A stretch of 64,000 bases of DNA from positions 2,542,001 through 2,606,000 of the forward strand of contig NZ_VIWU01000001.1 in assembly GCF_007994075.1 (NCBI RefSeq). Reading direction: 5' to 3'. A program made the translations under genes and the position numbers. This document shows, one piece after another, positions 1-64,000 of the stretch (position 1 is its first letter; each line of letters begins with the position of its first letter). This stretch comes from Pseudonocardia hierapolitana (GTDB lineage: Bacteria; Actinomycetota; Actinomycetes; Mycobacteriales; Pseudonocardiaceae). Under the pieces are notes generated by a model, which saw nothing but the letters and a program-made list of their open reading frames with translations, was not told the origin of the DNA and searched no databases.

Positions 1-408
1 GACAGCCACCGCCGGTCGGCCGACATGTTCAACAGCCGCGACTGGGACGGCTTCGCCGCCGACCTCGCTGAGAACTGCGAGCTCGTCGACCAGGCCCGCG
101 ACGTCACGGTCAAGGGGCGCCAGCAGTACCTCGAGTTCGAGAAGGGCTGGGTGGCCGCCTTCTCCGACGGCCGGATCACCAGTCCCCGGTTCTTCGATGC
201 CGGCTCGGCCACGGTGATGCTGTTCACCGGCGCGGGCCGCAACGACGGGCCGTTCGGCCCGTTCCCCGCGACCGGGCGCGACGCGTCGTCGCCGTTCTGC
301 GAGGTCCGGGAGTACGACGCGGACGGCAAGGTCGTCCGGACCGAGCTGTACTACGACCAGCTGAGCTTGCTCGTCCAGCTCGGCCACGTGCAGCCACCTG
401 CTGGATGA
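1..408 (+). CDS. SnoaL-like (NTF2-fold) protein, 5' partial
   Basis: The reading frame is open from base 1, so the gene probably starts upstream; an internal ATG at 25 is the first in-window candidate. The visible part has the length and pattern of a SnoaL/NTF2-like polyketide-cyclase or ester-cyclase domain: an N-terminal helix (FNSRDWDGF), acidic and aromatic pocket residues, and a closing strand with EVREYDADGKVVRTELYYDQ. Family members bind small hydrophobic ligands or isomerise them; no substrate can be assigned. It ends just before a strong hairpin shared with the convergent epimerase gene. The fold call is fairly safe and the function is unknown. Confidence 0.75.
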   Translation, partial: DSHRRSADMFNSRDWDGFAADLAENCELVDQARDVTVKGRQQYLEFEKGWVAAFSDGRITSPRFFDAGSATVMLFTGAGRNDGPFGPFPATGRDASSPFCEVREYDADGKVVRTELYYDQLSLLVQLGHVQPPAG

Positions 409-416
409 CGGACGTA

Positions 417-454
417 GGAACGGCACTCCCGTCCGAGGGCGGGAGTGCCGTTCC
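417..454. terminator. Bidirectional hairpin between convergent genes
   Basis: A perfect 15-bp stem (GGAACGGCACTCCCG and its complement) closes an 8-base loop between the stop codons of two convergent genes. There is no U-tract on either side, as is common for terminators in GC-rich actinobacteria. Confidence 0.8.
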
Positions 455-471
455 GGTCGGTGTCGACGGTG

Positions 472-1497
472 TCAGGAGACGACGCGCATGCCCTCGTCCA
501 GCTCGCCCTTCTGCTGGCGGGCGGCCAGAACGGCGAGGCGGGTGAACTTCTTGTCGAACGCCTCCTGGGTGAGGGCGCGCTCGCGGTACTCCTTCGCCAG
601 CTGGACGGCGCCGTCCGGGATGGACCACTGCGCCTCGAACCCGAGCTCCTTGCGGGCGCGGGCGAAGTCCACGCGGTAGGAGCGCGGGTCGTTGCCCGCC
701 TCGCCGGTGATCAGGAGCTCCGAGCCGGGGACGGCGTCCACCACGGCCTGGGCGATCTCGGCGACCGTGCGGTTGTTCTTCTCGGTGCCGACGTTGTAGG
801 CGCGGGCGCGCACGACGTCGGCAGGCGCGGCGAGCGCCGCCACGACGGCACCGGCGATGTCCTCTGCGTGGGCGAGCGGACGCCACGGGGTGCCGTCGGA
901 GAGCACCTTGACCACGCCCGTCAGGATCGCGTGCCCCACCAGGTTGTTCAGCACGATGTCGGCGCGCAGCCGCGGTGAGAAGCCGAAGGCGGTGGCGTTG
1001 CGCATCGAGACCGGCACGAAGTCGCTGTCGGCCAGCTCGGCGAGGTCGTCCTCGACGCGGACCTTGGAGATCGCGTACGGGGTGACCGGCTTGAGCGGGG
1101 CGTCCTCGTCCACGAGCTCGTCGCCGGACTGCGCGCCGTACACCGAGCAGGTGGAGGCGTAGACGAAGCGCGTGACGCCCGCCTCCTTCGAGAGCCGGGC
1201 GAGCCGGGTGGAGGCGTGGTGGTTGATGTCGTAGGTGATCTCCGGGGCGAGCGAGCCCAGCGGGTCGTTGGACAGCGCCGCCATGTGCACGACGGCGTCG
1301 AAGCCCTGCAGCTGCTCGACGGTGACGTCACGCACGTCGGTGGACAGGCCCTCGACGTCCGGGACGTCGAGGGAGCCGAGCACGCAGTCGGCGAACAGGC
1401 CGCTGTCCAGGCCCGTCACCTCGTGCCCTGCCGCGGTGAGGATCGGGGCCATCACGGTGCCCAGGTAGCCCTGGTGGCCGGTCAGCAGGATGCGCAC
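472..1497 (-). CDS. NAD-dependent epimerase/dehydratase (extended SDR)
   Basis: 341 residues, the normal length for an extended short-chain dehydrogenase acting on nucleotide sugars. The Rossmann glycine motif GHQGYLG lies at residues 7-13 and the catalytic YAISK (YxxxK) near residue 145, preceded by the serine-rich STCSVYG. The GTG start follows an AAGGGA-type ribosome site. It is the last gene of a four-gene minus-strand operon with a sugar nucleotidyltransferase, PIG-L deacetylase and C-methyltransferase-like protein, so it probably works on an NDP-hexose. The exact reaction (4-epimerisation, dehydration or reduction) cannot be read from sequence. Confidence 0.9.
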
Positions 1498-1557
1498 AGG
1501 TGCAATTTCCCTTCGATCGTCGTCGTCATGTTCTCGTCGAGCCGGTTCCGCGGCCCG

Positions 1558-2238
1558 TTACCGGATCCCGTCCATGGGCTCGCCGCTCGGGAGCGGCGCC
1601 ACACCGAGCACCAGCTTCGCGACGTGGAACGCCTCGGCGTACCGCGCGTGGCACTGCACGCCCCGGATGCGGGCGAGCCCGCCGAAGGCCTCCGCGTCGA
1701 ACCAGACCCGGTCGCGCTGGGACCCGTAGTGCTCGTGCAACTTGGCGATCTTCTCGCGCAGCACCGGCTCGGCCAGCGGGAGGTACGCGGTGGGCTGGGC
1801 GAGGTCGCCGTCCCACTTGAGGATCTCGTAGCCGAGCGTGAGGTGGTCGCGGAACACGGTGGGCACGAGCTCGGCGAGGGTGCGGTGGTCCTGGTGGGCG
1901 TCGTGCGCCGACGGGGCGAGCACGAGGTCCGGCTCGCCGTGGGTGCGCAGCTCCTCGAGCGCGAGCTTGGCGCGCTCCCACCGGGTGGGCACGCGCCCGT
2001 CGGGCAGGTCGAGCACCGTGACGTCGAGCTTCGCGCCGGGGCAGAACGCGCCGAGAGCCGCGCGCTCCTCCTCCTCGCGCAGCGACCCGCCGCCCGTGAG
2101 CACGAGCGCCTCCACGGTGACGCCCGGGTGGGCGCGGCACAGCTCCAGCAGGGCGCCACCGGCACCGATCGCGAGGTCGTCGCAGTGGGCGCCCAGCAGC
2201 AGCATCCGGTCGAGACGTTCGGGCAGCAGGCTCAGCAC
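1558..2238 (-). CDS. PIG-L/LmbE family deacetylase
   Basis: 226 residues of the LmbE-like zinc amidohydrolase family, which removes N-acetyl groups from GlcNAc-type substrates (MshB, PIG-L). The metal and catalytic motif is AHCDD near residue 18 (family pattern HPDD, with Cys replacing the usual Pro/Ala) and the second metal motif is AHQDH. The GTG start is 19 bp after the nucleotidyltransferase stop, with an AGAGGA ribosome site. The context suggests deacetylation of an N-acetylated nucleotide sugar or its precursor rather than mycothiol synthesis, but this is inference. Confidence 0.87.
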   Translation of the reverse strand: MLSLLPERLDRMLLLGAHCDDLAIGAGGALLELCRAHPGVTVEALVLTGGGSLREEEERAALGAFCPGAKLDVTVLDLPDGRVPTRWERAKLALEELRTHGEPDLVLAPSAHDAHQDHRTLAELVPTVFRDHLTLGYEILKWDGDLAQPTAYLPLAEPVLREKIAKLHEHYGSQRDRVWFDAEAFGGLARIRGVQCHARYAEAFHVAKLVLGVAPLPSGEPMDGIR

Positions 2239-2257
2239 GGTCGGTCCTCTGCCCCGT

Positions 2258-3136
2258 TCAGCGATCGACGAGGGAGCCCCGCATGGCCGCGATGGCGGCC
2301 TGCAGCGGGTCGTGCTCCGGGGAGACGAGGTCCGGTCGGTCGTCGGCGTCCACCGCGTTGTCGGCGTTCTGCTCCCAGAGCATCCAGGGCCGGTCCCCCG
2401 CCGTGTAGGCCGCCTCGAGGGCGTGCCGTTCCTTCACCGTGTCGGCGGGCTGCCAGAACCCCCGGTGCCGGTAGGCCATCAGCCGGCCCTCCTTCGCCAG
2501 CGGACGGCACGCATCCATGATCAGGTCCCCGTTCGGGGGCAGGTAGTCGAAGACCTCCGGCCGCAGCACGAAGTAGCCGCCGTTCTCCCACAGCGGCATC
2601 TCCTGCAACGTGGTGATGCCGGCCACCCGGTCGTCCTCACCGATGTCCACGCAGTGGAACGCCGACTGCGGCGGCACCGCCAGCAGTGCACCCACCGCGT
2701 CCGAGCGCCGGAACCTGTCCACCATCGCGTTCAACGGCAGATCGGTGAGCACGTCGGCGTAGTTGGCCAGGAACATCTCCTCGTCCTGGACGTGGCGACG
2801 CACCCGGCGCAGCCGCTCCCCGATCGGCGAGTCCAGCCCGGTGTGGACGAAGGTGATCGTCCAGTCCGAGATGTCGCTGCCCAGCAGGTGCACGTCCCCG
2901 TCGCGCAGCACGAAGTCGTTGGACGCCGTCTCGGAGTAGGTCAGGAAGAAATCCTTGATGTGGTGCGCCCCGTACCCGAGGCACAGCACGAAGTCGGTGT
3001 GCCCGAAATGCGCGTAGTAGCGCATCACGTGCCAGATCAGCGGCCGTGGTCCCACCGGGTGCATCGGCTTGGGCAGATCGGACACCCCGTCCCGCATCCG
3101 CATCCCGTAGCCACCGCAGAACAGCACGACCTTCAC
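2258..3136 (-). CDS. Sugar-1-phosphate nucleotidyltransferase (glucose-1-phosphate cytidylyltransferase-like)
   Basis: 292 residues from a GTG start that overlaps the upstream methyltransferase stop (GTGA). The protein opens with VKVVLFCGGYGMRMRDG, the nucleotide-binding GG-x-G-x-R signature of the RfbF/RmlA superfamily, then has KPMHPVGPRPLIWHVMRYYA and the metal-site region FVLCLGYGAHHIK typical of glucose-1-phosphate cytidylyltransferases. It should make an NDP-sugar from NTP and a hexose-1-phosphate. CDP is favoured because RfbF is the closest family by motif, but the base is unproven. It is the second gene of the sugar cassette and provides its committed step. Confidence 0.87.
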   Translation of the reverse strand: MKVVLFCGGYGMRMRDGVSDLPKPMHPVGPRPLIWHVMRYYAHFGHTDFVLCLGYGAHHIKDFFLTYSETASNDFVLRDGDVHLLGSDISDWTITFVHTGLDSPIGERLRRVRRHVQDEEMFLANYADVLTDLPLNAMVDRFRRSDAVGALLAVPPQSAFHCVDIGEDDRVAGITTLQEMPLWENGGYFVLRPEVFDYLPPNGDLIMDACRPLAKEGRLMAYRHRGFWQPADTVKERHALEAAYTAGDRPWMLWEQNADNAVDADDRPDLVSPEHDPLQAAIAAMRGSLVDR

Positions 3137-4422
3137 GAGACCACCTCGAGCTCGGGGATCGGGAACACGAGCTTGCCGCCCCACTCGCGCACGTAGGACA
3201 GCTGCTCGACCAGCTCGTCACGCAGGTTCCACGGCAAGATCAGCACGTAGTCGGGCCGGTCGGCGGCGATCCGCTCCGGCGCCAGCACCGGGATGCGCAT
3301 CCCCGGGGTGAACTTGCCGTGCTTGTAGGGGTTGCGGTCGACCGTGTACGCGAGCATGTCAGGCCGGATGCCGCAGTAGTTGAGCAGCGTGTTGCCCTTG
3401 CCGGGGGCGCCGTACCCGACGACCTTCCTGCCTTCCCGCCGCGCCTCCACGAGGAAGGCGACGAGATCGTCGCGCACCCGCGACACGGCCTCGGCGAACC
3501 CGTCGTGGCCCTCCGGCGTGTGCAGCCCGGCGGCCTCCTCCGCCGCGAGCACCTCACGCACCCGTTCCGACGGATCACCGGCCACCTCGGCGGGCCGCGC
3601 CCACATCCGGATCGACCCGCCGTGCGTGTCGAGCAGCTCGACGTCGACGAGCGCGAGGCCACCCGTTGCGAGGGCCCGCTGGCCCGTGAGCAGCGTGTAG
3701 TACTGGAAGTGCTCGTGGTAGATCGTGTCGAACTGGGTGCGCTCCACCAGCGTGAGCAGGTGCTGCACCTCGATCGAGACCCACCCGTCGTCGGCCACCA
3801 TCGACCGCAGCCCGCGGGTGAACCCGATGACGTCGGGGATGTGCGCGTAGACGTTGTTCAGGCAGACGAGGTCGGCGGGACCGTGCTCCTCGCGCACCTG
3901 GTCACCGGTCTCCGGGGTGAGGAACGCGGTGAGCGTGGGCACGCCCTTCTCCCGCGCCGCTTCGCCGACGTTCACCGACGGCTCGACGCCCAGGCAGCGG
4001 ATGCCGCGCTCGACGACGTGCTGCAACAGGTAGCCGTCGTTGCTCGCCACCTCGACGACGAACGACTCCGGACCCAGATCCAGCCGCGCCGTGGCGTCGT
4101 CGACGAACCGGCGGGCGTGCTCCACCCACGAGGTGGAGAACGACGAGAAGTAGGCGTACTCGGTGAACGTGTCCTCGGGCGTGATCAACGGCGGGAGCTG
4201 GGCCAGCAGGCACCGCTCGCACACCCGCACGTGCAGCGGGTAGGTGACCTCCGGCTCCTCGATCTCCTCCGCGGTGAGGATCCGCTCGCAGGGCGGGGTG
4301 GCCCCGAGATCGAGGAAGCTTCGCAGCTGGGCCGATCCGCAGAGCCTGCACGTCGGGGCCGGGACTTCGACGCCCGGCCCATGCGTTTCCGCGTCGGGCG
4401 CAGCTGCGTTGTCGGTCAGCAC
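3133..4422 (-). CDS. SAM-dependent sugar C-methyltransferase-like protein
   Basis: 429 residues from the GTG at 4422, chosen because a G-rich ribosome site lies about 8 bp upstream; an in-frame ATG at 4500 would add 26 Arg/Gly-rich residues. The layout is that of TylCIII/NovU-type enzymes: an N-terminal zinc-binding domain with CRLCGS near residue 26 and later CERCLL, a central SAM-binding domain (VVEVASNDGYLL) and a C-terminal domain with VVGYGAPGKGNTLLNYCG. These enzymes methylate carbon 3 of 4-keto NDP-deoxysugars. It is the first gene of the four-gene operon. I infer a branched or C-methylated sugar; its acceptor is not encoded nearby. Confidence 0.87.
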   Translation of the reverse strand: MLTDNAAAPDAETHGPGVEVPAPTCRLCGSAQLRSFLDLGATPPCERILTAEEIEEPEVTYPLHVRVCERCLLAQLPPLITPEDTFTEYAYFSSFSTSWVEHARRFVDDATARLDLGPESFVVEVASNDGYLLQHVVERGIRCLGVEPSVNVGEAAREKGVPTLTAFLTPETGDQVREEHGPADLVCLNNVYAHIPDVIGFTRGLRSMVADDGWVSIEVQHLLTLVERTQFDTIYHEHFQYYTLLTGQRALATGGLALVDVELLDTHGGSIRMWARPAEVAGDPSERVREVLAAEEAAGLHTPEGHDGFAEAVSRVRDDLVAFLVEARREGRKVVGYGAPGKGNTLLNYCGIRPDMLAYTVDRNPYKHGKFTPGMRIPVLAPERIAADRPDYVLILPWNLRDELVEQLSYVREWGGKLVFPIPELEVVS

Positions 4423-4586
4423 CGCGTCGACCCCCCGGTTGTCGCCTCGGTGTGCACTCTCTCCACGCGCACGGCCGCCAGTGTTCCACGAGCCGTACAC
4501 CGCCCGGCCCCGGGTGGGGCCCCGGCCCTGTCCGGCCCCTTCCGACCCGCGGCCGGTTCGGGCTGGTCAGACAGGTTGGACGGGTG

Positions 4587-5525
4587 TCAGTTCGCCGTGA
4601 GGCGCGCGAGGCGGCGTGTCGTCGGCCAGCGGACGTCGTGGGCCCACCCGAGGCGCTCGAACACCCAGATGAGCCGAGCCGAGATGTCGATCTGACCGCG
4701 CAGCACGCCGTGCCGGGCGCACGTCGGATCGGCGTGGTGGAGGTTGTGCCACGACTCGCCCATGGACAGGATCGCGAGCGGCCAGAAGTTGCGCGAACGG
4801 TCGCGGGAGCGGAACGGGCGCTCCCCCACCATGTGGCAGATCGAGTTGATCGACCACGTGACGTGGTTGGAGACGGCGAGCCGCACCAGCCCGCCCCAGA
4901 AGAAGCCCGTGATCGCGCCCTGCCACGACCAGGACAGCAGCGCGCCCAACGCCGCCGGCAGCAGCAGGCTGACCGCCACCCACACCCCGAACGTCTTGCT
5001 GACCCGCACGATCGCCCGATCGGCGAGCAGGTCGGGGATGAAGCGGCGGTGGTTGGTCTCGTTCCGGTCGAAGAACCAGGTCATGTGCGCGTGCAGGAAC
5101 CCGCGCGCGACGGCGAGCGGCGACGTGCCGAACAGCCACGGCGAGTGCGGGTCGCCTTCCCGGTCGGAGAACGCGTGGTGGCGCCGGTGGTCGGCCACCC
5201 AGTTGAGGACGTTGCCCTGCACCGCGAGCGAACCGGTGATGGCCATCGCCACCCGCAGCCACGGCTTGGCCTTGAACGACTTGTGCGTGAAGTGCCGGTG
5301 GAACCCGACGGTGACGCCCAGCACCGCGATCACGTAGAAGACGGCGAGCAGCACCAGGTCGTGCCAGTCGACGCCCCAGCCCCAGACCAGCGGCACGGCG
5401 AGCACGAGCGCGACCATCGGCGTCGCGACGAACACGTAGATCATCACGTGCTGGAACGCCGTGCGCCGTCCGGCGATCACCGGGTTGGGACCGGCAGCGA
5501 GCGGGTCCTCGGCCGTGGCGGTCAT
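4587..5525 (-). CDS. Membrane fatty acyl desaturase (acyl-CoA delta-9 type)
   Basis: 312 residues. All three histidine boxes of the di-iron membrane desaturases are present: HRHFTH, HRRHH and HNLHH. Hydrophobic segments between the boxes fit the usual four-helix topology. The ATG at 5525 sits 7 bp after GAGGAG, which favours it over an in-frame start nine codons upstream. The enzyme should introduce a cis double bond into a membrane-bound acyl-CoA or acyl-lipid. It has its own 184-bp upstream region next to tRNA-Gln and is not in the sugar operon. Confidence 0.92.
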   Translation of the reverse strand: MTATAEDPLAAGPNPVIAGRRTAFQHVMIYVFVATPMVALVLAVPLVWGWGVDWHDLVLLAVFYVIAVLGVTVGFHRHFTHKSFKAKPWLRVAMAITGSLAVQGNVLNWVADHRRHHAFSDREGDPHSPWLFGTSPLAVARGFLHAHMTWFFDRNETNHRRFIPDLLADRAIVRVSKTFGVWVAVSLLLPAALGALLSWSWQGAITGFFWGGLVRLAVSNHVTWSINSICHMVGERPFRSRDRSRNFWPLAILSMGESWHNLHHADPTCARHGVLRGQIDISARLIWVFERLGWAHDVRWPTTRRLARLTAN

Positions 5526-5709
5526 CTGGCTCCTCGGGCTCGGGTCCGACACCGGTCTCGGGCAGCGAGGTTAGGGGACGACGATGTCGTCCGCCGCCAC
5601 CGCATGCGAACTCCGGGCGAACCACCCGAAGCGCGCAGACGTCGCCGCTCGCCCGGCCAACGCGCCGCCGTGCAAGCCGGTTCCCGGCCCGTGCCAGGAT
5701 GAAGGCCTG

Positions 5710-5780
5710 TCCGCCGTGGTGTAACGGCAGCACCTCGGATTTTGGTTCCGATGGTCCAGGTTCGAATCCTGGCGGCGGAG
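5710..5780 (+). tRNA. tRNA-Gln (anticodon UUG)
   Basis: A complete 71-base cloverleaf. The acceptor stem pairs TCCGCCG with CGGCGGA and the discriminator is G. The anticodon stem TCGGA/TCCGA closes a seven-base loop TTTTGGT with TTG at the anticodon position. The T arm contains GGTTCGAATCC. CCA is not encoded. Confidence 0.96.
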
Positions 5781-5896
5781 CAGCAGGTCGGCCGGGTCCT
5801 CGCGATGATCGAACCCCGGCTGTCCCACCATGGGCGGCGTGGGTCGCGCGCCGATCCCGCTCCCGAGGGCGAGCTCGCTCCCGGGGGGTGGCGCCC

Positions 5897-6010
5897 TCAT
5901 TTGCGGAACAGCAGGTACAGGATCAGCAGGATGAGGATCAGGCCGAAGAGCCCCGTGCTCCCCTCGAATCCGTCACCGTCGGCCAGAATCATTCCCGCGG
6001 TGCCAGTCAC
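5897..6010 (-). CDS. 37-residue single-pass membrane peptide
   Basis: A short gene starting with GTG at 6010, seven bases after a clean GGAGG. The N-terminus is small and acidic (MILADGDGFEGSTG), followed by a nearly pure Leu/Ile helix (LFGLILILLILYLLF) and the basic end RK. Actinobacteria often encode such tiny hydrophobic proteins; none has a function I can assign here. The good ribosome site, charge bias and uninterrupted helix support real coding. It is alone between tRNA-Gln and a divergent membrane protein gene. Confidence 0.7.
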   Translation of the reverse strand: MTGTAGMILADGDGFEGSTGLFGLILILLILYLLFRK

Positions 6011-6261
6011 GGCCACACCTCCGACGCATGTCCGAGTCAACGCCCGAGCGTTGCACGTCGATTACCCGATGGAGTGAACGACACGCGCCGTGACGGACGA
6101 TCGACGGTGATCGCGGGTAGCGGTTGCTCGAGGTCGCCGGCGCGGCAATGGGGCCGAATTCGCGGATCAGGTCGGCGGCGGTCCGTCCGTCCCTCCCACG
6201 AGGGAGGCCATCACGTCCGCGGGGGATCCGTGGTGGGGCCGGGGCGGCAAGTGTCGGTGGC

Positions 6262-6798
6262 ATGTCGACGTTCCGAGCCGAACTGGTGCCGACCTGGGCG
6301 AAGGTCGCTGCGTGGGCGGTGCCCGCGAGCGTGCTGCCCTCCGCCGTGTGGAGGGTGGCGGACTGGCTGAGCGGCCTGCTCCGCGGCGGGCACCCGTGTG
6401 CGGCGCCGGGAGACCCTCTCTGGGAGAAGATCTACGTCCCGTCGCTGTCGGTGGTCTCGCTCGGCCTCGCGTTGCTGACGCTGGGCCTGGTCCGGCCGTG
6501 GGGTGAGGTGTTCGCGGCGTGGATGCCGTGGATCGGGGGCCGCCGGGTACCGGTCGCGCTCGCCGTGGGTGCCGCGACGACGGGCGCGCTCCTGCTGACG
6601 GCGTTCATCGTGCGCGGGCTCGCAGGCGGCGAGCCGCGCCACCCGCTGCCGCCCGGCTGCGTCCCGCCCGGGTGGGAGGTCCTTCAGCTCTACGCACCGA
6701 TGATCCTGTGGCCGCCGCTGCTGCTGGCGGTCACGTGGCACCACCACCGACGCAGGGCTCAGCAGGAGAGCAGCGGCGAGCGCGGCCATCTCCCTTGA
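6262..6798 (+). CDS. Four-helix integral membrane protein, unknown function
   Basis: 178 residues from the ATG at 6262. Four hydrophobic segments are visible: residues about 12-32, 60-78, 96-115 and 140-158, with a cysteine-containing loop after the first (HPCAAPGDPLWEKIY) and another before the last (LPPGCVPPGWE). The two extracytoplasmic cysteines could form a disulfide. The tail is basic (HHHRRR). I do not recognise a family. It is monocistronic and convergent with the OsmC gene, with a hairpin between them. Confidence 0.7.
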   Translation: MSTFRAELVPTWAKVAAWAVPASVLPSAVWRVADWLSGLLRGGHPCAAPGDPLWEKIYVPSLSVVSLGLALLTLGLVRPWGEVFAAWMPWIGGRRVPVALAVGAATTGALLLTAFIVRGLAGGEPRHPLPPGCVPPGWEVLQLYAPMILWPPLLLAVTWHHHRRRAQQESSGERGHLP

Positions 6799-6863
6799 TC
6801 ACGAGTCTGGCCGCGCAGGCAGCGCGATCATCCCGCGTGGCGAACACATGGGTCACAGATGAC

Positions 6864-6906
6864 GGACGGCGCTCGCGTCGGTTCCCGACCGACACGAGCG
6901 CCGTCC
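6864..6906. terminator. Hairpin between convergent genes
   Basis: A perfect 12-bp outer stem (GGACGGCGCTCG with CGAGCGCCGTCC) encloses a second short stem (TCGGT/ACCGA). It lies in the 219-bp gap between the membrane protein gene and the convergent OsmC gene. The rest of that gap shows no gene. Confidence 0.7.
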
Positions 6907-7017
6907 GGCGTCGCTGGGTTCAGCGGCCGCCGGGCCGCGGCGGCGGCTCGGGCGGACGTCCGTTCCCCGTGCACCTCATGTCCAACTCCTTCACCCCTCG
7001 AGACCCACCGGCGCCGC

Positions 7018-7455
7018 TCACTCGAGGGCGGCGTCCAGCGTGATCGTGGTTCCGGTCAGCGCCTTGCTGACCGGGCAACCGCTCTTCGCCGCCTGGGCAG
7101 CGGTGTCGAACCCGTCCGCGTCGAGCCCCTCGACCTCCGCGCGGACCGTGAGTGCGATCTCCGAGATCCGGAACCCTCCCGCGGGGTCCGGCCCCAGCGT
7201 GACGGCCGCCGTCACGTCCAGGGATTGCGGCGTGCCCCCCGCACGCCCGATCTCGGCCGACAGCGCCATCGAGTAGCACGCCGAGTGCGCCGCCGCGATG
7301 AGCTCCTCCGGGCTGGTGGTGCCGTCGGCGTCGTCGGCCGCCCGCTTCGGGAAGCTTACGTCGTAGGTCCCGACCCCACTGCTGCTGAGCTCGACCTGAC
7401 CGGACCCGTTCTGCAGGTCTCCGTTCCAGGCCGTCCGGGCGGTACGCGTCGGCAT
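7018..7455 (-). CDS. OsmC family peroxiredoxin
   Basis: 145 residues from the ATG at 7455. Both catalytic cysteines of the OsmC/Ohr fold are present, in AHSACYSMALS and in SGCPVSKAL, separated by the usual distance. The N-terminus TARTAWNGDLQNGSG is typical of OsmC rather than Ohr. Members reduce organic hydroperoxides with dithiol help and are often induced by osmotic or oxidative stress. No regulator is adjacent. Confidence 0.92.
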   Translation of the reverse strand: MPTRTARTAWNGDLQNGSGQVELSSSGVGTYDVSFPKRAADDADGTTSPEELIAAAHSACYSMALSAEIGRAGGTPQSLDVTAAVTLGPDPAGGFRISEIALTVRAEVEGLDADGFDTAAQAAKSGCPVSKALTGTTITLDAALE

Positions 7456-7598
7456 CCCCGAGTCCTCTCGTCGTCGCTGTCTCACCCTGACAACTGTTGA
7501 GTCGCCCGGGTCGTCCTGGATGACACATCCGTTGAGCCGACCGGTGGCTGATCGACGCCGAGTGGTCGTTTCGTACGTGTTACGCGCCGCTCACAGCC

Positions 7599-8069
7599 CT
7601 AATGCACCTCGACCGCGTCGTCGACCTCGAGGAAGTTGTAGAACTCCACGGCGTCGTCGTGGCCGAGCCGCACACACCCCTTCGACGGGCTGCGGAGGCT
7701 GCCCTCGTGGAACGCGATGCCGCCCTCGGCGAAGAAGACCGCGAACGGCATCGGCGCGCCGTCGTACTCGACGCTGCGGTGGTTCGTGTCCTTCCACTCG
7801 ACCCGGAAGTCCCCCTTCGGGGTCTCGTGGCCCGGGCCACCGGGGCTGATCTGCACCGGCCCGCGCACGATCACGCCGTCGTCGATGAGCCACGCGCGCT
7901 TCGAACCCAGGTCGACGCACGCACGCACGTCGTCGGTGCAGGGGGTGCCTTCGACGAGACCGTCGTCCGCCTGGGCGGTTCCGGCCACCCCGAAACCGCC
8001 GAGAACGACCAGTACGGCCGCCGTCAGCGAGCGCACGCGCACGCGCGCCGCCCTGCTGTGCTTGCCCAT
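7599..8069 (-). CDS. Secreted L,D-transpeptidase (YkuD domain)
   Basis: 156 residues from the ATG at 8069. An N-terminal signal peptide (basic RAARVRVR, then LTAAVLVVLGGFGVAG, cleavage near AQA/DD) is followed directly by a small YkuD domain. The catalytic motif HEGSLRSPSKGCVRLG holds His121 and Cys132. The enzyme should form 3-3 cross-links in peptidoglycan outside the membrane. It is much shorter than mycobacterial Ldt proteins because the Ig-like domains are absent, so it is a minimal secreted form. An upstream in-frame start at 8117 would spoil the signal peptide. Confidence 0.9.
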   Translation of the reverse strand: MGKHSRAARVRVRSLTAAVLVVLGGFGVAGTAQADDGLVEGTPCTDDVRACVDLGSKRAWLIDDGVIVRGPVQISPGGPGHETPKGDFRVEWKDTNHRSVEYDGAPMPFAVFFAEGGIAFHEGSLRSPSKGCVRLGHDDAVEFYNFLEVDDAVEVH

Positions 8070-8309
8070 CGAAGCCTTTCGGGTCGAGATGCCGCCGGTG
8101 TGTGACGACTCCGGCACTCAGAGTGCCCGGCCCGGACAACGACGGGCGTCGTCGGTGGTTACGAGGGCTCACCGGGCAGCGGCACACCGTCGGGTGAACC
8201 CGTACGATCGGTCGGTCCCGACCGCCGGCACCGGCGCGTCGAGCCGCGCCCGACGCGGCATCGCCGTCCCCTGCCGCGCCGGTCCCGGCCACAACCAGGA
8301 GTCGACTCC

Positions 8310-9815
8310 ATGCTCGACCCGCACGGGCGAGGATCGTCCGGCGCCACACCGTCCCGGCCGGCGGCGGCCATCGTGCTGGCAGCAGGTGAGGGCACGCGGA
8401 TGCGGTCCGCCATCCCGAAGGTCCTGCATCCCATCGCAGGCCGCAGCCTCCTCGGCCACGCGGTGCACGCCGTGGCCGCGCTCGAGCCCGAGCACCTGGT
8501 CGTGGTCGTGGGGGCCGGGGCCGACCAGGTCCGGCAGGCGATCGACGGGATGGTCGACGAGCTCACCCGGCCGGTGGTCGTGGCCGAGCAGCACGAGCGG
8601 CTCGGCACCGGCCACGCCGTCCGCTGCGCGCTCGACGCGCTGCCCGCGGGCCTCGCGGGGCCGATCGTCGTCACCTACGGCGACGTGCCGCTGCTCGAAC
8701 CGCCCACGCTGGCCGCGCTGCTCGCCGACCACGCGGCCTTCGGCGTCCCGCTGACGCTGCTCACCAGCGAGGTCGACGACCCCACCGGCTACGGCCGGGT
8801 GGTGCGCGAGTCCGACGGCACCGTCACGCGGATCGTCGAGGAGGTCGACGCCACCCCGGAGCAGCGCGCCCTGCGGGAGGTCAACTCCGGCGTGTACGCC
8901 TTCGACTCGGCGTTCCTGCTCGCCGCGATCGACCGACTGCGCGCCCACAACAGCCAGGGTGAGTTGTACCTCACCGACCTGGTCAAGATCGCCCACGACG
9001 ACGGCGCCGACGTGCGCGGCGTCCGCTGCAGCGACGACTGGCAGCTACGCGGCGTCAACGACCGCGTGCAGCTGGCCGCCATGCGGGCCGAGCTCAACCG
9101 GCGCCTGCTCGAGCAGTGGATGTACGCAGGCGTCACGGTGATCGATCCGGGCACCACATGGGTGGACGTGCAGGTCCGGCTCGAGCCCGACACCGTGCTG
9201 CACCCCGGCACCCAGCTGCACGGCGCCACGTCGGTGGCCGGCGGGGCCGAGATCGGCCCCGACACCACGCTCACCGACTGCGAGATCGGCGCGGGCGCCA
9301 AGGTGGTGCGCACGCACGGCAGCGACGCCACGATCGGTCCGGGCGCGTCCGTCGGGCCGTTCGCCTACCTGCGGCCCGGCGTGCGGCTCGGGGAGCGCGG
9401 CAAGATCGGCACCTTCGTCGAGGTGAAGAACGCCGACATCGGGGCGGGCACCAAGGTGCCGCACCTGACGTACGTCGGCGACGCCACGATCGGCGAGCAC
9501 AGCAACATCGGTGCCTCCTCCGTGTTCGTCAACTACGACGGGGTACGCAAACAGCGCACGGTGGTCGGGTCGCACGTGAAGACGGGATCGGACAACACGT
9601 TCGTCGCTCCGGTGCACATCGGTGACGGTGCCTACACCGGCGCCGGCACCGTTGTTCGCGAGGACGTACCGCCGGGGGCGCTGGCGGTGTCGGCCGGGTC
9701 ACAGCGCACCATCGAGGGGTGGGTCGCCCGCAAGCGACCCGGCACCCCGGCCGCCGAGGCCGCCGCTCGTGCGGCCGACCCGGCCATCGACGTCCACGGA
9801 GGCACAGCACGGTGA
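8310..9815 (+). CDS. glmU: Bifunctional GlmU: GlcNAc-1-P uridylyltransferase / GlcN-1-P acetyltransferase
   Basis: 501 residues. The N-terminal uridylyltransferase domain begins with [13 protein letters not shown], and the C-terminal half is a left-handed beta-helix of hexapeptide repeats with the acetyl-transfer region [14 protein letters not shown] and NYDG. It makes UDP-GlcNAc for peptidoglycan in the cytoplasm. AGGAG lies 8 bp before the ATG. It is translationally coupled to prs by a GTGA overlap, the same order as in mycobacteria. Confidence 0.97.
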
Positions 9816-10792
9816 GCGTGATGTCGGCGACCCCCAAGAAGAACCTCATGCTCTTCTCGGGGCGGGCGCACCCCGAGCTGGCCGAGCAGGTGGCGAAGCA
9901 CCTCGACGTGACGATCACGCCGCAGTCGGCGTACTCCTTCGCGAACGGTGAGATCTTCGTCCGGTTCGAGGAGTCGGTGCGCGGCTGCGACGCGTTCGTG
10001 CTGCAGTCGCACTCAGCGCCGATCAACGACCAGATCATGGAGCAGCTGATCATGGTCGACGCGCTGAAACGGGCGTCGGCCAAACGGATCACGGTCGTGA
10101 TGCCGTTCTGGGGCTACGCCCGCCAGGACAAGAAGCACCGTGGCCGCGAGCCGATCTCGGCCCGCCTGATCGCCGACATGTTCAAGGTCGCGGGCGCCGA
10201 CCGCATCATGACCGTCGACCTGCACACTGCCCAGATCCAGGGCTTCTTCGACGGCCCCGTCGACCACCTCTTCGCGCTGCCGGTGCTCGCCGAGCACATC
10301 AAGCGCACCTACTCCGACCACGAGCTCGCCGTCGTCTCCCCCGACTCCGGCCGCGTGCGGCTGGCCGAGCGGTGGGCGGAGACGCTCGGCGGCACTCCCC
10401 TGTCGTTCATCCACAAGACCCGCGACCCCCGCAAGCCGAACGAGGCCATCGCCAACCGGGTGGTCGGCGAGGTCGAGGGCAGGCTCTGCGTCGTGATCGA
10501 CGACATGATCGACACCGGTGGCACGGTGGCGAAGACCGCCGAGGTGCTGCTGAAGGAGGGCGCCAAGGACGTCGTCGTCGCCGCCACGCACGGCGTGCTC
10601 TCCGGGCCTGCCCCCGAGCGGCTGGCTGCCTGCGGTGCCCGTGAAGTGATCTTCACCGACACCCTGCCCATCCCGGACGAGAAGCGCTTCCCGACGATGA
10701 CCGTGCTGTCGATCGCCCCGCTCCTCGCCCGCGCCATCCACGAGGTCTTCGACGACGGCTCGGTCACGAGCCTGTTCAACGGCAACGCCTGA
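9812..10792 (+). CDS. prs: Ribose-phosphate pyrophosphokinase
   Basis: 326 residues from the GTG at 9812, which overlaps the glmU stop and lies 9 bp after GGAGG. It shows PRPP synthetase signatures: [17 protein letters not shown], the ATP/metal loop [24 protein letters not shown] and the PRPP loop [12 protein letters not shown]. It makes PRPP from ribose-5-phosphate and ATP for nucleotide, histidine and arabinan precursor synthesis. Length matches mycobacterial PrsA. An ATG nine bases downstream is possible but has a worse-placed ribosome site. Confidence 0.97.
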
Positions 10793-10800
10793 CCTCTCCC

Positions 10801-10844
10801 CGCGAGTCGCGCTCTCGATGCACGCGGGTCGCGGTCTCCCACGC
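10801..10844. repeat. Two copies of a 22-bp-period repeat (GCGAGTC family)
   Basis: CGCGAGTCGCGCTCTC at 10801 and the related CGCGGGTCGCGGTCTC at 10823 are exactly 22 bp apart, between the prs stop and the convergent membrane-protein stop. The same period and core occur at 30439 and 49694. Confidence 0.65.
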
Positions 10845-10860
10845 CCCGGCTGGCGATGGT

Positions 10861-11844
10861 TCAGACCTGGCCTGAGAAGATCGCGGGGTCGCCGACGAAT
10901 CCGGGGCTGACGTCGATCTGGAGATCGGCGACATCCTTCCCGATCGATACCGCGACCGGGAACGTGATCGACTTGCCGGGCAGGACTGTGCCCTGCGGTG
11001 GGCCTTTCATGCCGTTCTGGAGATCGAAGATCAGTGGGGCATCCCGGCCGGAATGCGTGGCCCGGACGATCGCCGTGGCCGTGTCGAGCGGCTGGTCCGA
11101 TCCGTTGACGATCGTGATCTCGAAACTCACGGCGCGGTCCCGCTCGTTCCCGAACACGTACCGACCGGGGGTGAACGCCTGCGGCGCCGTCACCTCGACC
11201 GCCACACCGTCGTCGAAGGTCACCCGCTGGTCGAACGCAGCGGCATCCGCCGGCGCGTCCGGCCCGCCACCTGCCACCGGCCCGGAGGAGACCGGGGCCG
11301 CCCCTTCCAGCGTCGCGACGAGCTCGTTGGTCGCCTGGAACACGATCGTGATGCCCCACACCCCGAGCGCCAGCGCGAGGATGCCCGACACGAGACCCGC
11401 CACAGCGGTCCGGCCGTTGGTCGCGATTCGCTTCTTGTAGCGGGACCGGCCTGCGAGCGCGAGCGGGACGGCGACGAGACCGCAGATCACGGCCACGAAC
11501 CCGGTGAGCGGGACGAGCCCGAAGAGGATGCCGATCGGACCGACGATGGCGGCCGCCAGTCCGAGCCCGTTGCGCGGCTCGGCCCGCCGGTGGCTCGCAG
11601 GCGGCGCCGGCTCGTACGACCGCTGCACGGGCGGCGGCTCGTACGGCTGCCTGCCGCCGTGGTCGGGTCCCCTCGGGGATGGGCGCGACTGCTGCGGCGG
11701 CCGCGGGTAGGCGCGTTGTGGAGGCGGTCCGTACGGTGGCTGCGCCTCCGGTCGGGGGTTCGGCAAGGGCCGGTGGGACTGCGGCGGGAGCGGGCCGTAC
11801 GGCTGGTGGCCGTGGCCCTGCTGGGGAGTCCAGGGCTGAGTCAT
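10861..11844 (-). CDS. Pro/Gly/Tyr-rich membrane protein with DUF4190-like helices and DUF4352-like domain
   Basis: 327 residues from the ATG at 11844. Residues 1-110 are low-complexity and cytoplasmic, rich in Pro, Gln, Tyr and Arg. A two-helix membrane region follows (LGLAAAIVGPIGILFGLVPL and the segment after it, then a third helix at LVSGILALALGVWG). The outer domain resembles DUF4352-type immunoglobulin-like stalks (VTFDDGVAVEVTAPQAF). Mycobacteria carry the lipoprotein gene lpqT at this place between prsA and rplY, so this may fill the same position, but the proteins are not evidently homologous. Function unknown. Confidence 0.8.
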   Translation of the reverse strand: MTQPWTPQQGHGHQPYGPLPPQSHRPLPNPRPEAQPPYGPPPQRAYPRPPQQSRPSPRGPDHGGRQPYEPPPVQRSYEPAPPASHRRAEPRNGLGLAAAIVGPIGILFGLVPLTGFVAVICGLVAVPLALAGRSRYKKRIATNGRTAVAGLVSGILALALGVWGITIVFQATNELVATLEGAAPVSSGPVAGGGPDAPADAAAFDQRVTFDDGVAVEVTAPQAFTPGRYVFGNERDRAVSFEITIVNGSDQPLDTATAIVRATHSGRDAPLIFDLQNGMKGPPQGTVLPGKSITFPVAVSIGKDVADLQIDVSPGFVGDPAIFSGQV

Positions 11845-12119
11845 GGGGAGCGTTCTCCGGATCGTGCGGTCCCCGACGCCGATCAAGGACTCGGGTGTGG
11901 AGAGGCGGCCGTTACCTGGAGCCCCCTGCTGCGTCTCGCGGGGTGGGTGGCGGAGCACCCGGGCGGAACGAGGCCCGGGGCCGTCGCGTATCGTTGATGA
12001 CCGTTCCGCGGCGAGGGCGGGTGCACGCTGGCCCGCCGTGATCGACGCAGTTCCGGTCCCACCGGTCTGCCTCGTCGCGCGCGCTTCCACCGCAGCAGTA
12101 CCGATCGAGGAGAACCACC

Positions 12120-12764
12120 GTGGCCGAGGCCCGTATCGACGCCGAGACCCGCACGGAGTTCGGCAAGGGCGCAGCCCGCCGCACCCGTCGTGCCGGGAAG
12201 ATCCCCGCCGTGCTCTACGGGCACGGCACCGACCCGCAGCACCTGTCGCTCCCGCAGGTGGAGTTCGCCCGGGTGATCCGCGAGCAGGGCCGCAACGCGG
12301 TGCTGACCCTCAACATCGGCGGCACGCCGCAGCTCGCCCTGACGAAGACGGTCGTCACGCACCCGATCCGCCCGTACATCGAGCACGTCGACCTGCTCGT
12401 GATCCGGCGGGGCGAGAAGGTGTCGGTCGAGGTCCAGCTCGTGGTCACCGGCGACGCCGCGCCGGGCACCATGGTCAGCCAGGAGCTCAACACGCTGGAG
12501 GTGGAGGCCGACGTCTCCAGCATCCCCGAGCAGATCGAGGTCTCCGTCGAGGGCCTCGAGGTGGGCACCCAGATCCACGCCTCCGACGTGCAGCTTCCCG
12601 CGGGCACCGAGCTGAAGGCCGACGCGGAGCTGCTCGTCGTCAACATCGTCCCGTCGCCCACCGAGGCGCAGCTCGAGGGTGAGGTCGACCTCGAGGCCGC
12701 CGGCGTCGTCGAGGAGCCGCCCTCGACCCCGGCCGCATCGGAGTCCGCCGGCTCGGAGAGCTGA
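12120..12764 (+). CDS. rplY: 50S ribosomal protein L25/general stress protein Ctc
   Basis: 214 residues, the long CTC form with an N-terminal L25 5S-rRNA-binding domain ([33 protein letters not shown]) and a C-terminal TL5/CTC beta domain, ending in an Ala/Glu/Ser-rich tail. GAGGAG lies directly upstream of the GTG start. It binds 5S rRNA in the large subunit. The stop is two bases before pth, so the two genes form an operon as in many actinobacteria. Confidence 0.95.
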
Positions 12765-12766
12765 GC

Positions 12767-13351
12767 ATGTCGCCGGGCCCCGCACTGGTGATCGGGCTCG
12801 GCAACCCCGGCCCGGACTACGCCGAGACCCGGCACAACGTCGGGTTCGGCGTCGTCGAGCTGCTCGCGGCGCGGGCCGGCGGCGGGCGGTTCTCCAAGCA
12901 CCGCGCAGGCGCGGACGTACTGGAGGGCAGGCTCGCCGGCCGCCGGGTCGTCTTCGCGAAGCCGCGCACCTACATGAACGTCTCGGGCGGGCCGGTCGCC
13001 GGCCTCGTCCGGTACTTCTCGGTGCCGGTCGAGGATCTCGTCGTGATCCACGACGACCTGGACCTCGGCTTCGGCGTGATCCGGCTCAAGCGCGGCGGCG
13101 GCGAGGGTGGCCACAACGGGCTGCGCTCGATCAGCGCGTCGCTCGGCACGAAGGACTACCTGCGCGTGCGGTTCGGCATCGGCCGTCCGCCGGGCCGCCA
13201 GGACCCCGCCGACTTCGTGCTCAAGCGCTTCTCGAGCACGGAGCGCAAGGAGCTGGACCTGGCGATCGACCTGGCGGCCGACGCCGCTGAGGCATTGCTC
13301 TCCGACGGCCTGGAGCCCACGCAGAACAGGTTCCACGCACTCAGCGGCTGA
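12767..13351 (+). CDS. pth: Peptidyl-tRNA hydrolase
   Basis: 194 residues. It carries [18 protein letters not shown] with the catalytic His23, then [13 protein letters not shown] and HDDLDLGFG, and the conserved [13 protein letters not shown]. It frees tRNA from peptidyl-tRNAs dropped by stalled ribosomes. It is coupled to rplY. The stop lies 16 bp from the convergent acyl-AMP ligase gene. Confidence 0.97.
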
Positions 13352-13367
13352 TTCGTCGGAAAGGGAG

Positions 13368-15032
13368 TCAGCGGCCCCGGAGCAGCTCGGCGGTTGCGGC
13401 GCGGCGCAGCTTCCCCGATGGCGTCTTCGGGAGGGTGCCCGGGCCGAGCACCACGACCTCGGCGGGCCGCACGCCCACCGCGGACACCACGCGGCGGATC
13501 ACGTCCTTCTTGATCAGCTGCTCGGCCTCGGCGTCACCGGCCTTGCGCGACTCGACGGCCACCGCGAACGACTCGCGGTGCCGCCCACCCTCGCCACCGG
13601 CGGGCACGCGCACCGCGACGGTGTTGCCCGCGCGCACGTCGTCGGCGGTGGCCGCGGCGCGCTCGATGTCGGTCGGGTAGATGTTGCGGCCACCCATGAT
13701 GATCACGTCCTTGCGGCGGCCGCACACCACGACGTCGCCGTCGGCGAGGTAGCCCTCGTCGCCGGTGTCGAGCCAGCCGTCGGCGTCCTGGGTGGCGACC
13801 GGTCCGTCGACGGTGAGGTACCCCGGGGTCACCGAATCGCCACGCAGCTGCAGCACGCCCACCTCGCGCTCGCCGAGCACACGGCCGTCGTCGCCGACGA
13901 CGCGAGCCTCGACGCCGGGCAGCGGCGGCCCGAGGCGGGGGAACCGGCGGGCCGGGGCGTCCCCGGCCGGTACCGCACGCCGGTGCGACTCCAGCTGGTC
14001 GGCGTCGATCGTGTCGACCTGCAGACCGGTCTCGACCGGCGCGAACGACACGCCCAGCGCGGTCTCCGCCATCCCGTACGCCGCGAGCACCGACTCCGGC
14101 CGCAGCCCGAACTTCGCGCCCGCACTGGTGAACGCCTCCACGGCCTCCGGGTCGATCGGCTCGGCGCCGTTGAGCGCGATCCGCAACGTGGAGAGGTCGA
14201 GCGAGCCCTCCTCGGCGCGTGCGAGCTGGCGTCCCAGCACGGCGTAGGCGAAGTTCGGCGCCGCCGTGACCGTGCAGCCGTACTTCGAGATCAGCTCGGC
14301 CCACAGCAGCGGGCGGCTGAGGAAGTCGACGGGCGTGACCGTCACCAGTTCCAGCCCCGTGGTCATCGGGACGGTCAGGAACCCGACCATCCCCATGTCG
14401 TGGAAGAGCGGCAGCCACGACACCATCACGTCCCGCTCGACGTCGAGCTTCGACGCCTCGACCATTCCGGAGAGGTTGGCGAAGAGGTTGCGGTGGGTGA
14501 TCCGCACGGCCTTCGGCTCCGCGGTCGACCCGCTCGTGAGCTGCAGGAGTGCCGTGTCGTCCTCGGAGGCGGCATCCGCGGACGGCTCGATGTCGCCCTC
14601 GCCGAGCCCCTCGAGCGCCCGGAAGGGGATGCCGCGCTCGGCGAGCACGGGCGCGAGCGCGTCGAACGGTGCGCCGAGCAGCACGAGCCGCGCGTCGATC
14701 ATCCGCAGCACGGACACCGTGTCCTCCGCCCAGGCGGCGAGGTCGGTGCGCGCGGTGGGCTGGTGCAGCATCGTGACGCTGCCCCCGCACAGCCACACGG
14801 CCTGCGCGGCCGGGGCGATCGACACCGGCTCCCCCGCGAGCACGCCCACCGCGGCACCGTGCTCGACCGCGGGGAGATCGGCGGTCCCCGCGCGCAGGGT
14901 CGCCGCCATCCGGCGGGCGATGGCGTGCACCTCGGGCCACGTGCGCCGCACCGGCTGCTTCGGCTCGCCCGTCGTCATCCCCCGGGGAGAGCGCGCGGCG
15001 GAGTCCAGCAACATCGCGAGGAACCGGGACAT
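13368..15032 (-). CDS. Fatty acyl-AMP ligase (Pks16-like)
   Basis: 554 residues from the ATG at 15032 (TTG and GTG codons just upstream are also in frame). Adenylating-enzyme motifs are all visible: LLQLTSGSTAEPK, YGMAETALG, DGWLDTGDEGYL, GRRKDVIIMGGRNIYP and the C-terminal lysine in KTPSGKLRR. The N-terminal sequence and the linker after RRKDVII resemble FAALs more than acyl-CoA ligases. M. tuberculosis has pks16 (Rv1013) in the same position beside pth, which supports orthology. It probably activates a fatty acid as acyl-AMP, but the acceptor is not known. The start abuts a MITE-like repeat. Confidence 0.88.
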   Translation of the reverse strand: MSRFLAMLLDSAARSPRGMTTGEPKQPVRRTWPEVHAIARRMAATLRAGTADLPAVEHGAAVGVLAGEPVSIAPAAQAVWLCGGSVTMLHQPTARTDLAAWAEDTVSVLRMIDARLVLLGAPFDALAPVLAERGIPFRALEGLGEGDIEPSADAASEDDTALLQLTSGSTAEPKAVRITHRNLFANLSGMVEASKLDVERDVMVSWLPLFHDMGMVGFLTVPMTTGLELVTVTPVDFLSRPLLWAELISKYGCTVTAAPNFAYAVLGRQLARAEEGSLDLSTLRIALNGAEPIDPEAVEAFTSAGAKFGLRPESVLAAYGMAETALGVSFAPVETGLQVDTIDADQLESHRRAVPAGDAPARRFPRLGPPLPGVEARVVGDDGRVLGEREVGVLQLRGDSVTPGYLTVDGPVATQDADGWLDTGDEGYLADGDVVVCGRRKDVIIMGGRNIYPTDIERAAATADDVRAGNTVAVRVPAGGEGGRHRESFAVAVESRKAGDAEAEQLIKKDVIRRVVSAVGVRPAEVVVLGPGTLPKTPSGKLRRAATAELLRGR

Positions 15033-15059
15033 GGTCACCAACTTACGGTCTTTCCGTCA

Positions 15060-15219
15060 CCAGTGCCCCCGACCGGAAGTGCTGTGTGGATATCGGCGGA
15101 TCCAGGTTTCCGCTGGGTGTGCCGGTGGACCGGCCTCGTACCGGGCGTACTCGGCCGGTGCGGCCAGCGGGAAGCTGGGCCGTCGAGATTCGTGCAGGAC
15201 GTCCGGTCGGGGGCGCTAG
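15060..15219 (+). repeat. MITE-like inverted-repeat element, copy 1
   Basis: About 160 bp between the acyl-AMP ligase start and the M20 peptidase start. The ends are imperfect inverted repeats (CCAGTGCCCCCGACCGGA at the left; the right end reads TCCGGTCGGGGGCGCTAG). The core, from GGATCCAGGTTTCCGCTGGG to AGCGGGAAGCTGGGCCG, can fold into one long hairpin. It is nearly identical to the reverse complement of the element at 37387-37554. No ORF. Confidence 0.8.
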
Positions 15220-15222
15220 TAT
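15217..15222 (+). promoter_or_regulatory. Putative -10 box for leaderless M20 peptidase gene
   Basis: TAGTAT lies 8 bases before the ATG at 15231 with no ribosome site between them, so transcription would start at or next to the start codon. The TAG belongs to the right end of the repeat element. Confidence 0.45.
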
Positions 15223-15230
15223 CCGAATGC

Positions 15231-16574
15231 ATGTCTGAGCAGTCCGTGGCCGCCTCCGTGGCCGCCGTCCTCCCGGGCGCCCGTGCCGACCTCGAGCGGC
15301 TCGTGCGCATCCCCAGCATCTGGGCCGATCCGGGCCACGCCGACGACACCCGCCGAAGCGCCGAGGCCGTCGCGGAGCTGGCGCGCGACGCGGGCGCGGC
15401 GGACGTGACGATCATCGCGGCCGACGGTGGTGCCCCGGCCGTCGTCGCGCGTTTCCCCGGCCCGGCCGGCACGCCCACGGTGCTGCTCTACGCCCACCAC
15501 GACGTGCAGCCCACCGGTGGTGACGAGTTCTGGACCACCCCGCCGTTCGAACCGACGGAGCGCAACGGCCGCCTCTACGGCCGCGGCGCCGCCGACGACA
15601 AGGCCGGCGTGATGACCCACCTCGCCGTGCTGCGGGCCTACGGTGGCCGCCCGCCGGTCGGGGTCACCCTGTTCGTCGAGGGCGAGGAGGAGACCGGCTC
15701 GCCCACGCTCCCCGCGCTGCTGCGCAGCCACCACGAGCTGCTGGCGTGCGACGTCATCGTGATCGCCGACGCCGCCAACCCCGCGGTCGACGTCCCGGCG
15801 CTCACCACGAGCCTCCGCGGGCTGGTCGACGTCACGGTCGAGGTCGCGATGCTGGAGCGGCCTGCGCACTCCGGGGTCTACGGCGGCCCGGTCGGCGACG
15901 CTCTCACCGCGCTGTGCCGCACGCTCGCGACGCTGCACGACGCCGACGGCGAGGTCGCCGTGGCGGGGCTCGTGCACGGCACCTCCGAGGCCCCGGACGT
16001 CGACGAGGCCGTGTTCCGCTCCGACGTCGGCCTGCTCGACGGTGTGCAGCTGATCGGCAGCGGCACGATCCCGACGCGCGCGTGGGCGAAGCCCGCCGTC
16101 GCCGTGCTCGGGATCGACGCCCCGCGGGTGGCCGAGTCGTCGAACGTGCTGCTGCCGAGGGCCAGGGCACGCGTCGGCATGCGGCTCGCGCCCGGCGACG
16201 ACGCGGTCAAGGCACAGCGCGCCCTCGCCGACCACCTCGAGGCCAACGTGCCGTGGGGCGCCCACGTCACCGTCACGCCCGAACCGGGGATCGCCGAACC
16301 GTTCACGATCGAGGCCGCCGGCACCGCGTACGACGCGGCCCGGCGCGCCTTCACCGAGGCCTACGGCAACCCGGCGGTGGAGACCGGCATCGGGGGCTCG
16401 ATCCCGTTCATCGCGGAGTTCGCCCGCCAGTTCCCCGGTGCAGCCGTGCTGGTGACCGGCGTCGGCGATCCGGCGAGCCGCTGGCACGGCATCGACGAGA
16501 GCCTCGACCTCGCGATGTTCGGCCGCGCCGTGCTGGCGGAGGCGTTGATGCTGGCCGAGCTCGCAGGCGAGTAG
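15231..16574 (+). CDS. M20 family metallopeptidase (dipeptidase)
   Basis: 447 residues. Metal-site motifs of the M20 family are present: LLYAHHDVQP (first metal His/Asp), RGAADDKAG, the catalytic EGEEETGS, and a C-terminal HGIDES. The dimerisation lid domain lies between about residues 190 and 330. It is a cytoplasmic zinc exopeptidase, usually cleaving dipeptides such as Xaa-His or D-Ala-containing peptides. The start is probably leaderless. The methyltransferase gene follows after 7 bp. Confidence 0.92.
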   Translation: MSEQSVAASVAAVLPGARADLERLVRIPSIWADPGHADDTRRSAEAVAELARDAGAADVTIIAADGGAPAVVARFPGPAGTPTVLLYAHHDVQPTGGDEFWTTPPFEPTERNGRLYGRGAADDKAGVMTHLAVLRAYGGRPPVGVTLFVEGEEETGSPTLPALLRSHHELLACDVIVIADAANPAVDVPALTTSLRGLVDVTVEVAMLERPAHSGVYGGPVGDALTALCRTLATLHDADGEVAVAGLVHGTSEAPDVDEAVFRSDVGLLDGVQLIGSGTIPTRAWAKPAVAVLGIDAPRVAESSNVLLPRARARVGMRLAPGDDAVKAQRALADHLEANVPWGAHVTVTPEPGIAEPFTIEAAGTAYDAARRAFTEAYGNPAVETGIGGSIPFIAEFARQFPGAAVLVTGVGDPASRWHGIDESLDLAMFGRAVLAEALMLAELAGE

Positions 16575-16581
16575 CCGCGGA

Positions 16582-17424
16582 ATGGGCGGGAATCCGGTCG
16601 GCCGGCTGTTCGACGAGGTGCCGGCCCTGTACGACAGGGTCCGTCCCGGATACCCCGACGAGCTCTTCGCGGACCTCGCGACCATCACCGGCGTCGACGA
16701 GCAGGCCACGGTGCTCGAGGTGGGGTGCGGCACCGGCCAGGCGACGCGCTCGCTGGCACGGCTCGGATGTTCGGTGACGGCCGTCGAGCCGGGAGCGGGG
16801 ATGGCCGCGCTCGCCCGGGAACGGCTCGCTGACGTCCCCGGCGTCGACGTCGAGACGTCGACGTTCGAGGAGTGGGACGACCGCGGCCGCCGCTACAACC
16901 TCCTTGTGGCTGCGTCGTCATGGCACTGGGTCGACCCCTCGGTCGGCTGGCAGCGGGCCCACGGTGTGCTCGACGCCCGGGGGTGGATCGCCCTGCTCGG
17001 CCACGTCGTCGTCCGAAGGCCCGGCGAGCCGGAGGTGTACGCCGAGACCGCCGATCTCCACGAACGGTTCTCCCCCGGGAATCCCGGCTGGGGTCATCCG
17101 CCGCTCGAGGAGGACGTGCGCGCGACCGACGAGGGTTGGGGCGTCGTCGACGATCCCGGCGATCCCGCCGGCCTGTTCGGTCCACCCGCGGTGCGCTGGT
17201 ACCCGACCGTCCAGTGGTTCGACGGGGCCGGTTTCGCCGATCTCCTTCGCTCCCAGTCGCTGTACCGGCGCCTCGAACCCGACGTCCGCGAGCCCTTGCT
17301 CGACGCGGTCGCCGAGCGCGTCCGCACGCGGATGGGCGACCGGGTTCCCCGTCGCTACCTGAGCGTCCTCCGTGCCGGACAGCGCATCGAATGGGCTGAC
17401 GGCCGCGTCGTCAGGCGGGGATGA
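16582..17424 (+). CDS. Class I SAM-dependent methyltransferase
   Basis: 280 residues. The SAM-binding glycine motif VLEVGCGTGQATRSLA lies near residue 44, followed by the acidic VEPG and the SSWHWVDP motif found in small actinobacterial methyltransferases of the type that carry SWHW after motif III. The substrate cannot be predicted. It lies 7 bp after the M20 gene and is probably cotranscribed with it. Confidence 0.87.
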   Translation: MGGNPVGRLFDEVPALYDRVRPGYPDELFADLATITGVDEQATVLEVGCGTGQATRSLARLGCSVTAVEPGAGMAALARERLADVPGVDVETSTFEEWDDRGRRYNLLVAASSWHWVDPSVGWQRAHGVLDARGWIALLGHVVVRRPGEPEVYAETADLHERFSPGNPGWGHPPLEEDVRATDEGWGVVDDPGDPAGLFGPPAVRWYPTVQWFDGAGFADLLRSQSLYRRLEPDVREPLLDAVAERVRTRMGDRVPRRYLSVLRAGQRIEWADGRVVRRG

Positions 17425-17538
17425 GCTCCGCGCTTCGGCCGGAGTGCGTGTGCGGTGGTGGTGTCGATTCCCGGGCCGCCCGTTCGACGTCCCACCGAAC
17501 GCGGCACCGCTCCCGTGCCGCCCGGACGAGGAGGAACT

Positions 17539-18096
17539 GTGCGTGAGCTGCAGGTCGACATGTTCAGCACCGTCGACGGGTTCGGTTCCAGCAAGCCGAC
17601 GCGGGCGGAACCGTACTGGGGCTACGGAACCCCCGGACTGTTCGATTGGATGCACGCCCAGCTCGCCGAGGACCACGTCATGCTGATGGGCGCGACGTCG
17701 TACCGGCTGATGTCCGAGATCGTCGCGAACGGCGACGACCCGACGTTCCCACGGATGGCCGAGCTCCCCAAGATCGTGTTCTCGAAGACGCTCACGCCGC
17801 CGCTGACGTGGGCCAACACGACGATCGTCGACGAGCCGGTCGAGACCGCGGTGCCCGCGTTGAAGGCGATGGCCGACGGGCTGCCGATGCGCACCATCGG
17901 CAGCGTCTCCCTGGTGCGCAGCCTCTTCCGGCTCGGCCTGGTCGACCGGGTCCGGGTGATGGTCTTCCCGACGATCCGCGGCACCACCGGTGAGGGTCCG
18001 GTGTTCGCCGGACTTCCCGACGTCGATCTTCGCCTCGGCGGCACCACGGTGATCGACGACCGTCTCGTCCTGCTCGACTACCAGGTGTGCGCCTGA
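17539..18096 (+). CDS. DHFR-like (RibD C-terminal) reductase
   Basis: 185 residues from a GTG preceded by AGGAGG. The fold signatures of the RibD-C/DHFR-like family are present: DMFSTVDGFG at the start, LMGATSYRLMSEI and a C-terminal VFPTIRGTTGEGPVF. In the family these NADPH-binding proteins reduce pyrimidine-like or unknown substrates. The gene is alone after a 114-bp gap and is followed by a long non-coding stretch. Confidence 0.87.
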   Translation: MRELQVDMFSTVDGFGSSKPTRAEPYWGYGTPGLFDWMHAQLAEDHVMLMGATSYRLMSEIVANGDDPTFPRMAELPKIVFSKTLTPPLTWANTTIVDEPVETAVPALKAMADGLPMRTIGSVSLVRSLFRLGLVDRVRVMVFPTIRGTTGEGPVFAGLPDVDLRLGGTTVIDDRLVLLDYQVCA

Positions 18097-18701
18097 TCCG
18101 GCCCGGCGCAGCACGTTTGCTCTGTTCGCGGGCTTCCGGCCGGTCCCGTCCGGGCTAGCGTGGTTCGTGGCGTCGGTCCCAGAGTCCCCCGGGCCACGCC
18201 GCAGTGCTGCCGGCCGGGCACCGTCCCCTCTCGACCCGGTCGGCAGCGTGGCTCCCGGTCCGGCCGTTCCACACCTGGACGGCGCGTACCCCGCATCGCT
18301 AATCTCACCCTGCGGTGAAACCCCAGACCCCGGTTGCCCGCCATCAGAGCGTCGTGCCGTTGCCGGGGGCGAATGCTCGCGCACAGCGAGCCATCGACCG
18401 TGACAGGGAGCAGGCGCGCGCGGCAGCGTGACAGTTCGCCCGGGGGACCGGGAATCTGCACGGTAGCCCTGGCCCTTGAGGGGAGGCTGCGGGTCGCCGG
18501 CAGGCGTCGAGCCTCGCCCGGTCACCGACCGGGCGAGGCCCGATGGCCGCAGACCGTGCCGACCGGCCCACTGCCGCCGTCGGTACGGCAGGGGCCGGTC
18601 GTGCAGCGCGGGACTCCCCTCCCGGGTCCCCCAACCCGGCCCGCGCTGTCACTGACGTTAGGCCGCTCGCCGCGTCACCGGATCGGTCGAAAGGTTGATC
18701 C
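18097..18701. other. 605-bp non-coding region with four strong hairpins
   Basis: No convincing ORF on either strand. Strong stems occur at 18207-18246 (12 bp including one G-U), 18511-18539 (perfect 12 bp, 5-base loop), 18561-18600 and 18604-18648, the last with a C-rich interior (TCCCCTCCC and a CCCCC loop). The three at the right are almost back to back. They could be terminators for the converging DHFR and TetR transcripts or part of a structured RNA. I could not match it to RNase P RNA, tmRNA or a known riboswitch by conserved motifs. Confidence 0.45.
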
Positions 18702-19259
18702 TCACCCATCCTTCGGACGGAGCCCGTCCCGGATCACCGCGAGCAGCCGGTGCCGGACGTCCGGGTCGGGGTCGGTGCGCACGGCGTGCAGCAGGCCCTT
18801 GAGCAGTGCGATCAGGTCGCTGACGGTCACGTCCCGGCGGACACCACCGGCCTCCTGCGCCTTCGCGAGGAGGACACCGAGCGCGTCGTGCATGTCGGCG
18901 ACCACCGCCGCCACGGCGTCCGTCCCCGCGCCGGCGAACGCGTCGGGGAGGTCGCGTTTGGTGAAGGCCTGTTCCGCCAGCCGGTCGAGGAAGCCGCCGA
19001 AGGCGAGGTCCGGGTCGGCGGCCTCGGCCCGTGCACGGGCGTCGGCGGCGAGCTCCTCGACGTTCGCCACCGACACCGCCTCGAACAGCGCCTCCTTCGT
19101 CGGGAAGTGCCGGTAGACGGTCCCGGGGCCGACCCCCGCGGCAGCGGCGATCTCGTCGAGCGGCACCGCGTAGCCCTGCTCGGCGAATGCACGCCGCGCG
19201 GCGTCGAGAACGCGCTCGCGGTTGCGGCGGGCGTCCGCGCGCAGGCTCCGCTCAGGCAT
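18702..19259 (-). CDS. TetR family transcriptional regulator
   Basis: 185 residues. The N-terminal helix-turn-helix is typical: ADARRNRERVLDAARRAF, then IAAAAGVGPGTVYRHFPTKEALFEAV. The C-terminal ligand domain has no recognisable effector signature. It is divergent from a SnoaL-like gene across 84 bp that contain two 27-bp direct repeats, so it probably represses both genes. Residues around the start (MPERSLRADARRN) match the usual start of this subfamily. Confidence 0.93.
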   Translation of the reverse strand: MPERSLRADARRNRERVLDAARRAFAEQGYAVPLDEIAAAAGVGPGTVYRHFPTKEALFEAVSVANVEELAADARARAEAADPDLAFGGFLDRLAEQAFTKRDLPDAFAGAGTDAVAAVVADMHDALGVLLAKAQEAGGVRRDVTVSDLIALLKGLLHAVRTDPDPDVRHRLLAVIRDGLRPKDG

Positions 19260-19268
19260 GGCGCTTGC

Positions 19269-19322
19269 TAACCGGGGCGCGCGTTCCGTATCTTCTAAGC
19301 GGGGTCACCGTTCCGATTCTAG
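19269..19322. promoter_or_regulatory. Two tandem operator-like repeats, 27 bp apart
   Basis: Two imperfect copies, both with the pattern TAA-CGGGG-CGTTCCG-TCT, start at 19269 and 19296. Each is also a loose palindrome (AAGCGG with CCGATT). They lie between divergent TetR and SnoaL-like genes, where a TetR operator is expected. Confidence 0.5.
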
Positions 19323-19343
19323 TTCCGATCCAGGGAGGATCAC

Positions 19344-19781
19344 ATGAGCCGCAGCCCGCGCGAGGTCGTCGAGGACGTGCGCCGGATGGTCGCCGGGGAA
19401 GGCGTGGTCTTCGGCGACCTCTTCGCCGCCGACGGCGTCCTGCGCTACCCCTTCGCTCCCCCCGGGATGCCTCGCGAGATGAAAGGCCGCGACACCATCC
19501 GCGAGTACCACCGCGCCGCGTCCGCCCGGCGGTCGCTGCTCGAGGTCGAGGGCGTCGACATGATCGTGCGGGACACCGACGACCCGGAGGTCGTCGTCGT
19601 CGAGATCGAGCACCACGGCTATTCGCACGGATCGGGCGGCCCGTACCGCTTCCGCGCGCTCGGCGTCGTCCGCGTGCGCGACGGGGAGATCGTGGAGTAC
19701 GACGACTACATGGACTCGATCGCGATGGCGGCGCTGCTCGGGCGCACGCAGGACCTGGTCGCCGCCCTCTCCGCGGCCTGA
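19344..19781 (+). CDS. SnoaL/NTF2-like protein
   Basis: 145 residues from an ATG 7 bp after GGGAGG. The sequence fits a SnoaL-like cone fold: RYPFAPPGMPREMKGRDTI, EYHRAA, VVVEIEHHGYS, RFRALGVVRVRDGEIVEYDDYMD. The family includes ketosteroid isomerase-like and polyketide cyclase-like enzymes as well as binding proteins. It is the probable target of the divergent TetR regulator and may act on the compound that regulator senses. Its stop is 4 bp from the convergent GT39 gene. Confidence 0.85.
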   Translation: MSRSPREVVEDVRRMVAGEGVVFGDLFAADGVLRYPFAPPGMPREMKGRDTIREYHRAASARRSLLEVEGVDMIVRDTDDPEVVVVEIEHHGYSHGSGGPYRFRALGVVRVRDGEIVEYDDYMDSIAMAALLGRTQDLVAALSAA

Positions 19782-19785
19782 CCGC

Positions 19786-21270
19786 TCACAGCCGGCGGGC
19801 CGACTCCCACAGCTGGGCCCACGGCACCCGCCGCCCCTCCAGCAGGTAGATCGGGGTGCCCTGCGCGAGGTTCGCGACGCGCTCGTCGTTGTCCAGCCGG
19901 CCGATCCAGGTGCCGGTCCGGAACGCGCCGATGATCGCCGTCGGGTCGCCGACGAACACGACGGCACCCGACTCCTCCGGCGGCGTACCGAACCAGGCCG
20001 CACCGCGGCTGAAGCTGAACGAAGGCAACTCCGGTGCGAACTTCTGGACGGCCGAGTAGCTCCAGTAGTCCCCCGTGACGACCACGGCGTCGCGTGCCAC
20101 GTCCGGCGGCAGCGCCCGGCAGGCCGCCTGGACGTCGGCGACCATCGCGGGCCAGCCGATCTCGTCGCGCTGGAAGTTGCCGATCTGGAGCGGCTGGTCG
20201 GCGTGCATCGATGCCGGCTGGACCGGCAGCACGTTCACCACCAGGAGCGCTCCCGCCGTCAGGGCGTACGCCGGCCACGTAGTCGTCCAGCGCCACCAGG
20301 CGGCGGGGCGCACCTGCTCCACGCGTGCCGCCCCGGCGGCCCACAACAGCGGCAGCACGCCTGCGATGTAGTACGGGCGCCCGCCCGCGACCATGAACAG
20401 CAGGGCGACACCCAGTGCCGTGACGCCGAGGAAGCGGTGCTCGGGAACCCGGAGCAGCCGCACGACGCCGATCACGCCCAGCACCGAGCCGACCAGCAGC
20501 CCGGATGCGAAGAACCCGAGCGGCAGGAACCCGATCATCCCGCCGGCATAGACGCTCTCCTCGGCCACGACCCGGCCCATCTCCAGCTGCGGCCAGCCGT
20601 TGCGGGCCTGCCAGACGAGCGTCGGGATCGTGGCGAGCACCGCGATCCCGGCGCCTGCCCAGAGCGCACGCCTGCGCAGCAGCTCGCGCGGCCCGCAGAA
20701 CCACGCGGCGACGATCGCGACCGCCCACAGCGCGACGATCAGGAACTTCGCCTGCAGCCCGACGGCGGTGACGATCCCCGCGGCGAGCAGCAGCCCGTCC
20801 GACCGGGTACGGACCCAGCGCACCAGCAGGTACGTCACCGCGATCCAGGCGACCGGGTCGAGTGTGGACGTGGCGAGCAGGTGGCCGGTTGCCAGGAACC
20901 CTGGCGAGACCGCCACCGCGCCCGCCGCCAGCAGCTGGGCCCGCCTGGCGCCGCCGAACTCCCGCGCCAGCAGCGCGGCGAGCACCACCGCCGTGACGAT
21001 CGCGAGCGTCGCCGGGATCCGCAACACCGCCACCGAACCAGGGGCGATCGTGTCCATCAGCAGCGCGATCAGCGGCAGCAGCGGCGGCTGGTCGGCGTAC
21101 CCCCAGTCCAGGTGGTGACCTGCCGCGACGAAGTACAGCTCGTCGCCGAAGTAGCCGTACTGCCCGCTCACGGCCGTCAGCACGACACCCACCGCGACGG
21201 CCACCGCACCCACCGCCCCACGACTGAACGCGGGCAGCACCCGCACCGGTACCTGCTGTTCGACCGTCAC
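19786..21270 (-). CDS. GT39/ArnT-like membrane glycosyltransferase
   Basis: 494 residues from the GTG at 21270. About ten membrane helices are visible. The first external loop has YFGDELYFVAAGHHLDWGYA, carrying the Asp-Glu pair typical of polyprenyl-phosphate-sugar transferases (PF13231 type), followed by DQPPLLPL. The C-terminus is a soluble extracytoplasmic part. The enzyme should move a sugar from a polyprenyl-phosphate donor to a protein, lipid or polymer outside the membrane. It lies downstream of the pgs operon after a 151-bp gap, and may or may not act on the same envelope. Confidence 0.87.
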   Translation of the reverse strand: MTVEQQVPVRVLPAFSRGAVGAVAVAVGVVLTAVSGQYGYFGDELYFVAAGHHLDWGYADQPPLLPLIALLMDTIAPGSVAVLRIPATLAIVTAVVLAALLAREFGGARRAQLLAAGAVAVSPGFLATGHLLATSTLDPVAWIAVTYLLVRWVRTRSDGLLLAAGIVTAVGLQAKFLIVALWAVAIVAAWFCGPRELLRRRALWAGAGIAVLATIPTLVWQARNGWPQLEMGRVVAEESVYAGGMIGFLPLGFFASGLLVGSVLGVIGVVRLLRVPEHRFLGVTALGVALLFMVAGGRPYYIAGVLPLLWAAGAARVEQVRPAAWWRWTTTWPAYALTAGALLVVNVLPVQPASMHADQPLQIGNFQRDEIGWPAMVADVQAACRALPPDVARDAVVVTGDYWSYSAVQKFAPELPSFSFSRGAAWFGTPPEESGAVVFVGDPTAIIGAFRTGTWIGRLDNDERVANLAQGTPIYLLEGRRVPWAQLWESARRL

Positions 21271-21421
21271 CCGATCAACGCTAGGGCCCGACCCACGTGG
21301 CACGGGTCGATCGATCGGTTGACCCCGGCGTCCACCGCACGCCTGCGCCGGGTGACCTGGACCTCGTCCCGACAGGGGCCCGACGCGCCGCACAGAACGA
21401 TCGTGCCGAGCAACGAGCCCT

Positions 21422-22324
21422 TCACGACCCGGCGAGGGTCGCCAGCACCGGGGCCACCTTCTCCGGGCGGGAGCGGAGCTCCGCGCTCATCTCCACGTGC
21501 GCGAAGGGGAGGCCGGCCCGCGCGGCCGCCCGGCCCTGCACGTTCGTGCGGCCCTCCAGCTCGCTGCAGCTGCCTGCCCAGGCTCGGCACATCTGCACCC
21601 CCGACTCCTCCAGCCGGTCCGCGAGCGCCCGCACCGCAGGCGCCGGGTCGTCCGGGCCGCCGCCGAGCACGATGTCCGCGTCGAGGTCGTCGCGCGCGCC
21701 GAAGCCGTGCAGCTGCAGCTGCGGGAGCCGCAGCCGGGTGCTCAGGTCCACCGCCACGGCGTGGAAGAGCGAGTCCTGCTGGTGCGCGACGTCGGCCCGC
21801 TCGTCGTCGGCCCTGCGGTGCGCCCCGGCCTGCAGGTACACCGCGTCCGGCACCGCGGAGAGCACGGCCAGCCCGACGTCCTCGGTGTCGTAGTCGGCGT
21901 TCGGGTGCGGCACCTCGACGAGCAGCCGCGGCGTCCGGCCCAGCGGGAGCGCGATCAGACCCCACGATCGCTCCGATGCCGGGTCGCTGCGTGCCACGAG
22001 GAACTCGGCACCCTCCTCGTTCGGAGCCGTTCCGACGGTGAACCCGGCGCCCTCCAGCACGCCACGGGCTGCACCGTCCGACCCGGACGCGACCAGCGCC
22101 GCCACCGCCCCGACCACCGCGTCCCGCTCGACTGGTTCCGGCGGGCGGTAGGGACCGCGCGGGCTGAGCCGGTCGGTGAGGTCCCGGACCTGCTGCTCCA
22201 GCGTCGGCGGGTCGGGCGGTGTCGCGCGGGGCGTCACCACGGTCATGAGCACGGTCATGAGCGCCGCCACCGCGGCGATCGCGAGCACCACGAGCACGCC
22301 GATCATGACTCCCGTCCGGCTCAC
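21422..22324 (-). CDS. Membrane-anchored putative amidohydrolase (poly-gamma-glutamate hydrolase / N-formylglutamate amidohydrolase-like)
   Basis: 300 residues. An N-terminal anchor helix (VMIGVLVVLAIAAVAALM) is followed by an extracytoplasmic domain. Candidate metal and catalytic residues occur in LLVEVPHPNADYDTEDVG, YLQAGAHRR, LQLHGFG and FAHVEMS, an arrangement that recalls zinc-dependent N-formylglutamate amidohydrolase and PGA hydrolase folds. It overlaps the NlpC/P60 gene by ATGA and is the last gene of the pgsB-pgsC operon. The enzyme call is tentative; the context makes cleavage or release of a gamma-glutamyl polymer plausible. Confidence 0.55.
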   Translation of the reverse strand: MSRTGVMIGVLVVLAIAAVAALMTVLMTVVTPRATPPDPPTLEQQVRDLTDRLSPRGPYRPPEPVERDAVVGAVAALVASGSDGAARGVLEGAGFTVGTAPNEEGAEFLVARSDPASERSWGLIALPLGRTPRLLVEVPHPNADYDTEDVGLAVLSAVPDAVYLQAGAHRRADDERADVAHQQDSLFHAVAVDLSTRLRLPQLQLHGFGARDDLDADIVLGGGPDDPAPAVRALADRLEESGVQMCRAWAGSCSELEGRTNVQGRAAARAGLPFAHVEMSAELRSRPEKVAPVLATLAGS

Positions 22325-23334
22325 AGCCGCTTCGCCGCCCGGAACGACCTGGCGTAGTGGCCGCCGTCGTCGAGCACGGACGTGCCGCCGAGGTCACCGA
22401 GGGTCGGACCGTCGGCCCGGCGCCTGCTCGACACGAAGCGCGGCTGCCCACGGTCGTCGCGCCCGAGGTAGACCGCGACGTGGTCCATGCGACGGTCCGG
22501 CGCCTCGTCGAGGTCGAAGAACAGCAGGTCGCCCGCCTGCAACGCACCCACGTTCGTCGGCGGGACGCCGGTGTCGGGCAGGACGACGGTGCCGGGGCCG
22601 ACCTCCGCCATCGCCCGCGCGCGCCGGGGCAGCCCTGCACCGGGCTTCTCGGTGGCGAGCAGTGGATATCCCGCGCGGTAGCCGTAGACGAGCCGGACGA
22701 AGCCGGAACAGTCCACCGCTCCGTAGCGCTCGGGGTCCGGCCTGCGCGCCTGCTTGTCGGGAAAGCGCCAGCCGATTCCGAGGTAGTCGTAGAAGTCGGA
22801 GTTCTCGGGGGACGGACCACCGTTCGGGCCGGGCGGTCCGAACCGCGCGTCTCCGCCCTTCCGCACGCCCTCCGCGTCGCGTTGCTCCGGAGCACCGTCC
22901 AGGTACTCCGCGGCCGACGCCAGCACGTCGGGCGCGGTGCTGCCCAGGTTCTCCTGCAGCCACGGACGGAACCACGGCTCGTCCTCCGCGCCCGCTCGCC
23001 ACTCGTGGGGCATGAGCCGCACCCAGACCCTGGTGGTCACCGGAGCGCCGCCGAACTGCGGCTCGGCGAAGGTGCGCTGCGGCCCGTCGATGGTGGCGGT
23101 GCGGGCGCCGTCGGTGAGGGTGGCCAGCACGGTTCCGGCGGTGTCGACCACGGTGGTGCCCGCAGGCGCGTCCCGGCGCAGGAAGCGCAGGTCGGCCGAG
23201 GCGGACGCCACCCGCGACGGCGCCGCGCCGGGCGCCGTCGGCTCGCCCCGCAGCTGGCCGACGGCGATCCCGGTGGCGCCCACCGCCACCGCCAGCACGC
23301 CCATGAGGATGCGTCGGGCCCTGAGCGTGCTCAC
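22321..23334 (-). CDS. Extracytoplasmic NlpC/P60-like cysteine hydrolase
   Basis: 337 residues. A signal/anchor helix at residues 9-26 precedes an outer part of about 180 residues with SH3-like character and then an NlpC/P60-type domain: Cys209 in VDCSGFVRLVYGY and His285 in MDHVAVYLG. Family members cleave gamma-D-glutamyl bonds in peptidoglycan or in gamma-polyglutamate. The GTG start overlaps the pgsC stop, and the stop overlaps the next gene. Placement between PGA synthesis genes and another hydrolase favours a role in trimming, releasing or wall-attaching the polymer. Confidence 0.85.
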   Translation of the reverse strand: MSTLRARRILMGVLAVAVGATGIAVGQLRGEPTAPGAAPSRVASASADLRFLRRDAPAGTTVVDTAGTVLATLTDGARTATIDGPQRTFAEPQFGGAPVTTRVWVRLMPHEWRAGAEDEPWFRPWLQENLGSTAPDVLASAAEYLDGAPEQRDAEGVRKGGDARFGPPGPNGGPSPENSDFYDYLGIGWRFPDKQARRPDPERYGAVDCSGFVRLVYGYRAGYPLLATEKPGAGLPRRARAMAEVGPGTVVLPDTGVPPTNVGALQAGDLLFFDLDEAPDRRMDHVAVYLGRDDRGQPRFVSSRRRADGPTLGDLGGTSVLDDGGHYARSFRAAKRL

Positions 23335-23813
23335 AGGGCCGTCACCGCCCCGAGCACCAGCCCGCTGGCCAGGACCCCGTAGCTGGCGAGGCTCACGGCC
23401 GACGTGGCCAGCACCGTCGCCACCGGCGGCTGCCGCACGAGCTGGTAGGCCACCAGACCCGGTATGACGAAGCCGAGCGTCTCGTGGGCGAAGATCAGCG
23501 GGTAGTCGCGCTGCACCAGCAGGAACAGGCCGGTCGAGAGCAGCACCGACAGCATCATCACGGCCGCGAACAGGCGCTTGCCGTAGAGGATCACGGCCCG
23601 TTGCAGGCCCCTCAGGCAGAGGTAGGTGACCACCGTGACGGCCGCGATCACGGCCACCTTGCGCGCGTCCTCCACCAGCGTGAGCGCGAGCCAGCCGGGG
23701 GTGATCATCCCGCCTGGCGAGAGGTTCGTGGTGAGGTAGCAGACGAGCGCGAACAGCAGGCCGATCGCGAGCGCGACGGTGGCCGCCTGCGGAGCGAGGG
23801 ATCCGGCCAGCAT
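23331..23813 (-). CDS. pgsC: Poly-gamma-glutamate biosynthesis protein PgsC/CapC
   Basis: 160 residues, close to the about 150 of the Bacillus proteins. It has five or six hydrophobic helices and the PgsC-like opening VALAIGLLFALVCYLTTNLSPGGMITPGWLAL, of which the NLSPGGMITPGWLA stretch matches the family loop. PgsC partners PgsB in the membrane synthase complex. The ATG overlaps the pgsB stop (ATGA). No PgsA/CapA gene is adjacent, which is unusual. Confidence 0.87.
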   Translation of the reverse strand: MLAGSLAPQAATVALAIGLLFALVCYLTTNLSPGGMITPGWLALTLVEDARKVAVIAAVTVVTYLCLRGLQRAVILYGKRLFAAVMMLSVLLSTGLFLLVQRDYPLIFAHETLGFVIPGLVAYQLVRQPPVATVLATSAVSLASYGVLASGLVLGAVTAL

Positions 23814-25009
23814 CAGGCGACCCTCACCCGCAGCTGCGGCCTCGGCAGGGCGGCCATCCGGGACAGCAGCACCTCGCCCTGGCCGTGGATGTTGCCCACC
23901 GCCACCACGGACCCCACACCGTCCGGGCCGATCACGACCGCGTCGAGCAGCGCATCCACCTCGAGCGCGCCGCCCAGGTCGACGACCCGGTCGGCGAGCT
24001 CGCGCGGCACCCGGCCGCGCGCCGTGTGGGTCTGCTCCCCGATCAGCACGATCCGTTCTGGCCGGACCCGGCCGGACAGCTCCCCCATCTGCCCGTTGCG
24101 CTCGACGCGGTCGGGACGGCAGTTCACCACCATCGTGAGTGGCTGGGAGATCAGGCCGCGACGCCGCAGGAGGTCGATGTTCATCAGCGTCGACTCGGGG
24201 TCGTTCGCGGCGAACACGTTGCCGAACGCGACCCGGCCCCGGTGCGTCGCGTAGTTCTCCACGGTGACCGTGCCGGGATCGGGGTTGGCCGCCACCATGC
24301 CGGCCATCGCCTCGCCGCGGCCGATGCCCGAGAGCTGGGCGACGGCGAGCGCGATCGCCACGTTCTCCTTGAAGGTGATCCAGCGGAACCGTTCCATCTC
24401 GTCGTCCCGCACCGACTCCGGGTCCACCGCGACGAGCCGGCAGCCGCGCCGGTCGGCCTCTTCCTGCAGGATGTGCAGCCGCTCGCGCTCCGCGGTGACG
24501 CAGGTCCCGCCCGCGGGCATCGACCGCGAGAGCGAGCGGGCGACGTCGTCGAGGGTGGGGCCCATCTCGTCGAGGTGGTCCTCGCGGACGTTGCAGATCA
24601 CGCAGATCGTGGAGCGCACCAGCTTCTTCTCGTTGATCTCCTGCAGGTCCGGCAGCACGGCCATGCACTCGATCACGAGCGCGTCCGGCTTCCAGGACGC
24701 CGCCCGGCGCACGATGCCGATCTGCTCGACGACGTTGGCGATCCCGAACTTGCGGTGCACCGGCTCCTCGGTGCCGTCCGGGAGGATGAAGCGGGCGGCC
24801 GTTCCCGTGGTCTTCGCGACGACCCGCATCCCGCCCCCGCGCATGGCTCCGGCGCAGAGCCGGGTGATCGAGCTCTTGCCGCGGATGCCGTTCACCACGA
24901 TCCGCTGGGGCATGGAGCGCAGGCGCCGGTGGTGGCCGCGCTGCTCGACGATCCCGGCGACCAGCAGGATCAGGCAGCCGGCGACGTACACGCCGAACAG
25001 GAACGTCAC
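23813..25009 (-). CDS. pgsB: Poly-gamma-glutamate synthase PgsB/CapB
   Basis: 398 residues from a GTG overlapping the upstream stop. An N-terminal membrane helix (FLFGVYVAGCLILLVAGIV) precedes a Mur-ligase-like ATP-dependent amide ligase domain. Diagnostic PgsB motifs are the P-loop GIRGKSSITRL, VAKTTGTAARF, ECMAVLPDLQ, and CNVREDHLDEMGPTL. The enzyme activates and polymerises glutamate through gamma-linkages at the inner face of the membrane. The gene order is cache/HAMP-like protein, pgsB, pgsC, NlpC/P60 and putative hydrolase, all overlapping by 4 bases. Confidence 0.92.
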   Translation of the reverse strand: MTFLFGVYVAGCLILLVAGIVEQRGHHRRLRSMPQRIVVNGIRGKSSITRLCAGAMRGGGMRVVAKTTGTAARFILPDGTEEPVHRKFGIANVVEQIGIVRRAASWKPDALVIECMAVLPDLQEINEKKLVRSTICVICNVREDHLDEMGPTLDDVARSLSRSMPAGGTCVTAERERLHILQEEADRRGCRLVAVDPESVRDDEMERFRWITFKENVAIALAVAQLSGIGRGEAMAGMVAANPDPGTVTVENYATHRGRVAFGNVFAANDPESTLMNIDLLRRRGLISQPLTMVVNCRPDRVERNGQMGELSGRVRPERIVLIGEQTHTARGRVPRELADRVVDLGGALEVDALLDAVVIGPDGVGSVVAVGNIHGQGEVLLSRMAALPRPQLRVRVA

Positions 25010-26424
25010 GCGCGCGCCACCCTCCGGACGGTCCGCGTCGCGGCCAGCCGGTTGGTCGCCTCCACGGCGGTGCCGATCTCGTCGAGCCGCTGCGGGGCGA
25101 GCGGCGCCACGGTCTCCCCCACCGCGAGGCGCTCGACGTGCCCGGCGAGCCTGCGGGCCGGCGCGACGACCGTGACCGCCGTCCAGGCGAGCGCCGCGCA
25201 CGCGAGGCTCGCCGCCACCACGATCGCGACGAGCGCGGCGCGCCGGTTCCCGTCACCCGCGAAGGCCGCGGCGACGACATCCTGGTCCTCGACGAGCACC
25301 CAGCCCAGATCGGTCGCCGTGCCGGGCGGGGTCACCCGCTGCGCCGCGGCCACCCGCCCGTCCTCCGGGGTGTCCACGGCCGGGGTACCTCCGGACGCCG
25401 CGGCGGCGAGCGCACCGAGCGCCGGGTCGTCCAGCGGGTCGAACGCCGTGTAGCCGCTGCTGTCGAGCACGGTGGCCCGCTGCCCGTCGACGACCCGCGT
25501 GTGGCCGCCGGACCCGCGGATCACGGTGTTCAGGGCGCGTGGATCGAACTCGGCCACCAGTGCGCTCGCGCCGTCCCACATCGGGGACGAGGCGCGCACG
25601 AGCGGTTCGCTGCCAGCGTTGTTGGCCTGCACGACCCTCGGCCCGCCCGGTGGGACCTCGATCGCGCTGCTGGGCGCAGGCCCCGCCGTCGCGACCGGCT
25701 GCCCGGACGCGTCGACGACCGTCACGGAGCGGAAGAGCGGCTCCGCCGCGAGCACCTCGGCCGCCGTGGTTGCGGGGTCGGTGATCGCGGCACCGGTCGG
25801 CAGGCCGGCCGCGCGTTCGACGACCGCCAGCCCGCCGCGCAACGCGCCGTGCAGTTCCTCCGCCTGGGCCGCGGCGCTCGCGCCCGCGTCACGGACGACG
25901 GCGTCGGTCTGCGGCTCGACGCCGCCGACGGTCACCACGGCCGCCGGGATCGCCCAGCCCAGCACGAGGGCGGCGACCACACCGAGCGTGGCGGGCAACG
26001 GCACCCGGTGGCGGGCGCGGGCGCCCCGCCGGCCGGGCCGGATGCGACGGAAGCGGTACAGCGCCAGCGCGACGCGGTCGAGCTCCGCGATCCGGGCGCG
26101 GGGAACGAGATCGACGCGGTCCTCAGCCGCCATGCGGGCCATCGCCGCGGCGAAGCGCCGGACCGGGCGGACGACGAAGCCCCACAGCAGGACGTACGCG
26201 GCGATCGTCACCAGCGCGAGCCCGGCAGGGACCCACCAGTCCGGCCATCCGGCCCCGAACAGCGCGATCACCGCGAGCGCAACCGCTCCGGCCAGCAACG
26301 CGGCCAGCGCGACGAGGGGCCCGCCGCGCACCCCCACCGCGGAACGCGACTCCGGGAACGGAGGGAACCGCATGTCGGGCATCGTCTGCGCGGGCAACGG
26401 GATCGTCGGCGGGGAGCAGGGCAT
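25006..26424 (-). CDS. Membrane protein with extracytoplasmic cache-like domain and HAMP-like linker
   Basis: 472 residues from the ATG at 26424; a TTG six bases upstream has a better-spaced ribosome site. Two N-terminal helices (residues about 30-80) are followed by a HAMP-like segment (VVRPVRRFAAAMARMAAEDRVDLVPR), a third helix, an outer domain of about 230 residues resembling a double-cache sensor, and a last helix followed by a second HAMP-like segment. There is no kinase, cyclase or methyl-accepting domain. It is the first gene of the pgs operon. It may sense an external signal or scaffold the synthase in place of PgsA; both are guesses. Confidence 0.75.
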   Translation of the reverse strand: MPCSPPTIPLPAQTMPDMRFPPFPESRSAVGVRGGPLVALAALLAGAVALAVIALFGAGWPDWWVPAGLALVTIAAYVLLWGFVVRPVRRFAAAMARMAAEDRVDLVPRARIAELDRVALALYRFRRIRPGRRGARARHRVPLPATLGVVAALVLGWAIPAAVVTVGGVEPQTDAVVRDAGASAAAQAEELHGALRGGLAVVERAAGLPTGAAITDPATTAAEVLAAEPLFRSVTVVDASGQPVATAGPAPSSAIEVPPGGPRVVQANNAGSEPLVRASSPMWDGASALVAEFDPRALNTVIRGSGGHTRVVDGQRATVLDSSGYTAFDPLDDPALGALAAAASGGTPAVDTPEDGRVAAAQRVTPPGTATDLGWVLVEDQDVVAAAFAGDGNRRAALVAIVVAASLACAALAWTAVTVVAPARRLAGHVERLAVGETVAPLAPQRLDEIGTAVEATNRLAATRTVRRVARA

Positions 26425-26531
26425 GCTCAAAGAGCTGTCCCTTCGAACGTTCCTTCAGACGGCCGGCGGTGCCCCGGCGGACGTCGGCGTCCGCCTCACC
26501 GGCCCGTCATGTCACGTGCACAGGTCCAAGA

Positions 26532-26551
26532 CCGTCACGATAGCGTGACGG
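26532..26551. promoter_or_regulatory. Perfect palindrome upstream of the pgs operon
   Basis: CCGTCACGATAGCGTGACGG has two 8-bp arms and a 4-base centre. It lies 108 bp upstream of the first pgs operon gene, between that gene and the IS. The form fits a dimeric repressor operator; no regulator gene is adjacent. The remainder of the 213-bp gap shows no ORF. Confidence 0.5.
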
Positions 26552-26637
26552 CGTAGCCCGAATGACGCAGCGTCCGATCGCCGAACGCGACACACCGTCG
26601 CGGCCCGTCACTCGGTCGTGGCTCCGGCGGGGGAGCA

Positions 26638-27621
26638 CTAGACGAGTAAGTCCTAACGGCGGGGTGGCCCGTAGACGTGGCAGGAGGGCGTTCAAGATCA
26701 GTTTGTGACGACCGACCTGAACACCCTCCTGACCGCACTGTACGTCAAGATCGACGACTACCTGGGCCGCCGTACCCGTCCGGGTAGACCACCCAAGCTC
26801 TCGGATGCCGAGCTGCTCACTCTGGCCGTGGCACAGGTGTTGCTCGGGGTGCGCTCGGAGGCCCGCTGGCTGCGGTTCGTCCCCCGTGCGCTGCCCGGCG
26901 CGTTCCCCTACCTGCCCGGGCAATCCGGCTACAACAAGCGCCTCCGTGGCGCGTTGTCTCTTATCAAGCGGCTAATCCGGGTGTTGGCCACCGACACCGA
27001 CCTGTGGGACGACCCGGTGTGGATCGTCGACTCGACCCCGGTCGAGTGCGCCCGCTCCCGCCCCACCGTGCGCCGCTCGAACCTGGCCGGGTGGGCCGGC
27101 TACAGCTACTGCGCCTCGCACTCGCGGTTCTTCTGGGGCCTGCGCCTACACCTGGTGTGCACCCCGGCCGGGCTGCCGATCACCTGGGCGCTGGCCGACC
27201 CGAAACTCGACGAACGGCAGGTGCTGATGGCCGTGCTCGACCACGACCCCACCCTCACCGCCACCCGGCTCGGGCTGACGATCATCGCCGACAAGGGATA
27301 CGCCTCCGCCGAGCTCGACCGCTACCTGGCCGAACGCGGCGCGACGCTGCTGCGCCCCTCGTACCGCAACCGCGCCCCCCGCCCCGGAGAACACCTACTC
27401 AAACCGATTCGGCAGCTCATCGAGTCGGTCAACGACACCCTCAAGGGCCAGCTCGACCTCGAACTGCATGGCGGGCGCAGCATCGATGGCGTCGGCGCCA
27501 GGATCGGCCAGCGCCTGCTCGCCCTGACCGCGGCGATCTGGCACAACCGCGCCACCGGCCAGCCCATCACCCGATCCCTGATCGCTTACGACCACTGATC
27601 AATTCGGACTTACTCGTCTAG
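26638..27621 (+). mobile_element. IS982-family insertion sequence
   Basis: About 984 bp. Terminal inverted repeats CTAGACGAGTAAGTCC at 26638 and its complement at 27606-27621 are perfect over 16 bp and continue with one mismatch. The outer CTAG may be a target duplication rather than IS sequence; CTAG is its own complement, so the two cases cannot be separated. One transposase gene fills the element and looks intact. Confidence 0.9.
26705..27598 (+). CDS. IS982-family transposase
   Basis: 297 residues, full length for IS982. It begins MTTDLNTLLTALYVKIDDYL and has RPGRPPKLSDAELLTLAVAQ as in actinobacterial IS982 enzymes. The DDE catalytic residues fit VDSTPVE (first Asp), IIADKGYAS (second Asp) and the IESVNDTLKG region (Glu). 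No frameshift or internal stop is present, so it may be active. It is carried between perfect inverted repeats. Confidence 0.92.
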   Translation: MTTDLNTLLTALYVKIDDYLGRRTRPGRPPKLSDAELLTLAVAQVLLGVRSEARWLRFVPRALPGAFPYLPGQSGYNKRLRGALSLIKRLIRVLATDTDLWDDPVWIVDSTPVECARSRPTVRRSNLAGWAGYSYCASHSRFFWGLRLHLVCTPAGLPITWALADPKLDERQVLMAVLDHDPTLTATRLGLTIIADKGYASAELDRYLAERGATLLRPSYRNRAPRPGEHLLKPIRQLIESVNDTLKGQLDLELHGGRSIDGVGARIGQRLLALTAAIWHNRATGQPITRSLIAYDH

Positions 27622-29390
27622 GCCTCGGCGAGCTCCGCGGCGGCGAGCCATTCCAGCTCGACCTCCTCCCGCTCGGCCACCACGGCCTTGAGCTCGCGAT
27701 CGAGCGCCATCAAGCGCTCGGGGTCGGTGGCCGCCTCCACCAGCTGCTCGTGCAACCGCTTCTCGGTGGCGGCGAGCGCCTCCATGCGCCGCTCCAGCCG
27801 GGCGGCCTCCTTGCGGGCGGCGCGCTGCTGCGCGGCGTTCGAGACGGGCCTCGCCTGCGGCGGGGGCGGGGCGCCGTCCCGGGCGGCTGCCCGGCGCCGC
27901 AGGTACTCGTCGACCCCGCCCGGGAGGTGGGTAATCCTCCCGTCGCCGAGCAGCGCGACCACCGTGTCGCAGGCCCGTTCGAGCAGGTAGCGGTCGTGGC
28001 TGACGACGACGAGCGTGCCCGGCCAGCCGTCGAGCAGATCCTCGAGCTGGGCGAGGGTGTCGACGTCGAGATCGTTGGTGGGCTCGTCGAGCAACAGGAC
28101 GTTCGGCTCGGCCATGAGCAGCCGCGTGAGCTGCAGGCGCCTGCGCTCCCCACCGGACAGGTCGCCGACGGGCGTCCACTGCCGTGACGCGGGGAAGCCG
28201 AGCCGCTCCAGCACCTGCGACGCCGACAGCTCCGCCTTCCCGAGCCGCACGTACTTCCCGACCTGCTCGGTGGCCTCCAGCACCCGCATGTCAGCGGGCA
28301 GGTCGACGAGTTCCTGCGTGAGCTGGGCGAGCTGGACCGTGCGCCCGCGCACCAGCCGGCCGCCGTCGAGCGGGCGCTCGCCGGTCAGGCTTCGCAGCAG
28401 GGTGGTCTTCCCCGACCCGTTGACGCCCACGATCCCGATCCGGTCGCCGGGGCCCACCCGCCACGTGACGTGATCGAGCAGCGTGCGCCCGGCCACGACC
28501 GCCGTGGCGTCCTCCAGCTCCAGCACCGTGCGACCGAGCCGGTTGGTGGCGAAGCCGAGCAGCTCCACCGCGTTGCGGGGCGGCGGCACGTCGGCGATCA
28601 GCGCCTCCGCGGCCTCGATGCGGAACCGAGGCTTCGAGGTACGGGCCGGCGCGCCGCGGCGCAGCCACGCCAGCTCCTTGCGCGCGAGGTTCTGGCGACG
28701 GGCCTCCGCCGCGTCGGCCTGCCGCGCGCGCTCGGCGCGGGCGTAGACCCAGTCGGCGTAGCCGCCGAGGTAGCTCTCCACCCGGCCGTTCGCGACCTCC
28801 CACGTGCGGGTGCAGACCGCGTCGAGGAACCAGCGGTCGTGCGTGACGACCACCACGGCGCACCGGCGGGAGATCAGGTGGTCGGCGAGCCAGCGAATAC
28901 CCTCGATGTCCAGGTGGTTCGTGGGCTCGTCGAGCACGACGAGGTCCGGATCGCCGACGAGCGCGGCGGCGAGCGCGACGCGCCGCTTCTCCCCGCCGGA
29001 CAGACCCTCGACACCGCGGTCGAGGTCGGTGATGCCCAGCCCGTCGATGACGTCGCGCACCTTCGGGTCGCCCGCCCACTCGTGCTCCGCGGCGCCCGCC
29101 CACGCCGCCAGCACGACGTCCCGGATGCGCGCACCCGCCGGCAGCACGTCGGCCTGGGCGAGGCGGGCGAGGTTCAGGCCGCCGAGGCGGCTGATGCGGC
29201 CGCCGTCGGGTTCGCGCGAGCCGGTGATGATGTCGAGCAGGGTGGACTTGCCGCCGCCGTTGAGCCCGACGACGCCGATCCGCTCGCCCTGCTCCACACC
29301 GAGCGACACGGCGTTCAGCAGCACCCGGGAGGCGTCGCCGGGGACGTGCGCGGTGACGGTCTCCAGGTTGACCAGGTTCTGCCCCGCCAT
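27618..29390 (-). CDS. ABC-F family ATPase
   Basis: 590 residues with two ABC modules and no membrane domain. Walker A sequences GLNGGGKST and GVNGSGKTT, signature motifs LSGGEKRR and LSGGERRR, and Walker B regions VVLDEPTNHLD and LLLDEPTNDLD are all intact. A linker of about 80 residues and a C-terminal coiled coil of about 70 residues (Uup-like) are visible. ABC-F proteins act on ribosomes, in translation control or antibiotic protection. The ATG overlaps the ispE stop. The TAG stop coincides with the end of the IS, which spared the protein. Confidence 0.93.
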   Translation of the reverse strand: MAGQNLVNLETVTAHVPGDASRVLLNAVSLGVEQGERIGVVGLNGGGKSTLLDIITGSREPDGGRISRLGGLNLARLAQADVLPAGARIRDVVLAAWAGAAEHEWAGDPKVRDVIDGLGITDLDRGVEGLSGGEKRRVALAAALVGDPDLVVLDEPTNHLDIEGIRWLADHLISRRCAVVVVTHDRWFLDAVCTRTWEVANGRVESYLGGYADWVYARAERARQADAAEARRQNLARKELAWLRRGAPARTSKPRFRIEAAEALIADVPPPRNAVELLGFATNRLGRTVLELEDATAVVAGRTLLDHVTWRVGPGDRIGIVGVNGSGKTTLLRSLTGERPLDGGRLVRGRTVQLAQLTQELVDLPADMRVLEATEQVGKYVRLGKAELSASQVLERLGFPASRQWTPVGDLSGGERRRLQLTRLLMAEPNVLLLDEPTNDLDVDTLAQLEDLLDGWPGTLVVVSHDRYLLERACDTVVALLGDGRITHLPGGVDEYLRRRAAARDGAPPPPQARPVSNAAQQRAARKEAARLERRMEALAATEKRLHEQLVEAATDPERLMALDRELKAVVAEREEVELEWLAAAELAEA

Positions 29391-30352
29391 CAGGCACGCA
29401 CCGGGGGCCACGAGGCGGGCGGCGGGCCTGCGGGCGGTTCGTGGTCGACCACGCGGGCGCCGGGCACCGGGCCGTGCGCGATCCGCACCGTGCGGCACAC
29501 GCCCACCCCGGCCAGCTCGGTGGCGACGTCCAACGCGGCCTCGGCGCCGCTGCACAGGAAGGCGCAGGTCGGGCCGGACCCGGACACCAGGCCGGCGAGC
29601 GCGCCCGCCGTCACGCCCGCCCGCAGCGTGCGGCGCAGGTCGGGGATCATGCTCACGGCCGCGGACTGCAGGTCGTTGCCGAGGCTGAGCGCGAGCTGGC
29701 GCGGATCACCGCCCGCGAGCGCCTCCAGCACCGGCTCCACCGGCCGTTCGGCGGGCGGGCTGTCGCCACGCAGGCGGTCGAGCTCGCGGAACACCGCGGG
29801 CGTCGACAGGCCACCGCGATGCAGCGCGATCACCCAGTGCTGGGTGTGCCGCGACAGCACCGGCACGATCTGCTCACCGCGCCCGGTGCCGACGGCCGTG
29901 CCGCCGTAGAGCGCGAACGTGACGTCGCTGCCCAGCTCGGCGGCCAGCACGGACAGCTCGTCCCGGGTGAGATCGAGCTTCCACAGCGTGGAGAGCCCGA
30001 CGAGCGCCGCAGCCGCGTCCGCGCTGCCGCCCGCCATGCCCCCCGAGACCGGGATCCCCTTGCGCAGCACCAGCCGCACGTCCGGGTCGCGATCGGCCTT
30101 CTCGGCGAGCACCTGGACGGCCCGCCACGCGAGGTTCGTCTCGTCGGCGGGCACCTCGGACACGCCCTCGCCGTGCACCTCGATGCCGGGCGCCTCGCTC
30201 GCCACGACCGTGACCTCGTCGAACAGGCTCACCGCGTGGAAGACCGTGACGAGGTCGTGGTACCCGTCGTCCCGCAGCGGCCCGACCGCGAGATGCAAGT
30301 TGATCTTGGCGGGCACACGCACGGTGACCGGTGGTGGGACGGCGGCGAGCAC
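29390..30352 (-). CDS. ispE: 4-diphosphocytidyl-2-C-methyl-D-erythritol kinase
   Basis: 320 residues. GHMP kinase motifs are clear: [22 protein letters not shown] at the start (PAKINLHL), the ATP loop [18 protein letters not shown], and [10 protein letters not shown] near the end. It phosphorylates CDP-ME in the non-mevalonate isoprenoid pathway. The position next to rsmA and an ABC-F gene matches other actinobacteria. The start is GTG. Confidence 0.96.
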
Positions 30353-30438
30353 TGGTCAACCCTACGTGCGTCCACACCCGACGCGCCGCGCCCCGCCTCG
30401 CCACCCAGATCCCGAGGCCACCCAACCGCCCCCACCCC

Positions 30439-30614
30439 GCGAGTCCGACATCCCGACACGGCGAGTCCGACATCCCGACACGGCGAGTCCGACGTTCCAA
30501 CACGGCGAGTCCGACGTTCCAACACGGCGAGTCCGACGTTCCAGCACGGCGAGTCCGACATCTCGACGCGGCGAGTCCGACATCTCGACGCGGCGAGTCG
30601 GGCATCCGCGCACG
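30439..30614. repeat. Eight tandem 22-bp repeats
   Basis: Eight head-to-tail units, each beginning GCGAGTC, run from 30439 to 30614 with no spacers. Units fall into three sub-types differing in the second half (ACATCCCGACA, ACGTTCCAACA, ACATCTCGACG). An inverted copy (CGAGATGTCGGACTCGC) follows at 30660. The array lies between the ispE start and the rsmA stop. The surrounding bases 30353-30686 hold no gene. Confidence 0.92.
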
Positions 30615-30686
30615 GCAGGGTCAGCAGATCGACCGTGGCGAAACGCCGGATTCAGCGTGTCGAGATGTCGGACTCGCCCGTGGTGG

Positions 30687-31583
30687 TCAGCGCGACTCGG
30701 CGTGCCCGTTCGTCGGACTAGCGGCAAGGGGTGGGGTGGCCGCGGCGAGGCGGGCGAAGTCCTCGATGGAGAGGGTCTCGGCCCGGGCCAATGGGTCGAT
30801 GCCGGCGGCACGCAGGGCCGCCTCGGCCGCGGACGGGGAGCCCGCCCAGCCCGCGAGGCCGGAGCGCAGGGCCTTGCGACGCTGGGCGAAAGCCCTGTCG
30901 ATCAGGCGGAAGACGGCCTCCCGGTCGCCGGGGGGCGGGTCTCGGCGGTCGAAGGCGAGCAGCCTCGAGTCGACGTTGGGCACCGGCCAGAACACCGCCC
31001 GCGGCACCGGCCCGGCCCGGCGCGCCGCCGCGTACCAGGCGAGCTTCGCGCTCGGCACCCCGTACGCGCGGCTGCCCGGTGTGGCGGCGAGCCGCTCGGC
31101 GACCTCGGACTGCACCATCACCAGTCCCCGCCGCAGCCGCGGCAGCTCGGCCAGCAGGTGCAGCACCACCGGCACACCCACGTTGTAGGGCAGGTTCGCG
31201 ACGAGGGCCGTGGGCACGGGTTCGGGCAGGTCCGCGGCGCGCACGCCGAGCGCGTCGGCGGTGGTCACGGTGAGCCGGTCGGCGAGCGCGGGTGCGCGGT
31301 CGGCGGCGGTCGCGGGCAGGCGTCCCGCGAGCACCGGGTCGATCTCGACCGCGTGCACGGCCCGCACGGCGGGCAGCAGGGCGAGCGTCAGCGACCCGAG
31401 CCCCGGACCGACCTCGACGACGACGTCGTCCGGTTCCAGCTCGGCCGCCTTGACGATCCGGCGCACGGTGTTCGGGTCGTGCACGAAGTTCTGCCCGAGC
31501 CGCTTCGTCGGCCGCAGGCCGAGCTCGGCGGCCAGCGCCCGCACCTCGGCGGGGCCCAGAAGCCGGGACTGAGTGGCTGGCAC
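30687..31583 (-). CDS. rsmA: 16S rRNA dimethyladenosine transferase RsmA/KsgA
   Basis: 298 residues. The start has [13 protein letters not shown], then the SAM loop [15 protein letters not shown] and the catalytic [11 protein letters not shown] (motif IV, NLPY). It dimethylates A1518 and A1519 of 16S rRNA during small-subunit maturation. The order rpf-rsmA-ispE is conserved in mycobacteria. The C-terminus ends next to the 22-bp array. Confidence 0.96.
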
Positions 31584-31599
31584 TACAGGAGCATGCCGG

Positions 31600-33984
<2,385 letters not shown>

Positions 33985-34057
33985 TCACGGAACCGTAACG
34001 GGCTGTGAGCGCCCAGGTCGAACCCCGACACGCCGGCAGCGCCGAACGGCCCGCCCC

Positions 34058-34942
34058 CTACGCCGAGCGCGAAGCCTCACCGGCGGGCGTCGCGGGTGCC
34101 GCGGCGGGCGGCAGCTCGGCGAGCCCGAAGACCCGCTCGGCGTTGCGCCCGGCGCTCGCCGCCAGCCGCTCTTCCGGGACTTCGCGCAGGTCCGCGAGGC
34201 CACGGACGGTCCACGGCAGGCAGTACGGCTCGTTCGCACGCCCGCGGTGCGGGTGCGGGGTGAGGAACGGGGCGTCGGTCTCGACGAGCAGCTGCTCCTC
34301 GGGCACGACGACCGCCGCCTCCTGCAGGGCGCGGGCGTTGCGGAACGTGACCGGACCCGCGAACGACAGCACGAATCCCGCGTCGGCGCACTCGCGCGCC
34401 ATCGCGGCGTCCCCGGAGAAGCAGTGGAACACCACGGTGTCGGGGGCCCCCTCCTCGCGGAGGATGCGCAGCACGTCGTCGTGGGCGTCCCGGTCGTGGA
34501 TCATCAGCGGCTTGCCGAGGCGTTTGGCGAGGTCGATGTGCCTGCGGAACGACTCCTGCTGCGCCTCGGGCGGCGAGTGGTCCCAGTAGTAGTCCAGGCC
34601 GGTCTCCCCCACCGCCACCACGCGCGGGTCGCGGGCGAGCCGCTCGATCTCGGCGTGGTCGGCATCGGTGAGCGCGGCCGTGCGCGTGGGGTGCAGCGCG
34701 ACGGCCGCGACGACCCGGTCGTCCCAGTGCGCGGCCTGCACGGCCCACCGCGCCGAGGCGAGGTCGTCGGCCACCGTGACCGCGCGCGTGACGCCCACGG
34801 CGGCGGCCCGGTCCATCGCGGCACGGACGTCGTCGGCGGAGACGCACCCGCACGCATCGAGATGCGTGTGGGCATCGACCGTGGGCACGGAGAGCGGTTC
34901 GGGAGGCGGCGGAGGTTCCCGCCGCCCGTGCGCCCCGCTCAC
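34058..34942 (-). CDS. tatD: TatD family metal-dependent deoxyribonuclease
   Basis: 294 residues from the GTG at 34942, chosen because a GGGG run precedes it. Metal ligands are visible in VDAHTHLDACG, VGETGLDYYWDHS, MIHDRDAHDDVL, FHCFSG and ETDAPFLTPHPHRG. TatD enzymes are cytoplasmic 3'-5' nucleases or deacylases. It is between rpfB and metG as in mycobacteria. It ends in an Ala/Pro-rich tail. Confidence 0.94.
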   Translation of the reverse strand: MSGAHGRREPPPPPEPLSVPTVDAHTHLDACGCVSADDVRAAMDRAAAVGVTRAVTVADDLASARWAVQAAHWDDRVVAAVALHPTRTAALTDADHAEIERLARDPRVVAVGETGLDYYWDHSPPEAQQESFRRHIDLAKRLGKPLMIHDRDAHDDVLRILREEGAPDTVVFHCFSGDAAMARECADAGFVLSFAGPVTFRNARALQEAAVVVPEEQLLVETDAPFLTPHPHRGRANEPYCLPWTVRGLADLREVPEERLAASAGRNAERVFGLAELPPAAAPATPAGEASRSA

Positions 34943-34956
34943 GCCCCCGTCCCCTT

Positions 34957-35009
34957 CCGACGAGCGGCGCGTTCGTCGGATAGGTACCGACGAGCGCGCC
35001 GTTCGTCGG
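34957..35009. repeat. Two tandem palindromes between tatD and metG
   Basis: CCGACGAGCGGCGCGTTCG at 34957 and CCGACGAGCGCGCCGTTCG at 34987 each continue to TCGG, giving near-perfect 23-bp palindromes 30 bp apart. They fill most of the gap after the metG stop, so a terminator or protein-binding role is likely. The fragment CCGTTCGTCGGA recurs near 30704. Confidence 0.65.
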
Positions 35010-35021
35010 AACGGGCGGGCT

Positions 35022-36815
35022 TCACTTCGCGATCGGGGCCCATTCCGGGCCCGTCTCGGCGAGCTCGGGCTCGAGCTTCCGGAAGATCGGCGTGGGCTTG
35101 GCCAGCGGCCGGCCGACCTCGATCGGCGTGGACGCCCAGCGCGCCTGCTCCTTGGTGTAGTCGCCCGTGAGGATGGGGTTGATCCGGCCGGGGATGTCGA
35201 GGTCCTCGACGTCCTGCAGCTCCGGCTGCGCTGCCCACACACCGGTGCCACCGAGCGCCTCGTGCACCTGCTGCGCCGAGTGCGGGAGGAACGGCGTGAG
35301 CAGCGCGTTGGCGTCCTGCACGACCTGCAGGGCCGTGTGCAGCACGGCGTCGCGCCTGCCCGGGTCGTCCTTCAGCTTCCACGGCTCCTGGTCCGACAGG
35401 TACCGGTTCGCCGCGGAGACGACCTTCATCGCCTCGCTGAGCCCGGCGCGGAACCGCGACCGCGCGAGGTGCGCGCCGACCGTGTCGAACGCCGCCTTCG
35501 ACAGCGCCAGCAGCTCGGCGTCGGCGGCCGCAGGTGTGGTGGGCCCCGGGACGGCCCCGTTGTTCTTGTGGGCCATCGAGATCGACCGGTTGACGAGGTT
35601 GCCCCACTCGTTGGCCAGCTCGAAGTTGATCCGGCGCACGAACTCGTCCCACGTGAAGTCGACGTCCTGCGTCTCCGGCCCGGCCGCCGCGATGAAGTAC
35701 CGCAGGCTGTCGGGCCCGAACTCGCGCAGGAAGTCGTGCAGGTAGATCACGGTGCCGCGCGAGGTGGAGAACTTCGAGCCGCTCATCGTGAGGAACTCGC
35801 TCGACGCGATCTCCGACGGCAGGTTCAGCACCCCGTACGGCCCCGGCTCGCCACCGTGGTCGCCCTGGCCGTTGTGGCCGAGCAGCAGCGCGGGCCAGAT
35901 CTGGGCGTGGAAGGTGATGTTGTCCTTGCCCATGAAGTACACGAGCTCGGACGCCGGGTCGTTCCACCACGCCTTCCACGCGTCGGGGTCGCCCGTGCGC
36001 CGGGCCCACTCGACGCTGGCCGAGAAGTAGCCGATCACCGCGTCGAACCAGACGTAGAACTTTTTGAGCGGCTGGTCGCTCCAGCCGTCGAGCGGGATCG
36101 TGACGCCCCAGTCCAGGTCGCGGGTGATCGGGCGGGGCCGCATGTCGTCGACGAGGTTCCTGGTGAAGTTCAGGACGTTCGGCCGCCAGCCCGTCTTCGA
36201 CGCGAGCCACTTGCCCAGCGTCTCGGTGAACGCGGGCAGGTCGAGGAACAGGTGCTCGGTCTCGACGAACTTCGGCACCTCGCCGTTGATCCGCGACCGA
36301 GGGTTGATCAGGTCGGCGGCGTCGAGCTGGTTACCGCAGTTGTCGCACTGGTCGCCGCGCGCGCCGTCGTAGCCGCAGATCGGGCAGGTGCCCTCGACGT
36401 AGCGGTCGGGCAGCGTGCGCCCGGTGGACGGGCTGATCGCCCCGGTGGTGGTCTTCGGGACCACGTAGCCGTTGCGGTGCAGCGCCAGGAAGATCTGCTG
36501 CACGACGTCGGAGTGGTTGCCGGTGGTGGTGCGCGTGTAGAGGTCGTAGGTGACGCCGAGCCCGCGCAGGTCCTCCGCGATCACGCGGTGGTACTTGTCC
36601 ACGGTCTGCTGCGGCGTGAGGCCCTCCTTCTCGGCCTGCACCAGGATCGGGGTGCCGTGCTCGTCGCTGCCGGAGACCATGAGCACCCGGTTGCCGGCCA
36701 TCCGCTGGTAGCGGGAGAACACGTCGGAGGGCACACCGATACCGGAGACGTGGCCGATGTGCCGAGGGCCGTTGGCATAGGGCCAGGCCACGGCGGTCAG
36801 CACGTGGGAGCTCAT
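35022..36815 (-). CDS. metG: Methionyl-tRNA synthetase
   Basis: 597 residues. Class I signatures are HIGH (19-22, in PRHIGHVSG) and [10 protein letters not shown], a KFSTS variant of KMSKS. A zinc knuckle ([18 protein letters not shown]) marks the MetRS1-like form. The C-terminal anticodon domain ends at the usual place without the extra dimerisation domain. It charges initiator and elongator tRNA-Met. It is the first gene of the metG-tatD-rpfB-rsmA-ispE block on this strand. Confidence 0.97.
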
Positions 36816-36901
36816 GCGCTCCAGCCTATGCCCGGGCCACAGCGCGGTTTCGCGGCCCGCTCGGACGACGGCGCGCGGCTGAGCACCGACACGTCGTCGA
36901 T

Positions 36902-36907
36902 TAACGT
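36902..36907 (+). promoter_or_regulatory. Putative -10 box for leaderless khtT-like gene
   Basis: TAACGT lies 6 bases before the GTG start at 36914, leaving no room for a ribosome site. This spacing predicts that the mRNA starts at or next to the start codon. Confidence 0.45.
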
Positions 36908-36913
36908 GTAGTC

Positions 36914-37390
36914 GTGAACGTCGAGGTGACGCCCCTGCCCGGAATCGGAGTGCGCAAGGACTTCGCCCTGCGCAACGGCCGGCGGATCGGCGTCGTCACC
37001 CACCGGGACGGCAAGATCGATCTGATCGTCTCCAAGTCCGACGACCCCGACGCGTGCCTCGCCGAGCTACCGCTCACCGCGGAGGAGGCGGGGGCGCTGG
37101 CCAACCTGCTCGGCGCCCCGCAGCTCGTCGCGCAGCTCAGCGAGGAGCACCGCGACCTCCCGGGCATCCACACCCGGCAGATCCCGGTCGGCACGCCGTT
37201 CGACGGCCGCACGCTGGGCGACACCGCCCTGCGCACCCGCACCGGCGTCTCCGTCGTCGCCGTGATGCGAGCGGGCCAGGTGCACCCGAGCCCGACGCCG
37301 GACTTCACCCTGACCGCGGGCGACCTCATGGTCACCGTCGGCACGTCGGAGGGGCTCGACAACGCTGTCAAGATCCTCAAGCGCGGCTAG
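36914..37390 (+). CDS. TrkA-C domain regulatory subunit of potassium efflux (KhtT-like)
   Basis: 158 residues. The C-terminal half is an RCK/TrkA-C domain ([54 protein letters not shown]). The N-terminal half matches the KhtT/AmhM domain. Such proteins bind nucleotides, often c-di-AMP, and gate a CPA2 antiporter; the antiporter gene follows. The TAG stop lies in the first bases of the inverted-repeat element. Confidence 0.88.
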
Positions 37391-37554
37391 TGCCCCCCGT
37401 CGGAAGCCCACCACACCTCTCGCCGGCCCAGCCTCCCGCTGGGCGCACCGGCGATCCGTCCGAGTACGCCCGGTACGAGGCCGGCCCGCCGGCACACCCA
37501 GCGGAAACCTGGATCCGCCGATACACGCACCGGGCTTCCGACGGGGGGCACTAG
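37387..37554 (-). repeat. MITE-like inverted-repeat element, copy 2
   Basis: 168 bp with perfect 23-bp terminal inverted repeats (CTAGTGCCCCCCGTCGGAAG... at the left and its complement ending at 37554). The core is the reverse complement of the copy at 15060, and the whole can fold as one hairpin. The left end supplies the TAG stop of the khtT-like gene, and the right end abuts the antiporter ATG, placing GGGGGG about 7 bases before it. Confidence 0.9.
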
Positions 37555-38751
37555 ATGGACAGCACCGCTCTCGAGCTGATCGAGCTCGGGGCCGTCTTCT
37601 TCGCGCTCGGTCTCCTCGGCAGGCTCGCGGGCCGGATGGGCCTCTCCCCCATCCCGCTCTACCTGCTCGGCGGCCTGTTCTTCGGCACCGGCGGCGTCAT
37701 CCCGCTGCACGGCATCGAGTCGTTCACGACGATCGCGGGTGAGGTCGGCGTCATCCTCCTGCTCCTGCTGCTCGGCCTGGAGTACTCGGCCACCGAACTG
37801 ATCGACGGCATGCGCCGCTCCTGGACGGCGGGCCTGCTCGACATCGTGCTGAACGCCGCACCGGGCGTGGCGGTGGCGTTGATCCTCGGCTGGGGGCCGG
37901 TCGGGGCGCTCGTGATGGGCGGGGTCACCTACATCTCGTCGTCCGGCATCGTCGCGAAGGTCCTCGGCGACCTGGGCCGGCTCGGCAACCGCGAGACCCC
38001 GGTCGTGCTGTCGATCCTCGTGTTCGAGGACCTCGTGATGGCGCTGTACCTGCCGATCCTCACCGCGGTGCTGATCGGGGTGACCTTCGTGGGCGCGCTG
38101 AGCGCGGTGGGCATCTCGGTGGCCGTGCTCGCCGTCGTGCTCGTGGTCGCGCTGCGCTACGGACGGTTCGTCTCGGCCGTTGTCGACTCGCCCGACCGCG
38201 AGGTGTTCCTGCTCAAGGTGCTGGGCCTCGCGCTGCTGGTGGCGGGCTTCGCCTCGGCGATGCAGGTCTCGGCCGCGGTCGGCGCGTTCCTGCTTGGCAT
38301 CGCGATCTCGGGCTCGACCGCCGAGAACGCCACCAAGCTCCTCGAACCGCTGCGCGACCTGTTCGCCGCCGTGTTCTTCGTGGTCTTCGGGCTGCACACC
38401 GACCCGGCGTCGATCCCACCCGTGCTCGGCTGGGCCGTCGTGCTCGCCATCGCGACGACGGTGACGAAGCTGGCCACCGGCTGGTGGGCGGCGGGACGGG
38501 TCGGCATCGGTCCGCTGGGACGGGCCCGCGCGGGCGCCGCGCTCATCGCTCGCGGGGAGTTCTCGATCGTCATCGCCGGGCTGGCCGTCGCGTACGCCGC
38601 GGTGGAGAGCGAGCTCGCGGCGCTCGCCACCACCTACGTGTTGCTGATGGCGGTGATCGGCCCAGTGGCGGCACGCCTGGTGGAGCCGGCGGCACGGTGG
38701 GCACGGGCCCGGCGCCCGACGACGGCTCCCGCTCCCTCAGCAGGCAACTGA
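37555..38751 (+). CDS. CPA2 family cation/proton antiporter (KhtU/KefB-like)
   Basis: 398 residues with 12-13 hydrophobic helices. CPA2 hallmarks include GLEYSATELIDGMRR, the VFEDLVMALYLPI segment with the key acidic residue, FFVVFGLHTDP and ALIARGEFSIVIAGLA. No cytosolic RCK domain is fused, which agrees with a separate KhtT-like subunit just upstream. The pair should export K+ (or NH4+/Na+) in exchange for protons. The ribosome-site-like G run upstream belongs to the inserted element. Confidence 0.92.
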   Translation: MDSTALELIELGAVFFALGLLGRLAGRMGLSPIPLYLLGGLFFGTGGVIPLHGIESFTTIAGEVGVILLLLLLGLEYSATELIDGMRRSWTAGLLDIVLNAAPGVAVALILGWGPVGALVMGGVTYISSSGIVAKVLGDLGRLGNRETPVVLSILVFEDLVMALYLPILTAVLIGVTFVGALSAVGISVAVLAVVLVVALRYGRFVSAVVDSPDREVFLLKVLGLALLVAGFASAMQVSAAVGAFLLGIAISGSTAENATKLLEPLRDLFAAVFFVVFGLHTDPASIPPVLGWAVVLAIATTVTKLATGWWAAGRVGIGPLGRARAGAALIARGEFSIVIAGLAVAYAAVESELAALATTYVLLMAVIGPVAARLVEPAARWARARRPTTAPAPSAGN

Positions 38752-38758
38752 TGCCGTC

Positions 38759-38778
38759 GTTAGGCCGAATGGCCTAAC
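38759..38778. terminator. Hairpin after the antiporter gene
   Basis: GTTAGGCCGAATGGCCTAAC is a perfect 8-bp stem with a 4-base loop, 8 bp after the antiporter stop. The remaining bases to 38958 hold no gene and should carry the promoter of the lyase gene. Confidence 0.65.
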
Positions 38779-38958
38779 AGGGGTACCGCTCATCGCAGAG
38801 ATCATCCCTCTCGCCGGTGCACAGGCAACCCGGGACGGTCTCGCCGATAGCTTTTCTCTCGACCGGACCGGTCACGAAACGGACACGGGGCCTCCCCACC
38901 CCCGCCGGCATCCCCGAGCCGGGCGTCCTGGCCGGTCGTCGATCCGGAAGGCAGGTTC

Positions 38959-40008
38959 GTGGCCCGGCACCGCTCCCCCCGGACGCGCCACGCGCCGCCC
39001 GCTCCCCCGTACGAACAGCGGTCGGAGCAGGGCGACCACGCGCGTGGAGCGCGCACCCCAGCGCACCACACCACCGTCCTCGTCGCAGTCGCCATGGCGG
39101 CGGTCATCGCCGTCATCGGCAGCATGCTGTCGTTCGCGGGCGCGCTCGGCCCGCCGTCGGAGAAGGACGTCAACCTCGCCTCCCGCGACCTGGCGGTCCT
39201 CCCCACGCCGGAGCTGCCCGTCCCCGAGCTGCTGCCGCCGACGCCCGAGCCGACGACGGAGGCCCCGGCCCCCACCTCCGAGCCGCCCGCCGACGACAAC
39301 AAGGACGACGACAAGGAGGGCGACGAAGGCGGGCTGGGAGCGGCCGTCGCGCGCGCCGTCCGGTTCCCGGCCGAGATCATCGACGCCAGCAAGTGGTACC
39401 TCACGCTGCCCACCGGGTCCGAGGGCCAGCCGGACACCGTCGACACCAAGGACCTCTCCACCTACGCCAGCAAGTGGTTCCAGCTGAACGACACGAAGGA
39501 CGGCGTCGTCTTCACCGCGAACGCAGGCGGCGCCACCACGGTCAACAGCCACTACCCGCGCTCCGAGCTGCGCGAGATGACGGGTGGCGAGAAGGCGAGC
39601 TGGGACGGCCGGTCCGGCACCCACACGATGGAGCTCGACCAGGCCATCACCAAGACGCCCGCCACCAAGCCGGACGTCATCGCCGGACAGATCCACGGCG
39701 GCGAGGACGACGTCATGCAGATCCACCTGTCCGGCAGCAGGCTCACGGTGAAGTACGCCGACGGTGACAAGGACGTCGTGCTCGATCCCTCGTACAAGCT
39801 CGGCGAGCGGTTCCGCGTGAAGATCCAGTCGGCCGACGGGCAGGTGAAGGTCTGGTACAACGGCAAGCTCGCCGCCGACCTGCCCATCTTCGGGGCCGAG
39901 AGCTACTTCAAGGCGGGCGCCTACGTGAACACCAACCCCGAGAAGGGCGCCGACCCCGACGACGTGGGCCAGGTCGTGATCTACGGGCTGAAGATCAGCC
40001 ACAGCTAG
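38959..40008 (+). CDS. Membrane-anchored polysaccharide lyase family 7 (alginate lyase-like)
   Basis: 349 residues from a GTG. A basic cytoplasmic tail of about 40 residues, one helix (TTVLVAVAMAAVIAVIGSML) and a Pro/Thr/Asp linker lead to a PL7 jelly-roll domain. The three PL7 signature strands are present: RSELREM, QIHGG (Q-I-H) and YFKAGAYVN. PL7 enzymes cleave alginate or related polyuronates by beta-elimination. A lyase fixed to the cell surface suggests a role on the cell's own polymer or local feeding; the exopolysaccharide operon at 52.5-56.7 kb is a possible partner. Confidence 0.9.
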   Translation: MARHRSPRTRHAPPAPPYEQRSEQGDHARGARTPAHHTTVLVAVAMAAVIAVIGSMLSFAGALGPPSEKDVNLASRDLAVLPTPELPVPELLPPTPEPTTEAPAPTSEPPADDNKDDDKEGDEGGLGAAVARAVRFPAEIIDASKWYLTLPTGSEGQPDTVDTKDLSTYASKWFQLNDTKDGVVFTANAGGATTVNSHYPRSELREMTGGEKASWDGRSGTHTMELDQAITKTPATKPDVIAGQIHGGEDDVMQIHLSGSRLTVKYADGDKDVVLDPSYKLGERFRVKIQSADGQVKVWYNGKLAADLPIFGAESYFKAGAYVNTNPEKGADPDDVGQVVIYGLKISHS

Positions 40009-40034
40009 TGGGTCTTCCCTGCTGGTGGCCCCGC

Positions 40035-40091
40035 GGTTCAGGAAAGCCACATTCAGGGCCTCGTAGGCCAGGAATGTGGCTTTCCTGAACC
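40035..40091. terminator. 20-bp perfect inverted repeat between convergent genes
   Basis: GGTTCAGGAAAGCCACATTC at 40035 pairs perfectly with its complement at 40072-40091 around a 17-base loop that has its own small stem (GGCCTCGTAGGCC). It lies between the lyase stop and the convergent operon stop, so it should end transcripts from both sides. Confidence 0.8.
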
Positions 40092-40104
40092 AGGGAGGCC
40101 CCGG

Positions 40105-40707
40105 CTACGGGCGCTCGTGGCGGCGGCGCATCTCCCGCGTCAGGTCCTCGGCGCGCCGGACGTGGACGTCGGGAACCTGCGCCACCAGCCGGTCGACTCG
40201 CTCGCCCACCAGGGTCAGCTGCGCCCGCAACTCCCGTGCGGCGGGCGCCTCGGGAGGGGACGGGGCGCGGCCGAGATACGTCTCGAGGCACTCCGGCAGC
40301 TCGACGCGCACGATCTCGGCGACGTCGGCGAGCCGCTCCGGCGCCGCGATCCGGTCGGTCTCCTGATCGGCCACGTCGTCGAGCCGATCGAGCACGAGGC
40401 GGAGGGCGCAGATGATCCGGCCGACGTCCGCGACCGCGCCTTCCGGGAGGGCTCCGGACCGCGCCTCGGCCCGGCCGAGGATGGCGGCGGCCTCCGCGCG
40501 CAGCGCGTCGGTCAGGCGGGGCTCGGCCGGCTCGCCCGGCGGGTCGCTCGGCCCGACGAGCGCGCCCACCCCGTACAGCCCGGCCGCGACCACCGGCCAC
40601 ACGTCGCCGATCACGCCGGCGAGATGCAGTCCCACGCCGGCCAGCGCGCCTGCCATCCCCGCGATGTTCTTCCGCGAGCCGAGGTAGCGGCGCACCCGGT
40701 CAGACAT
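40105..40707 (-). CDS. Small membrane protein of the VWA operon, unknown function
   Basis: 200 residues from an ATG that overlaps the end of the VWA gene by 8 bases. Two hydrophobic stretches (IAGMAGALAGVGLHLAGVIG and VWPVVAAGLYGVGALVG) form a hairpin near the N-terminus, and the remaining 140 residues are a charged, helical cytoplasmic domain. The layout recalls XpaC-like proteins, which accompany TelA and VWA genes, but I cannot confirm the family. It is the last gene of a three-gene operon. Confidence 0.75.
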   Translation of the reverse strand: MSDRVRRYLGSRKNIAGMAGALAGVGLHLAGVIGDVWPVVAAGLYGVGALVGPSDPPGEPAEPRLTDALRAEAAAILGRAEARSGALPEGAVADVGRIICALRLVLDRLDDVADQETDRIAAPERLADVAEIVRVELPECLETYLGRAPSPPEAPAARELRAQLTLVGERVDRLVAQVPDVHVRRAEDLTREMRRRHERP

Positions 40708-42334
40708 ACCCGCGGATCTCCTTGAAGACCTCCGCGAGCGGCGCCGTGCGCGCGTCGAAGGTGCGCCCGCCGGTGAGCCGGGCGACCTCCTCCATCTCCT
40801 CGGCGTCGGTCTCCCCGAAGAGCACGCAGAACACCGGCACCTCCCGCAGCGCGGCGGGCCGGGCTCCGGCGAAGAGCCGGAACGCCTCGATGTCGGCACC
40901 CGATGTGTTCTCGCCGTCGGTCATCAGCACGATGGAGGTGAACCGGTCGGGGTCGGCGGCGATCTGCTGCTCCGCGATCCGGTACGCCGCCTGCAGGCCG
41001 TCGTAGATCGCGGTCCCTCCGTCCGGCTGCAGGGCGGCACCCGCGTCGGCGATCCGCTGCCGGTCCGGGCCGGGGTCGTCCTCGGCCACCGTGAACGTCT
41101 GCGGGGACCCCGGGCCGGTGGAGAACGGCAGCAGCGTGACCTGCTCCCGGCCCCGGAACCGGCGGTACTGCCCCGTGAGCGAGGGGTCCGCCCCTGCGAG
41201 GCCTGCGAGCGAGCGCCGCAGCGCCCCGATGCGCTCGTCGCCCGCCATGGAGCCGGAGGTGTCCAGCACGTAGATCGTGCGCGACGGTCGGCGGAGCTTG
41301 TCGAAGTAGCTGGTGAGCAGCGCGTCGACGACGTCGGCCTGCGCCGGGAACGGCAGCTCGACCGCCGTCCCCGCCGGTGCGGGGAGGACGCCGGGGACCG
41401 CGGGCCTGCGGTGGGTGCGCTCCGCGATCGCGCGCTGCACGTCCGGGGTGCGCAGGTGCTCGGCGAGCCTGCGGTGGGCGTCCTTCGCCTCCGGGGAGGC
41501 GGCGGCGAGCACGGTGAACGGGTAGTCGGCCGTGACCACGCCGTCGGCCGGTCGGACCAGCTCGAGCGGCTCGGGGACGGTGCCCGCGGCGTTCATCCCC
41601 TCCAGGACCGACTCGTAGTTGATCAGGCCGTCGACCGGCTCTCCCGGGTCCGCGCCGGTGGCCCGCCGGACGTATGCCTCCTGCAGGAAACCGGACGAGC
41701 CGGCGGCGAGCGTCTGGGCGGCGAAGAAGTCGCGCAGGGCGGGCACCGTCGACTCCGCCTGCTCGCGGGTGAGCGCCGATCCGGCCCCGGCCAGCGCCGT
41801 CGCCACGGCCACCACCGCCGAGAAACCCGAGTTGGACGCCGACGGGTCGGTCATCCCGTAGGTGAACTGCCGGGCACCCGCGGCCGCTGAGATCTCGGCC
41901 CACGTGACGGGGCGGCCGACCCATCCGAGGCGCTCGGCCACCGACCGCCGCAGGCCGAGCACGACGGGCGAGGACATGATGTCGGTGGCCGTGCCGAGCC
42001 GCGCCTGGGCCGCCGGCTGCAGCGCCAGGTAGCGGTTCGAGGAGAACCAGATCGCGTCGTGGCCGGCCTCCGCCGTCCCGGACGCCACGGCCTCGGCGCC
42101 GTCCAGCGTGCCGACGGGATCGAGCTCGATGCGCACGCCGGTGGCGGCCCCGGCCTCCGCGAGGACGGGCTCGAGGTCGAGCAGCTCGCTGCCCGCGAGC
42201 ACGCGCAACGTGACCGGCGCGTCGGACGGGCCCACCGCCAGTCCCGGGCCGTCGCCACCGCCCCCGTCACCGCCGCAGCCGGCCACGAGGGCGAGCACCG
42301 CGGCCACGACCGCGATCCGCCTCACGGCGCGCAT
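40700..42334 (-). CDS. Lipoprotein: solute-binding domain fused to VWA domain
   Basis: 544 residues. A lipoprotein signal with lipobox LVAGC is followed by a type II periplasmic-binding-like domain (residues about 40-330, TLRVLAGSELLDLEPVL) and a C-terminal von Willebrand A domain. The MIDAS motif DTSGSMAG starts at residue 358, and later PDGGTAIYDGL and LMTDGENT complete it. The protein should sit outside the membrane and bind a ligand and a metal-dependent partner. The ATG at 42334 is used here; a GTG at 42325 that overlaps the upstream stop is equally good. Confidence 0.88.
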   Translation of the reverse strand: MRAVRRIAVVAAVLALVAGCGGDGGGGDGPGLAVGPSDAPVTLRVLAGSELLDLEPVLAEAGAATGVRIELDPVGTLDGAEAVASGTAEAGHDAIWFSSNRYLALQPAAQARLGTATDIMSSPVVLGLRRSVAERLGWVGRPVTWAEISAAAGARQFTYGMTDPSASNSGFSAVVAVATALAGAGSALTREQAESTVPALRDFFAAQTLAAGSSGFLQEAYVRRATGADPGEPVDGLINYESVLEGMNAAGTVPEPLELVRPADGVVTADYPFTVLAAASPEAKDAHRRLAEHLRTPDVQRAIAERTHRRPAVPGVLPAPAGTAVELPFPAQADVVDALLTSYFDKLRRPSRTIYVLDTSGSMAGDERIGALRRSLAGLAGADPSLTGQYRRFRGREQVTLLPFSTGPGSPQTFTVAEDDPGPDRQRIADAGAALQPDGGTAIYDGLQAAYRIAEQQIAADPDRFTSIVLMTDGENTSGADIEAFRLFAGARPAALREVPVFCVLFGETDAEEMEEVARLTGGRTFDARTAPLAEVFKEIRGYV

Positions 42335-43425
42335 CCGAGCAGCGTCAACATGCCCTCCAAGGTGTCGAACGACGGTGGCTCGACGACGTCGACGAGCTGG
42401 GGTGGTTCCGGCAGCCCGCGATCCCGGAACGCCGCGGCGAACGGGCGGGGGTCGGTCGGCCGGAACCCGTGCTGCGCGGCGAGCTCCGCGAGCTGCGGGT
42501 CGCTGGTCAGCAGCTCCCCCACGCGGTCGCCTGCGGGTGAGAGCGGCACCAGCGTGTGCCGCGAGAAGATCGTCGGGCTGGGGTAGAGCAGGCGCGCGTC
42601 GGCGGGCAGGACCGGGTCGGGCGAGAGCGCCTCGGCCAGGTACTGGGCCTCGTAGACCAGCGCCATCGGCACCCGGCCCATCCCGGCCGACAGGTAGTCC
42701 TCGAACAGCACCTCGGTGGTGGGCGGCAGGTAGCCCTGGTCGCGGAAGAGCGGCTGGACCGAGGGGGTCACCTGGGCGGCGACGCCCTGGTCGGCGACCA
42801 CCCCGTCGGCGTTCGCCACGTAGGAGGCGATGCCGAGGTACATGGCCGCCGAGTTGGACTGGCACGGCGCGGTGGTCGAGAGCAGCACGTCCTTGCGCGC
42901 CGGGAAGGTGGTGTTGCCCGGCAGCTGATCCCACCGGGTGCCGGCCGCGGCGAGCTCCAGGTATCGGCGCACGTCGAAGCTGGAGCTGCCGGGGGCGACC
43001 ACGCCCGCCTGCGTGAGCAGGTCGACGATCGGCGCGAACGTCGCCACCGCCATCGGCGAGGAGAACGGGGCGTACGTCCGCGCGGTCGGGCGCTGCGCGA
43101 GCAGCTTGTCTGCGGCGGGCGAGCTGGACGGGAAGGCGAAGTCGTAGCCGTCGAGCCGCACGGTGGTGGCGATCTGGCGCGAGCCGGCCGGGTCGGCCCG
43201 CACGTCGAGGCCGTGGGCCAGGAAGGCGTTGCGCACCCGCTCGTCGGCGAAGAACGCCGCCTTCTCCGACCCGATGACGCCGCTGACCACGGTGGGAGCC
43301 ACCGGCTCCGGCTCCTGCCCGCCGACGTCGCGGAACACCACGAACCCGATCACGCCCAACAGGACGAGCGCGAGCAACCAGCTGAGGACCCGCCTGCCGG
43401 AACGCCGGCCCGCCGGAGCGGTCAT
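42322..43425 (-). CDS. Membrane-anchored extracytoplasmic solute-binding-like protein
   Basis: 367 residues. A basic N-terminus and one helix (VLSWLLALVLLGVIGFVVF) anchor a large outer domain with the lobes of a type II solute-binding protein (VSGVIGSEKAAFFADERV, GMGRVPMALVYEAQYL, LVPLSPAGDRVGELL). It has no lipobox. It is the first gene of the operon with the solute-binding/VWA lipoprotein. No ABC permease or ATPase is nearby, so uptake is unlikely and a binding or assembly role is more plausible. Confidence 0.82.
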   Translation of the reverse strand: MTAPAGRRSGRRVLSWLLALVLLGVIGFVVFRDVGGQEPEPVAPTVVSGVIGSEKAAFFADERVRNAFLAHGLDVRADPAGSRQIATTVRLDGYDFAFPSSSPAADKLLAQRPTARTYAPFSSPMAVATFAPIVDLLTQAGVVAPGSSSFDVRRYLELAAAGTRWDQLPGNTTFPARKDVLLSTTAPCQSNSAAMYLGIASYVANADGVVADQGVAAQVTPSVQPLFRDQGYLPPTTEVLFEDYLSAGMGRVPMALVYEAQYLAEALSPDPVLPADARLLYPSPTIFSRHTLVPLSPAGDRVGELLTSDPQLAELAAQHGFRPTDPRPFAAAFRDRGLPEPPQLVDVVEPPSFDTLEGMLTLLGCAP

Positions 43426-43521
43426 GCCGTGATCGTCACCCGTCCGAATGAACGAGCCGTGAACACCGGGCCCCGACTTGTGCCGCCTGCCGCGTCGAGA
43501 CCGCGAGTCGCGTCTCAGCGC

Positions 43522-44418
43522 CTATCGACAGGGCGTTGCCGTCTCCGCGCGGGCGATCCGGCAGAGCTCCAGCGCTGCGGGGCCCGCCCGCTCCTCGGCG
43601 CCGACCGCGACCGCCACCTCCCAATCGATCTTCACAGCACCGGGGAGCGGACGGACCGCGAGACCGGCCGCCGTCTTCTTGCGGGCGACCGACTCCGGCA
43701 CGATGGCGACGCCGAGGTCGTGGCGGACGAGGTCGATGAGGCCGTGCACGTCGTTGACCTCGAGCGCGACCTCGCGTTGCTGGCCGGCCCGGGCGAACGC
43801 CCGGTCGCCGAGCCTGCGGATGCTCCAGTCGGGCGGGAAGTCGACGAAGACCTGGGCGGCGAGGTCGGCCCACGTCGGCTCGCCCACCGCAACGGTGTGC
43901 TCGGGGTGGCACAGCAGCACCATCGGGCTGCTCGCCACCGGGAACAGCCGGACGCCGTCCGGGACCGGGCCGGTGATCGCGACGAACGCGACGTCGACCC
44001 GGTTCGCCGGGATCTGTTCGAGCAGGGCGAGCGAGCCCTCGTGGCGCAGCCGGACGTCGACGCCGGGATGCTCGGCGCGGAACGCCGCGAGCACCGCGGG
44101 GACGTCGACGCCGGTGACGCCCTGTTCGGTGCCCGCGACGACCGTGCCGCGCAGCAGGCCCCGCACCGCGTCAGCGGCGTCGCGCGCCGCGGCGGCGCCG
44201 GCGAGCGCGCGCCGCGCGTCGGCGAGCACCGCCCGCCCGACCTCCGTGAGCTCGACGTGGCGCGTGGACCGCACGAACAGCGGGGCGCCGAGCTCGCGTT
44301 CGAGCGCCCGGATCGAGGCCGAGAGCCCCGACTGCGACACCAACGCGCGGCGCGCCGCCCGCGTGAAGTGCCGCTCCTCTGCGACCGCGACGAAGTACTC
44401 GAGCTGGCGCAACTCCAC
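43522..44418 (-). CDS. LysR family transcriptional regulator
   Basis: 298 residues. The winged-helix N-terminus is textbook: MELRQLEYFVAVAEERHFTR, then SQSGLSASIRALERELGAPLF. The C-terminal effector domain is complete. It is divergent from an aldo/keto reductase gene across 99 bp with a palindrome at 44447, so it most likely controls that gene and itself. Its stop is close to a GCGAGTC-type motif at 43502. Confidence 0.95.
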   Translation of the reverse strand: MELRQLEYFVAVAEERHFTRAARRALVSQSGLSASIRALERELGAPLFVRSTRHVELTEVGRAVLADARRALAGAAAARDAADAVRGLLRGTVVAGTEQGVTGVDVPAVLAAFRAEHPGVDVRLRHEGSLALLEQIPANRVDVAFVAITGPVPDGVRLFPVASSPMVLLCHPEHTVAVGEPTWADLAAQVFVDFPPDWSIRRLGDRAFARAGQQREVALEVNDVHGLIDLVRHDLGVAIVPESVARKKTAAGLAVRPLPGAVKIDWEVAVAVGAEERAGPAALELCRIARAETATPCR

Positions 44419-44446
44419 GACTGAGAACTGTAGGTGCTCACTGCGA

Positions 44447-44460
44447 ACAGATCCATCTGT
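44447..44460. promoter_or_regulatory. Probable LysR binding site
   Basis: ACAGATCCATCTGT is a perfect 6-bp inverted repeat with a 2-base centre in the gap between the divergent lysR and aldo/keto reductase genes, the usual place for a LysR site. Confidence 0.5.
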
Positions 44461-44517
44461 TGGACAGGTGAATGCGCCGCCGCGAGGATCGGGACAACGC
44501 CGAAGACAGGAGGACGG

Positions 44518-45516
44518 GTGTCACTCACGACAGCCGAGCTGGGTACGACGGGTATGGAGCTCACCAGGGTCGGGTTCGGGGCCTGGGCGATCGGGGGCGG
44601 CGGCTGGGCGGCCTCATGGGGCCCTCAGGACGACGACGAGTCGGTGGCGGCGATCCGGCACGCCGTCGCGTCGGGCGTCAACTGGATCGACACGGCCGCG
44701 GTCTACGGCCTCGGGCACTCCGAGGAGGTCGTCGGACGCGCTCTGGCGGCGATTCCCGACGGCGAGCGGCCGTACGTGTTCACCAAGTGCGGGCTCGTCT
44801 GGGACGACGCCGACCGCACCGCGCGGCCGCGCCGGGTGATGGAGCCGGCGATCGTGCGCCGCGACGTCGAGGCGTCGCTGCGCCGGCTGGGCGTGGAGCG
44901 GATCGACCTCTACCAGGTGCACTGGCCCGCGGAGGACGGCACGTCGCTCGAGGAGTACTGGCAGGTCATGGTCGACCTGCGCACGGAGGGCAAGGTGCGC
45001 GCGGTCGGCCTGTCCAACCACGACGTCGACCAGCTCCAGGTGGCGGAGAAGATCGGCCACGTCGACTCGCTGCAGCCGCCGTTCTCGGCGATCAAGCGCG
45101 CCGCGGCGCGGGAGCTCGCCTGGTGCCACGAGAACGGCACCGGCGCGATCGTCTACTCGCCGATGCAGTCCGGCCTGCTGACCGGCGCGTTCACGGCCGA
45201 GCGGGTGGCCGCGCTGCCCGCCGACGACTGGCGCAGGAGCGGCCCCGAGTTCACGACCAACCTGGACCGCAACCTCGCCCTCACCGCCGCCCTCGAGCCC
45301 GTCGCGCAGCGCCACGGCGTGTCGCTCGGGGCCGTCGCGGTGGCGTGGACGCTCGCCTGGCCGGGCGTCACGGGCGCGATCGTCGGTGCCCGCAGGCCCG
45401 AGCAGATCGACGGCTGGATCGCGGCGAACGACCTGATGCTCACCGCGGAGGATCTGACGGAGATCGCAGAGGCGATCGCTCGCACCGGGGCAGGAGAAGG
45501 TCCCACCCAGCCGTGA
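44518..45516 (+). CDS. Aldo/keto reductase
   Basis: 332 residues from a GTG just after AGGAGG. The AKR barrel residues are visible: GFGAWAIGGGGW at the start, WIDTAAVYGLGHSEEVVG (catalytic Asp and Tyr), VFTKCG (Lys), and YQVHWP (His). Late NADPH-binding motifs (GAIVGARRPEQI) are present. It reduces an unknown carbonyl compound. The divergent LysR gene is its likely regulator. Confidence 0.93.
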   Translation: MSLTTAELGTTGMELTRVGFGAWAIGGGGWAASWGPQDDDESVAAIRHAVASGVNWIDTAAVYGLGHSEEVVGRALAAIPDGERPYVFTKCGLVWDDADRTARPRRVMEPAIVRRDVEASLRRLGVERIDLYQVHWPAEDGTSLEEYWQVMVDLRTEGKVRAVGLSNHDVDQLQVAEKIGHVDSLQPPFSAIKRAAARELAWCHENGTGAIVYSPMQSGLLTGAFTAERVAALPADDWRRSGPEFTTNLDRNLALTAALEPVAQRHGVSLGAVAVAWTLAWPGVTGAIVGARRPEQIDGWIAANDLMLTAEDLTEIAEAIARTGAGEGPTQP

Positions 45517-45522
45517 CTCGAC

Positions 45523-46377
45523 TCACGATCCCCCGGCGGCGAGCGTTGCGGCGTACAGCTCGCGCTTCTTGACGCCCGCGGCTTCCGCGACCGCGGCGAC
45601 CGCGTCCTTCATGCGCTCCCCGTCGGCCACCCGCTCCTGGACGGCGCCCACCAGCGACTCGACGGTGGGCGCCTCCGCAGGCGCGGCACCGGCCAGCACC
45701 ACGGTGATCTCGCCGCGGACCGGGCCGTCGGCGGCCCACTGCGCGAGCTCGCCGAGCGGCCCGCGCAGCACCTCCTCGTGCAGCTTGGTCAGCTCGCGGC
45801 ACACCGCGGCGGCCCGGCCTCCGCCCAGCACCTCGACGGCGGTGGCCAGGGTGTCGGCGAGCCGGTGCGGCGACTCGAAGAACACCACCGCCCGGGCCTC
45901 GGCGGCGAGGCCGGCCAACCAGCGTCGGCGCTCGCCGTCGCGGCGAGGCGCGAAGCCCTCGAAGCAGAACCGCTCGGCCGGGAGCCCGGAGAGCACGAGC
46001 GCCGTGGTCACGGCCGACGGGCCCGGCAGGCACGTCACCGGGAGGTCGGCGGCCGCGGCCGCGGCGACCAGCCGGTAGCCGGGGTCGGACACGGCGGGCA
46101 TGCCGGCGTCGGTCACGACGAGAACGGTCCGTCCCGCCCGGACGTCGTCGAGCAGCCGGGGCAGCCGCGCCGCCTCCACCGCGTCGTAGTGGCTGATCAC
46201 CCGCCCGGTCACCGCGACACCGAGCGCCGCCGCGAGCGAGCGCAGCCTGCGCGTGTCCTCCGCCGCGACGACGTCCGCCGTGGCCATCGCGTCGCGCAGG
46301 CGCTGGGAGGCGTCGCGCGCGTCTCCGAGCGGCGTCGCAGCGAGCACCAGCCGACCGGGACCTGAACCTGAGGACAC
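45523..46377 (-). CDS. rsmI: 16S rRNA (cytidine1402-2'-O)-methyltransferase
   Basis: 284 residues from the GTG at 46377. It matches RsmI of the tetrapyrrole-methylase fold: LVLAATPLGDARDAS at the start, AAEDTRRLRSLA, VVTDAGMPAVSDPGYRLV, CLPGPSAVTTALVLSGLP and FFESPHRLADTL. It methylates the ribose of C1402 in the decoding centre. It is divergent from pmt, as in mycobacteria (Rv1003/Rv1002c). Confidence 0.95.
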   Translation of the reverse strand: MSSGSGPGRLVLAATPLGDARDASQRLRDAMATADVVAAEDTRRLRSLAAALGVAVTGRVISHYDAVEAARLPRLLDDVRAGRTVLVVTDAGMPAVSDPGYRLVAAAAAADLPVTCLPGPSAVTTALVLSGLPAERFCFEGFAPRRDGERRRWLAGLAAEARAVVFFESPHRLADTLATAVEVLGGGRAAAVCRELTKLHEEVLRGPLGELAQWAADGPVRGEITVVLAGAAPAEAPTVESLVGAVQERVADGERMKDAVAAVAEAAGVKKRELYAATLAAGGS

Positions 46378-46401
46378 GGGCCACAGCCTACGATCAGGCG
46401 G

Positions 46402-48012
46402 ATGGTCACCCGGGCGGTCGAGGGCTTGCGCAGCCGCGCGGCCTCCGGGGACCGGCCCGTCGAAGGCGTTCAACCGCTCGGGGCGAGCCCGGAGGTCGCC
46501 CCGCGCCCGCTCGACCCCACCGCCGTGCTCGGGCCCCCGCCACCCGCCGACCGCCTCCGCGGCTGGATCGTCACGATCGCACTCACGCTCGTCGCGGGCG
46601 TCGTGCGGTTCGCCGGACTCGGCTACCCGACCGACGGCGGCACCCCCGTCTTCGACGAGAAGCACTACGTGCCACAGGCGTGGCAGATGCTGCGCAACGG
46701 CGGGGTGGAGGACAACCCGGGCTACGAGCTCGTGGTGCACCCCCCGCTCGGCAAGCAGCTCATCGCGCTCGGCGAGCTGCTCTTCGGCTACGACGGCTTC
46801 GGCTGGCGCGCCGCGTCCGCCCTCGCCGGGACGCTCACGGTGCTGCTCGTCATCCGGGTCGGGCGCAGGCTCACCGGCTCGACGCTGCTCGGCGGGATCG
46901 CAGGCATCCTGCTGATCTGCGACGGCCTCTCGCACGTGCAGTCTCGGATGGGGATGCTCGACAGCTTCTCGGCGTTCTTCGTGCTCGCCGCGTTCGCCGC
47001 CCTGCTCTGCGACCGTGCCGACGTGCGGGCCCGCATGGCGCTGGTGGTCACCGAGGGCCGCGTCGACGACACCCCGTTCGGGCCGCGGTTCGGCGTGCGG
47101 TGGTGGCGGCTGCTGGCCGGCGCGCTGCTCGGATGGGGCTGCGCCGTCAAGTGGTCGGGGTCGTACTGGGTGGCGGGTTTCGCGCTGCTGGTGCTGCTAT
47201 TCGACGTCGGCGCCCGTCGGGCCGCCGGGGTGCGGCGGCCATGGGTGGGCACCCTGCGGCGCGACCTCGGGCCCGCGCTGTGGGCCCTCGCCGTCGTCCC
47301 CGTGCTCGCCTACCTCTCGGCGTGGTGGGGCTGGTTCCGCAGCGAGACCGGCACCGACCGGCACGCCGTCGGCATCGATGTGGGCACCGGTGGGCCGTGG
47401 TCGTTCCTGCCCGACGCCCTGCGCTCGCTCTGGTACTACAGCGGCAGGGTGCTGGAGTTCCACTCCGGCCTCACCACCGAGGCCAGCGGCGTGCACCCGT
47501 GGGAGTCGAAGCCGTGGACGTGGCCGATGGGGCTGCGCCCGATGCTCTACTACTACGCATCGGGCGACCACGTCACCGGCTGCGGCAGGACCGATTGCAT
47601 CAGCGCGGTGATGCTGATCGGCACCCCCGCCCTGTGGTGGCCCGCGGTCCCGGTGCTCGGCTTCGCCGTGTGGCGGCTGCTCTCGCGCTTCGACTGGCGG
47701 CACGGGGCGGTGCTGCTCGCGTACGCAGCGGGCATCCTGCCGTGGTTCGCCAACATGGCGCGCCAGATGTACTTCTTCTACATGACACCGCTGGCGCCGT
47801 TCCTGGTGCTCGCCACGGTGCTGGCGATGGGTGCGGTGCTCGGGCCGGCGGGCGCCGGGCGCGAGCGGCGCCAGACCGGCCTGCTGGTCGTCGGGCTCTG
47901 GACCGGCCTCGTCGTCGCCAACTTCGCATGGCTGTGGCCGATCCTGATGGGCGTGCCCATCACCCCGGAGATGTGGGACGCGCAGCTGTGGCTGCCGTCC
48001 TGGCGCCAGTGA
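46402..48012 (+). CDS. pmt: Polyprenyl-phosphate-mannose protein mannosyltransferase
   Basis: 536 residues, GT39 family. A cytoplasmic start of about 50 residues precedes ten or eleven helices. The first external loop has the catalytic acidic region PVFDEKHYVPQAW, followed by HPPLGKQLIALGELLFG and later HPWESKPWTWPM, all diagnostic of bacterial Pmt. It moves mannose from polyprenyl-phosphate-mannose to Ser/Thr of secreted proteins while they cross the membrane. It is divergent from rsmI. Its stop codon overlaps the start of a 12-bp tandem repeat. Confidence 0.95.
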   Translation: MVTRAVEGLRSRAASGDRPVEGVQPLGASPEVAPRPLDPTAVLGPPPPADRLRGWIVTIALTLVAGVVRFAGLGYPTDGGTPVFDEKHYVPQAWQMLRNGGVEDNPGYELVVHPPLGKQLIALGELLFGYDGFGWRAASALAGTLTVLLVIRVGRRLTGSTLLGGIAGILLICDGLSHVQSRMGMLDSFSAFFVLAAFAALLCDRADVRARMALVVTEGRVDDTPFGPRFGVRWWRLLAGALLGWGCAVKWSGSYWVAGFALLVLLFDVGARRAAGVRRPWVGTLRRDLGPALWALAVVPVLAYLSAWWGWFRSETGTDRHAVGIDVGTGGPWSFLPDALRSLWYYSGRVLEFHSGLTTEASGVHPWESKPWTWPMGLRPMLYYYASGDHVTGCGRTDCISAVMLIGTPALWWPAVPVLGFAVWRLLSRFDWRHGAVLLAYAAGILPWFANMARQMYFFYMTPLAPFLVLATVLAMGAVLGPAGAGRERRQTGLLVVGLWTGLVVANFAWLWPILMGVPITPEMWDAQLWLPSWRQ

Positions 48013-48058
48013 CGATCAGGCCGACGATCAGGCCGACGATCAGGCCGACGATCAGGCC
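48011..48058. repeat. Four tandem 12-bp repeats across convergent stops
   Basis: GACGATCAGGCC is repeated four times without change. The first unit overlaps the pmt stop codon and the last contains the stop of the convergent EamA gene, so the gap between the two genes is the repeat itself. Confidence 0.9.
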
Positions 48059-48963
48059 GCGGACAGCAGCGCGCTCGCCGTCAGGGCGAGCCCCGCGCTG
48101 AGCAGCTGGGTGCGGGTGAGGCGCTCGCCGAGCACCACGCGGGCCAACAGGACGACCACCACCGGGTAGAGCGAGACCACGACCGCGCTGATCCCCAGGT
48201 CGCCGAGGCGAGTGGCCACGAGGAACAGCACGTTCGCGACCGTGTCGAACACGCCGCTCACCACCATCAGCACCACCGGGCCCCGCGACCTCGAACGGCC
48301 GACCGGCCGCGTGGATACGCCGCCGGACTCGCCCGCAACCGGCGCGAGGCTCACGGCGCGGGCCCGGCTGCGGGAGGGCAGCGGCAGGTGGTGCCGGAGG
48401 ACGAGGCCGGTGAGCAGCACCACCGAGGCGGTCCGGCCGGCGAGTAGCGGCCACAGCCCGGAGTCGTCCGGCGCGGCGTCGACCCCGACGAAGAACAAGC
48501 CGAAGCCCACGCCCGCGGCCAGTCCCAGCACCACGCCGGTGCTCGCGGCCCGGTCGTTCCGGGTGCCCGTCGTGGCCAGCAGGATGGCCACGAGCGCAAC
48601 CGCGACGGCGAGCACCGCCACCGGCCCGAGCCGCTCACCGCCCACCAGCCCGACGACGAGCGGGAGCCCCGCACCGACCACCGCCGACAGCGGGGCGACC
48701 ACGCCCATCGGCCCGACGGCGAGCGCCTTCAGGTACAGCAGGAGGCCGGACACCCCGGCGAGTCCGGCTATCACCCCGAACCCGAACGCCGGGGGCGACG
48801 GTCGCCCCGCGACGAAACCGATCACGAGCAGCAGGGTCAGCAGCCCGGCGGCCTGCGCGACGACCGTGACGACGAGCACGGACGCTCGTCGCGCCGCCAT
48901 CCCACCGGTGAAGTCGGCGATGCCGTAGGTCACGGCGGACGGCAGGGCGAAGGGCAGGGACAT
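48052..48963 (-). CDS. EamA family (DMT superfamily) transporter
   Basis: 303 residues from the ATG at 48963; a GTG six codons upstream is also in frame. Ten hydrophobic helices in two five-helix EamA halves are visible, with LLLYLKALAVGPMGVVAPLSA in the first and VLFLVATRLGDLGISAVVVSLYP in the second. Such exporters carry amino acids, nucleosides or drugs. The divergent gene encodes an XRE/cupin regulator, a common pairing, so the pair probably forms a self-contained export unit. Confidence 0.9.
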   Translation of the reverse strand: MSLPFALPSAVTYGIADFTGGMAARRASVLVVTVVAQAAGLLTLLLVIGFVAGRPSPPAFGFGVIAGLAGVSGLLLYLKALAVGPMGVVAPLSAVVGAGLPLVVGLVGGERLGPVAVLAVAVALVAILLATTGTRNDRAASTGVVLGLAAGVGFGLFFVGVDAAPDDSGLWPLLAGRTASVVLLTGLVLRHHLPLPSRSRARAVSLAPVAGESGGVSTRPVGRSRSRGPVVLMVVSGVFDTVANVLFLVATRLGDLGISAVVVSLYPVVVVLLARVVLGERLTRTQLLSAGLALTASALLSAA

Positions 48964-49072
48964 CGGACCTCGGTTCAGCACAATCGACTTCGAAGGACAG
49001 CGAAGTTGACGCTAGCTGACGGGCCAGAGGAAGTACAACCAACTATCCGCCAGGGTCCGGCAAACTGTCCCC

Positions 49073-49690
49073 ATGCAGTCCCCGGAGGATGTCGCCACGG
49101 CCGTCGGCCGCAACGTGCGCGCGCTGCGCCAGCAGCGCCGGATGACGATCGACGCGCTCGCCGCCGCGGCCGGTATCAGCCGCGGCACCGTCATCCAGAT
49201 CGAGACAGCGCGCGGCAACCCCAGCATCGCCACGCTCACCGGGCTCGCCGCCGCATTGCGCGTCGGCGTCGCGTCGCTCGTCGAGGACGCCACCGAGCCG
49301 CGGGTGATCGTCCGACGCGCCGCCGAGGCCGCCACGCTGTGGAGCAGCACGGCCGGCAGCGCCGCGGTGTTCCGGATCGGCACCGACCCGCCGGACGTCG
49401 TCGAGCTGTGGGACTGGACCCTCCAGCCGGGCGACGGATTCGACGGCGAGGCCCACCCGATGGGCACCCAGGAGGTGCTGGGAGTCCTCTCCGGCCGGCT
49501 CGGCCTGCGCGTCGGCGCCGCCGAGCACCAGCTGGACACCGGCGACACGGTCCTGTTCCAGGCCCACGCGCCGCACCGCTACTCCGGCATCGGCGACGGG
49601 CCCGTCCGGTTCATGATGGTGGTGCTGCAGCCGGGCGACGCGGGCCTCGTGCCCCCGACCAGCATCGCCGAGGCCGACCCCGTCCCCTGA
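49073..49690 (+). CDS. XRE family regulator with C-terminal cupin domain
   Basis: 205 residues. The N-terminal helix-turn-helix (VGRNVRALRQQRRMTIDALAAAAGISRGTVIQIE) is followed by a cupin barrel (WTLQPGDGF, GTQEVLGVLSGRLGLRVG, DTVLFQAHAPHRYSG). The cupin part likely binds a small effector. It is divergent from the EamA transporter gene across 109 bp, so it probably controls export of the sensed compound. Confidence 0.93.
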   Translation: MQSPEDVATAVGRNVRALRQQRRMTIDALAAAAGISRGTVIQIETARGNPSIATLTGLAAALRVGVASLVEDATEPRVIVRRAAEAATLWSSTAGSAAVFRIGTDPPDVVELWDWTLQPGDGFDGEAHPMGTQEVLGVLSGRLGLRVGAAEHQLDTGDTVLFQAHAPHRYSGIGDGPVRFMMVVLQPGDAGLVPPTSIAEADPVP

Positions 49691-49693
49691 TCC

Positions 49694-49737
49694 CGCGAGT
49701 CGCGGTCTCCGTGGGCGCGAGTCGCGGTCAGCAGGTG
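49694..49737. repeat. Two copies of the 22-bp-period GCGAGTC repeat
   Basis: CGCGAGTCGCGGTCTCC at 49694 and CGCGAGTCGCGGTCAGC at 49716 are exactly 22 bp apart, between two convergent stops. Same core and period as at 10801 and 30439. The second copy runs into the end of the convergent gene. Confidence 0.65.
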
Positions 49738-50294
49738 TCGTGGCGCAGGGTGCGGTGGACCGGGTCGACGGCGAGGGTGACGGCCTCGACCTCCGACCGG
49801 TAGACACAGGGCCCCGTGCGCACCTCGACGGTGTCGGCGTCGACGAACCGCACCTCCGACGGCACGGGCCCGGCCTCGACACCCTGGTAGACCACCGCCT
49901 CCTGCTCGAACACTCCGGTGCCGGCGCGAACCACGACGGCATATACCGGGCGCGCCGCCACTGGCTCGGACTCGACGACCACGAGCCGCCTGCCGGCGTC
50001 CGTCACCTCCGACACCGAGCGGTTCTCGACCGTCACCTGCGTCGCGAGCGCCACGATCCCCACCCAGCCGAGCGCGGCGACCGCGCCGAGGCCCAGCACG
50101 ATCAGCCGCACCACGCCCCGGGGCGCGAGCAGCGCGAACGCCGCGGTGACGAGCAGGACGGCGAGCAGCACGGCGGACGCGGTGAACCACCGGATGTGGC
50201 GCAGGTGGAACGGGTCGGCGAGCGCGACCCCGGCCACCACGACGGCGATCACGGCGCAGGCCGCGAGGACGAGGACACCGCGCAGTTTCCGCAC
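49728..50294 (-). CDS. Membrane protein with extracytoplasmic domain, unknown function
   Basis: 188 residues. Three hydrophobic segments (LVLAACAVIAVVVAGVAL, WFTASAVLLAVLLVTAAFALL, LIVLGLGAVAALGWVGIVAL) are followed by an outer domain of about 95 residues made mostly of beta-type sequence (RRLVVVESEPVAARPVYAVV) with a pair of cysteines near the end. I do not recognise the family. It is monocistronic. Confidence 0.7.
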   Translation of the reverse strand: MRKLRGVLVLAACAVIAVVVAGVALADPFHLRHIRWFTASAVLLAVLLVTAAFALLAPRGVVRLIVLGLGAVAALGWVGIVALATQVTVENRSVSEVTDAGRRLVVVESEPVAARPVYAVVVRAGTGVFEQEAVVYQGVEAGPVPSEVRFVDADTVEVRTGPCVYRSEVEAVTLAVDPVHRTLRHDTC

Positions 50295-50475
50295 GCGGGC
50301 ATCCTGCCGTGCCCGAACACCGAACGCTTGATTCGTCTGCTGAACACGGGGTCGGCGTCAGACGCCGGCCGCCGGCTGCCACTCCCCGATGCCGCCCCGC
50401 AGGCCGTGGCCGTCGCGGATGAGCGGCACGACGGTGGTCCGCTCCCGGATCCCGTACCCCCGTTCGCACCCCGCG

Positions 50476-51243
50476 TCAGGCGAGCCCCGCGATACGCGCG
50501 CCGATCGCGCCGAGCACGAGGTCGAGCCCGAAGGCGAACCGGTCCAGCGCCCGCTGCAGCGTGTACGGCAATGCGACGCTCGACACCGCGAACGCCCCGG
50601 CGGCCTCGAGCGCGGCGAGGCGGGGGAAGCGCCCGTCCATGCGCTCGGCGAGGAGCGGGGCGCGCCGCTCCCACCACTCGTCGTCGCTGCTCCCGGTGGC
50701 GGCGGGCGCCTGCTCGGCCTCGACGACCGCGGCGGCCGCGCCCCGCGTCTGCGCCTCGACCGCCGCGACACAGCCCGCGATCTCGATCCCCGTGAGCCGC
50801 GTTCCGTCGAGCAGGCCCAGAGCGGCGTCGTAGCGTTCGATGACGTGCGGTCCGAAGACGGTTCGCGACGTCGCGACCTGCAGGAGCCACGGGTGCGCGC
50901 GGTACGCGGTGAGATCGGTCGTCGCCAGGTCGTGCAGCCCGGCGCGCCATCCGGCGTCGGCGACGGGCAGGGGCTGGGTCGCGGCGATGCGGTCGACCAT
51001 GAGCTCCAGCAGCTCCGCCTTGCCCGGCACGTAGGTGTAGAGGGTGGCGGGGCCGATGCCGAGCTCCTGCGCGAGCGCGCGCATCGACAGGGCCGCAGGG
51101 CCCGCGCGGTCCGCCTGGGCGATCGCCGCGTCGACGATCCGCGGGAGCTCGAGCCGCTGCCGTGGCCCGCGCCGGGGCGTGGGCGCGCCCTCCCAGAGCA
51201 GGGCCACCGTGCGTGCGGGGTCGCCCCGCCCCGCGTACTCCAT
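50476..51243 (-). CDS. TetR family regulator with TetR_C-type domain
   Basis: 255 residues from the ATG at 51243, five bases after AGGAG. The helix-turn-helix reads LSMRALAQELGIGPATLYTYVPGKAELLELM, the variant with TLYTYVPGK seen in regulators that control themselves and a neighbouring gene. It is divergent from a VOC-domain gene over 44 bp. A perfect palindrome, AACACCGTACGGTGTT, lies in that gap. The 181-bp stretch downstream (50295-50475) shows no gene. Confidence 0.93.
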   Translation of the reverse strand: MEYAGRGDPARTVALLWEGAPTPRRGPRQRLELPRIVDAAIAQADRAGPAALSMRALAQELGIGPATLYTYVPGKAELLELMVDRIAATQPLPVADAGWRAGLHDLATTDLTAYRAHPWLLQVATSRTVFGPHVIERYDAALGLLDGTRLTGIEIAGCVAAVEAQTRGAAAAVVEAEQAPAATGSSDDEWWERRAPLLAERMDGRFPRLAALEAAGAFAVSSVALPYTLQRALDRFAFGLDLVLGAIGARIAGLA

Positions 51244-51268
51244 GCCTTCTCCTAGTGCTGATACTCCG

Positions 51269-51284
51269 AACACCGTACGGTGTT
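51269..51284. promoter_or_regulatory. TetR operator palindrome overlapping the VOC gene -10 box
   Basis: AACACCGTACGGTGTT is a perfect 16-bp palindrome in the 44-bp gap between divergent tetR and VOC genes. It contains TACGGT at 51276-51281, a possible -10 box for the VOC gene, whose start at 51288 would then be leaderless. Binding here would block both promoters. Confidence 0.7.
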
Positions 51285-51287
51285 GTG

Positions 51288-52016
51288 GTGCCCTCCGCGA
51301 CGGTGATCCCCGCCCTGCCCTGTCGGGACCTCGACGACTCCCTGCCCTTCTACCGGGCGCTCGGCTTCAAGGTGACCTACCGCCAGGAGCGCCCCAACCC
51401 GTACGCCGCCGTCCGGCGCGAGGACATCGAGCTGCACCTCTTCGGCGTGCCGGGATTCGATCCGGCCGAGTCGATGCACACCGTGATCGTCCTCGTGCCC
51501 GACACCGCGGCGCTGCACGCGGCGTTCGCGGCCGGCCTGCGCGAGGCCTTCGGGAAGGTGCCGGTGTCCGGGATCCCGCGGATGACGCGGCCGCGGCGGA
51601 TGCAGGGCACGCGGGGCGGGTTCATGGTGATCGACCCCGGCGGGAACTGGTTGCGCATCAGCCGGCAGCGGACCGCGTCGGACGCCGACCTCGACGGTGG
51701 CCCCCAGGACCGGCCCGCGGAGGAGGAGGGGCGCATCGCCCGGGTGGTCGCCGCAGCGGCGCGCCAGGCCGACTCGCACGGCGACGAGGCGGCCGGGATC
51801 CGGATGCTGGAGAGCGGCCTCGCCCGGCACGCCGACGCCCCGCCCGCCCAGCGACTCCCGGCTCTCGTCTACCTCGCCGAGCTGCACGTCCGCACCGGCG
51901 ACCACGACGCCGCGGCGGCGGTGCTCGCGCAGATCGATGAACTGGAGCTGTCCACCGCGGAACGCGAGACCCTCGCCGCCGACCTCGCGATCGCCGCCGA
52001 ACTGCCGAACACCTGA
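51288..52016 (+). CDS. VOC-family (glyoxalase/bleomycin-resistance-like) protein with helical C-terminal extension
   Basis: 242 residues from one of two adjacent GTG codons (51285 or 51288). Residues 1-120 form a VOC domain (ALPCRDLDDSLPFYRALGFKVTY, GFMVIDPGGNWLRIS). Residues about 140-240 are helical and look like two or three tetratricopeptide-like hairpins (RIARVVAAAARQADSHGDE, YLAELHVRTGDHDAAAAVL). The fusion is uncommon. The protein could bind or detoxify a drug or metabolite sensed by the TetR protein next to it. Confidence 0.85.
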   Translation: MPSATVIPALPCRDLDDSLPFYRALGFKVTYRQERPNPYAAVRREDIELHLFGVPGFDPAESMHTVIVLVPDTAALHAAFAAGLREAFGKVPVSGIPRMTRPRRMQGTRGGFMVIDPGGNWLRISRQRTASDADLDGGPQDRPAEEEGRIARVVAAAARQADSHGDEAAGIRMLESGLARHADAPPAQRLPALVYLAELHVRTGDHDAAAAVLAQIDELELSTAERETLAADLAIAAELPNT

Positions 52017-52028
52017 CCCCTGCCCGGG

Positions 52029-52445
52029 CTACGCGACGTCGCGGCTGTACTGGTCCTGCCCAGGGTCGAGGTGCCAGCTGCGGATGCGCCGGGGATGGAT
52101 GCGGATGACCTCGTTGCTGAACCAGCTGCCGCCGTACGCGGGCGGGGCGTGGTCGGTGAGCAGCTCGGCGACGCCGCGGATCTCGATGCCGCGCCCCCAG
52201 CCGGGCTTGACCGCGCCGGGCTCGTCGGGCGTCATGTCGTCCACGAGGAAGGACACCAGCGGGTTCACTGCGATGTTGCGCCACCTCTGGGTCTTGCTCA
52301 GGTCCGGCCCTCCGATGTCGATGGTGCCGTCCTCGTTCACCGAGAAGCCCAGGGCGGTCAGCTGCGGGCCGGCCGGCCCGGTCGTGGCGAGCCGGCCCAG
52401 CCGCGGGCCCTTCAGGTAGGCCAGCTCGTAGTCCGTGAAGGTCAT
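52029..52445 (-). CDS. PPOX class F420-dependent oxidoreductase
   Basis: 138 residues, the size of a single split-barrel flavin/deazaflavin-binding domain. Diagnostic segments are YLKGPRLGRLATTGPAG, GTIDIGGPDLSKTQRWRNIAVNP (SKTxRxRN) and FLVDD. F420-dependent enzymes of this group reduce quinones, aflatoxins or similar compounds in actinobacteria. It is convergent with the VOC gene 12 bp away. Confidence 0.9.
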   Translation of the reverse strand: MTFTDYELAYLKGPRLGRLATTGPAGPQLTALGFSVNEDGTIDIGGPDLSKTQRWRNIAVNPLVSFLVDDMTPDEPGAVKPGWGRGIEIRGVAELLTDHAPPAYGGSWFSNEVIRIHPRRIRSWHLDPGQDQYSRDVA

Positions 52446-52542
52446 GGTCCGAATCGTCGGACCTGAACCTCGGTCGAGGTCAAGGGGGCGCCACCAGCGG
52501 TGATCGCGGGGTTCACGCGGGCGACAACGGCGAGCGGAAGGC

Positions 52543-54501
52543 TCAACCCGTCCGTGTGACCGGCGATCCCAGCCCCAGCACGCGCCCCCGGGCCCGGCCG
52601 CGGTCGAAGCGGCGCTGGCGGAAGCTGTGCACCTCCTCCAGGACGACGGCCAGCAGGATCAGCGGTATCCCGATCAGGCCGATGACGTTCAGCGGCGGCA
52701 GGCTCAGGTCGTTGATGCCGGCGAGGTCGACCTCGCCGCGCACCGACTCCAGCGCGTGCACCTGCGAGTCCGTGAGGAGGAACGGGCTTCCGGTGCCGGT
52801 GTTGACGCCCACGTCCAGGGTCTCGATGGCGACACCGGTGGCCTGCACGAGATCGGGTGAGCTGGAGCTGATCCCCGCCTCCGAGGCGTTGATCGTCGTG
52901 TGGCTGATCGTGGTGGCGGCCTCGGCGTCGATCCCGGTGGCGCCACCGGTGATCAGCCCACCGACGATCCGCGTGCCCGGGCCGGCCGTGCGCACGGCGT
53001 CGGATTCGACGTTGTCGGCCACCAGCCCCGTGATGACGACGCCGGTCGTGTCCGGCTTGGCGACGACACCGTCCCGGCCGCCGGCAACGGTCAGGTCGGT
53101 GAGCCGGGCGTCGTGCGCGCCGCGCTCGATCCGCACCCCCGTGCTCGAGTCGCGGACCTGGACCCCTTCGAGGATGGTCCGGCTGCCTCCGATGGAGATG
53201 CCCGCCACCTGGGCGCCCTGGAAGGTCGAGTCGATGATGCGGAACCCGGTGGTGCTCTTCTCGACCGACGCCCCCCAGCGGCCGTCGAACGTGCGGACGC
53301 GGTCGAGCGTGATCCCGCTGCTGGCCACGTGGGCGAACACGCCCACCCGCTGGCCGGTGGCCGTGAAGTCGGTGACGACGACGTCCTTGCTGCCGCTGAT
53401 CTCGAGCCCGCCGTCCTGGTCGCCCGTGGTGGTGACGGCGGTGACGCGAGCGCCCGTCTGCCTCTTGACCGCGAGGCCGTAGCCGCCGTTCCCGGACGTG
53501 GCGATGCCGGTGATCGGGCGATCCGAGCTCTCCCCGGTCACCAGGACGCCGTCGCCGCCGTTGCGTTCGGCGCGGATCCCGGTCAGCGTCGAGGCCCGGT
53601 CGCCTGCCAGGACGAGGCCGTTGCCCCCTGACTCGCTGACGGAGACGTCGGTGAGCCGCACGCCGTCCGAGCGCCGCAGCTCGAGGCCGCTGCTGCCCCG
53701 CTGCACTGCGACCCGGGTCAGGAAGCCGGTGCTGCCGGGGTTGAACAGCACCGCGGCTCGGCCGTTGTCGTCGGCTGCGGCCGGAGCGCCGAGGTCGCTG
53801 ACGATGAGGTCGGTGCCCTCCAGCCGACCGCCGGACGAGGCCACGATCGACGGGCGACCCGCGGCGGTGGCGGGCACGGCCTGCCCGGTGGCGGGATCGA
53901 CGGAGGTGACGGTGAGGCCGGCGAGGGTGAGCGCTCCGCCGCCGGTGTGGATGGACGCCGCGGCGGCGGACGTCGCTCCACCGGCCAGTCGCAGGGTGTG
54001 CACGCCGGGGCCGGCGACGTCGAAGGTGGTGCCCCTGGTCAGTACGACCGTCGCAGACAGGGTCGCGACGCCCTCGCCGATGGTCAACCAGCTCGCAGGC
54101 AGGGCGCGATCGAGCTCGGCCAGGTCGACGGACGTGCCACCGAACGGGACCCGCCGGCTCAGCCGCCCGGCGACGAGCACGTCGAGGGAGGTGGGACGCA
54201 CCGTCACCATCCGGCTCGGGCGGCCCCGCGACGCCCAGGCCGCCGGGCCGCGGACCTGCGCGGTCGTCGTCGGCGCAGGCGGCGACTGCGGGGGCACCTC
54301 GTCGACGGCCGCCTCCATCTCGGGGTCCTCCGTGCCGGGATCTCCCTCGGCCGGGAGCGCCGCGGAGTGCACGGCCTGCGCGGCCGTTCCGGCAGGCGCG
54401 GCCAGCTGCCACACCGTCGCAGCCCCGGACACGAGGCTGACCCCCACGGCCAGCGCCAGAGCGAGCACGCCCCTCCCGCGTCGGCCCTTCCTGGCGGTCA
54501 T
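52543..54501 (-). CDS. Secreted right-handed parallel beta-helix protein with C-terminal membrane anchor
   Basis: 652 residues. An N-terminal signal/anchor helix (VLALALAVGVSLVSGAATVW) is followed by a Pro-rich linker and a beta-helix of about 15 coils (residues about 200-590) with recurring patterns such as GLELRRSDGVRLTDVSV and NGLVLAGDRASTLTGIRA. Near the end a helix (NVIGLIGIPLILLAVVLEEV) and a basic tail (RQRRFDRGRARGR) anchor it. The fold occurs in alginate C5-epimerases (AlgG) and polysaccharide lyases, but the AlgG DPHD motif is not present. It overlaps the GT2 gene by ATGA, so a role in making or modifying that polymer is likely. Confidence 0.85.
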   Translation of the reverse strand: MTARKGRRGRGVLALALAVGVSLVSGAATVWQLAAPAGTAAQAVHSAALPAEGDPGTEDPEMEAAVDEVPPQSPPAPTTTAQVRGPAAWASRGRPSRMVTVRPTSLDVLVAGRLSRRVPFGGTSVDLAELDRALPASWLTIGEGVATLSATVVLTRGTTFDVAGPGVHTLRLAGGATSAAAASIHTGGGALTLAGLTVTSVDPATGQAVPATAAGRPSIVASSGGRLEGTDLIVSDLGAPAAADDNGRAAVLFNPGSTGFLTRVAVQRGSSGLELRRSDGVRLTDVSVSESGGNGLVLAGDRASTLTGIRAERNGGDGVLVTGESSDRPITGIATSGNGGYGLAVKRQTGARVTAVTTTGDQDGGLEISGSKDVVVTDFTATGQRVGVFAHVASSGITLDRVRTFDGRWGASVEKSTTGFRIIDSTFQGAQVAGISIGGSRTILEGVQVRDSSTGVRIERGAHDARLTDLTVAGGRDGVVAKPDTTGVVITGLVADNVESDAVRTAGPGTRIVGGLITGGATGIDAEAATTISHTTINASEAGISSSSPDLVQATGVAIETLDVGVNTGTGSPFLLTDSQVHALESVRGEVDLAGINDLSLPPLNVIGLIGIPLILLAVVLEEVHSFRQRRFDRGRARGRVLGLGSPVTRTG

Positions 54502-55769
54502 GCCGGAATCCTTTCTCGCTCCGTGGCCGGCACGGGCAGTTCGAGCGCGCCGGGCGGCGCGGGGATCGGTACGGCGGCGACCGGGTCGCTCCCGGTGCGG
54601 ACGACCTCGCCGTTCTCGACCGCGACCTGGCGGGTGCCCCATCGCTGGGTGCGGATGGTGACCAGTGCGTAGATCTTGATGAAGGCCATCACCCACGAGA
54701 CCGCGACGTAGCCGAGCACGAAGAAGAGGGACGAGGGGCGCCTGCGGATGTGGGGAAGGAGCTTGGCGGCGCGGCTGAGCTGCCACCACGCCACCAGCAC
54801 CACGCAGAAGATCCAGTTTCCCTGGAGGAGGGAGTAGACGAAGAAGCCCGGGCCGAGCAGCAGCGTGAAGCCGGACAGCCCCTTGTCGACCATCGTGTAG
54901 GCGAGGAACGGGTGGCGCCACACCCACGGCTTCGACAGGGCCCGCAGGTCGGAGCGCCAGGTGTTGCGGGCCCAACGCAGCCGCTGGCGGAAGAACACCC
55001 TCCACCCGGTGGGGAAGGTGGACAACACCTCTGCGGTGCGCTGCATGTAGGTGAGGTGGCCCCGCTCCAGGGTGAGGGTCGTGAGCCGCTTGTCGTCGCC
55101 GGACAGGCAGGGAACGCCCCAGAACGTCTCGGCCATGAACTCCTCCTCGATGTCGAGGAGGATGCGGCGGCGGTACACCGCGGTCCGCCCCGACAGGCAG
55201 GACACGGCCCGGCCGAGCCGGGACTGGGCGGCGTTCTCGTCGAAGTAGCGGTGGTCGAGGAACATGTCGGTGATCCGCGCCAGGAACCCGCTGCTGCCGT
55301 AGACCGACTGCCGGGTGCCGACCCCGCCGATGCGCGGGTCGGCGAACGGCTTGCGCACCTCGTCCGCGACGTCGGGGGCCCAGATGGTGTCGGAGTCCAC
55401 CAGGGCGACGAGCTCGGTGCGGGCCGCCCGCCAGCCGCGCCGGAGCGCGTCTCGCTTTCCCGGGACGTCGGTGATGATCACCTCGACGGGGTAGCGGGCG
55501 GCGACGTCCTGGCAGATGGTGTCGGAGACGTCCACCACGAGGACGATCTGGTCGACGCGGTTGGCGAGCCACGACTCGATCGCGGTGGCCAGGATCTCGG
55601 GGTCCTCCTGGTACACCGGCACGACGATCGCCAGCGATGCGGGGTGGTCGCCGGCGATCGGCGTGTACGTCACGGCGGGGATCCGGCGGATCAGCCAGGC
55701 CCCCCACCGGATCAGCCCGAGCACTCCCAGCGGAGTGCCGAGCACGTAGTAGACCAGCGGCAGGTTCAT
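54498..55769 (-). CDS. Processive GT2 glycosyltransferase (hyaluronan synthase/Alg8-like)
   Basis: 423 residues. An N-terminal helix, a GT-A domain (VVPVYQEDPEILATAIESWL, VALVDSDTIW with the DxD, CLSGDDKRLT, and RQRLRWARNTWRSD as the QxxRW-type motif) and four or five C-terminal helices match membrane processive synthases. Such enzymes extend a polysaccharide and pass it across the membrane. The gene sits between a nucleotide-sugar dehydrogenase and a beta-helix protein, which points to a uronic-acid-containing polymer. Whether the product is hyaluronan-like or alginate-like cannot be told. Confidence 0.9.
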   Translation of the reverse strand: MNLPLVYYVLGTPLGVLGLIRWGAWLIRRIPAVTYTPIAGDHPASLAIVVPVYQEDPEILATAIESWLANRVDQIVLVVDVSDTICQDVAARYPVEVIITDVPGKRDALRRGWRAARTELVALVDSDTIWAPDVADEVRKPFADPRIGGVGTRQSVYGSSGFLARITDMFLDHRYFDENAAQSRLGRAVSCLSGRTAVYRRRILLDIEEEFMAETFWGVPCLSGDDKRLTTLTLERGHLTYMQRTAEVLSTFPTGWRVFFRQRLRWARNTWRSDLRALSKPWVWRHPFLAYTMVDKGLSGFTLLLGPGFFVYSLLQGNWIFCVVLVAWWQLSRAAKLLPHIRRRPSSLFFVLGYVAVSWVMAFIKIYALVTIRTQRWGTRQVAVENGEVVRTGSDPVAAVPIPAPPGALELPVPATERERIPA

Positions 55770-55771
55770 GC

Positions 55772-56743
55772 CTACTCGCTCTGCGCTTCCTGCAGCTCCT
55801 TGTCACCGTGGGCAGCGGCCCGCAGCTGGGCGTGGTCGGCGGCCCGCTCCGCGATGTCGGCCGTGTCGATCTCGTGGTCGACGATCTCGGCCAGCCGGTC
55901 GTTGACCTCCACCACGGCGGACAGCAGCGGCATGTCCACCCCGACGGTGTCGGCGAAGCCGAGGAAGCCCTGGGTGTCCTTGGGCAGGCAGACCCCGCCG
56001 TAGGGGGCACCACCGCGGATGCCGTACTCGGGGTTGATCGAGCCCTCGGCCGAGCGGGCCACGGTGGCGGCGATCGGGTCGAGGTCCAGGCCCAGCTTCT
56101 GGGCGACCAGCCACATCTCGTTCCAGAAGCTGATCTTGGTGGCGTTGAAGATGTTGTGCGCGCACTTGATGAACTCGGCCTCGGCCGGGTCGGAGAAGGT
56201 GCGCAGCTCGCCACCGAAGGGGGACAGCAGCTCCCGCAGCCGCTCGACGTTCTGCGGGTCGCGGCTGGCGATGATGGTCATCCAGGGGTTGGCGAAGTCC
56301 TCGGCGGCCGAGACCGCGCGCAGGAACTCGGGGTTGGAGGCCAGCCCGAAGCCCTCGTTGGCGACCATCCCGGAGTTCTCCTCCAGGGTGGTCTTGACCA
56401 GGCCCTCGGTGGTGCCCGGGGGAACGGTGGAGCGCACGACGACGGTGTGGCGCACGGGGGAACCGGCGAGGGCCTTGCCGACCGATGCGGTGCCGGCGCT
56501 GAACGCCGACAGGTCGTAGCGGTGCCCGTCGTTCGGCGTCGGCAGGGTCAGGAAGATCAGCGACTCGGGCTCGCCGGACAGGTCGATCTCGGTGCGGACG
56601 TCCAGTCCACGCGCAGCCAGCTCGGCCACCCGCGGGGCCGAGATGTCGATGAAGGTCACCTTGTGGCCGGCGGCGAGGAAACCCTCGCCCGTGGCCGCGC
56701 CGACCACGCCCGAACCGACGATGAAGATCCGCGAAGACTCCAC
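55772..56743 (-). CDS. Short UDP-glucose/GDP-mannose 6-dehydrogenase
   Basis: 323 residues from the GTG at 56743, which follows GAGAGG by 7 bases. The N-terminal NAD domain (IFIVGSGVVGAATGEGF) and central dimerisation domain (EFIKCAHNIFNATKISFWNE) are complete and the catalytic cysteine is in GGVCLPKDTQG. The C-terminal nucleotide-sugar-binding domain of about 100 residues is missing; typical family members have about 430. The reading frame ends cleanly, so this may be a natural short form. It should supply a UDP- or GDP-uronic acid for the GT2. Confidence 0.85.
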   Translation of the reverse strand: MESSRIFIVGSGVVGAATGEGFLAAGHKVTFIDISAPRVAELAARGLDVRTEIDLSGEPESLIFLTLPTPNDGHRYDLSAFSAGTASVGKALAGSPVRHTVVVRSTVPPGTTEGLVKTTLEENSGMVANEGFGLASNPEFLRAVSAAEDFANPWMTIIASRDPQNVERLRELLSPFGGELRTFSDPAEAEFIKCAHNIFNATKISFWNEMWLVAQKLGLDLDPIAATVARSAEGSINPEYGIRGGAPYGGVCLPKDTQGFLGFADTVGVDMPLLSAVVEVNDRLAEIVDHEIDTADIAERAADHAQLRAAAHGDKELQEAQSE

Positions 56744-56806
56744 GGGGATACCTCTCACATGCTTGGAGCCGGCCCACCGGGGAGCCGGACGAGGATGGAA
56801 CGGACA

Positions 56807-56816
56807 TGAAGCTTCA
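56807..56816. promoter_or_regulatory. TGAAGCTTCA palindrome (possible MarR site)
   Basis: The 10-bp palindrome TGAAGCTTCA lies 64 bp upstream of the dehydrogenase start, on the operon side of the gap. It carries the same TTCA/TGAA arms as the 16-bp sites at 56938 and 57004 but without the 4-base centre. Confidence 0.4.
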
Positions 56817-56937
56817 GTCAGCGACAACTGGCTGGGCGGCTCTCCGTTGGGCCGCAGGCATGGCCGGGTCGGGCGGCGACGGTCTACCCGATCGCCCCGA
56901 CGAGACCGGACCCCCGCGCCGTTACTTCAACCATGTA

Positions 56938-56953
56938 GCTTCAACGCTGAAGC
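56938..56953. promoter_or_regulatory. MarR operator-like palindrome
   Basis: GCTTCAACGCTGAAGC is a perfect 6-bp inverted repeat around ACGC. A half site ACTTCAACC begins at 56924. The arms match the site at 57004. Position: between the exopolysaccharide operon and marR. Confidence 0.65.
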
Positions 56954-57003
56954 AAAGCTAGCGGTTACGCGATCAAGACAACAAGTTGGGTGTGCGGTCA
57001 GTC

Positions 57004-57034
57004 ACTTCAACCGTGAAGTAAATCTGGCTAGACT
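57004..57034. promoter_or_regulatory. MarR operator and -10 box of the leaderless marR gene
   Basis: ACTTCAACCGTGAAGT (57004-57019) is a perfect 6-bp inverted repeat. TAGACT at 57029-57034 lies 7 bases before the GTG at 57042 with no ribosome site, so the gene appears leaderless. The palindrome falls just upstream of the -10 box, where a bound regulator would repress its own promoter. Confidence 0.65.
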
Positions 57035-57041
57035 CCGCCAG

Positions 57042-57569
57042 GTGGAGACCACCGAGCAGACCTGGCTGACCGAGGAGGAGCTACCAACCTGGCTCACACT
57101 CGTCGGCGTGCTGATCAAGCTGCCGGCGGCGCTCAACGACCAGCTGCAGCGCGATGCCGGGATGAACCACTTCGAGTACTGGGCCCTCATGGCGCTGGCC
57201 CTGCACGAAGGCCACTCCGTGCGGATGAGCGAGCTCGCGGTGCTCACCAACGGCTCGCTGTCACGACTGTCCCAGGTGATCTCCCGGCTGGAGAAGCGCG
57301 GCTGGGTACGCCGCGCACCGGACCCCACCGACGGCCGCTGCACCCTCGCCATCCTCACCGGGGACGGCTGGGAGCAGTTCGTCGGCTCCTTCGAGGCGCA
57401 CTCGGGAGAAATCCGTCGGCTGGTCTTCGATCCGTTGACCAAGGCACAGGTACGGCAGCTCCGCGAGATCGGCCACCGCATCCTCCGGGCCGTCAACCCG
57501 GACGGCCCGGACCGCCCATCGGGCTTCAAGCCGGAGATCGGTGGCTTCTGCCCGGACACCGTCTGCTGA
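57042..57569 (+). CDS. MarR family transcriptional regulator
   Basis: 175 residues from the GTG at 57042. The winged helix-turn-helix is typical: MSELAVLTNGSLSRLSQVISRLEKRGWVRRAPDPTDGRC, of which LSQVISRLEKRGWVRR and DPTDGR are the recognition helix and wing. The gene is divergent from the exopolysaccharide operon, and three palindromic sites with TTCA/TGAA arms lie between them, so I infer control of that operon and itself. It is 68 bp upstream of the first P450 gene and could also affect that cluster. Confidence 0.93.
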   Translation: METTEQTWLTEEELPTWLTLVGVLIKLPAALNDQLQRDAGMNHFEYWALMALALHEGHSVRMSELAVLTNGSLSRLSQVISRLEKRGWVRRAPDPTDGRCTLAILTGDGWEQFVGSFEAHSGEIRRLVFDPLTKAQVRQLREIGHRILRAVNPDGPDRPSGFKPEIGGFCPDTVC

Positions 57570-57637
57570 CCACGTTCCTGGCCGGACGGTAGTTCTACGG
57601 AGGCCGGCCTGCCGTCGGCGCCGCTAGCGTCAGCGCC

Positions 57638-58819
57638 GTGACGATCACCGCGCGGCGCCACGAGGCCGGCCTGCTGTGGGCCAGCCGCCCCAGCCTGGCC
57701 CTGCTGCTGCACGCCGCCCGCTTCGCGCCCCCGATCGCCCGGATCCCCCGGCTGGGCTGGATCATCCGGGACCCGATGCTCTGTCGGGAGATCCTCAACG
57801 AGCACCGGCACTTCACGCTGCTCGGCGAGGGCGGGGTCGGCCACCTGTGGGCACAGGTGCTCGGCGACTACGTCACCGAGCTCTTCGACGGGCCCGGTCA
57901 CCTCCGGCTGCGGACGAAGGCCCGCGACCTGTTCACCACCAAGACCTCGGCGGACCTCGTCGCCGAGGCGTTCGACGCGCCGCTCGACGCGCTGACCGCG
58001 CGGCTGCGCGTGGGCGGGACCGTGGACGTCGCGGACACCTCCCGCGTGCTCGTCGGCCGGATGCTCGCCACCCTGCTGGGCCTGCCGCGGGACCGTCCCG
58101 ACGACGAGTTCCGCGCGATCTTCGCCGAGGGCGAGCGGCTGGCCGCCGTGGCGCTCCACACCGCGGCCTCCACCGTGCTCGCCCCGCACGCGGTGGCGGA
58201 GGCCAGGGGGATCGTGGAGCGGATGACGGCCGGCGTCCCCGCCGGCTACCGCGACGCGCCACCGGGCACCCTGCTGGGCCGCTGCCGCGAGCTGGGCCTG
58301 GGCGTGGAGGTGACCCGGGGTCTGGCCGGCCTGCTGCTCGTGGCCGGCACCGAGACCGCCGCCACCGCGATGACCCGGGCCGTCGCGCTGCTGCACGACC
58401 ACCGCCTCGTCGACGCGCTGCTCGCCGATCCGGACCGGATCGACGACGTGGTGCGCGAGGTGCTGCGCGTCGTCACGCCGGCGCCGGTCATCGGCCGGCA
58501 CGTCAGCGCGGACGTCGAGATCGGGAGGCACCTGCTGAAGGCGGGCGAGCAGGTCATGCTGCTGACCTACGCGGCCAACAACGCGGCGGGCGGATTCGAC
58601 CCGAACCGCGCCTACGTGCCCGAGACCCGGCAGCTGTGGTTCGGCGGCGGCAGGCACCTGTGCCTCGGCGCCGCACTGGCGAAGGCCGAGATGGCCGCGT
58701 TGCTGCGGGCGCTGCTCCGCGCCGGCCGGCCGTGGCGGGTCGTGCACCGCAGGCCCGCGCGCCGGGTGCTCATCCCCCGGTACGAGTCGTTGCAGATCAC
58801 GCTGACCGGGAGGCCGTAG
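57638..58819 (+). CDS. Cytochrome P450
   Basis: 393 residues. The heme-binding loop WFGGGRHLCLGAALA places the ligand at Cys342, the I helix has LLVAGTETAATAM (AGxET) and the K helix has EVLR (ExxR). It is a soluble class I bacterial P450 that needs ferredoxin and a reductase, neither encoded here. The start is GTG; TAGCGT nine bases upstream and no ribosome site suggest a leaderless message. It opens a six-gene cluster with stop-to-start spacing of zero or less, so it likely oxidises a product of the cluster. Confidence 0.92.
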   Translation: MTITARRHEAGLLWASRPSLALLLHAARFAPPIARIPRLGWIIRDPMLCREILNEHRHFTLLGEGGVGHLWAQVLGDYVTELFDGPGHLRLRTKARDLFTTKTSADLVAEAFDAPLDALTARLRVGGTVDVADTSRVLVGRMLATLLGLPRDRPDDEFRAIFAEGERLAAVALHTAASTVLAPHAVAEARGIVERMTAGVPAGYRDAPPGTLLGRCRELGLGVEVTRGLAGLLLVAGTETAATAMTRAVALLHDHRLVDALLADPDRIDDVVREVLRVVTPAPVIGRHVSADVEIGRHLLKAGEQVMLLTYAANNAAGGFDPNRAYVPETRQLWFGGGRHLCLGAALAKAEMAALLRALLRAGRPWRVVHRRPARRVLIPRYESLQITLTGRP

Positions 58820-59815
58820 ATGGGAACGCGGTTGGCCGGGGTTGCCGTGCACCTGCCGGAGCACTGCCTGACCAGCGCCGAGGTGGAGGCGCGGATCGGG
58901 CCGTACGTCCCGCCCGCCGGGTTGCTGCACCGGCTGACGGGCATCCGGTCCCGGCACGTGATGGCCGGCCGCGAGCAGGCGTCCGACCTCGCCGTCGCCG
59001 CCGCGCGCAAGCTGCTCGCCGAGACGGGGACGGCCGCGGAGGAGATCGACCTGCTGGTGTTCGCGTCGGCGAGCCAGGACATGGTCGAGCCGGCCACGGC
59101 GCACATCGTCGCGGCGGGGCTCGAGCTGGGCTGCCCCGTGATGGACGTCAAGAACGCCTGCAACAGCGTGCTCAACGGCATCGAGGTGGCCGACGCCCTC
59201 ATCGCGACGGGCCGCTACCGCACCGTGCTCGTCGCCTGCGGTGAGGCGCCGTCGCGGGCCGTGCGCTGGAACGTCGGGTCCCTCGGCGAGTACCTGCGCG
59301 CCTTCCCCGGCTACACGCTCGGCGACGCCGGTGCCGCGCTGCTGTTGACGACCGGCGCGCCGCCTGGCACCGGCGTGCTCGGCGCGGCGTTCACCGCGGA
59401 CTCGCGGCACTGGGACGTCGGCACGTTGCCAGCAGGCGGCTCGCGGCACCCGCGCGACCCCGAGCGGACCTACTTCGAGATGGACGGCGCGCGGCTCAAG
59501 GACGCCTTCCTCGGCCTCGGCACCGGCGTGCTCGACGAGACGCTCGCGGAGCTCGGCCTGCGCTGGGACGACTTCGCGGTGGTGTGCGTGCACCAGGTGT
59601 CGTTGCCGTACCTGGAGGTGTTCGCCGAGCGGGCCGGGGTGCCGGCCGAGAAGCTCGTCGTGACGTTGCCCGAGCACGGCAACGCCGCCTCGGCGAGCCT
59701 CCCCCTGCAGCTGGCCACCGCGCTGGAACTGGGCCGCTGCGGCCCCGGCGACCTGGTGGCGCTGGTCGGCCTGGCCGGCGGAGTGAGCATGGGCGTCGTG
59801 GTGGTGCGGCTGTGA
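58820..59815 (+). CDS. KAS III-like condensing enzyme (OleA/FabH type)
   Basis: 331 residues, near the length of OleA. The Cys-His-Asn triad is Cys114 (DVKNACNSVLNG), His258 (VHQVS) and Asn288 (EHGNAAS). The LASDLAVAAARK-like N-terminal segment (EQASDLAVAAARKLL) and HQVSLPYLEVF fit the thiolase-like superfamily. OleA joins two acyl-CoAs to a beta-ketoacid; FabH primes fatty acid synthesis. The neighbouring OleC- and OleD-like genes favour the first. The ATG follows the P450 stop with no gap. Confidence 0.88.
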   Translation: MGTRLAGVAVHLPEHCLTSAEVEARIGPYVPPAGLLHRLTGIRSRHVMAGREQASDLAVAAARKLLAETGTAAEEIDLLVFASASQDMVEPATAHIVAAGLELGCPVMDVKNACNSVLNGIEVADALIATGRYRTVLVACGEAPSRAVRWNVGSLGEYLRAFPGYTLGDAGAALLLTTGAPPGTGVLGAAFTADSRHWDVGTLPAGGSRHPRDPERTYFEMDGARLKDAFLGLGTGVLDETLAELGLRWDDFAVVCVHQVSLPYLEVFAERAGVPAEKLVVTLPEHGNAASASLPLQLATALELGRCGPGDLVALVGLAGGVSMGVVVVRL

Positions 59816-60558
59816 GCCTCGCGGTGATCATCCCGGCCTTCGACGAGGCGTGCGGCATCCCCGCCACCCTGCGCGCCCTCGCCGCGCAGCACGACCGGGA
59901 CTTCCACCTCGTGGTCGTCGACAACGCCTCCACCGACGGCACGGCCGCGGTCGTGCGCGACACGGCGGCGGCGCTCGGGCTGCAGCTGGAGATCGTGGAC
60001 GAGCCCGAGCGCGGCACCGGCGCCGCCGCCGATACCGGGATGCGGCACGCCATCGCACGTGGAGCCACGCTGCTGGCCCGCACCGACGCCGACTGCCTGC
60101 CCGCACCGGACTGGACGGCCCGCATCCGCGCTGCCCACGCCGACGGCCTGGACCTGATCGCCGGGCGGCTGCGCCCCCGGACCGACGAGGGGGTGCCGGC
60201 GTGGAAGCGGGCCGTGCTGGTTGGCGCGGTCGGCGTCGCCACGGCGTTCGGCACCGTGCGCCCCGGCAACCGCGACCCCGCCCACCTCGGCCCCTACGTG
60301 ATGACGCCGGGCTGCAACATGGCGATCTCCGCCGCGCTGTACGTGCGGGCCGGCGGGTTCCCCCGCACCCGGATCCAGGACCTGCACGAGGACCGCGCGC
60401 TGGTCAACGCCGTCCGCAGGCTCACCACCCGCTACGGCCGCCGGTCCGACGTGGTGGTGTTCGGGTCGAGCCGCCGCGTCCGGGCATGGGGTCTGGTCAG
60501 GACGCTCGCCTGGTACGCCGACCACCGGTACTGGCCCGAGCACGTGGACATCCGATGA
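59812..60558 (+). CDS. Soluble GT2 glycosyltransferase
   Basis: 248 residues from a GTG overlapping the condensing-enzyme stop (GTGA). The GT-A fold is clear: LAVIIPAFDEACGIPATLRAL, VVVDNASTDGTAAVV, and RTDADCLPAP as the DxD motif. There is no obvious C-terminal membrane anchor except a hydrophobic stretch near residues 125-140 (AVLVGAVGVATAFG). It probably transfers one sugar onto a cluster product or a lipid carrier. It is coupled on both sides by 4-base overlaps. Confidence 0.88.
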   Translation: MSLAVIIPAFDEACGIPATLRALAAQHDRDFHLVVVDNASTDGTAAVVRDTAAALGLQLEIVDEPERGTGAAADTGMRHAIARGATLLARTDADCLPAPDWTARIRAAHADGLDLIAGRLRPRTDEGVPAWKRAVLVGAVGVATAFGTVRPGNRDPAHLGPYVMTPGCNMAISAALYVRAGGFPRTRIQDLHEDRALVNAVRRLTTRYGRRSDVVVFGSSRRVRAWGLVRTLAWYADHRYWPEHVDIR

Positions 60559-61712
60559 CCCGGGGGACGGAAGCCGGCGGGGACGGTGGGAACTGGGAGC
60601 GGCGCGTCCAGCTCGCGGCCCACCCGCTCGCGTACCCGCTGGTCCGGGCGCTCGCACTGGTCGGGCCGGTGGTGCGGGTCCCGCGTGTCGGGGTCGTGGT
60701 CAGCGACGCGACGCTCGCCCGCGCGGTGCTCACCGACACCGCGGCGTTCACCAAGACCGGCCCCGGATCGCCTGCCGATCTGTGGACGCCGGTCGTCGGG
60801 CCGTCGGTGCTGCTCAACATGGAGGGCGCCGAGCACGCCGAGCTGCGGCGCAGGCTCGCGGACCTGTTCACGCCGCGCGCCGTGGCGGACCTGGTCGCCC
60901 GGTCGTCGGCATCGCTCACGATCGGGCGGCCGCTCGACGTCGTCGCGCTGACCAGGCAGCTCGCCGGCGCCGTGATCGCCGAGCTCGTCGGCCTCGACCC
61001 GGACCTCGCGGCGGCCCCCGCCTTCGCCGCAGCCACCGCGGTGACCGGGCAGGTGCGGCTCGCCCGCCCGCGGCTCACGCCGTCACAGGTCGCCAGGGCC
61101 CGCGCCGCCCTGGCCGAGCTGACCGAACCGGCCGATGTCGCCTACCGCGCGGGCGATCCGGTGACCGTGCCCGGGCGGATGCGCTCGCTCGGCCTCTCCG
61201 AGGACGAGTCACGCGGGGCGGTGGCGGCGTTCGTGCTGACGGGCACCGAGACGCTGGTGTCGTTCGTACCCCGCCTCGTCGCGCTCCTGTTCGACACCGG
61301 CTGGCTGGACCGACTGGCCGTCGAACCGTCCCGCGCGGACGACGTGATCGGCGAGGCCCTGCGCGTCACCGTGCCCTCGCCGGTGATGCTGCGCAGCGTT
61401 TCCGCACCAGCCCGGATCGGGACCCTCGCCGTGCGGCCGGGCGAGCGCGTCGTGATCTCGACGGTGTCCGCGGCCCGCGCGCTCGGCGGGTTCGACCCGG
61501 ACCGCCCGCACCCGCCGCACCTGCGCCGGCTGTGGTTCGGCGCCGGGCCGCACTTCTGCCTCGGCATGCCGCTCGCGATGGCCGAGATCCACACGGTGCT
61601 GGACGCCGTTCTCGCCGCCCACCGCGATCGGCCGTGGCGGATCGTCCGGCGCCGGGCCGCCCGTGGTGTGCTCGTTCCGGCCTACCGAGAGCTGGTGCTC
61701 GATGCGGCATGA
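60555..61712 (+). CDS. Cytochrome P450
   Basis: 385 residues from an ATG overlapping the GT2 stop (ATGA). The heme loop WFGAGPHFCLGMPLA has Cys335 and the K helix has EALR. The I helix reads FVLTGTETLVSF, so the first residue of the usual (A/G)GxET motif is Thr instead of Ala or Gly, while the acid-alcohol pair is kept. It is only distantly similar to the first P450 of the cluster, so the two are unlikely to be a recent duplication. A second oxidation of the cluster product is inferred. Confidence 0.92.
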   Translation: MTRGTEAGGDGGNWERRVQLAAHPLAYPLVRALALVGPVVRVPRVGVVVSDATLARAVLTDTAAFTKTGPGSPADLWTPVVGPSVLLNMEGAEHAELRRRLADLFTPRAVADLVARSSASLTIGRPLDVVALTRQLAGAVIAELVGLDPDLAAAPAFAAATAVTGQVRLARPRLTPSQVARARAALAELTEPADVAYRAGDPVTVPGRMRSLGLSEDESRGAVAAFVLTGTETLVSFVPRLVALLFDTGWLDRLAVEPSRADDVIGEALRVTVPSPVMLRSVSAPARIGTLAVRPGERVVISTVSAARALGGFDPDRPHPPHLRRLWFGAGPHFCLGMPLAMAEIHTVLDAVLAAHRDRPWRIVRRRAARGVLVPAYRELVLDAA

Positions 61713-63219
61713 CCTCCTGCAGCAGATCCTCGCCGCGACCGACGAGCACGGCCCCGCACCCGCGCTGAGCGGGCCGCGCGACGCGACGCTGACCCACGCG
61801 CAGCTCGGCGCCCGGGTCCGCGCCGTGGCGCACCGGCTGCGGGCGGCCGGCTTCGGGCCGGGCGAGCGGCTGCTGTTCTCCGTGCGCCCGTCGCCGGACG
61901 CCGTCGTGCTCGCGCTCGGCACGGTCGCCGCCGGGGGCACGGTCGTGTTCGTCGACCCCGGCGCCGGCGGGGAGCTGTTCGCGGCCAGGGTCGCGCTGGT
62001 CGAGCCCCGCTGGGCGGCGGCCGAGTCGGTGCTCTACGCCGCGAGCGCGCCGGGACCGCTGCGCTCGCTCGCCCGCCGCCGCGGCGTGCTGCTGCCGGAC
62101 TTCGGCGCGCTCCCCGTCCGGCACGTCCGCGCGGGTCGGTGGCTGCCGGGCGTGCCGCGCGGCGCTCTCCCGCTGCGCGACCTGACCCGCCCGGTCGCAC
62201 GGCCCGACCCGATCCCATCCGCTCCCGATCAGGACGCAGCGATCGTGCCGACCGCGGGGACGACGGCCGCGCCGAAGGTCGTGGTCCACACCCGCGCCTC
62301 GCTCGGCGCCGCCCTCGGCGTGCTCGCCACCCGGTGCGCTCTCGCGCCCGGCACCCGCGTGCACACCGACCAGCTGTTGCTGGGTCTCCCCGCGCTGGTC
62401 GCCGGGGCGCACTGGACGATGCCGCCGTACGGGTTCGCCCCGGCCGCGCGCCCGGCCGAACTCGCCCGCGGCATGTCCGGCGCCACGCACGCGTTCCTCG
62501 TGCCGGCCGACCTGGCCGGGGTGCTGGACGCCGTGGAGCGTGGTGAGGTGGCGCTCCCGGCGTCGCTGCGGCAGGTGCTGCTCGGGGCCGCCCCGGTGCT
62601 GCCGCCGCTGCTGCGGCGGGCGACGGCCCTGCTGCCAGGGGTGGAGTTCCTCGCCGTCTACGGGATGACCGAGATCCTGCCGGTCGCGGTCGCGACGGCG
62701 CAGGAGAAGCTCGCGTACGCCGGGCCGGGCGACCTGATCGGCGCCCCGTTGCCCGGTGTGGCGGTGCGGGTGGACGACCGCGGCGAGCTGCACGTCGCCG
62801 GCCCGAACATGGCCCGCGGCTACCTCGGCCGCCCGGATCCGACCGAGCACGCCACAGGGGACCTCGCCCGCCTGTCCGGCGGCCGGATCGTGCTCGTCGG
62901 CCGCGCCAAGGACATGATCATCCGGGGCTCCACCAACATCTACCCCGGCCTCTACGAGCCCGCGGTCGCCGCGCTGCCCGGGGTCGCCGCGGCGCTGATG
63001 GTCGGCGTCGCGGACGACATCGGCGACGAGCGGGTGGTGCTCGCGATCGTCCCTGCCCCCGACGCCGGGCGCGACCTGGCCGACCGGGTCCGCGCCGCGC
63101 TGCCGTCCCTGATCGACACCGCCGCGCTGCCGGACGAGGTCGTCGTGCTCGACGCCCTCCCGGTGGCGGGGCGCACCCGCAAGCCGGACCGCGCCGCCGT
63201 ACGCGCCATGTTCGCCTGA
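61702..63219 (+). CDS. AMP-dependent ligase (OleC / beta-lactone synthetase-like)
   Basis: 505 residues from the ATG at 61702, overlapping the P450 stop by 11 bases. Adenylation motifs are present but divergent: AIVPTAGTTAAPKVVV (phosphate loop), YGMTEILPVAVAT, TGDLARL, GRAKDMIIRGSTNIYPGLYE and the late lysine in GRTRKPDRA. The TE-x-LP sequence after the A5 motif and the region VGAPLPGVAVRV-like (IGAPLPGVAVRVDD) resemble OleC, which turns beta-hydroxyacids into beta-lactones. An acyl-CoA ligase is the alternative. The OleA- and OleD-like neighbours make OleC the better guess. Confidence 0.82.
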   Translation: MRHDLLQQILAATDEHGPAPALSGPRDATLTHAQLGARVRAVAHRLRAAGFGPGERLLFSVRPSPDAVVLALGTVAAGGTVVFVDPGAGGELFAARVALVEPRWAAAESVLYAASAPGPLRSLARRRGVLLPDFGALPVRHVRAGRWLPGVPRGALPLRDLTRPVARPDPIPSAPDQDAAIVPTAGTTAAPKVVVHTRASLGAALGVLATRCALAPGTRVHTDQLLLGLPALVAGAHWTMPPYGFAPAARPAELARGMSGATHAFLVPADLAGVLDAVERGEVALPASLRQVLLGAAPVLPPLLRRATALLPGVEFLAVYGMTEILPVAVATAQEKLAYAGPGDLIGAPLPGVAVRVDDRGELHVAGPNMARGYLGRPDPTEHATGDLARLSGGRIVLVGRAKDMIIRGSTNIYPGLYEPAVAALPGVAAALMVGVADDIGDERVVLAIVPAPDAGRDLADRVRAALPSLIDTAALPDEVVVLDALPVAGRTRKPDRAAVRAMFA

Positions 63220-64000
63220 TGCGGATCGCCGTGACCGGAGCGACCGGGTTCGTCGGGGGCGCCGTGGCCCGGGCCGCGGCCGCGCACGGCTGGACCGTGC
63301 ACGGCTACGGCCGCGCCCGCTGGGACATCACGAAGGGACCGCTGGCCGATCCACCGCCGGTCGACGCCGTCGTGCACGCCGCCGCGGCCGTCATCGACTG
63401 GGGCCCGGCCGCCCCGATCCGGCGGGCGAACGTCGACGGCACCCGCAACGCGCTCGCGTCGTTCCCGGGCGCGCGGTTCGTGCACGTCTCGACGGCCAGC
63501 GTCTACGACCCGTTCGTCCCCACGGTGAATGCGCCGGAGCCGGCCGCGCCCGTCGCCCGCTACCTCACGGAATACGGGGCGTCGAAGGCCGCGGCCGAAC
63601 GCCTGCTCGCCGGGCGGCCCGACACGGTCGTACTGCGCCCGCACGCCGTCTACGGGCCCGGCGACCCGACCCTGCTGCCCCGCCTGCTCGGCGCGATCCG
63701 CGGCCGCACGCTCGTGCTCCCCGGGGACGCACGCACCCGGCACACGCTCACCGCCGTCGGCACGCTCGTCGACGCCGTGCTGCGCGCCTGCGATCGGGCC
63801 GCCCCGGCCGGGGTCTACAACATCGGCGACGCCGAGCCCGTCGTGCTCGGCGATGCGGTGTCGGCGGTGCTGGCCGAGCGCGGCCTCGACGTCGAGATCC
63901 GCTACGTGCCGGTCCGCGCGGCATGGGCGCTCGCCGCCGTCACCGAGTACGCCGCCCGGCTGGCCCGCAGGCCCGGGCCTCCGCGGCTGACCCGCTACGC
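63219..64000 (+). CDS. NAD-dependent epimerase/dehydratase (OleD-like), 3' partial
   Basis: At least 260 residues, cut by the window end. The start overlaps the ligase stop (TGATG). Features are the Rossmann motif GATGFVGGAVARA, the HAAAAVIDWG strand, STASVYD, the catalytic YGASK, and TVVLRPHAVYGPGDPTLLPRLL, which closely follows the pattern of OleD and 3-beta-HSD-like reductases (LRPH-x-x-x-GPGD). OleD reduces the 2-alkyl-3-ketoacid made by OleA. A role as a sugar dehydratase for the GT2 is the alternative. Confidence 0.85.
   Translation, partial: MRIAVTGATGFVGGAVARAAAAHGWTVHGYGRARWDITKGPLADPPPVDAVVHAAAAVIDWGPAAPIRRANVDGTRNALASFPGARFVHVSTASVYDPFVPTVNAPEPAAPVARYLTEYGASKAAAERLLAGRPDTVVLRPHAVYGPGDPTLLPRLLGAIRGRTLVLPGDARTRHTLTAVGTLVDAVLRACDRAAPAGVYNIGDAEPVVLGDAVSAVLAERGLDVEIRYVPVRAAWALAAVTEYAARLARRPGPPRLTRY

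What the first reader, a model, noticed from the sequence alone, without database searches (positions are those of the whole stretch)
57638..64000. OleACD-like cluster with two P450s and a glycosyltransferase: a candidate new beta-lactone or olefin pathway
Seen: six plus-strand genes with stop-start overlaps or zero gaps, encoding P450, KAS III-like enzyme with C114-H258-N288, GT2, P450, an AMP ligase with an OleC-like TE-x-LP segment, and an OleD-like dehydratase with LRPHAVYGPGD. Known: OleA condenses two acyl chains, OleD reduces the ketoacid, OleC closes a beta-lactone, and OleB decarboxylates it to an olefin; nocardiolactone clusters use the A, C and D functions. Inferred: without an OleB in view, the product could be a stable beta-lactone or related beta-hydroxyacid, further oxidised twice and possibly glycosylated. 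The mix with P450s and a GT2 is not one I can match to a described pathway.
Basis: partly seen in the sequence, partly recalled or inferred. Interest (0 to 1): 0.9.

Follow-up and report, generated by a model that had tools for sequence, protein, structure and literature searches.

The report
Probable glycosylated beta-lactone gene cluster
A six-gene actinobacterial cluster carries relatives of the three enzymes that join two fatty acids and close a reactive four-membered beta-lactone ring, plus two oxidising P450 enzymes and a sugar-transfer enzyme; its five-gene core recurs in fixed order in many soil actinobacteria, and a similar cluster was already predicted in print to make a sugar-bearing beta-lactone, whose product we could not find reported.

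Summary
Six co-directional genes (P450a, KAS, GT2, P450b, AMP ligase, SDR) lie at 57638-64106; the last ends 106 bases past the window. The KAS carries the OleA general-base motif (Glu-Pro) and falls with OleA against 20 other KAS III proteins (99/96). The SDR is OleD-like. The ligase falls with OleC against 15 other ligases of the genome, but its profile scores are ambiguous. No oleB is linked, and no hydrolase of the genome reaches the similarity seen between OleBs. One locus of the same family holds a KAS of this clade beside oleB, oleC and oleD. The core KAS-GT2-P450b-ligase-SDR is in fixed order in 74 of 80 named loci; P450a is optional. In all 14 Arthrobacter/Paenarthrobacter loci the core sits between adk and map in the secY operon. 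Best reading: two acyl chains joined, reduced, hydroxylated, glycosylated and probably closed to a beta-lactone. The idea is in print: Smith et al. (mBio 2020) proposed it for Actinoplanes atraurantiacus. New here are the two-P450 subtype, its gene order, the breadth of the core and the bridging locus. Product unknown.

The parts
57042..57569 (+). MarR-type regulator gene, 68 bases upstream of P450a; may be co-transcribed; start codon uncertain; not found in the 80 relatives
   Evidence: Pfam MarR_2 and MarR; no MarR match in the 80 loci at 1e-8
57638..58819 (+). P450a, accessory cytochrome P450 with haem Cys342, Glu239-Thr240 and Glu274-x-x-Arg277
   Evidence: Pfam p450 47.7 bits; a relative in 40 of 80 loci, 36 divergent upstream and 4 convergent downstream, plus a piece cut by a contig end in L076; residues
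58820..59815 (+). KAS III enzyme in the OleA role: Cys114, His258, Asn288 and Glu90-Pro91
59812..60558 (+). GT2, soluble family-2 glycosyltransferase with DxD (Asp92, Asp94) and Glu193-Asp194
   Evidence: Pfam Glycos_transf_2 73.2 bits; conservation; AlphaFold2 model with mean pLDDT 89.8, GT-A fold relatives
60555..61712 (+). P450b, core cytochrome P450 with haem Cys335, Glu232-Thr233 and Glu267-x-x-Arg270
   Evidence: Pfam p450 37.4 bits; in 78 aligned relatives Cys335 and Glu232-Thr233 are invariant, Glu267 in 75, Arg270 in 77; model
61702..63219 (+). AMP-forming ligase in the proposed OleC role (beta-lactone closure or acid activation)
   Evidence: Pfam AMP-binding 138.4 bits and AMP-binding_C 31 bits; tree; ambiguous profile scores
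63219..64000 (+). SDR in the OleD role (reduction of the 3-keto group), Tyr119 and Lys123; the gene runs on to 64106 outside the window
   Evidence: best NCBIfam model is OleD, 106 bits, below its cut-off of 580

Best explanation
The operon encodes an oleACD-type pathway without oleB. The KAS (OleA role) joins two fatty acyl-CoAs by a non-decarboxylative Claisen condensation, with Cys114 holding one chain and Glu90 as base. The SDR (OleD role) reduces the 2-alkyl-3-keto acid to a 2-alkyl-3-hydroxy acid. P450b, and here also P450a, hydroxylates an alkyl chain, and GT2 puts a sugar on a hydroxyl. The OleC-related ligase adenylates the acid and most likely closes a beta-lactone, which persists because no OleB removes it. 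Shown by sequence: gene content, order, intact catalytic residues, placement of KAS and ligase beside OleA and OleC, no linked OleB. Inferred: each reaction, the chain lengths, the sugar, the positions, the order of steps and the lactone itself.
For: KAS: Glu90-Pro91, Cys114, His258 and Asn288 are conserved at 97% or more in 80 relatives; Glu at that site in 0 of 20 FabH and other KAS III rows; these 20 are split from 15 OleA plus 14 cassette-clade rows with 99/96 support. SDR: OleD is its best model, it is the best OleD match of its genome, profile match to OleD 4.1e-59. Ligase: with 12 OleC rows against 15 other ligases of the genome, 100/99. Context: locus L197 has a KAS of this clade (48% to the window KAS, up to 50% to other cassette KAS) beside an OleB (49% to the OleB of L122), an OleC (up to 45%) and an OleD (up to 55%). 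No OleB: seven OleB queries find nothing at 1e-10 in L009, L010 and the 80 relatives. GT2 and P450b travel with the three in 74 of 80 loci. Smith et al. propose the same product class for Actinoplanes.
Against: KAS scores equally with the FabH and OleA-type models and passes neither cut-off. The ligase scores 127 bits with a general ligase model and 119 with the OleC family model, whereas three OleC rows score 344-598 against 144-156; single-sequence profile scores do not favour OleC. The SDR tree is weak (cassette 95/77, OleD 48/88). Smith et al. could not show condensation by the Actinoplanes OleA: the little purified protein did not react with C8-C16 acyl-CoAs. No product is known.
Confidence: 0.55

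Rival explanations
1. Same first steps (OleA and OleD roles) but no lactone: the product is a glycosylated 2-alkyl-3-hydroxy fatty acid, a mycolate-like glycolipid or surfactant, and the ligase activates a chain or the finished acid as acyl-AMP or acyl-CoA.
For: The ligase is on a long branch away from OleC (1.19 changes per column), fails the OleC profile comparison and keeps an AMP-binding_C match that the two OleC-containing proteins scanned lack. In Arthrobacter the core lies in the ribosomal-protein operon, which suits a growth-linked lipid.
Against: The ligase still groups with OleC against 15 other ligases, carries TEILP, and KAS and SDR relatives occur with true OleC (L197).
Confidence: 0.28
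2. Not Ole chemistry: the KAS makes another carbon-carbon bond (for example a decarboxylative condensation), and the ligase supplies an aromatic or other acyl group that is then oxidised and glycosylated.
For: Level scores with FabH models and similar identity to OleA (32%) and to one FabH (32%).
Against: Glu-Pro motif in 356 of 356 listed homologues (capped lists), tree with OleA, OleD-like SDR, L197 context, no carrier protein or malonyl-transferase gene seen in the operon.
Confidence: 0.13
3. Olefin pathway with an unlinked OleB elsewhere in the genome.
For: The genome has many alpha/beta hydrolases; the best is 37% identical over 275 residues to the L122 OleB (93 bits).
Against: That hydrolase scores at most 95 bits against seven OleBs, below all 21 pairs among those seven (115 bits or more). 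No OleB-like match in the 80 relatives. Hydroxylation and glycosylation do not suit a membrane hydrocarbon (inference).
Confidence: 0.04

Closest known systems
Actinoplanes atraurantiacus OleA / glycosyltransferase / OleC / P450 / OleD region (Smith et al., mBio 2020, PMC7064751)
   Same: Same five enzyme kinds, no oleB reported, same proposed product class. Five homologues named Actinoplanes carry the Glu-Pro motif and are 48-50% identical to the window KAS.
   Different: That sequence was not obtained here. Micromonospora pattaloongensis (L198), of the same family by my recall, has KAS-GT2-ligase-P450-SDR, the order in which the paper lists the genes; the window has KAS-GT2-P450b-ligase-SDR and a second P450.
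oleABCD olefin clusters (X. campestris, Micrococcales)
   Same: OleA motif and triad, OleD-like SDR, OleC-related ligase.
   Different: No oleB or oleBC fusion; GT2 and P450 added; KAS about 32% identical to X. campestris OleA.
Nocardiolactone / lipstatin clusters (two-KAS oleACD type; this make-up is recalled)
   Same: OleA, OleC and OleD functions without OleB.
   Different: L138, a locus of that make-up (two KAS, one without Cys/His/Asn, with OleC and OleD, no OleB match), has no GT2 or P450 match of this kind; the window has one KAS. The named NltA-NltD and Lst proteins were not obtained.
FabH and other KAS III enzymes
   Same: Fold, triad, level profile scores.
   Different: No glutamate at the OleA site in 20 of 20 rows and a separate side of the tree.

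Membership tests
OleA condensing enzymes | Cys-His-Asn triad | tested here: met
   Cys114, His258, Asn288, conserved in 80 relatives at 97% or more and aligned with X. campestris OleA
OleA condensing enzymes | Glutamate at OleA position 117 followed by proline (all but two of the OleAs of PMC7064751) | tested here: met
   Glu90-Pro91; the offset between chain and published numbering is inferred; alignment
OleA condensing enzymes | Groups with OleA rather than FabH in a tree | tested here: met
   99/96 split of 29 OleA and cassette-clade rows from 20 others; the two are separate clades
OleA condensing enzymes | Score above the cut-off of NF006720 (the model that the OleA of L122 passes; my identification with OleA) | tested here: not met
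   169.6 bits, cut-off 285
OleA condensing enzymes | Non-decarboxylative condensation of two acyl-CoAs | not testable with these tools
   needs the enzyme
OleC beta-lactone synthetases | Groups with OleC rather than other ligases | tested here: met
   100/99 against 15 ligases of the same genome; outgroup chosen by OleC-model hits in one genome
OleC beta-lactone synthetases | OleC family model clearly best | tested here: not met
   119 bits against 127 for a general ligase model; for the relative L050 the olefin beta-lactone synthetase model gives 79 bits, cut-off 900
OleC beta-lactone synthetases | Closes a beta-lactone | not testable with these tools
   needs the enzyme
OleD reductases | OleD model is the best match | tested here: met
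   106 bits, next non-OleD model 46.6 bits
OleD reductases | Score above the OleD cut-off of 580 bits | tested here: not met
   106 bits; none of 296 genomes, which include oleABCD carriers, passes it either
oleABCD olefin clusters | OleB present | tested here: not met
   no match of seven OleBs at 1e-10 in L009 and L010, which reach 26 kb past the window; genome-wide best 93 bits, below all OleB pairs
Nocardiolactone/lipstatin type | Two KAS subunits (recalled) | tested here: not met
   one KAS in the operon; besides it the genome has FabH and two weak partial matches
OleA-GT-OleC-P450-OleD type of Smith et al. 2020 | The five enzyme kinds together without oleB | tested here: met
   description read
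OleA-GT-OleC-P450-OleD type of Smith et al. 2020 | Homology and gene order shared with the A. atraurantiacus cluster itself | not tested
   sequence not obtained; related Micromonosporaceae have another order (L198)

The most novel reading that the evidence does not exclude
The five-gene core defines one widespread, chemically unknown class of glycosylated, hydroxylated 2-alkyl-3-hydroxy lipids (beta-lactone or open acid) of actinobacteria, kept as a unit and, in Arthrobacter and Paenarthrobacter, carried inside the ribosomal-protein operon between adk and map: a growth-linked cell lipid or signal rather than an occasional antibiotic.
Probability: 0.3. Interest if true: 0.75.

Novelty: new variant of a known kind. 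Interest (0 to 1): 0.45.

Why it matters
Beta-lactones are rare, reactive natural products behind useful enzyme inhibitors, and only a few oleACD clusters have known products (PMC7064751). If this reading holds, a common, compact and complete-looking gene set would give a glycosylated branch of that chemistry, testable by expressing five or six genes. If the ligase proves not to close a lactone, the cassette would show that OleA/OleD chemistry is also used to build mycolate-like glycolipids by another route than the mycolic-acid pathway.

Tried and rejected
Similarity alone does not settle the enzyme families: NCBIfam scores and profile comparisons put the KAS about as near FabH as OleA, and single-sequence profile scores put the ligase about as near ordinary ligases as OleC. 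KAS trees with only FabH, OleA and cassette could not say which two are closest, so other KAS III proteins were added.

Both P450s matched the model of P450-derived glycosyltransferase activators weakly; rejected as the reading because both keep the haem cysteine and the acid-threonine pair. A hydrolase downstream of the core in 14 loci (family 14) was considered as an OleB; OleB queries found no match in those loci. PDB sequence and fold searches for GT2 and P450b gave the fold but no substrate.

Paper searches gave one relevant prior description, PMC7064751. PMC7158056 was seen in passages only and PMC10262491 in one irrelevant passage. A paper on a Nocardia beta-lactone pathway, looked up by a recalled DOI, is not held. 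An attempt to get the A. atraurantiacus KAS through homologue lists failed; its name did not appear in the listed 120 of each search, where names are partly cut.

Rows dropped: L133, L136, L137, L139 and L140 (no KAS or ligase match) and L129 (no KAS match) were not used as Ole references; L126 (another ligase was picked), L128 and L134 are missing from the OleC rows; the second KAS of L138 was left out; ten outgroup rows were left out for size, L215-L217 as repeats, and 9 of 23 cassette rows were not used. The P450a set of 47 probably holds 7 P450b sequences, since 40 loci have a separate P450a. Gene calls are heuristic.
Full report
What is there. The window ends inside an operon of six plus-strand genes: P450a (57638-58819), KAS (58820-59815), GT2 (59812-60558), P450b (60555-61712), an AMP-forming ligase (61702-63219) and an SDR (63219-64106; the last 106 bases lie beyond the window). 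The junctions are 0 bases or overlaps of 4, 4, 11 and 1. A MarR-type gene (57042-57569, start uncertain) lies 68 bases upstream. The window lies in a single-contig genome of 8.86 Mb. After the SDR come a molybdopterin oxidoreductase on the minus strand and an AraC-type gene; the ORF list of the 26 kb past the window (filtered by codon G+C) showed no further pathway gene by eye.

The condensing enzyme. Pfam gives KAS III; the NCBIfam FabH-type and OleA-type models score it level (169.3 and 169.6 bits), both below cut-off. That NF006720 is the OleA model is my reading, because the OleA of L122, next to an OleB, passes it at 423 bits. Cys114, His258, Asn288 and Glu90-Pro91 are conserved at 97% or more in 80 relatives. 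The glutamate aligns with that of X. campestris OleA, named residue 117 and general base in PMC7064751. None of 20 FabH and other KAS III rows has Glu there, and those 20 are split from 15 OleA and 14 cassette-clade rows with 99/96 support; the cassette clade has 100/99 and OleA 97/91. The pattern EPA[TVS] is in all 356 distinct homologues listed by three capped searches.

The ligase and the SDR. In a tree 23 cassette ligases fall with 12 OleC rows against 15 ligases of the same genome, 100/99. TE-x-LP is in 17 of 23, 11 of 12 and 0 of 15 of these rows. Against this, the window ligase scores 119 bits with the OleC family model (NF006754) and 127 with a general model, three OleC rows score 344-598 against 144-156, it is only the 13th best NF006754 match of its own genome, and single-sequence profile scores (OleC 165-300, other ligases 180-286) do not favour OleC. 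The SDR has OleD as best model at 106 bits (cut-off 580, which no match in 296 genomes passed), is the best OleD match of its genome and aligns to OleD by profile at 4.1e-59; its tree is weak.

No OleB. Seven OleB sequences find nothing at 1e-10 in L009, L010 and the 80 relatives. One of them finds none of 1047 heuristically called genes in 81 loci at 1e-3. The best hydrolase of the genome, unlinked, has 37% identity and 93 bits to one OleB and at most 95 bits against the seven, below all 21 pairs among them (115 bits or more).

A bridging locus. In G397, of the same family as the host, a KAS of this clade (48% to the window KAS, basal in the clade) stands next to an OleB-like hydrolase (49% to the OleB of L122), a 642-residue protein without a family match, an OleC (up to 45%) and an OleD (up to 55%) (L197). 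This ties the clade to the Ole pathway by context; it is one locus.

Distribution. One scan of named genomes gave 154 relatives of the KAS and kept the best 80 loci. 74 of 80 have KAS, GT2, P450b, ligase and SDR in that order on one strand. Of the other six, L060, L076 and L082 end at a contig end, L069 and L090 have no SDR match, and L044 has no P450b and SDR match. Hosts include Saccharothrix, Lentzea, Pseudonocardia, Saccharopolyspora, Actinomadura, Catellatospora, Cellulosimicrobium, Arthrobacter and Streptomyces. P450a is in 40 of 80 (36 divergent upstream, 4 convergent downstream) and as a cut piece in L076; in none of them does it stand as in the window, same strand and upstream. In the host's order 5 of 121 genomes, the host included, match the KAS at 1e-60; of the four others L196 has the full core, L197 is the bridging locus, L198 has another order and L199 has only KAS, P450b and SDR, two of them in pieces. 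In all 14 Arthrobacter/Paenarthrobacter loci the core lies between adk and map, after secY (families checked in L025).

The tailoring enzymes. Both P450s keep the haem cysteine and the Glu-Thr pair, and nearly always ExxR. P450b gave a good model (pLDDT 86) nearest to EryK, CYP109 and, lower, P450BioI. GT2 has DxD and Glu-Asp motifs and a confident GT-A model (pLDDT 89.8), nearest to WrtF fucosyltransferase, PcManGT and TarS at TM 0.60-0.66. Neither result tells the substrate. No redox partner or carrier-protein gene was seen in the operon.

Mechanism. Two acyl chains are joined by the KAS, reduced by the SDR, hydroxylated by P450b (and P450a), glycosylated by GT2 and activated by the ligase, most likely to a beta-lactone. 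The last step is the least certain, because the ligase is OleC-related but fails the OleC profile test; an open glycosylated hydroxy acid is the main rival.

Prior description. Smith, Robinson, Molomjamts and Wackett (PMC7064751; sections 6, 10, 11, 12 read; passages) report OleA, a glycosyltransferase, OleC, a P450 and OleD in Actinoplanes atraurantiacus without oleB and propose a hydroxylated, glycosylated beta-lactone. Its OleA was active on a p-nitrophenyl ester in cells, but the little purified protein did not condense C8-C16 acyl-CoAs. That sequence was not obtained here. Micromonospora pattaloongensis (L198) has KAS-GT2-ligase-P450-SDR, the order in which the paper lists the genes, and five homologues named Actinoplanes are 48-50% identical to the window KAS. 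The window therefore seems a sister subtype with another order and a second P450. In some searches I saw no paper on this subtype or its product; most subscription papers are outside that library.

Verdict. Real and conserved; the idea is already in print as a prediction; the subtype, its breadth, the bridging locus and the ribosomal-operon position add to it. Interest 0.45.

Noticed in passing
L023-L027, L029, L030, L033, L036, L037, L040, L048, L053, L071: In all 14 Arthrobacter/Paenarthrobacter loci the five-gene core is inserted between adk and map downstream of secY, inside the ribosomal-protein operon.
   Followed up: partly
L197:4826-11607: oleB-like hydrolase, unidentified 642-residue protein, KAS of the cassette clade, OleC and OleD in a row: an olefin-type cluster with a KAS of this clade.
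   Followed up: partly
L138:6944-11922: Two KAS (one without Cys, His and Asn), OleC and OleD in a genome of the same order, like the two-KAS beta-lactone clusters.
   Followed up: no
window 52543-56827 (minus strand): UDP-sugar dehydrogenase, membrane-type GT2 and a right-handed beta-helix protein in a row, likely an exopolysaccharide cluster.
   Followed up: no
L199: A core without GT2 and ligase matches, with KAS and P450b matched in two pieces each: a decaying or badly assembled copy.
   Followed up: no
L127:12835-13254: A MarR-type gene 49% identical to the window's MarR stands near an oleA / oleBC / oleD cluster of another genome, although no MarR match was found in the 80 cassette loci.
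   Followed up: no
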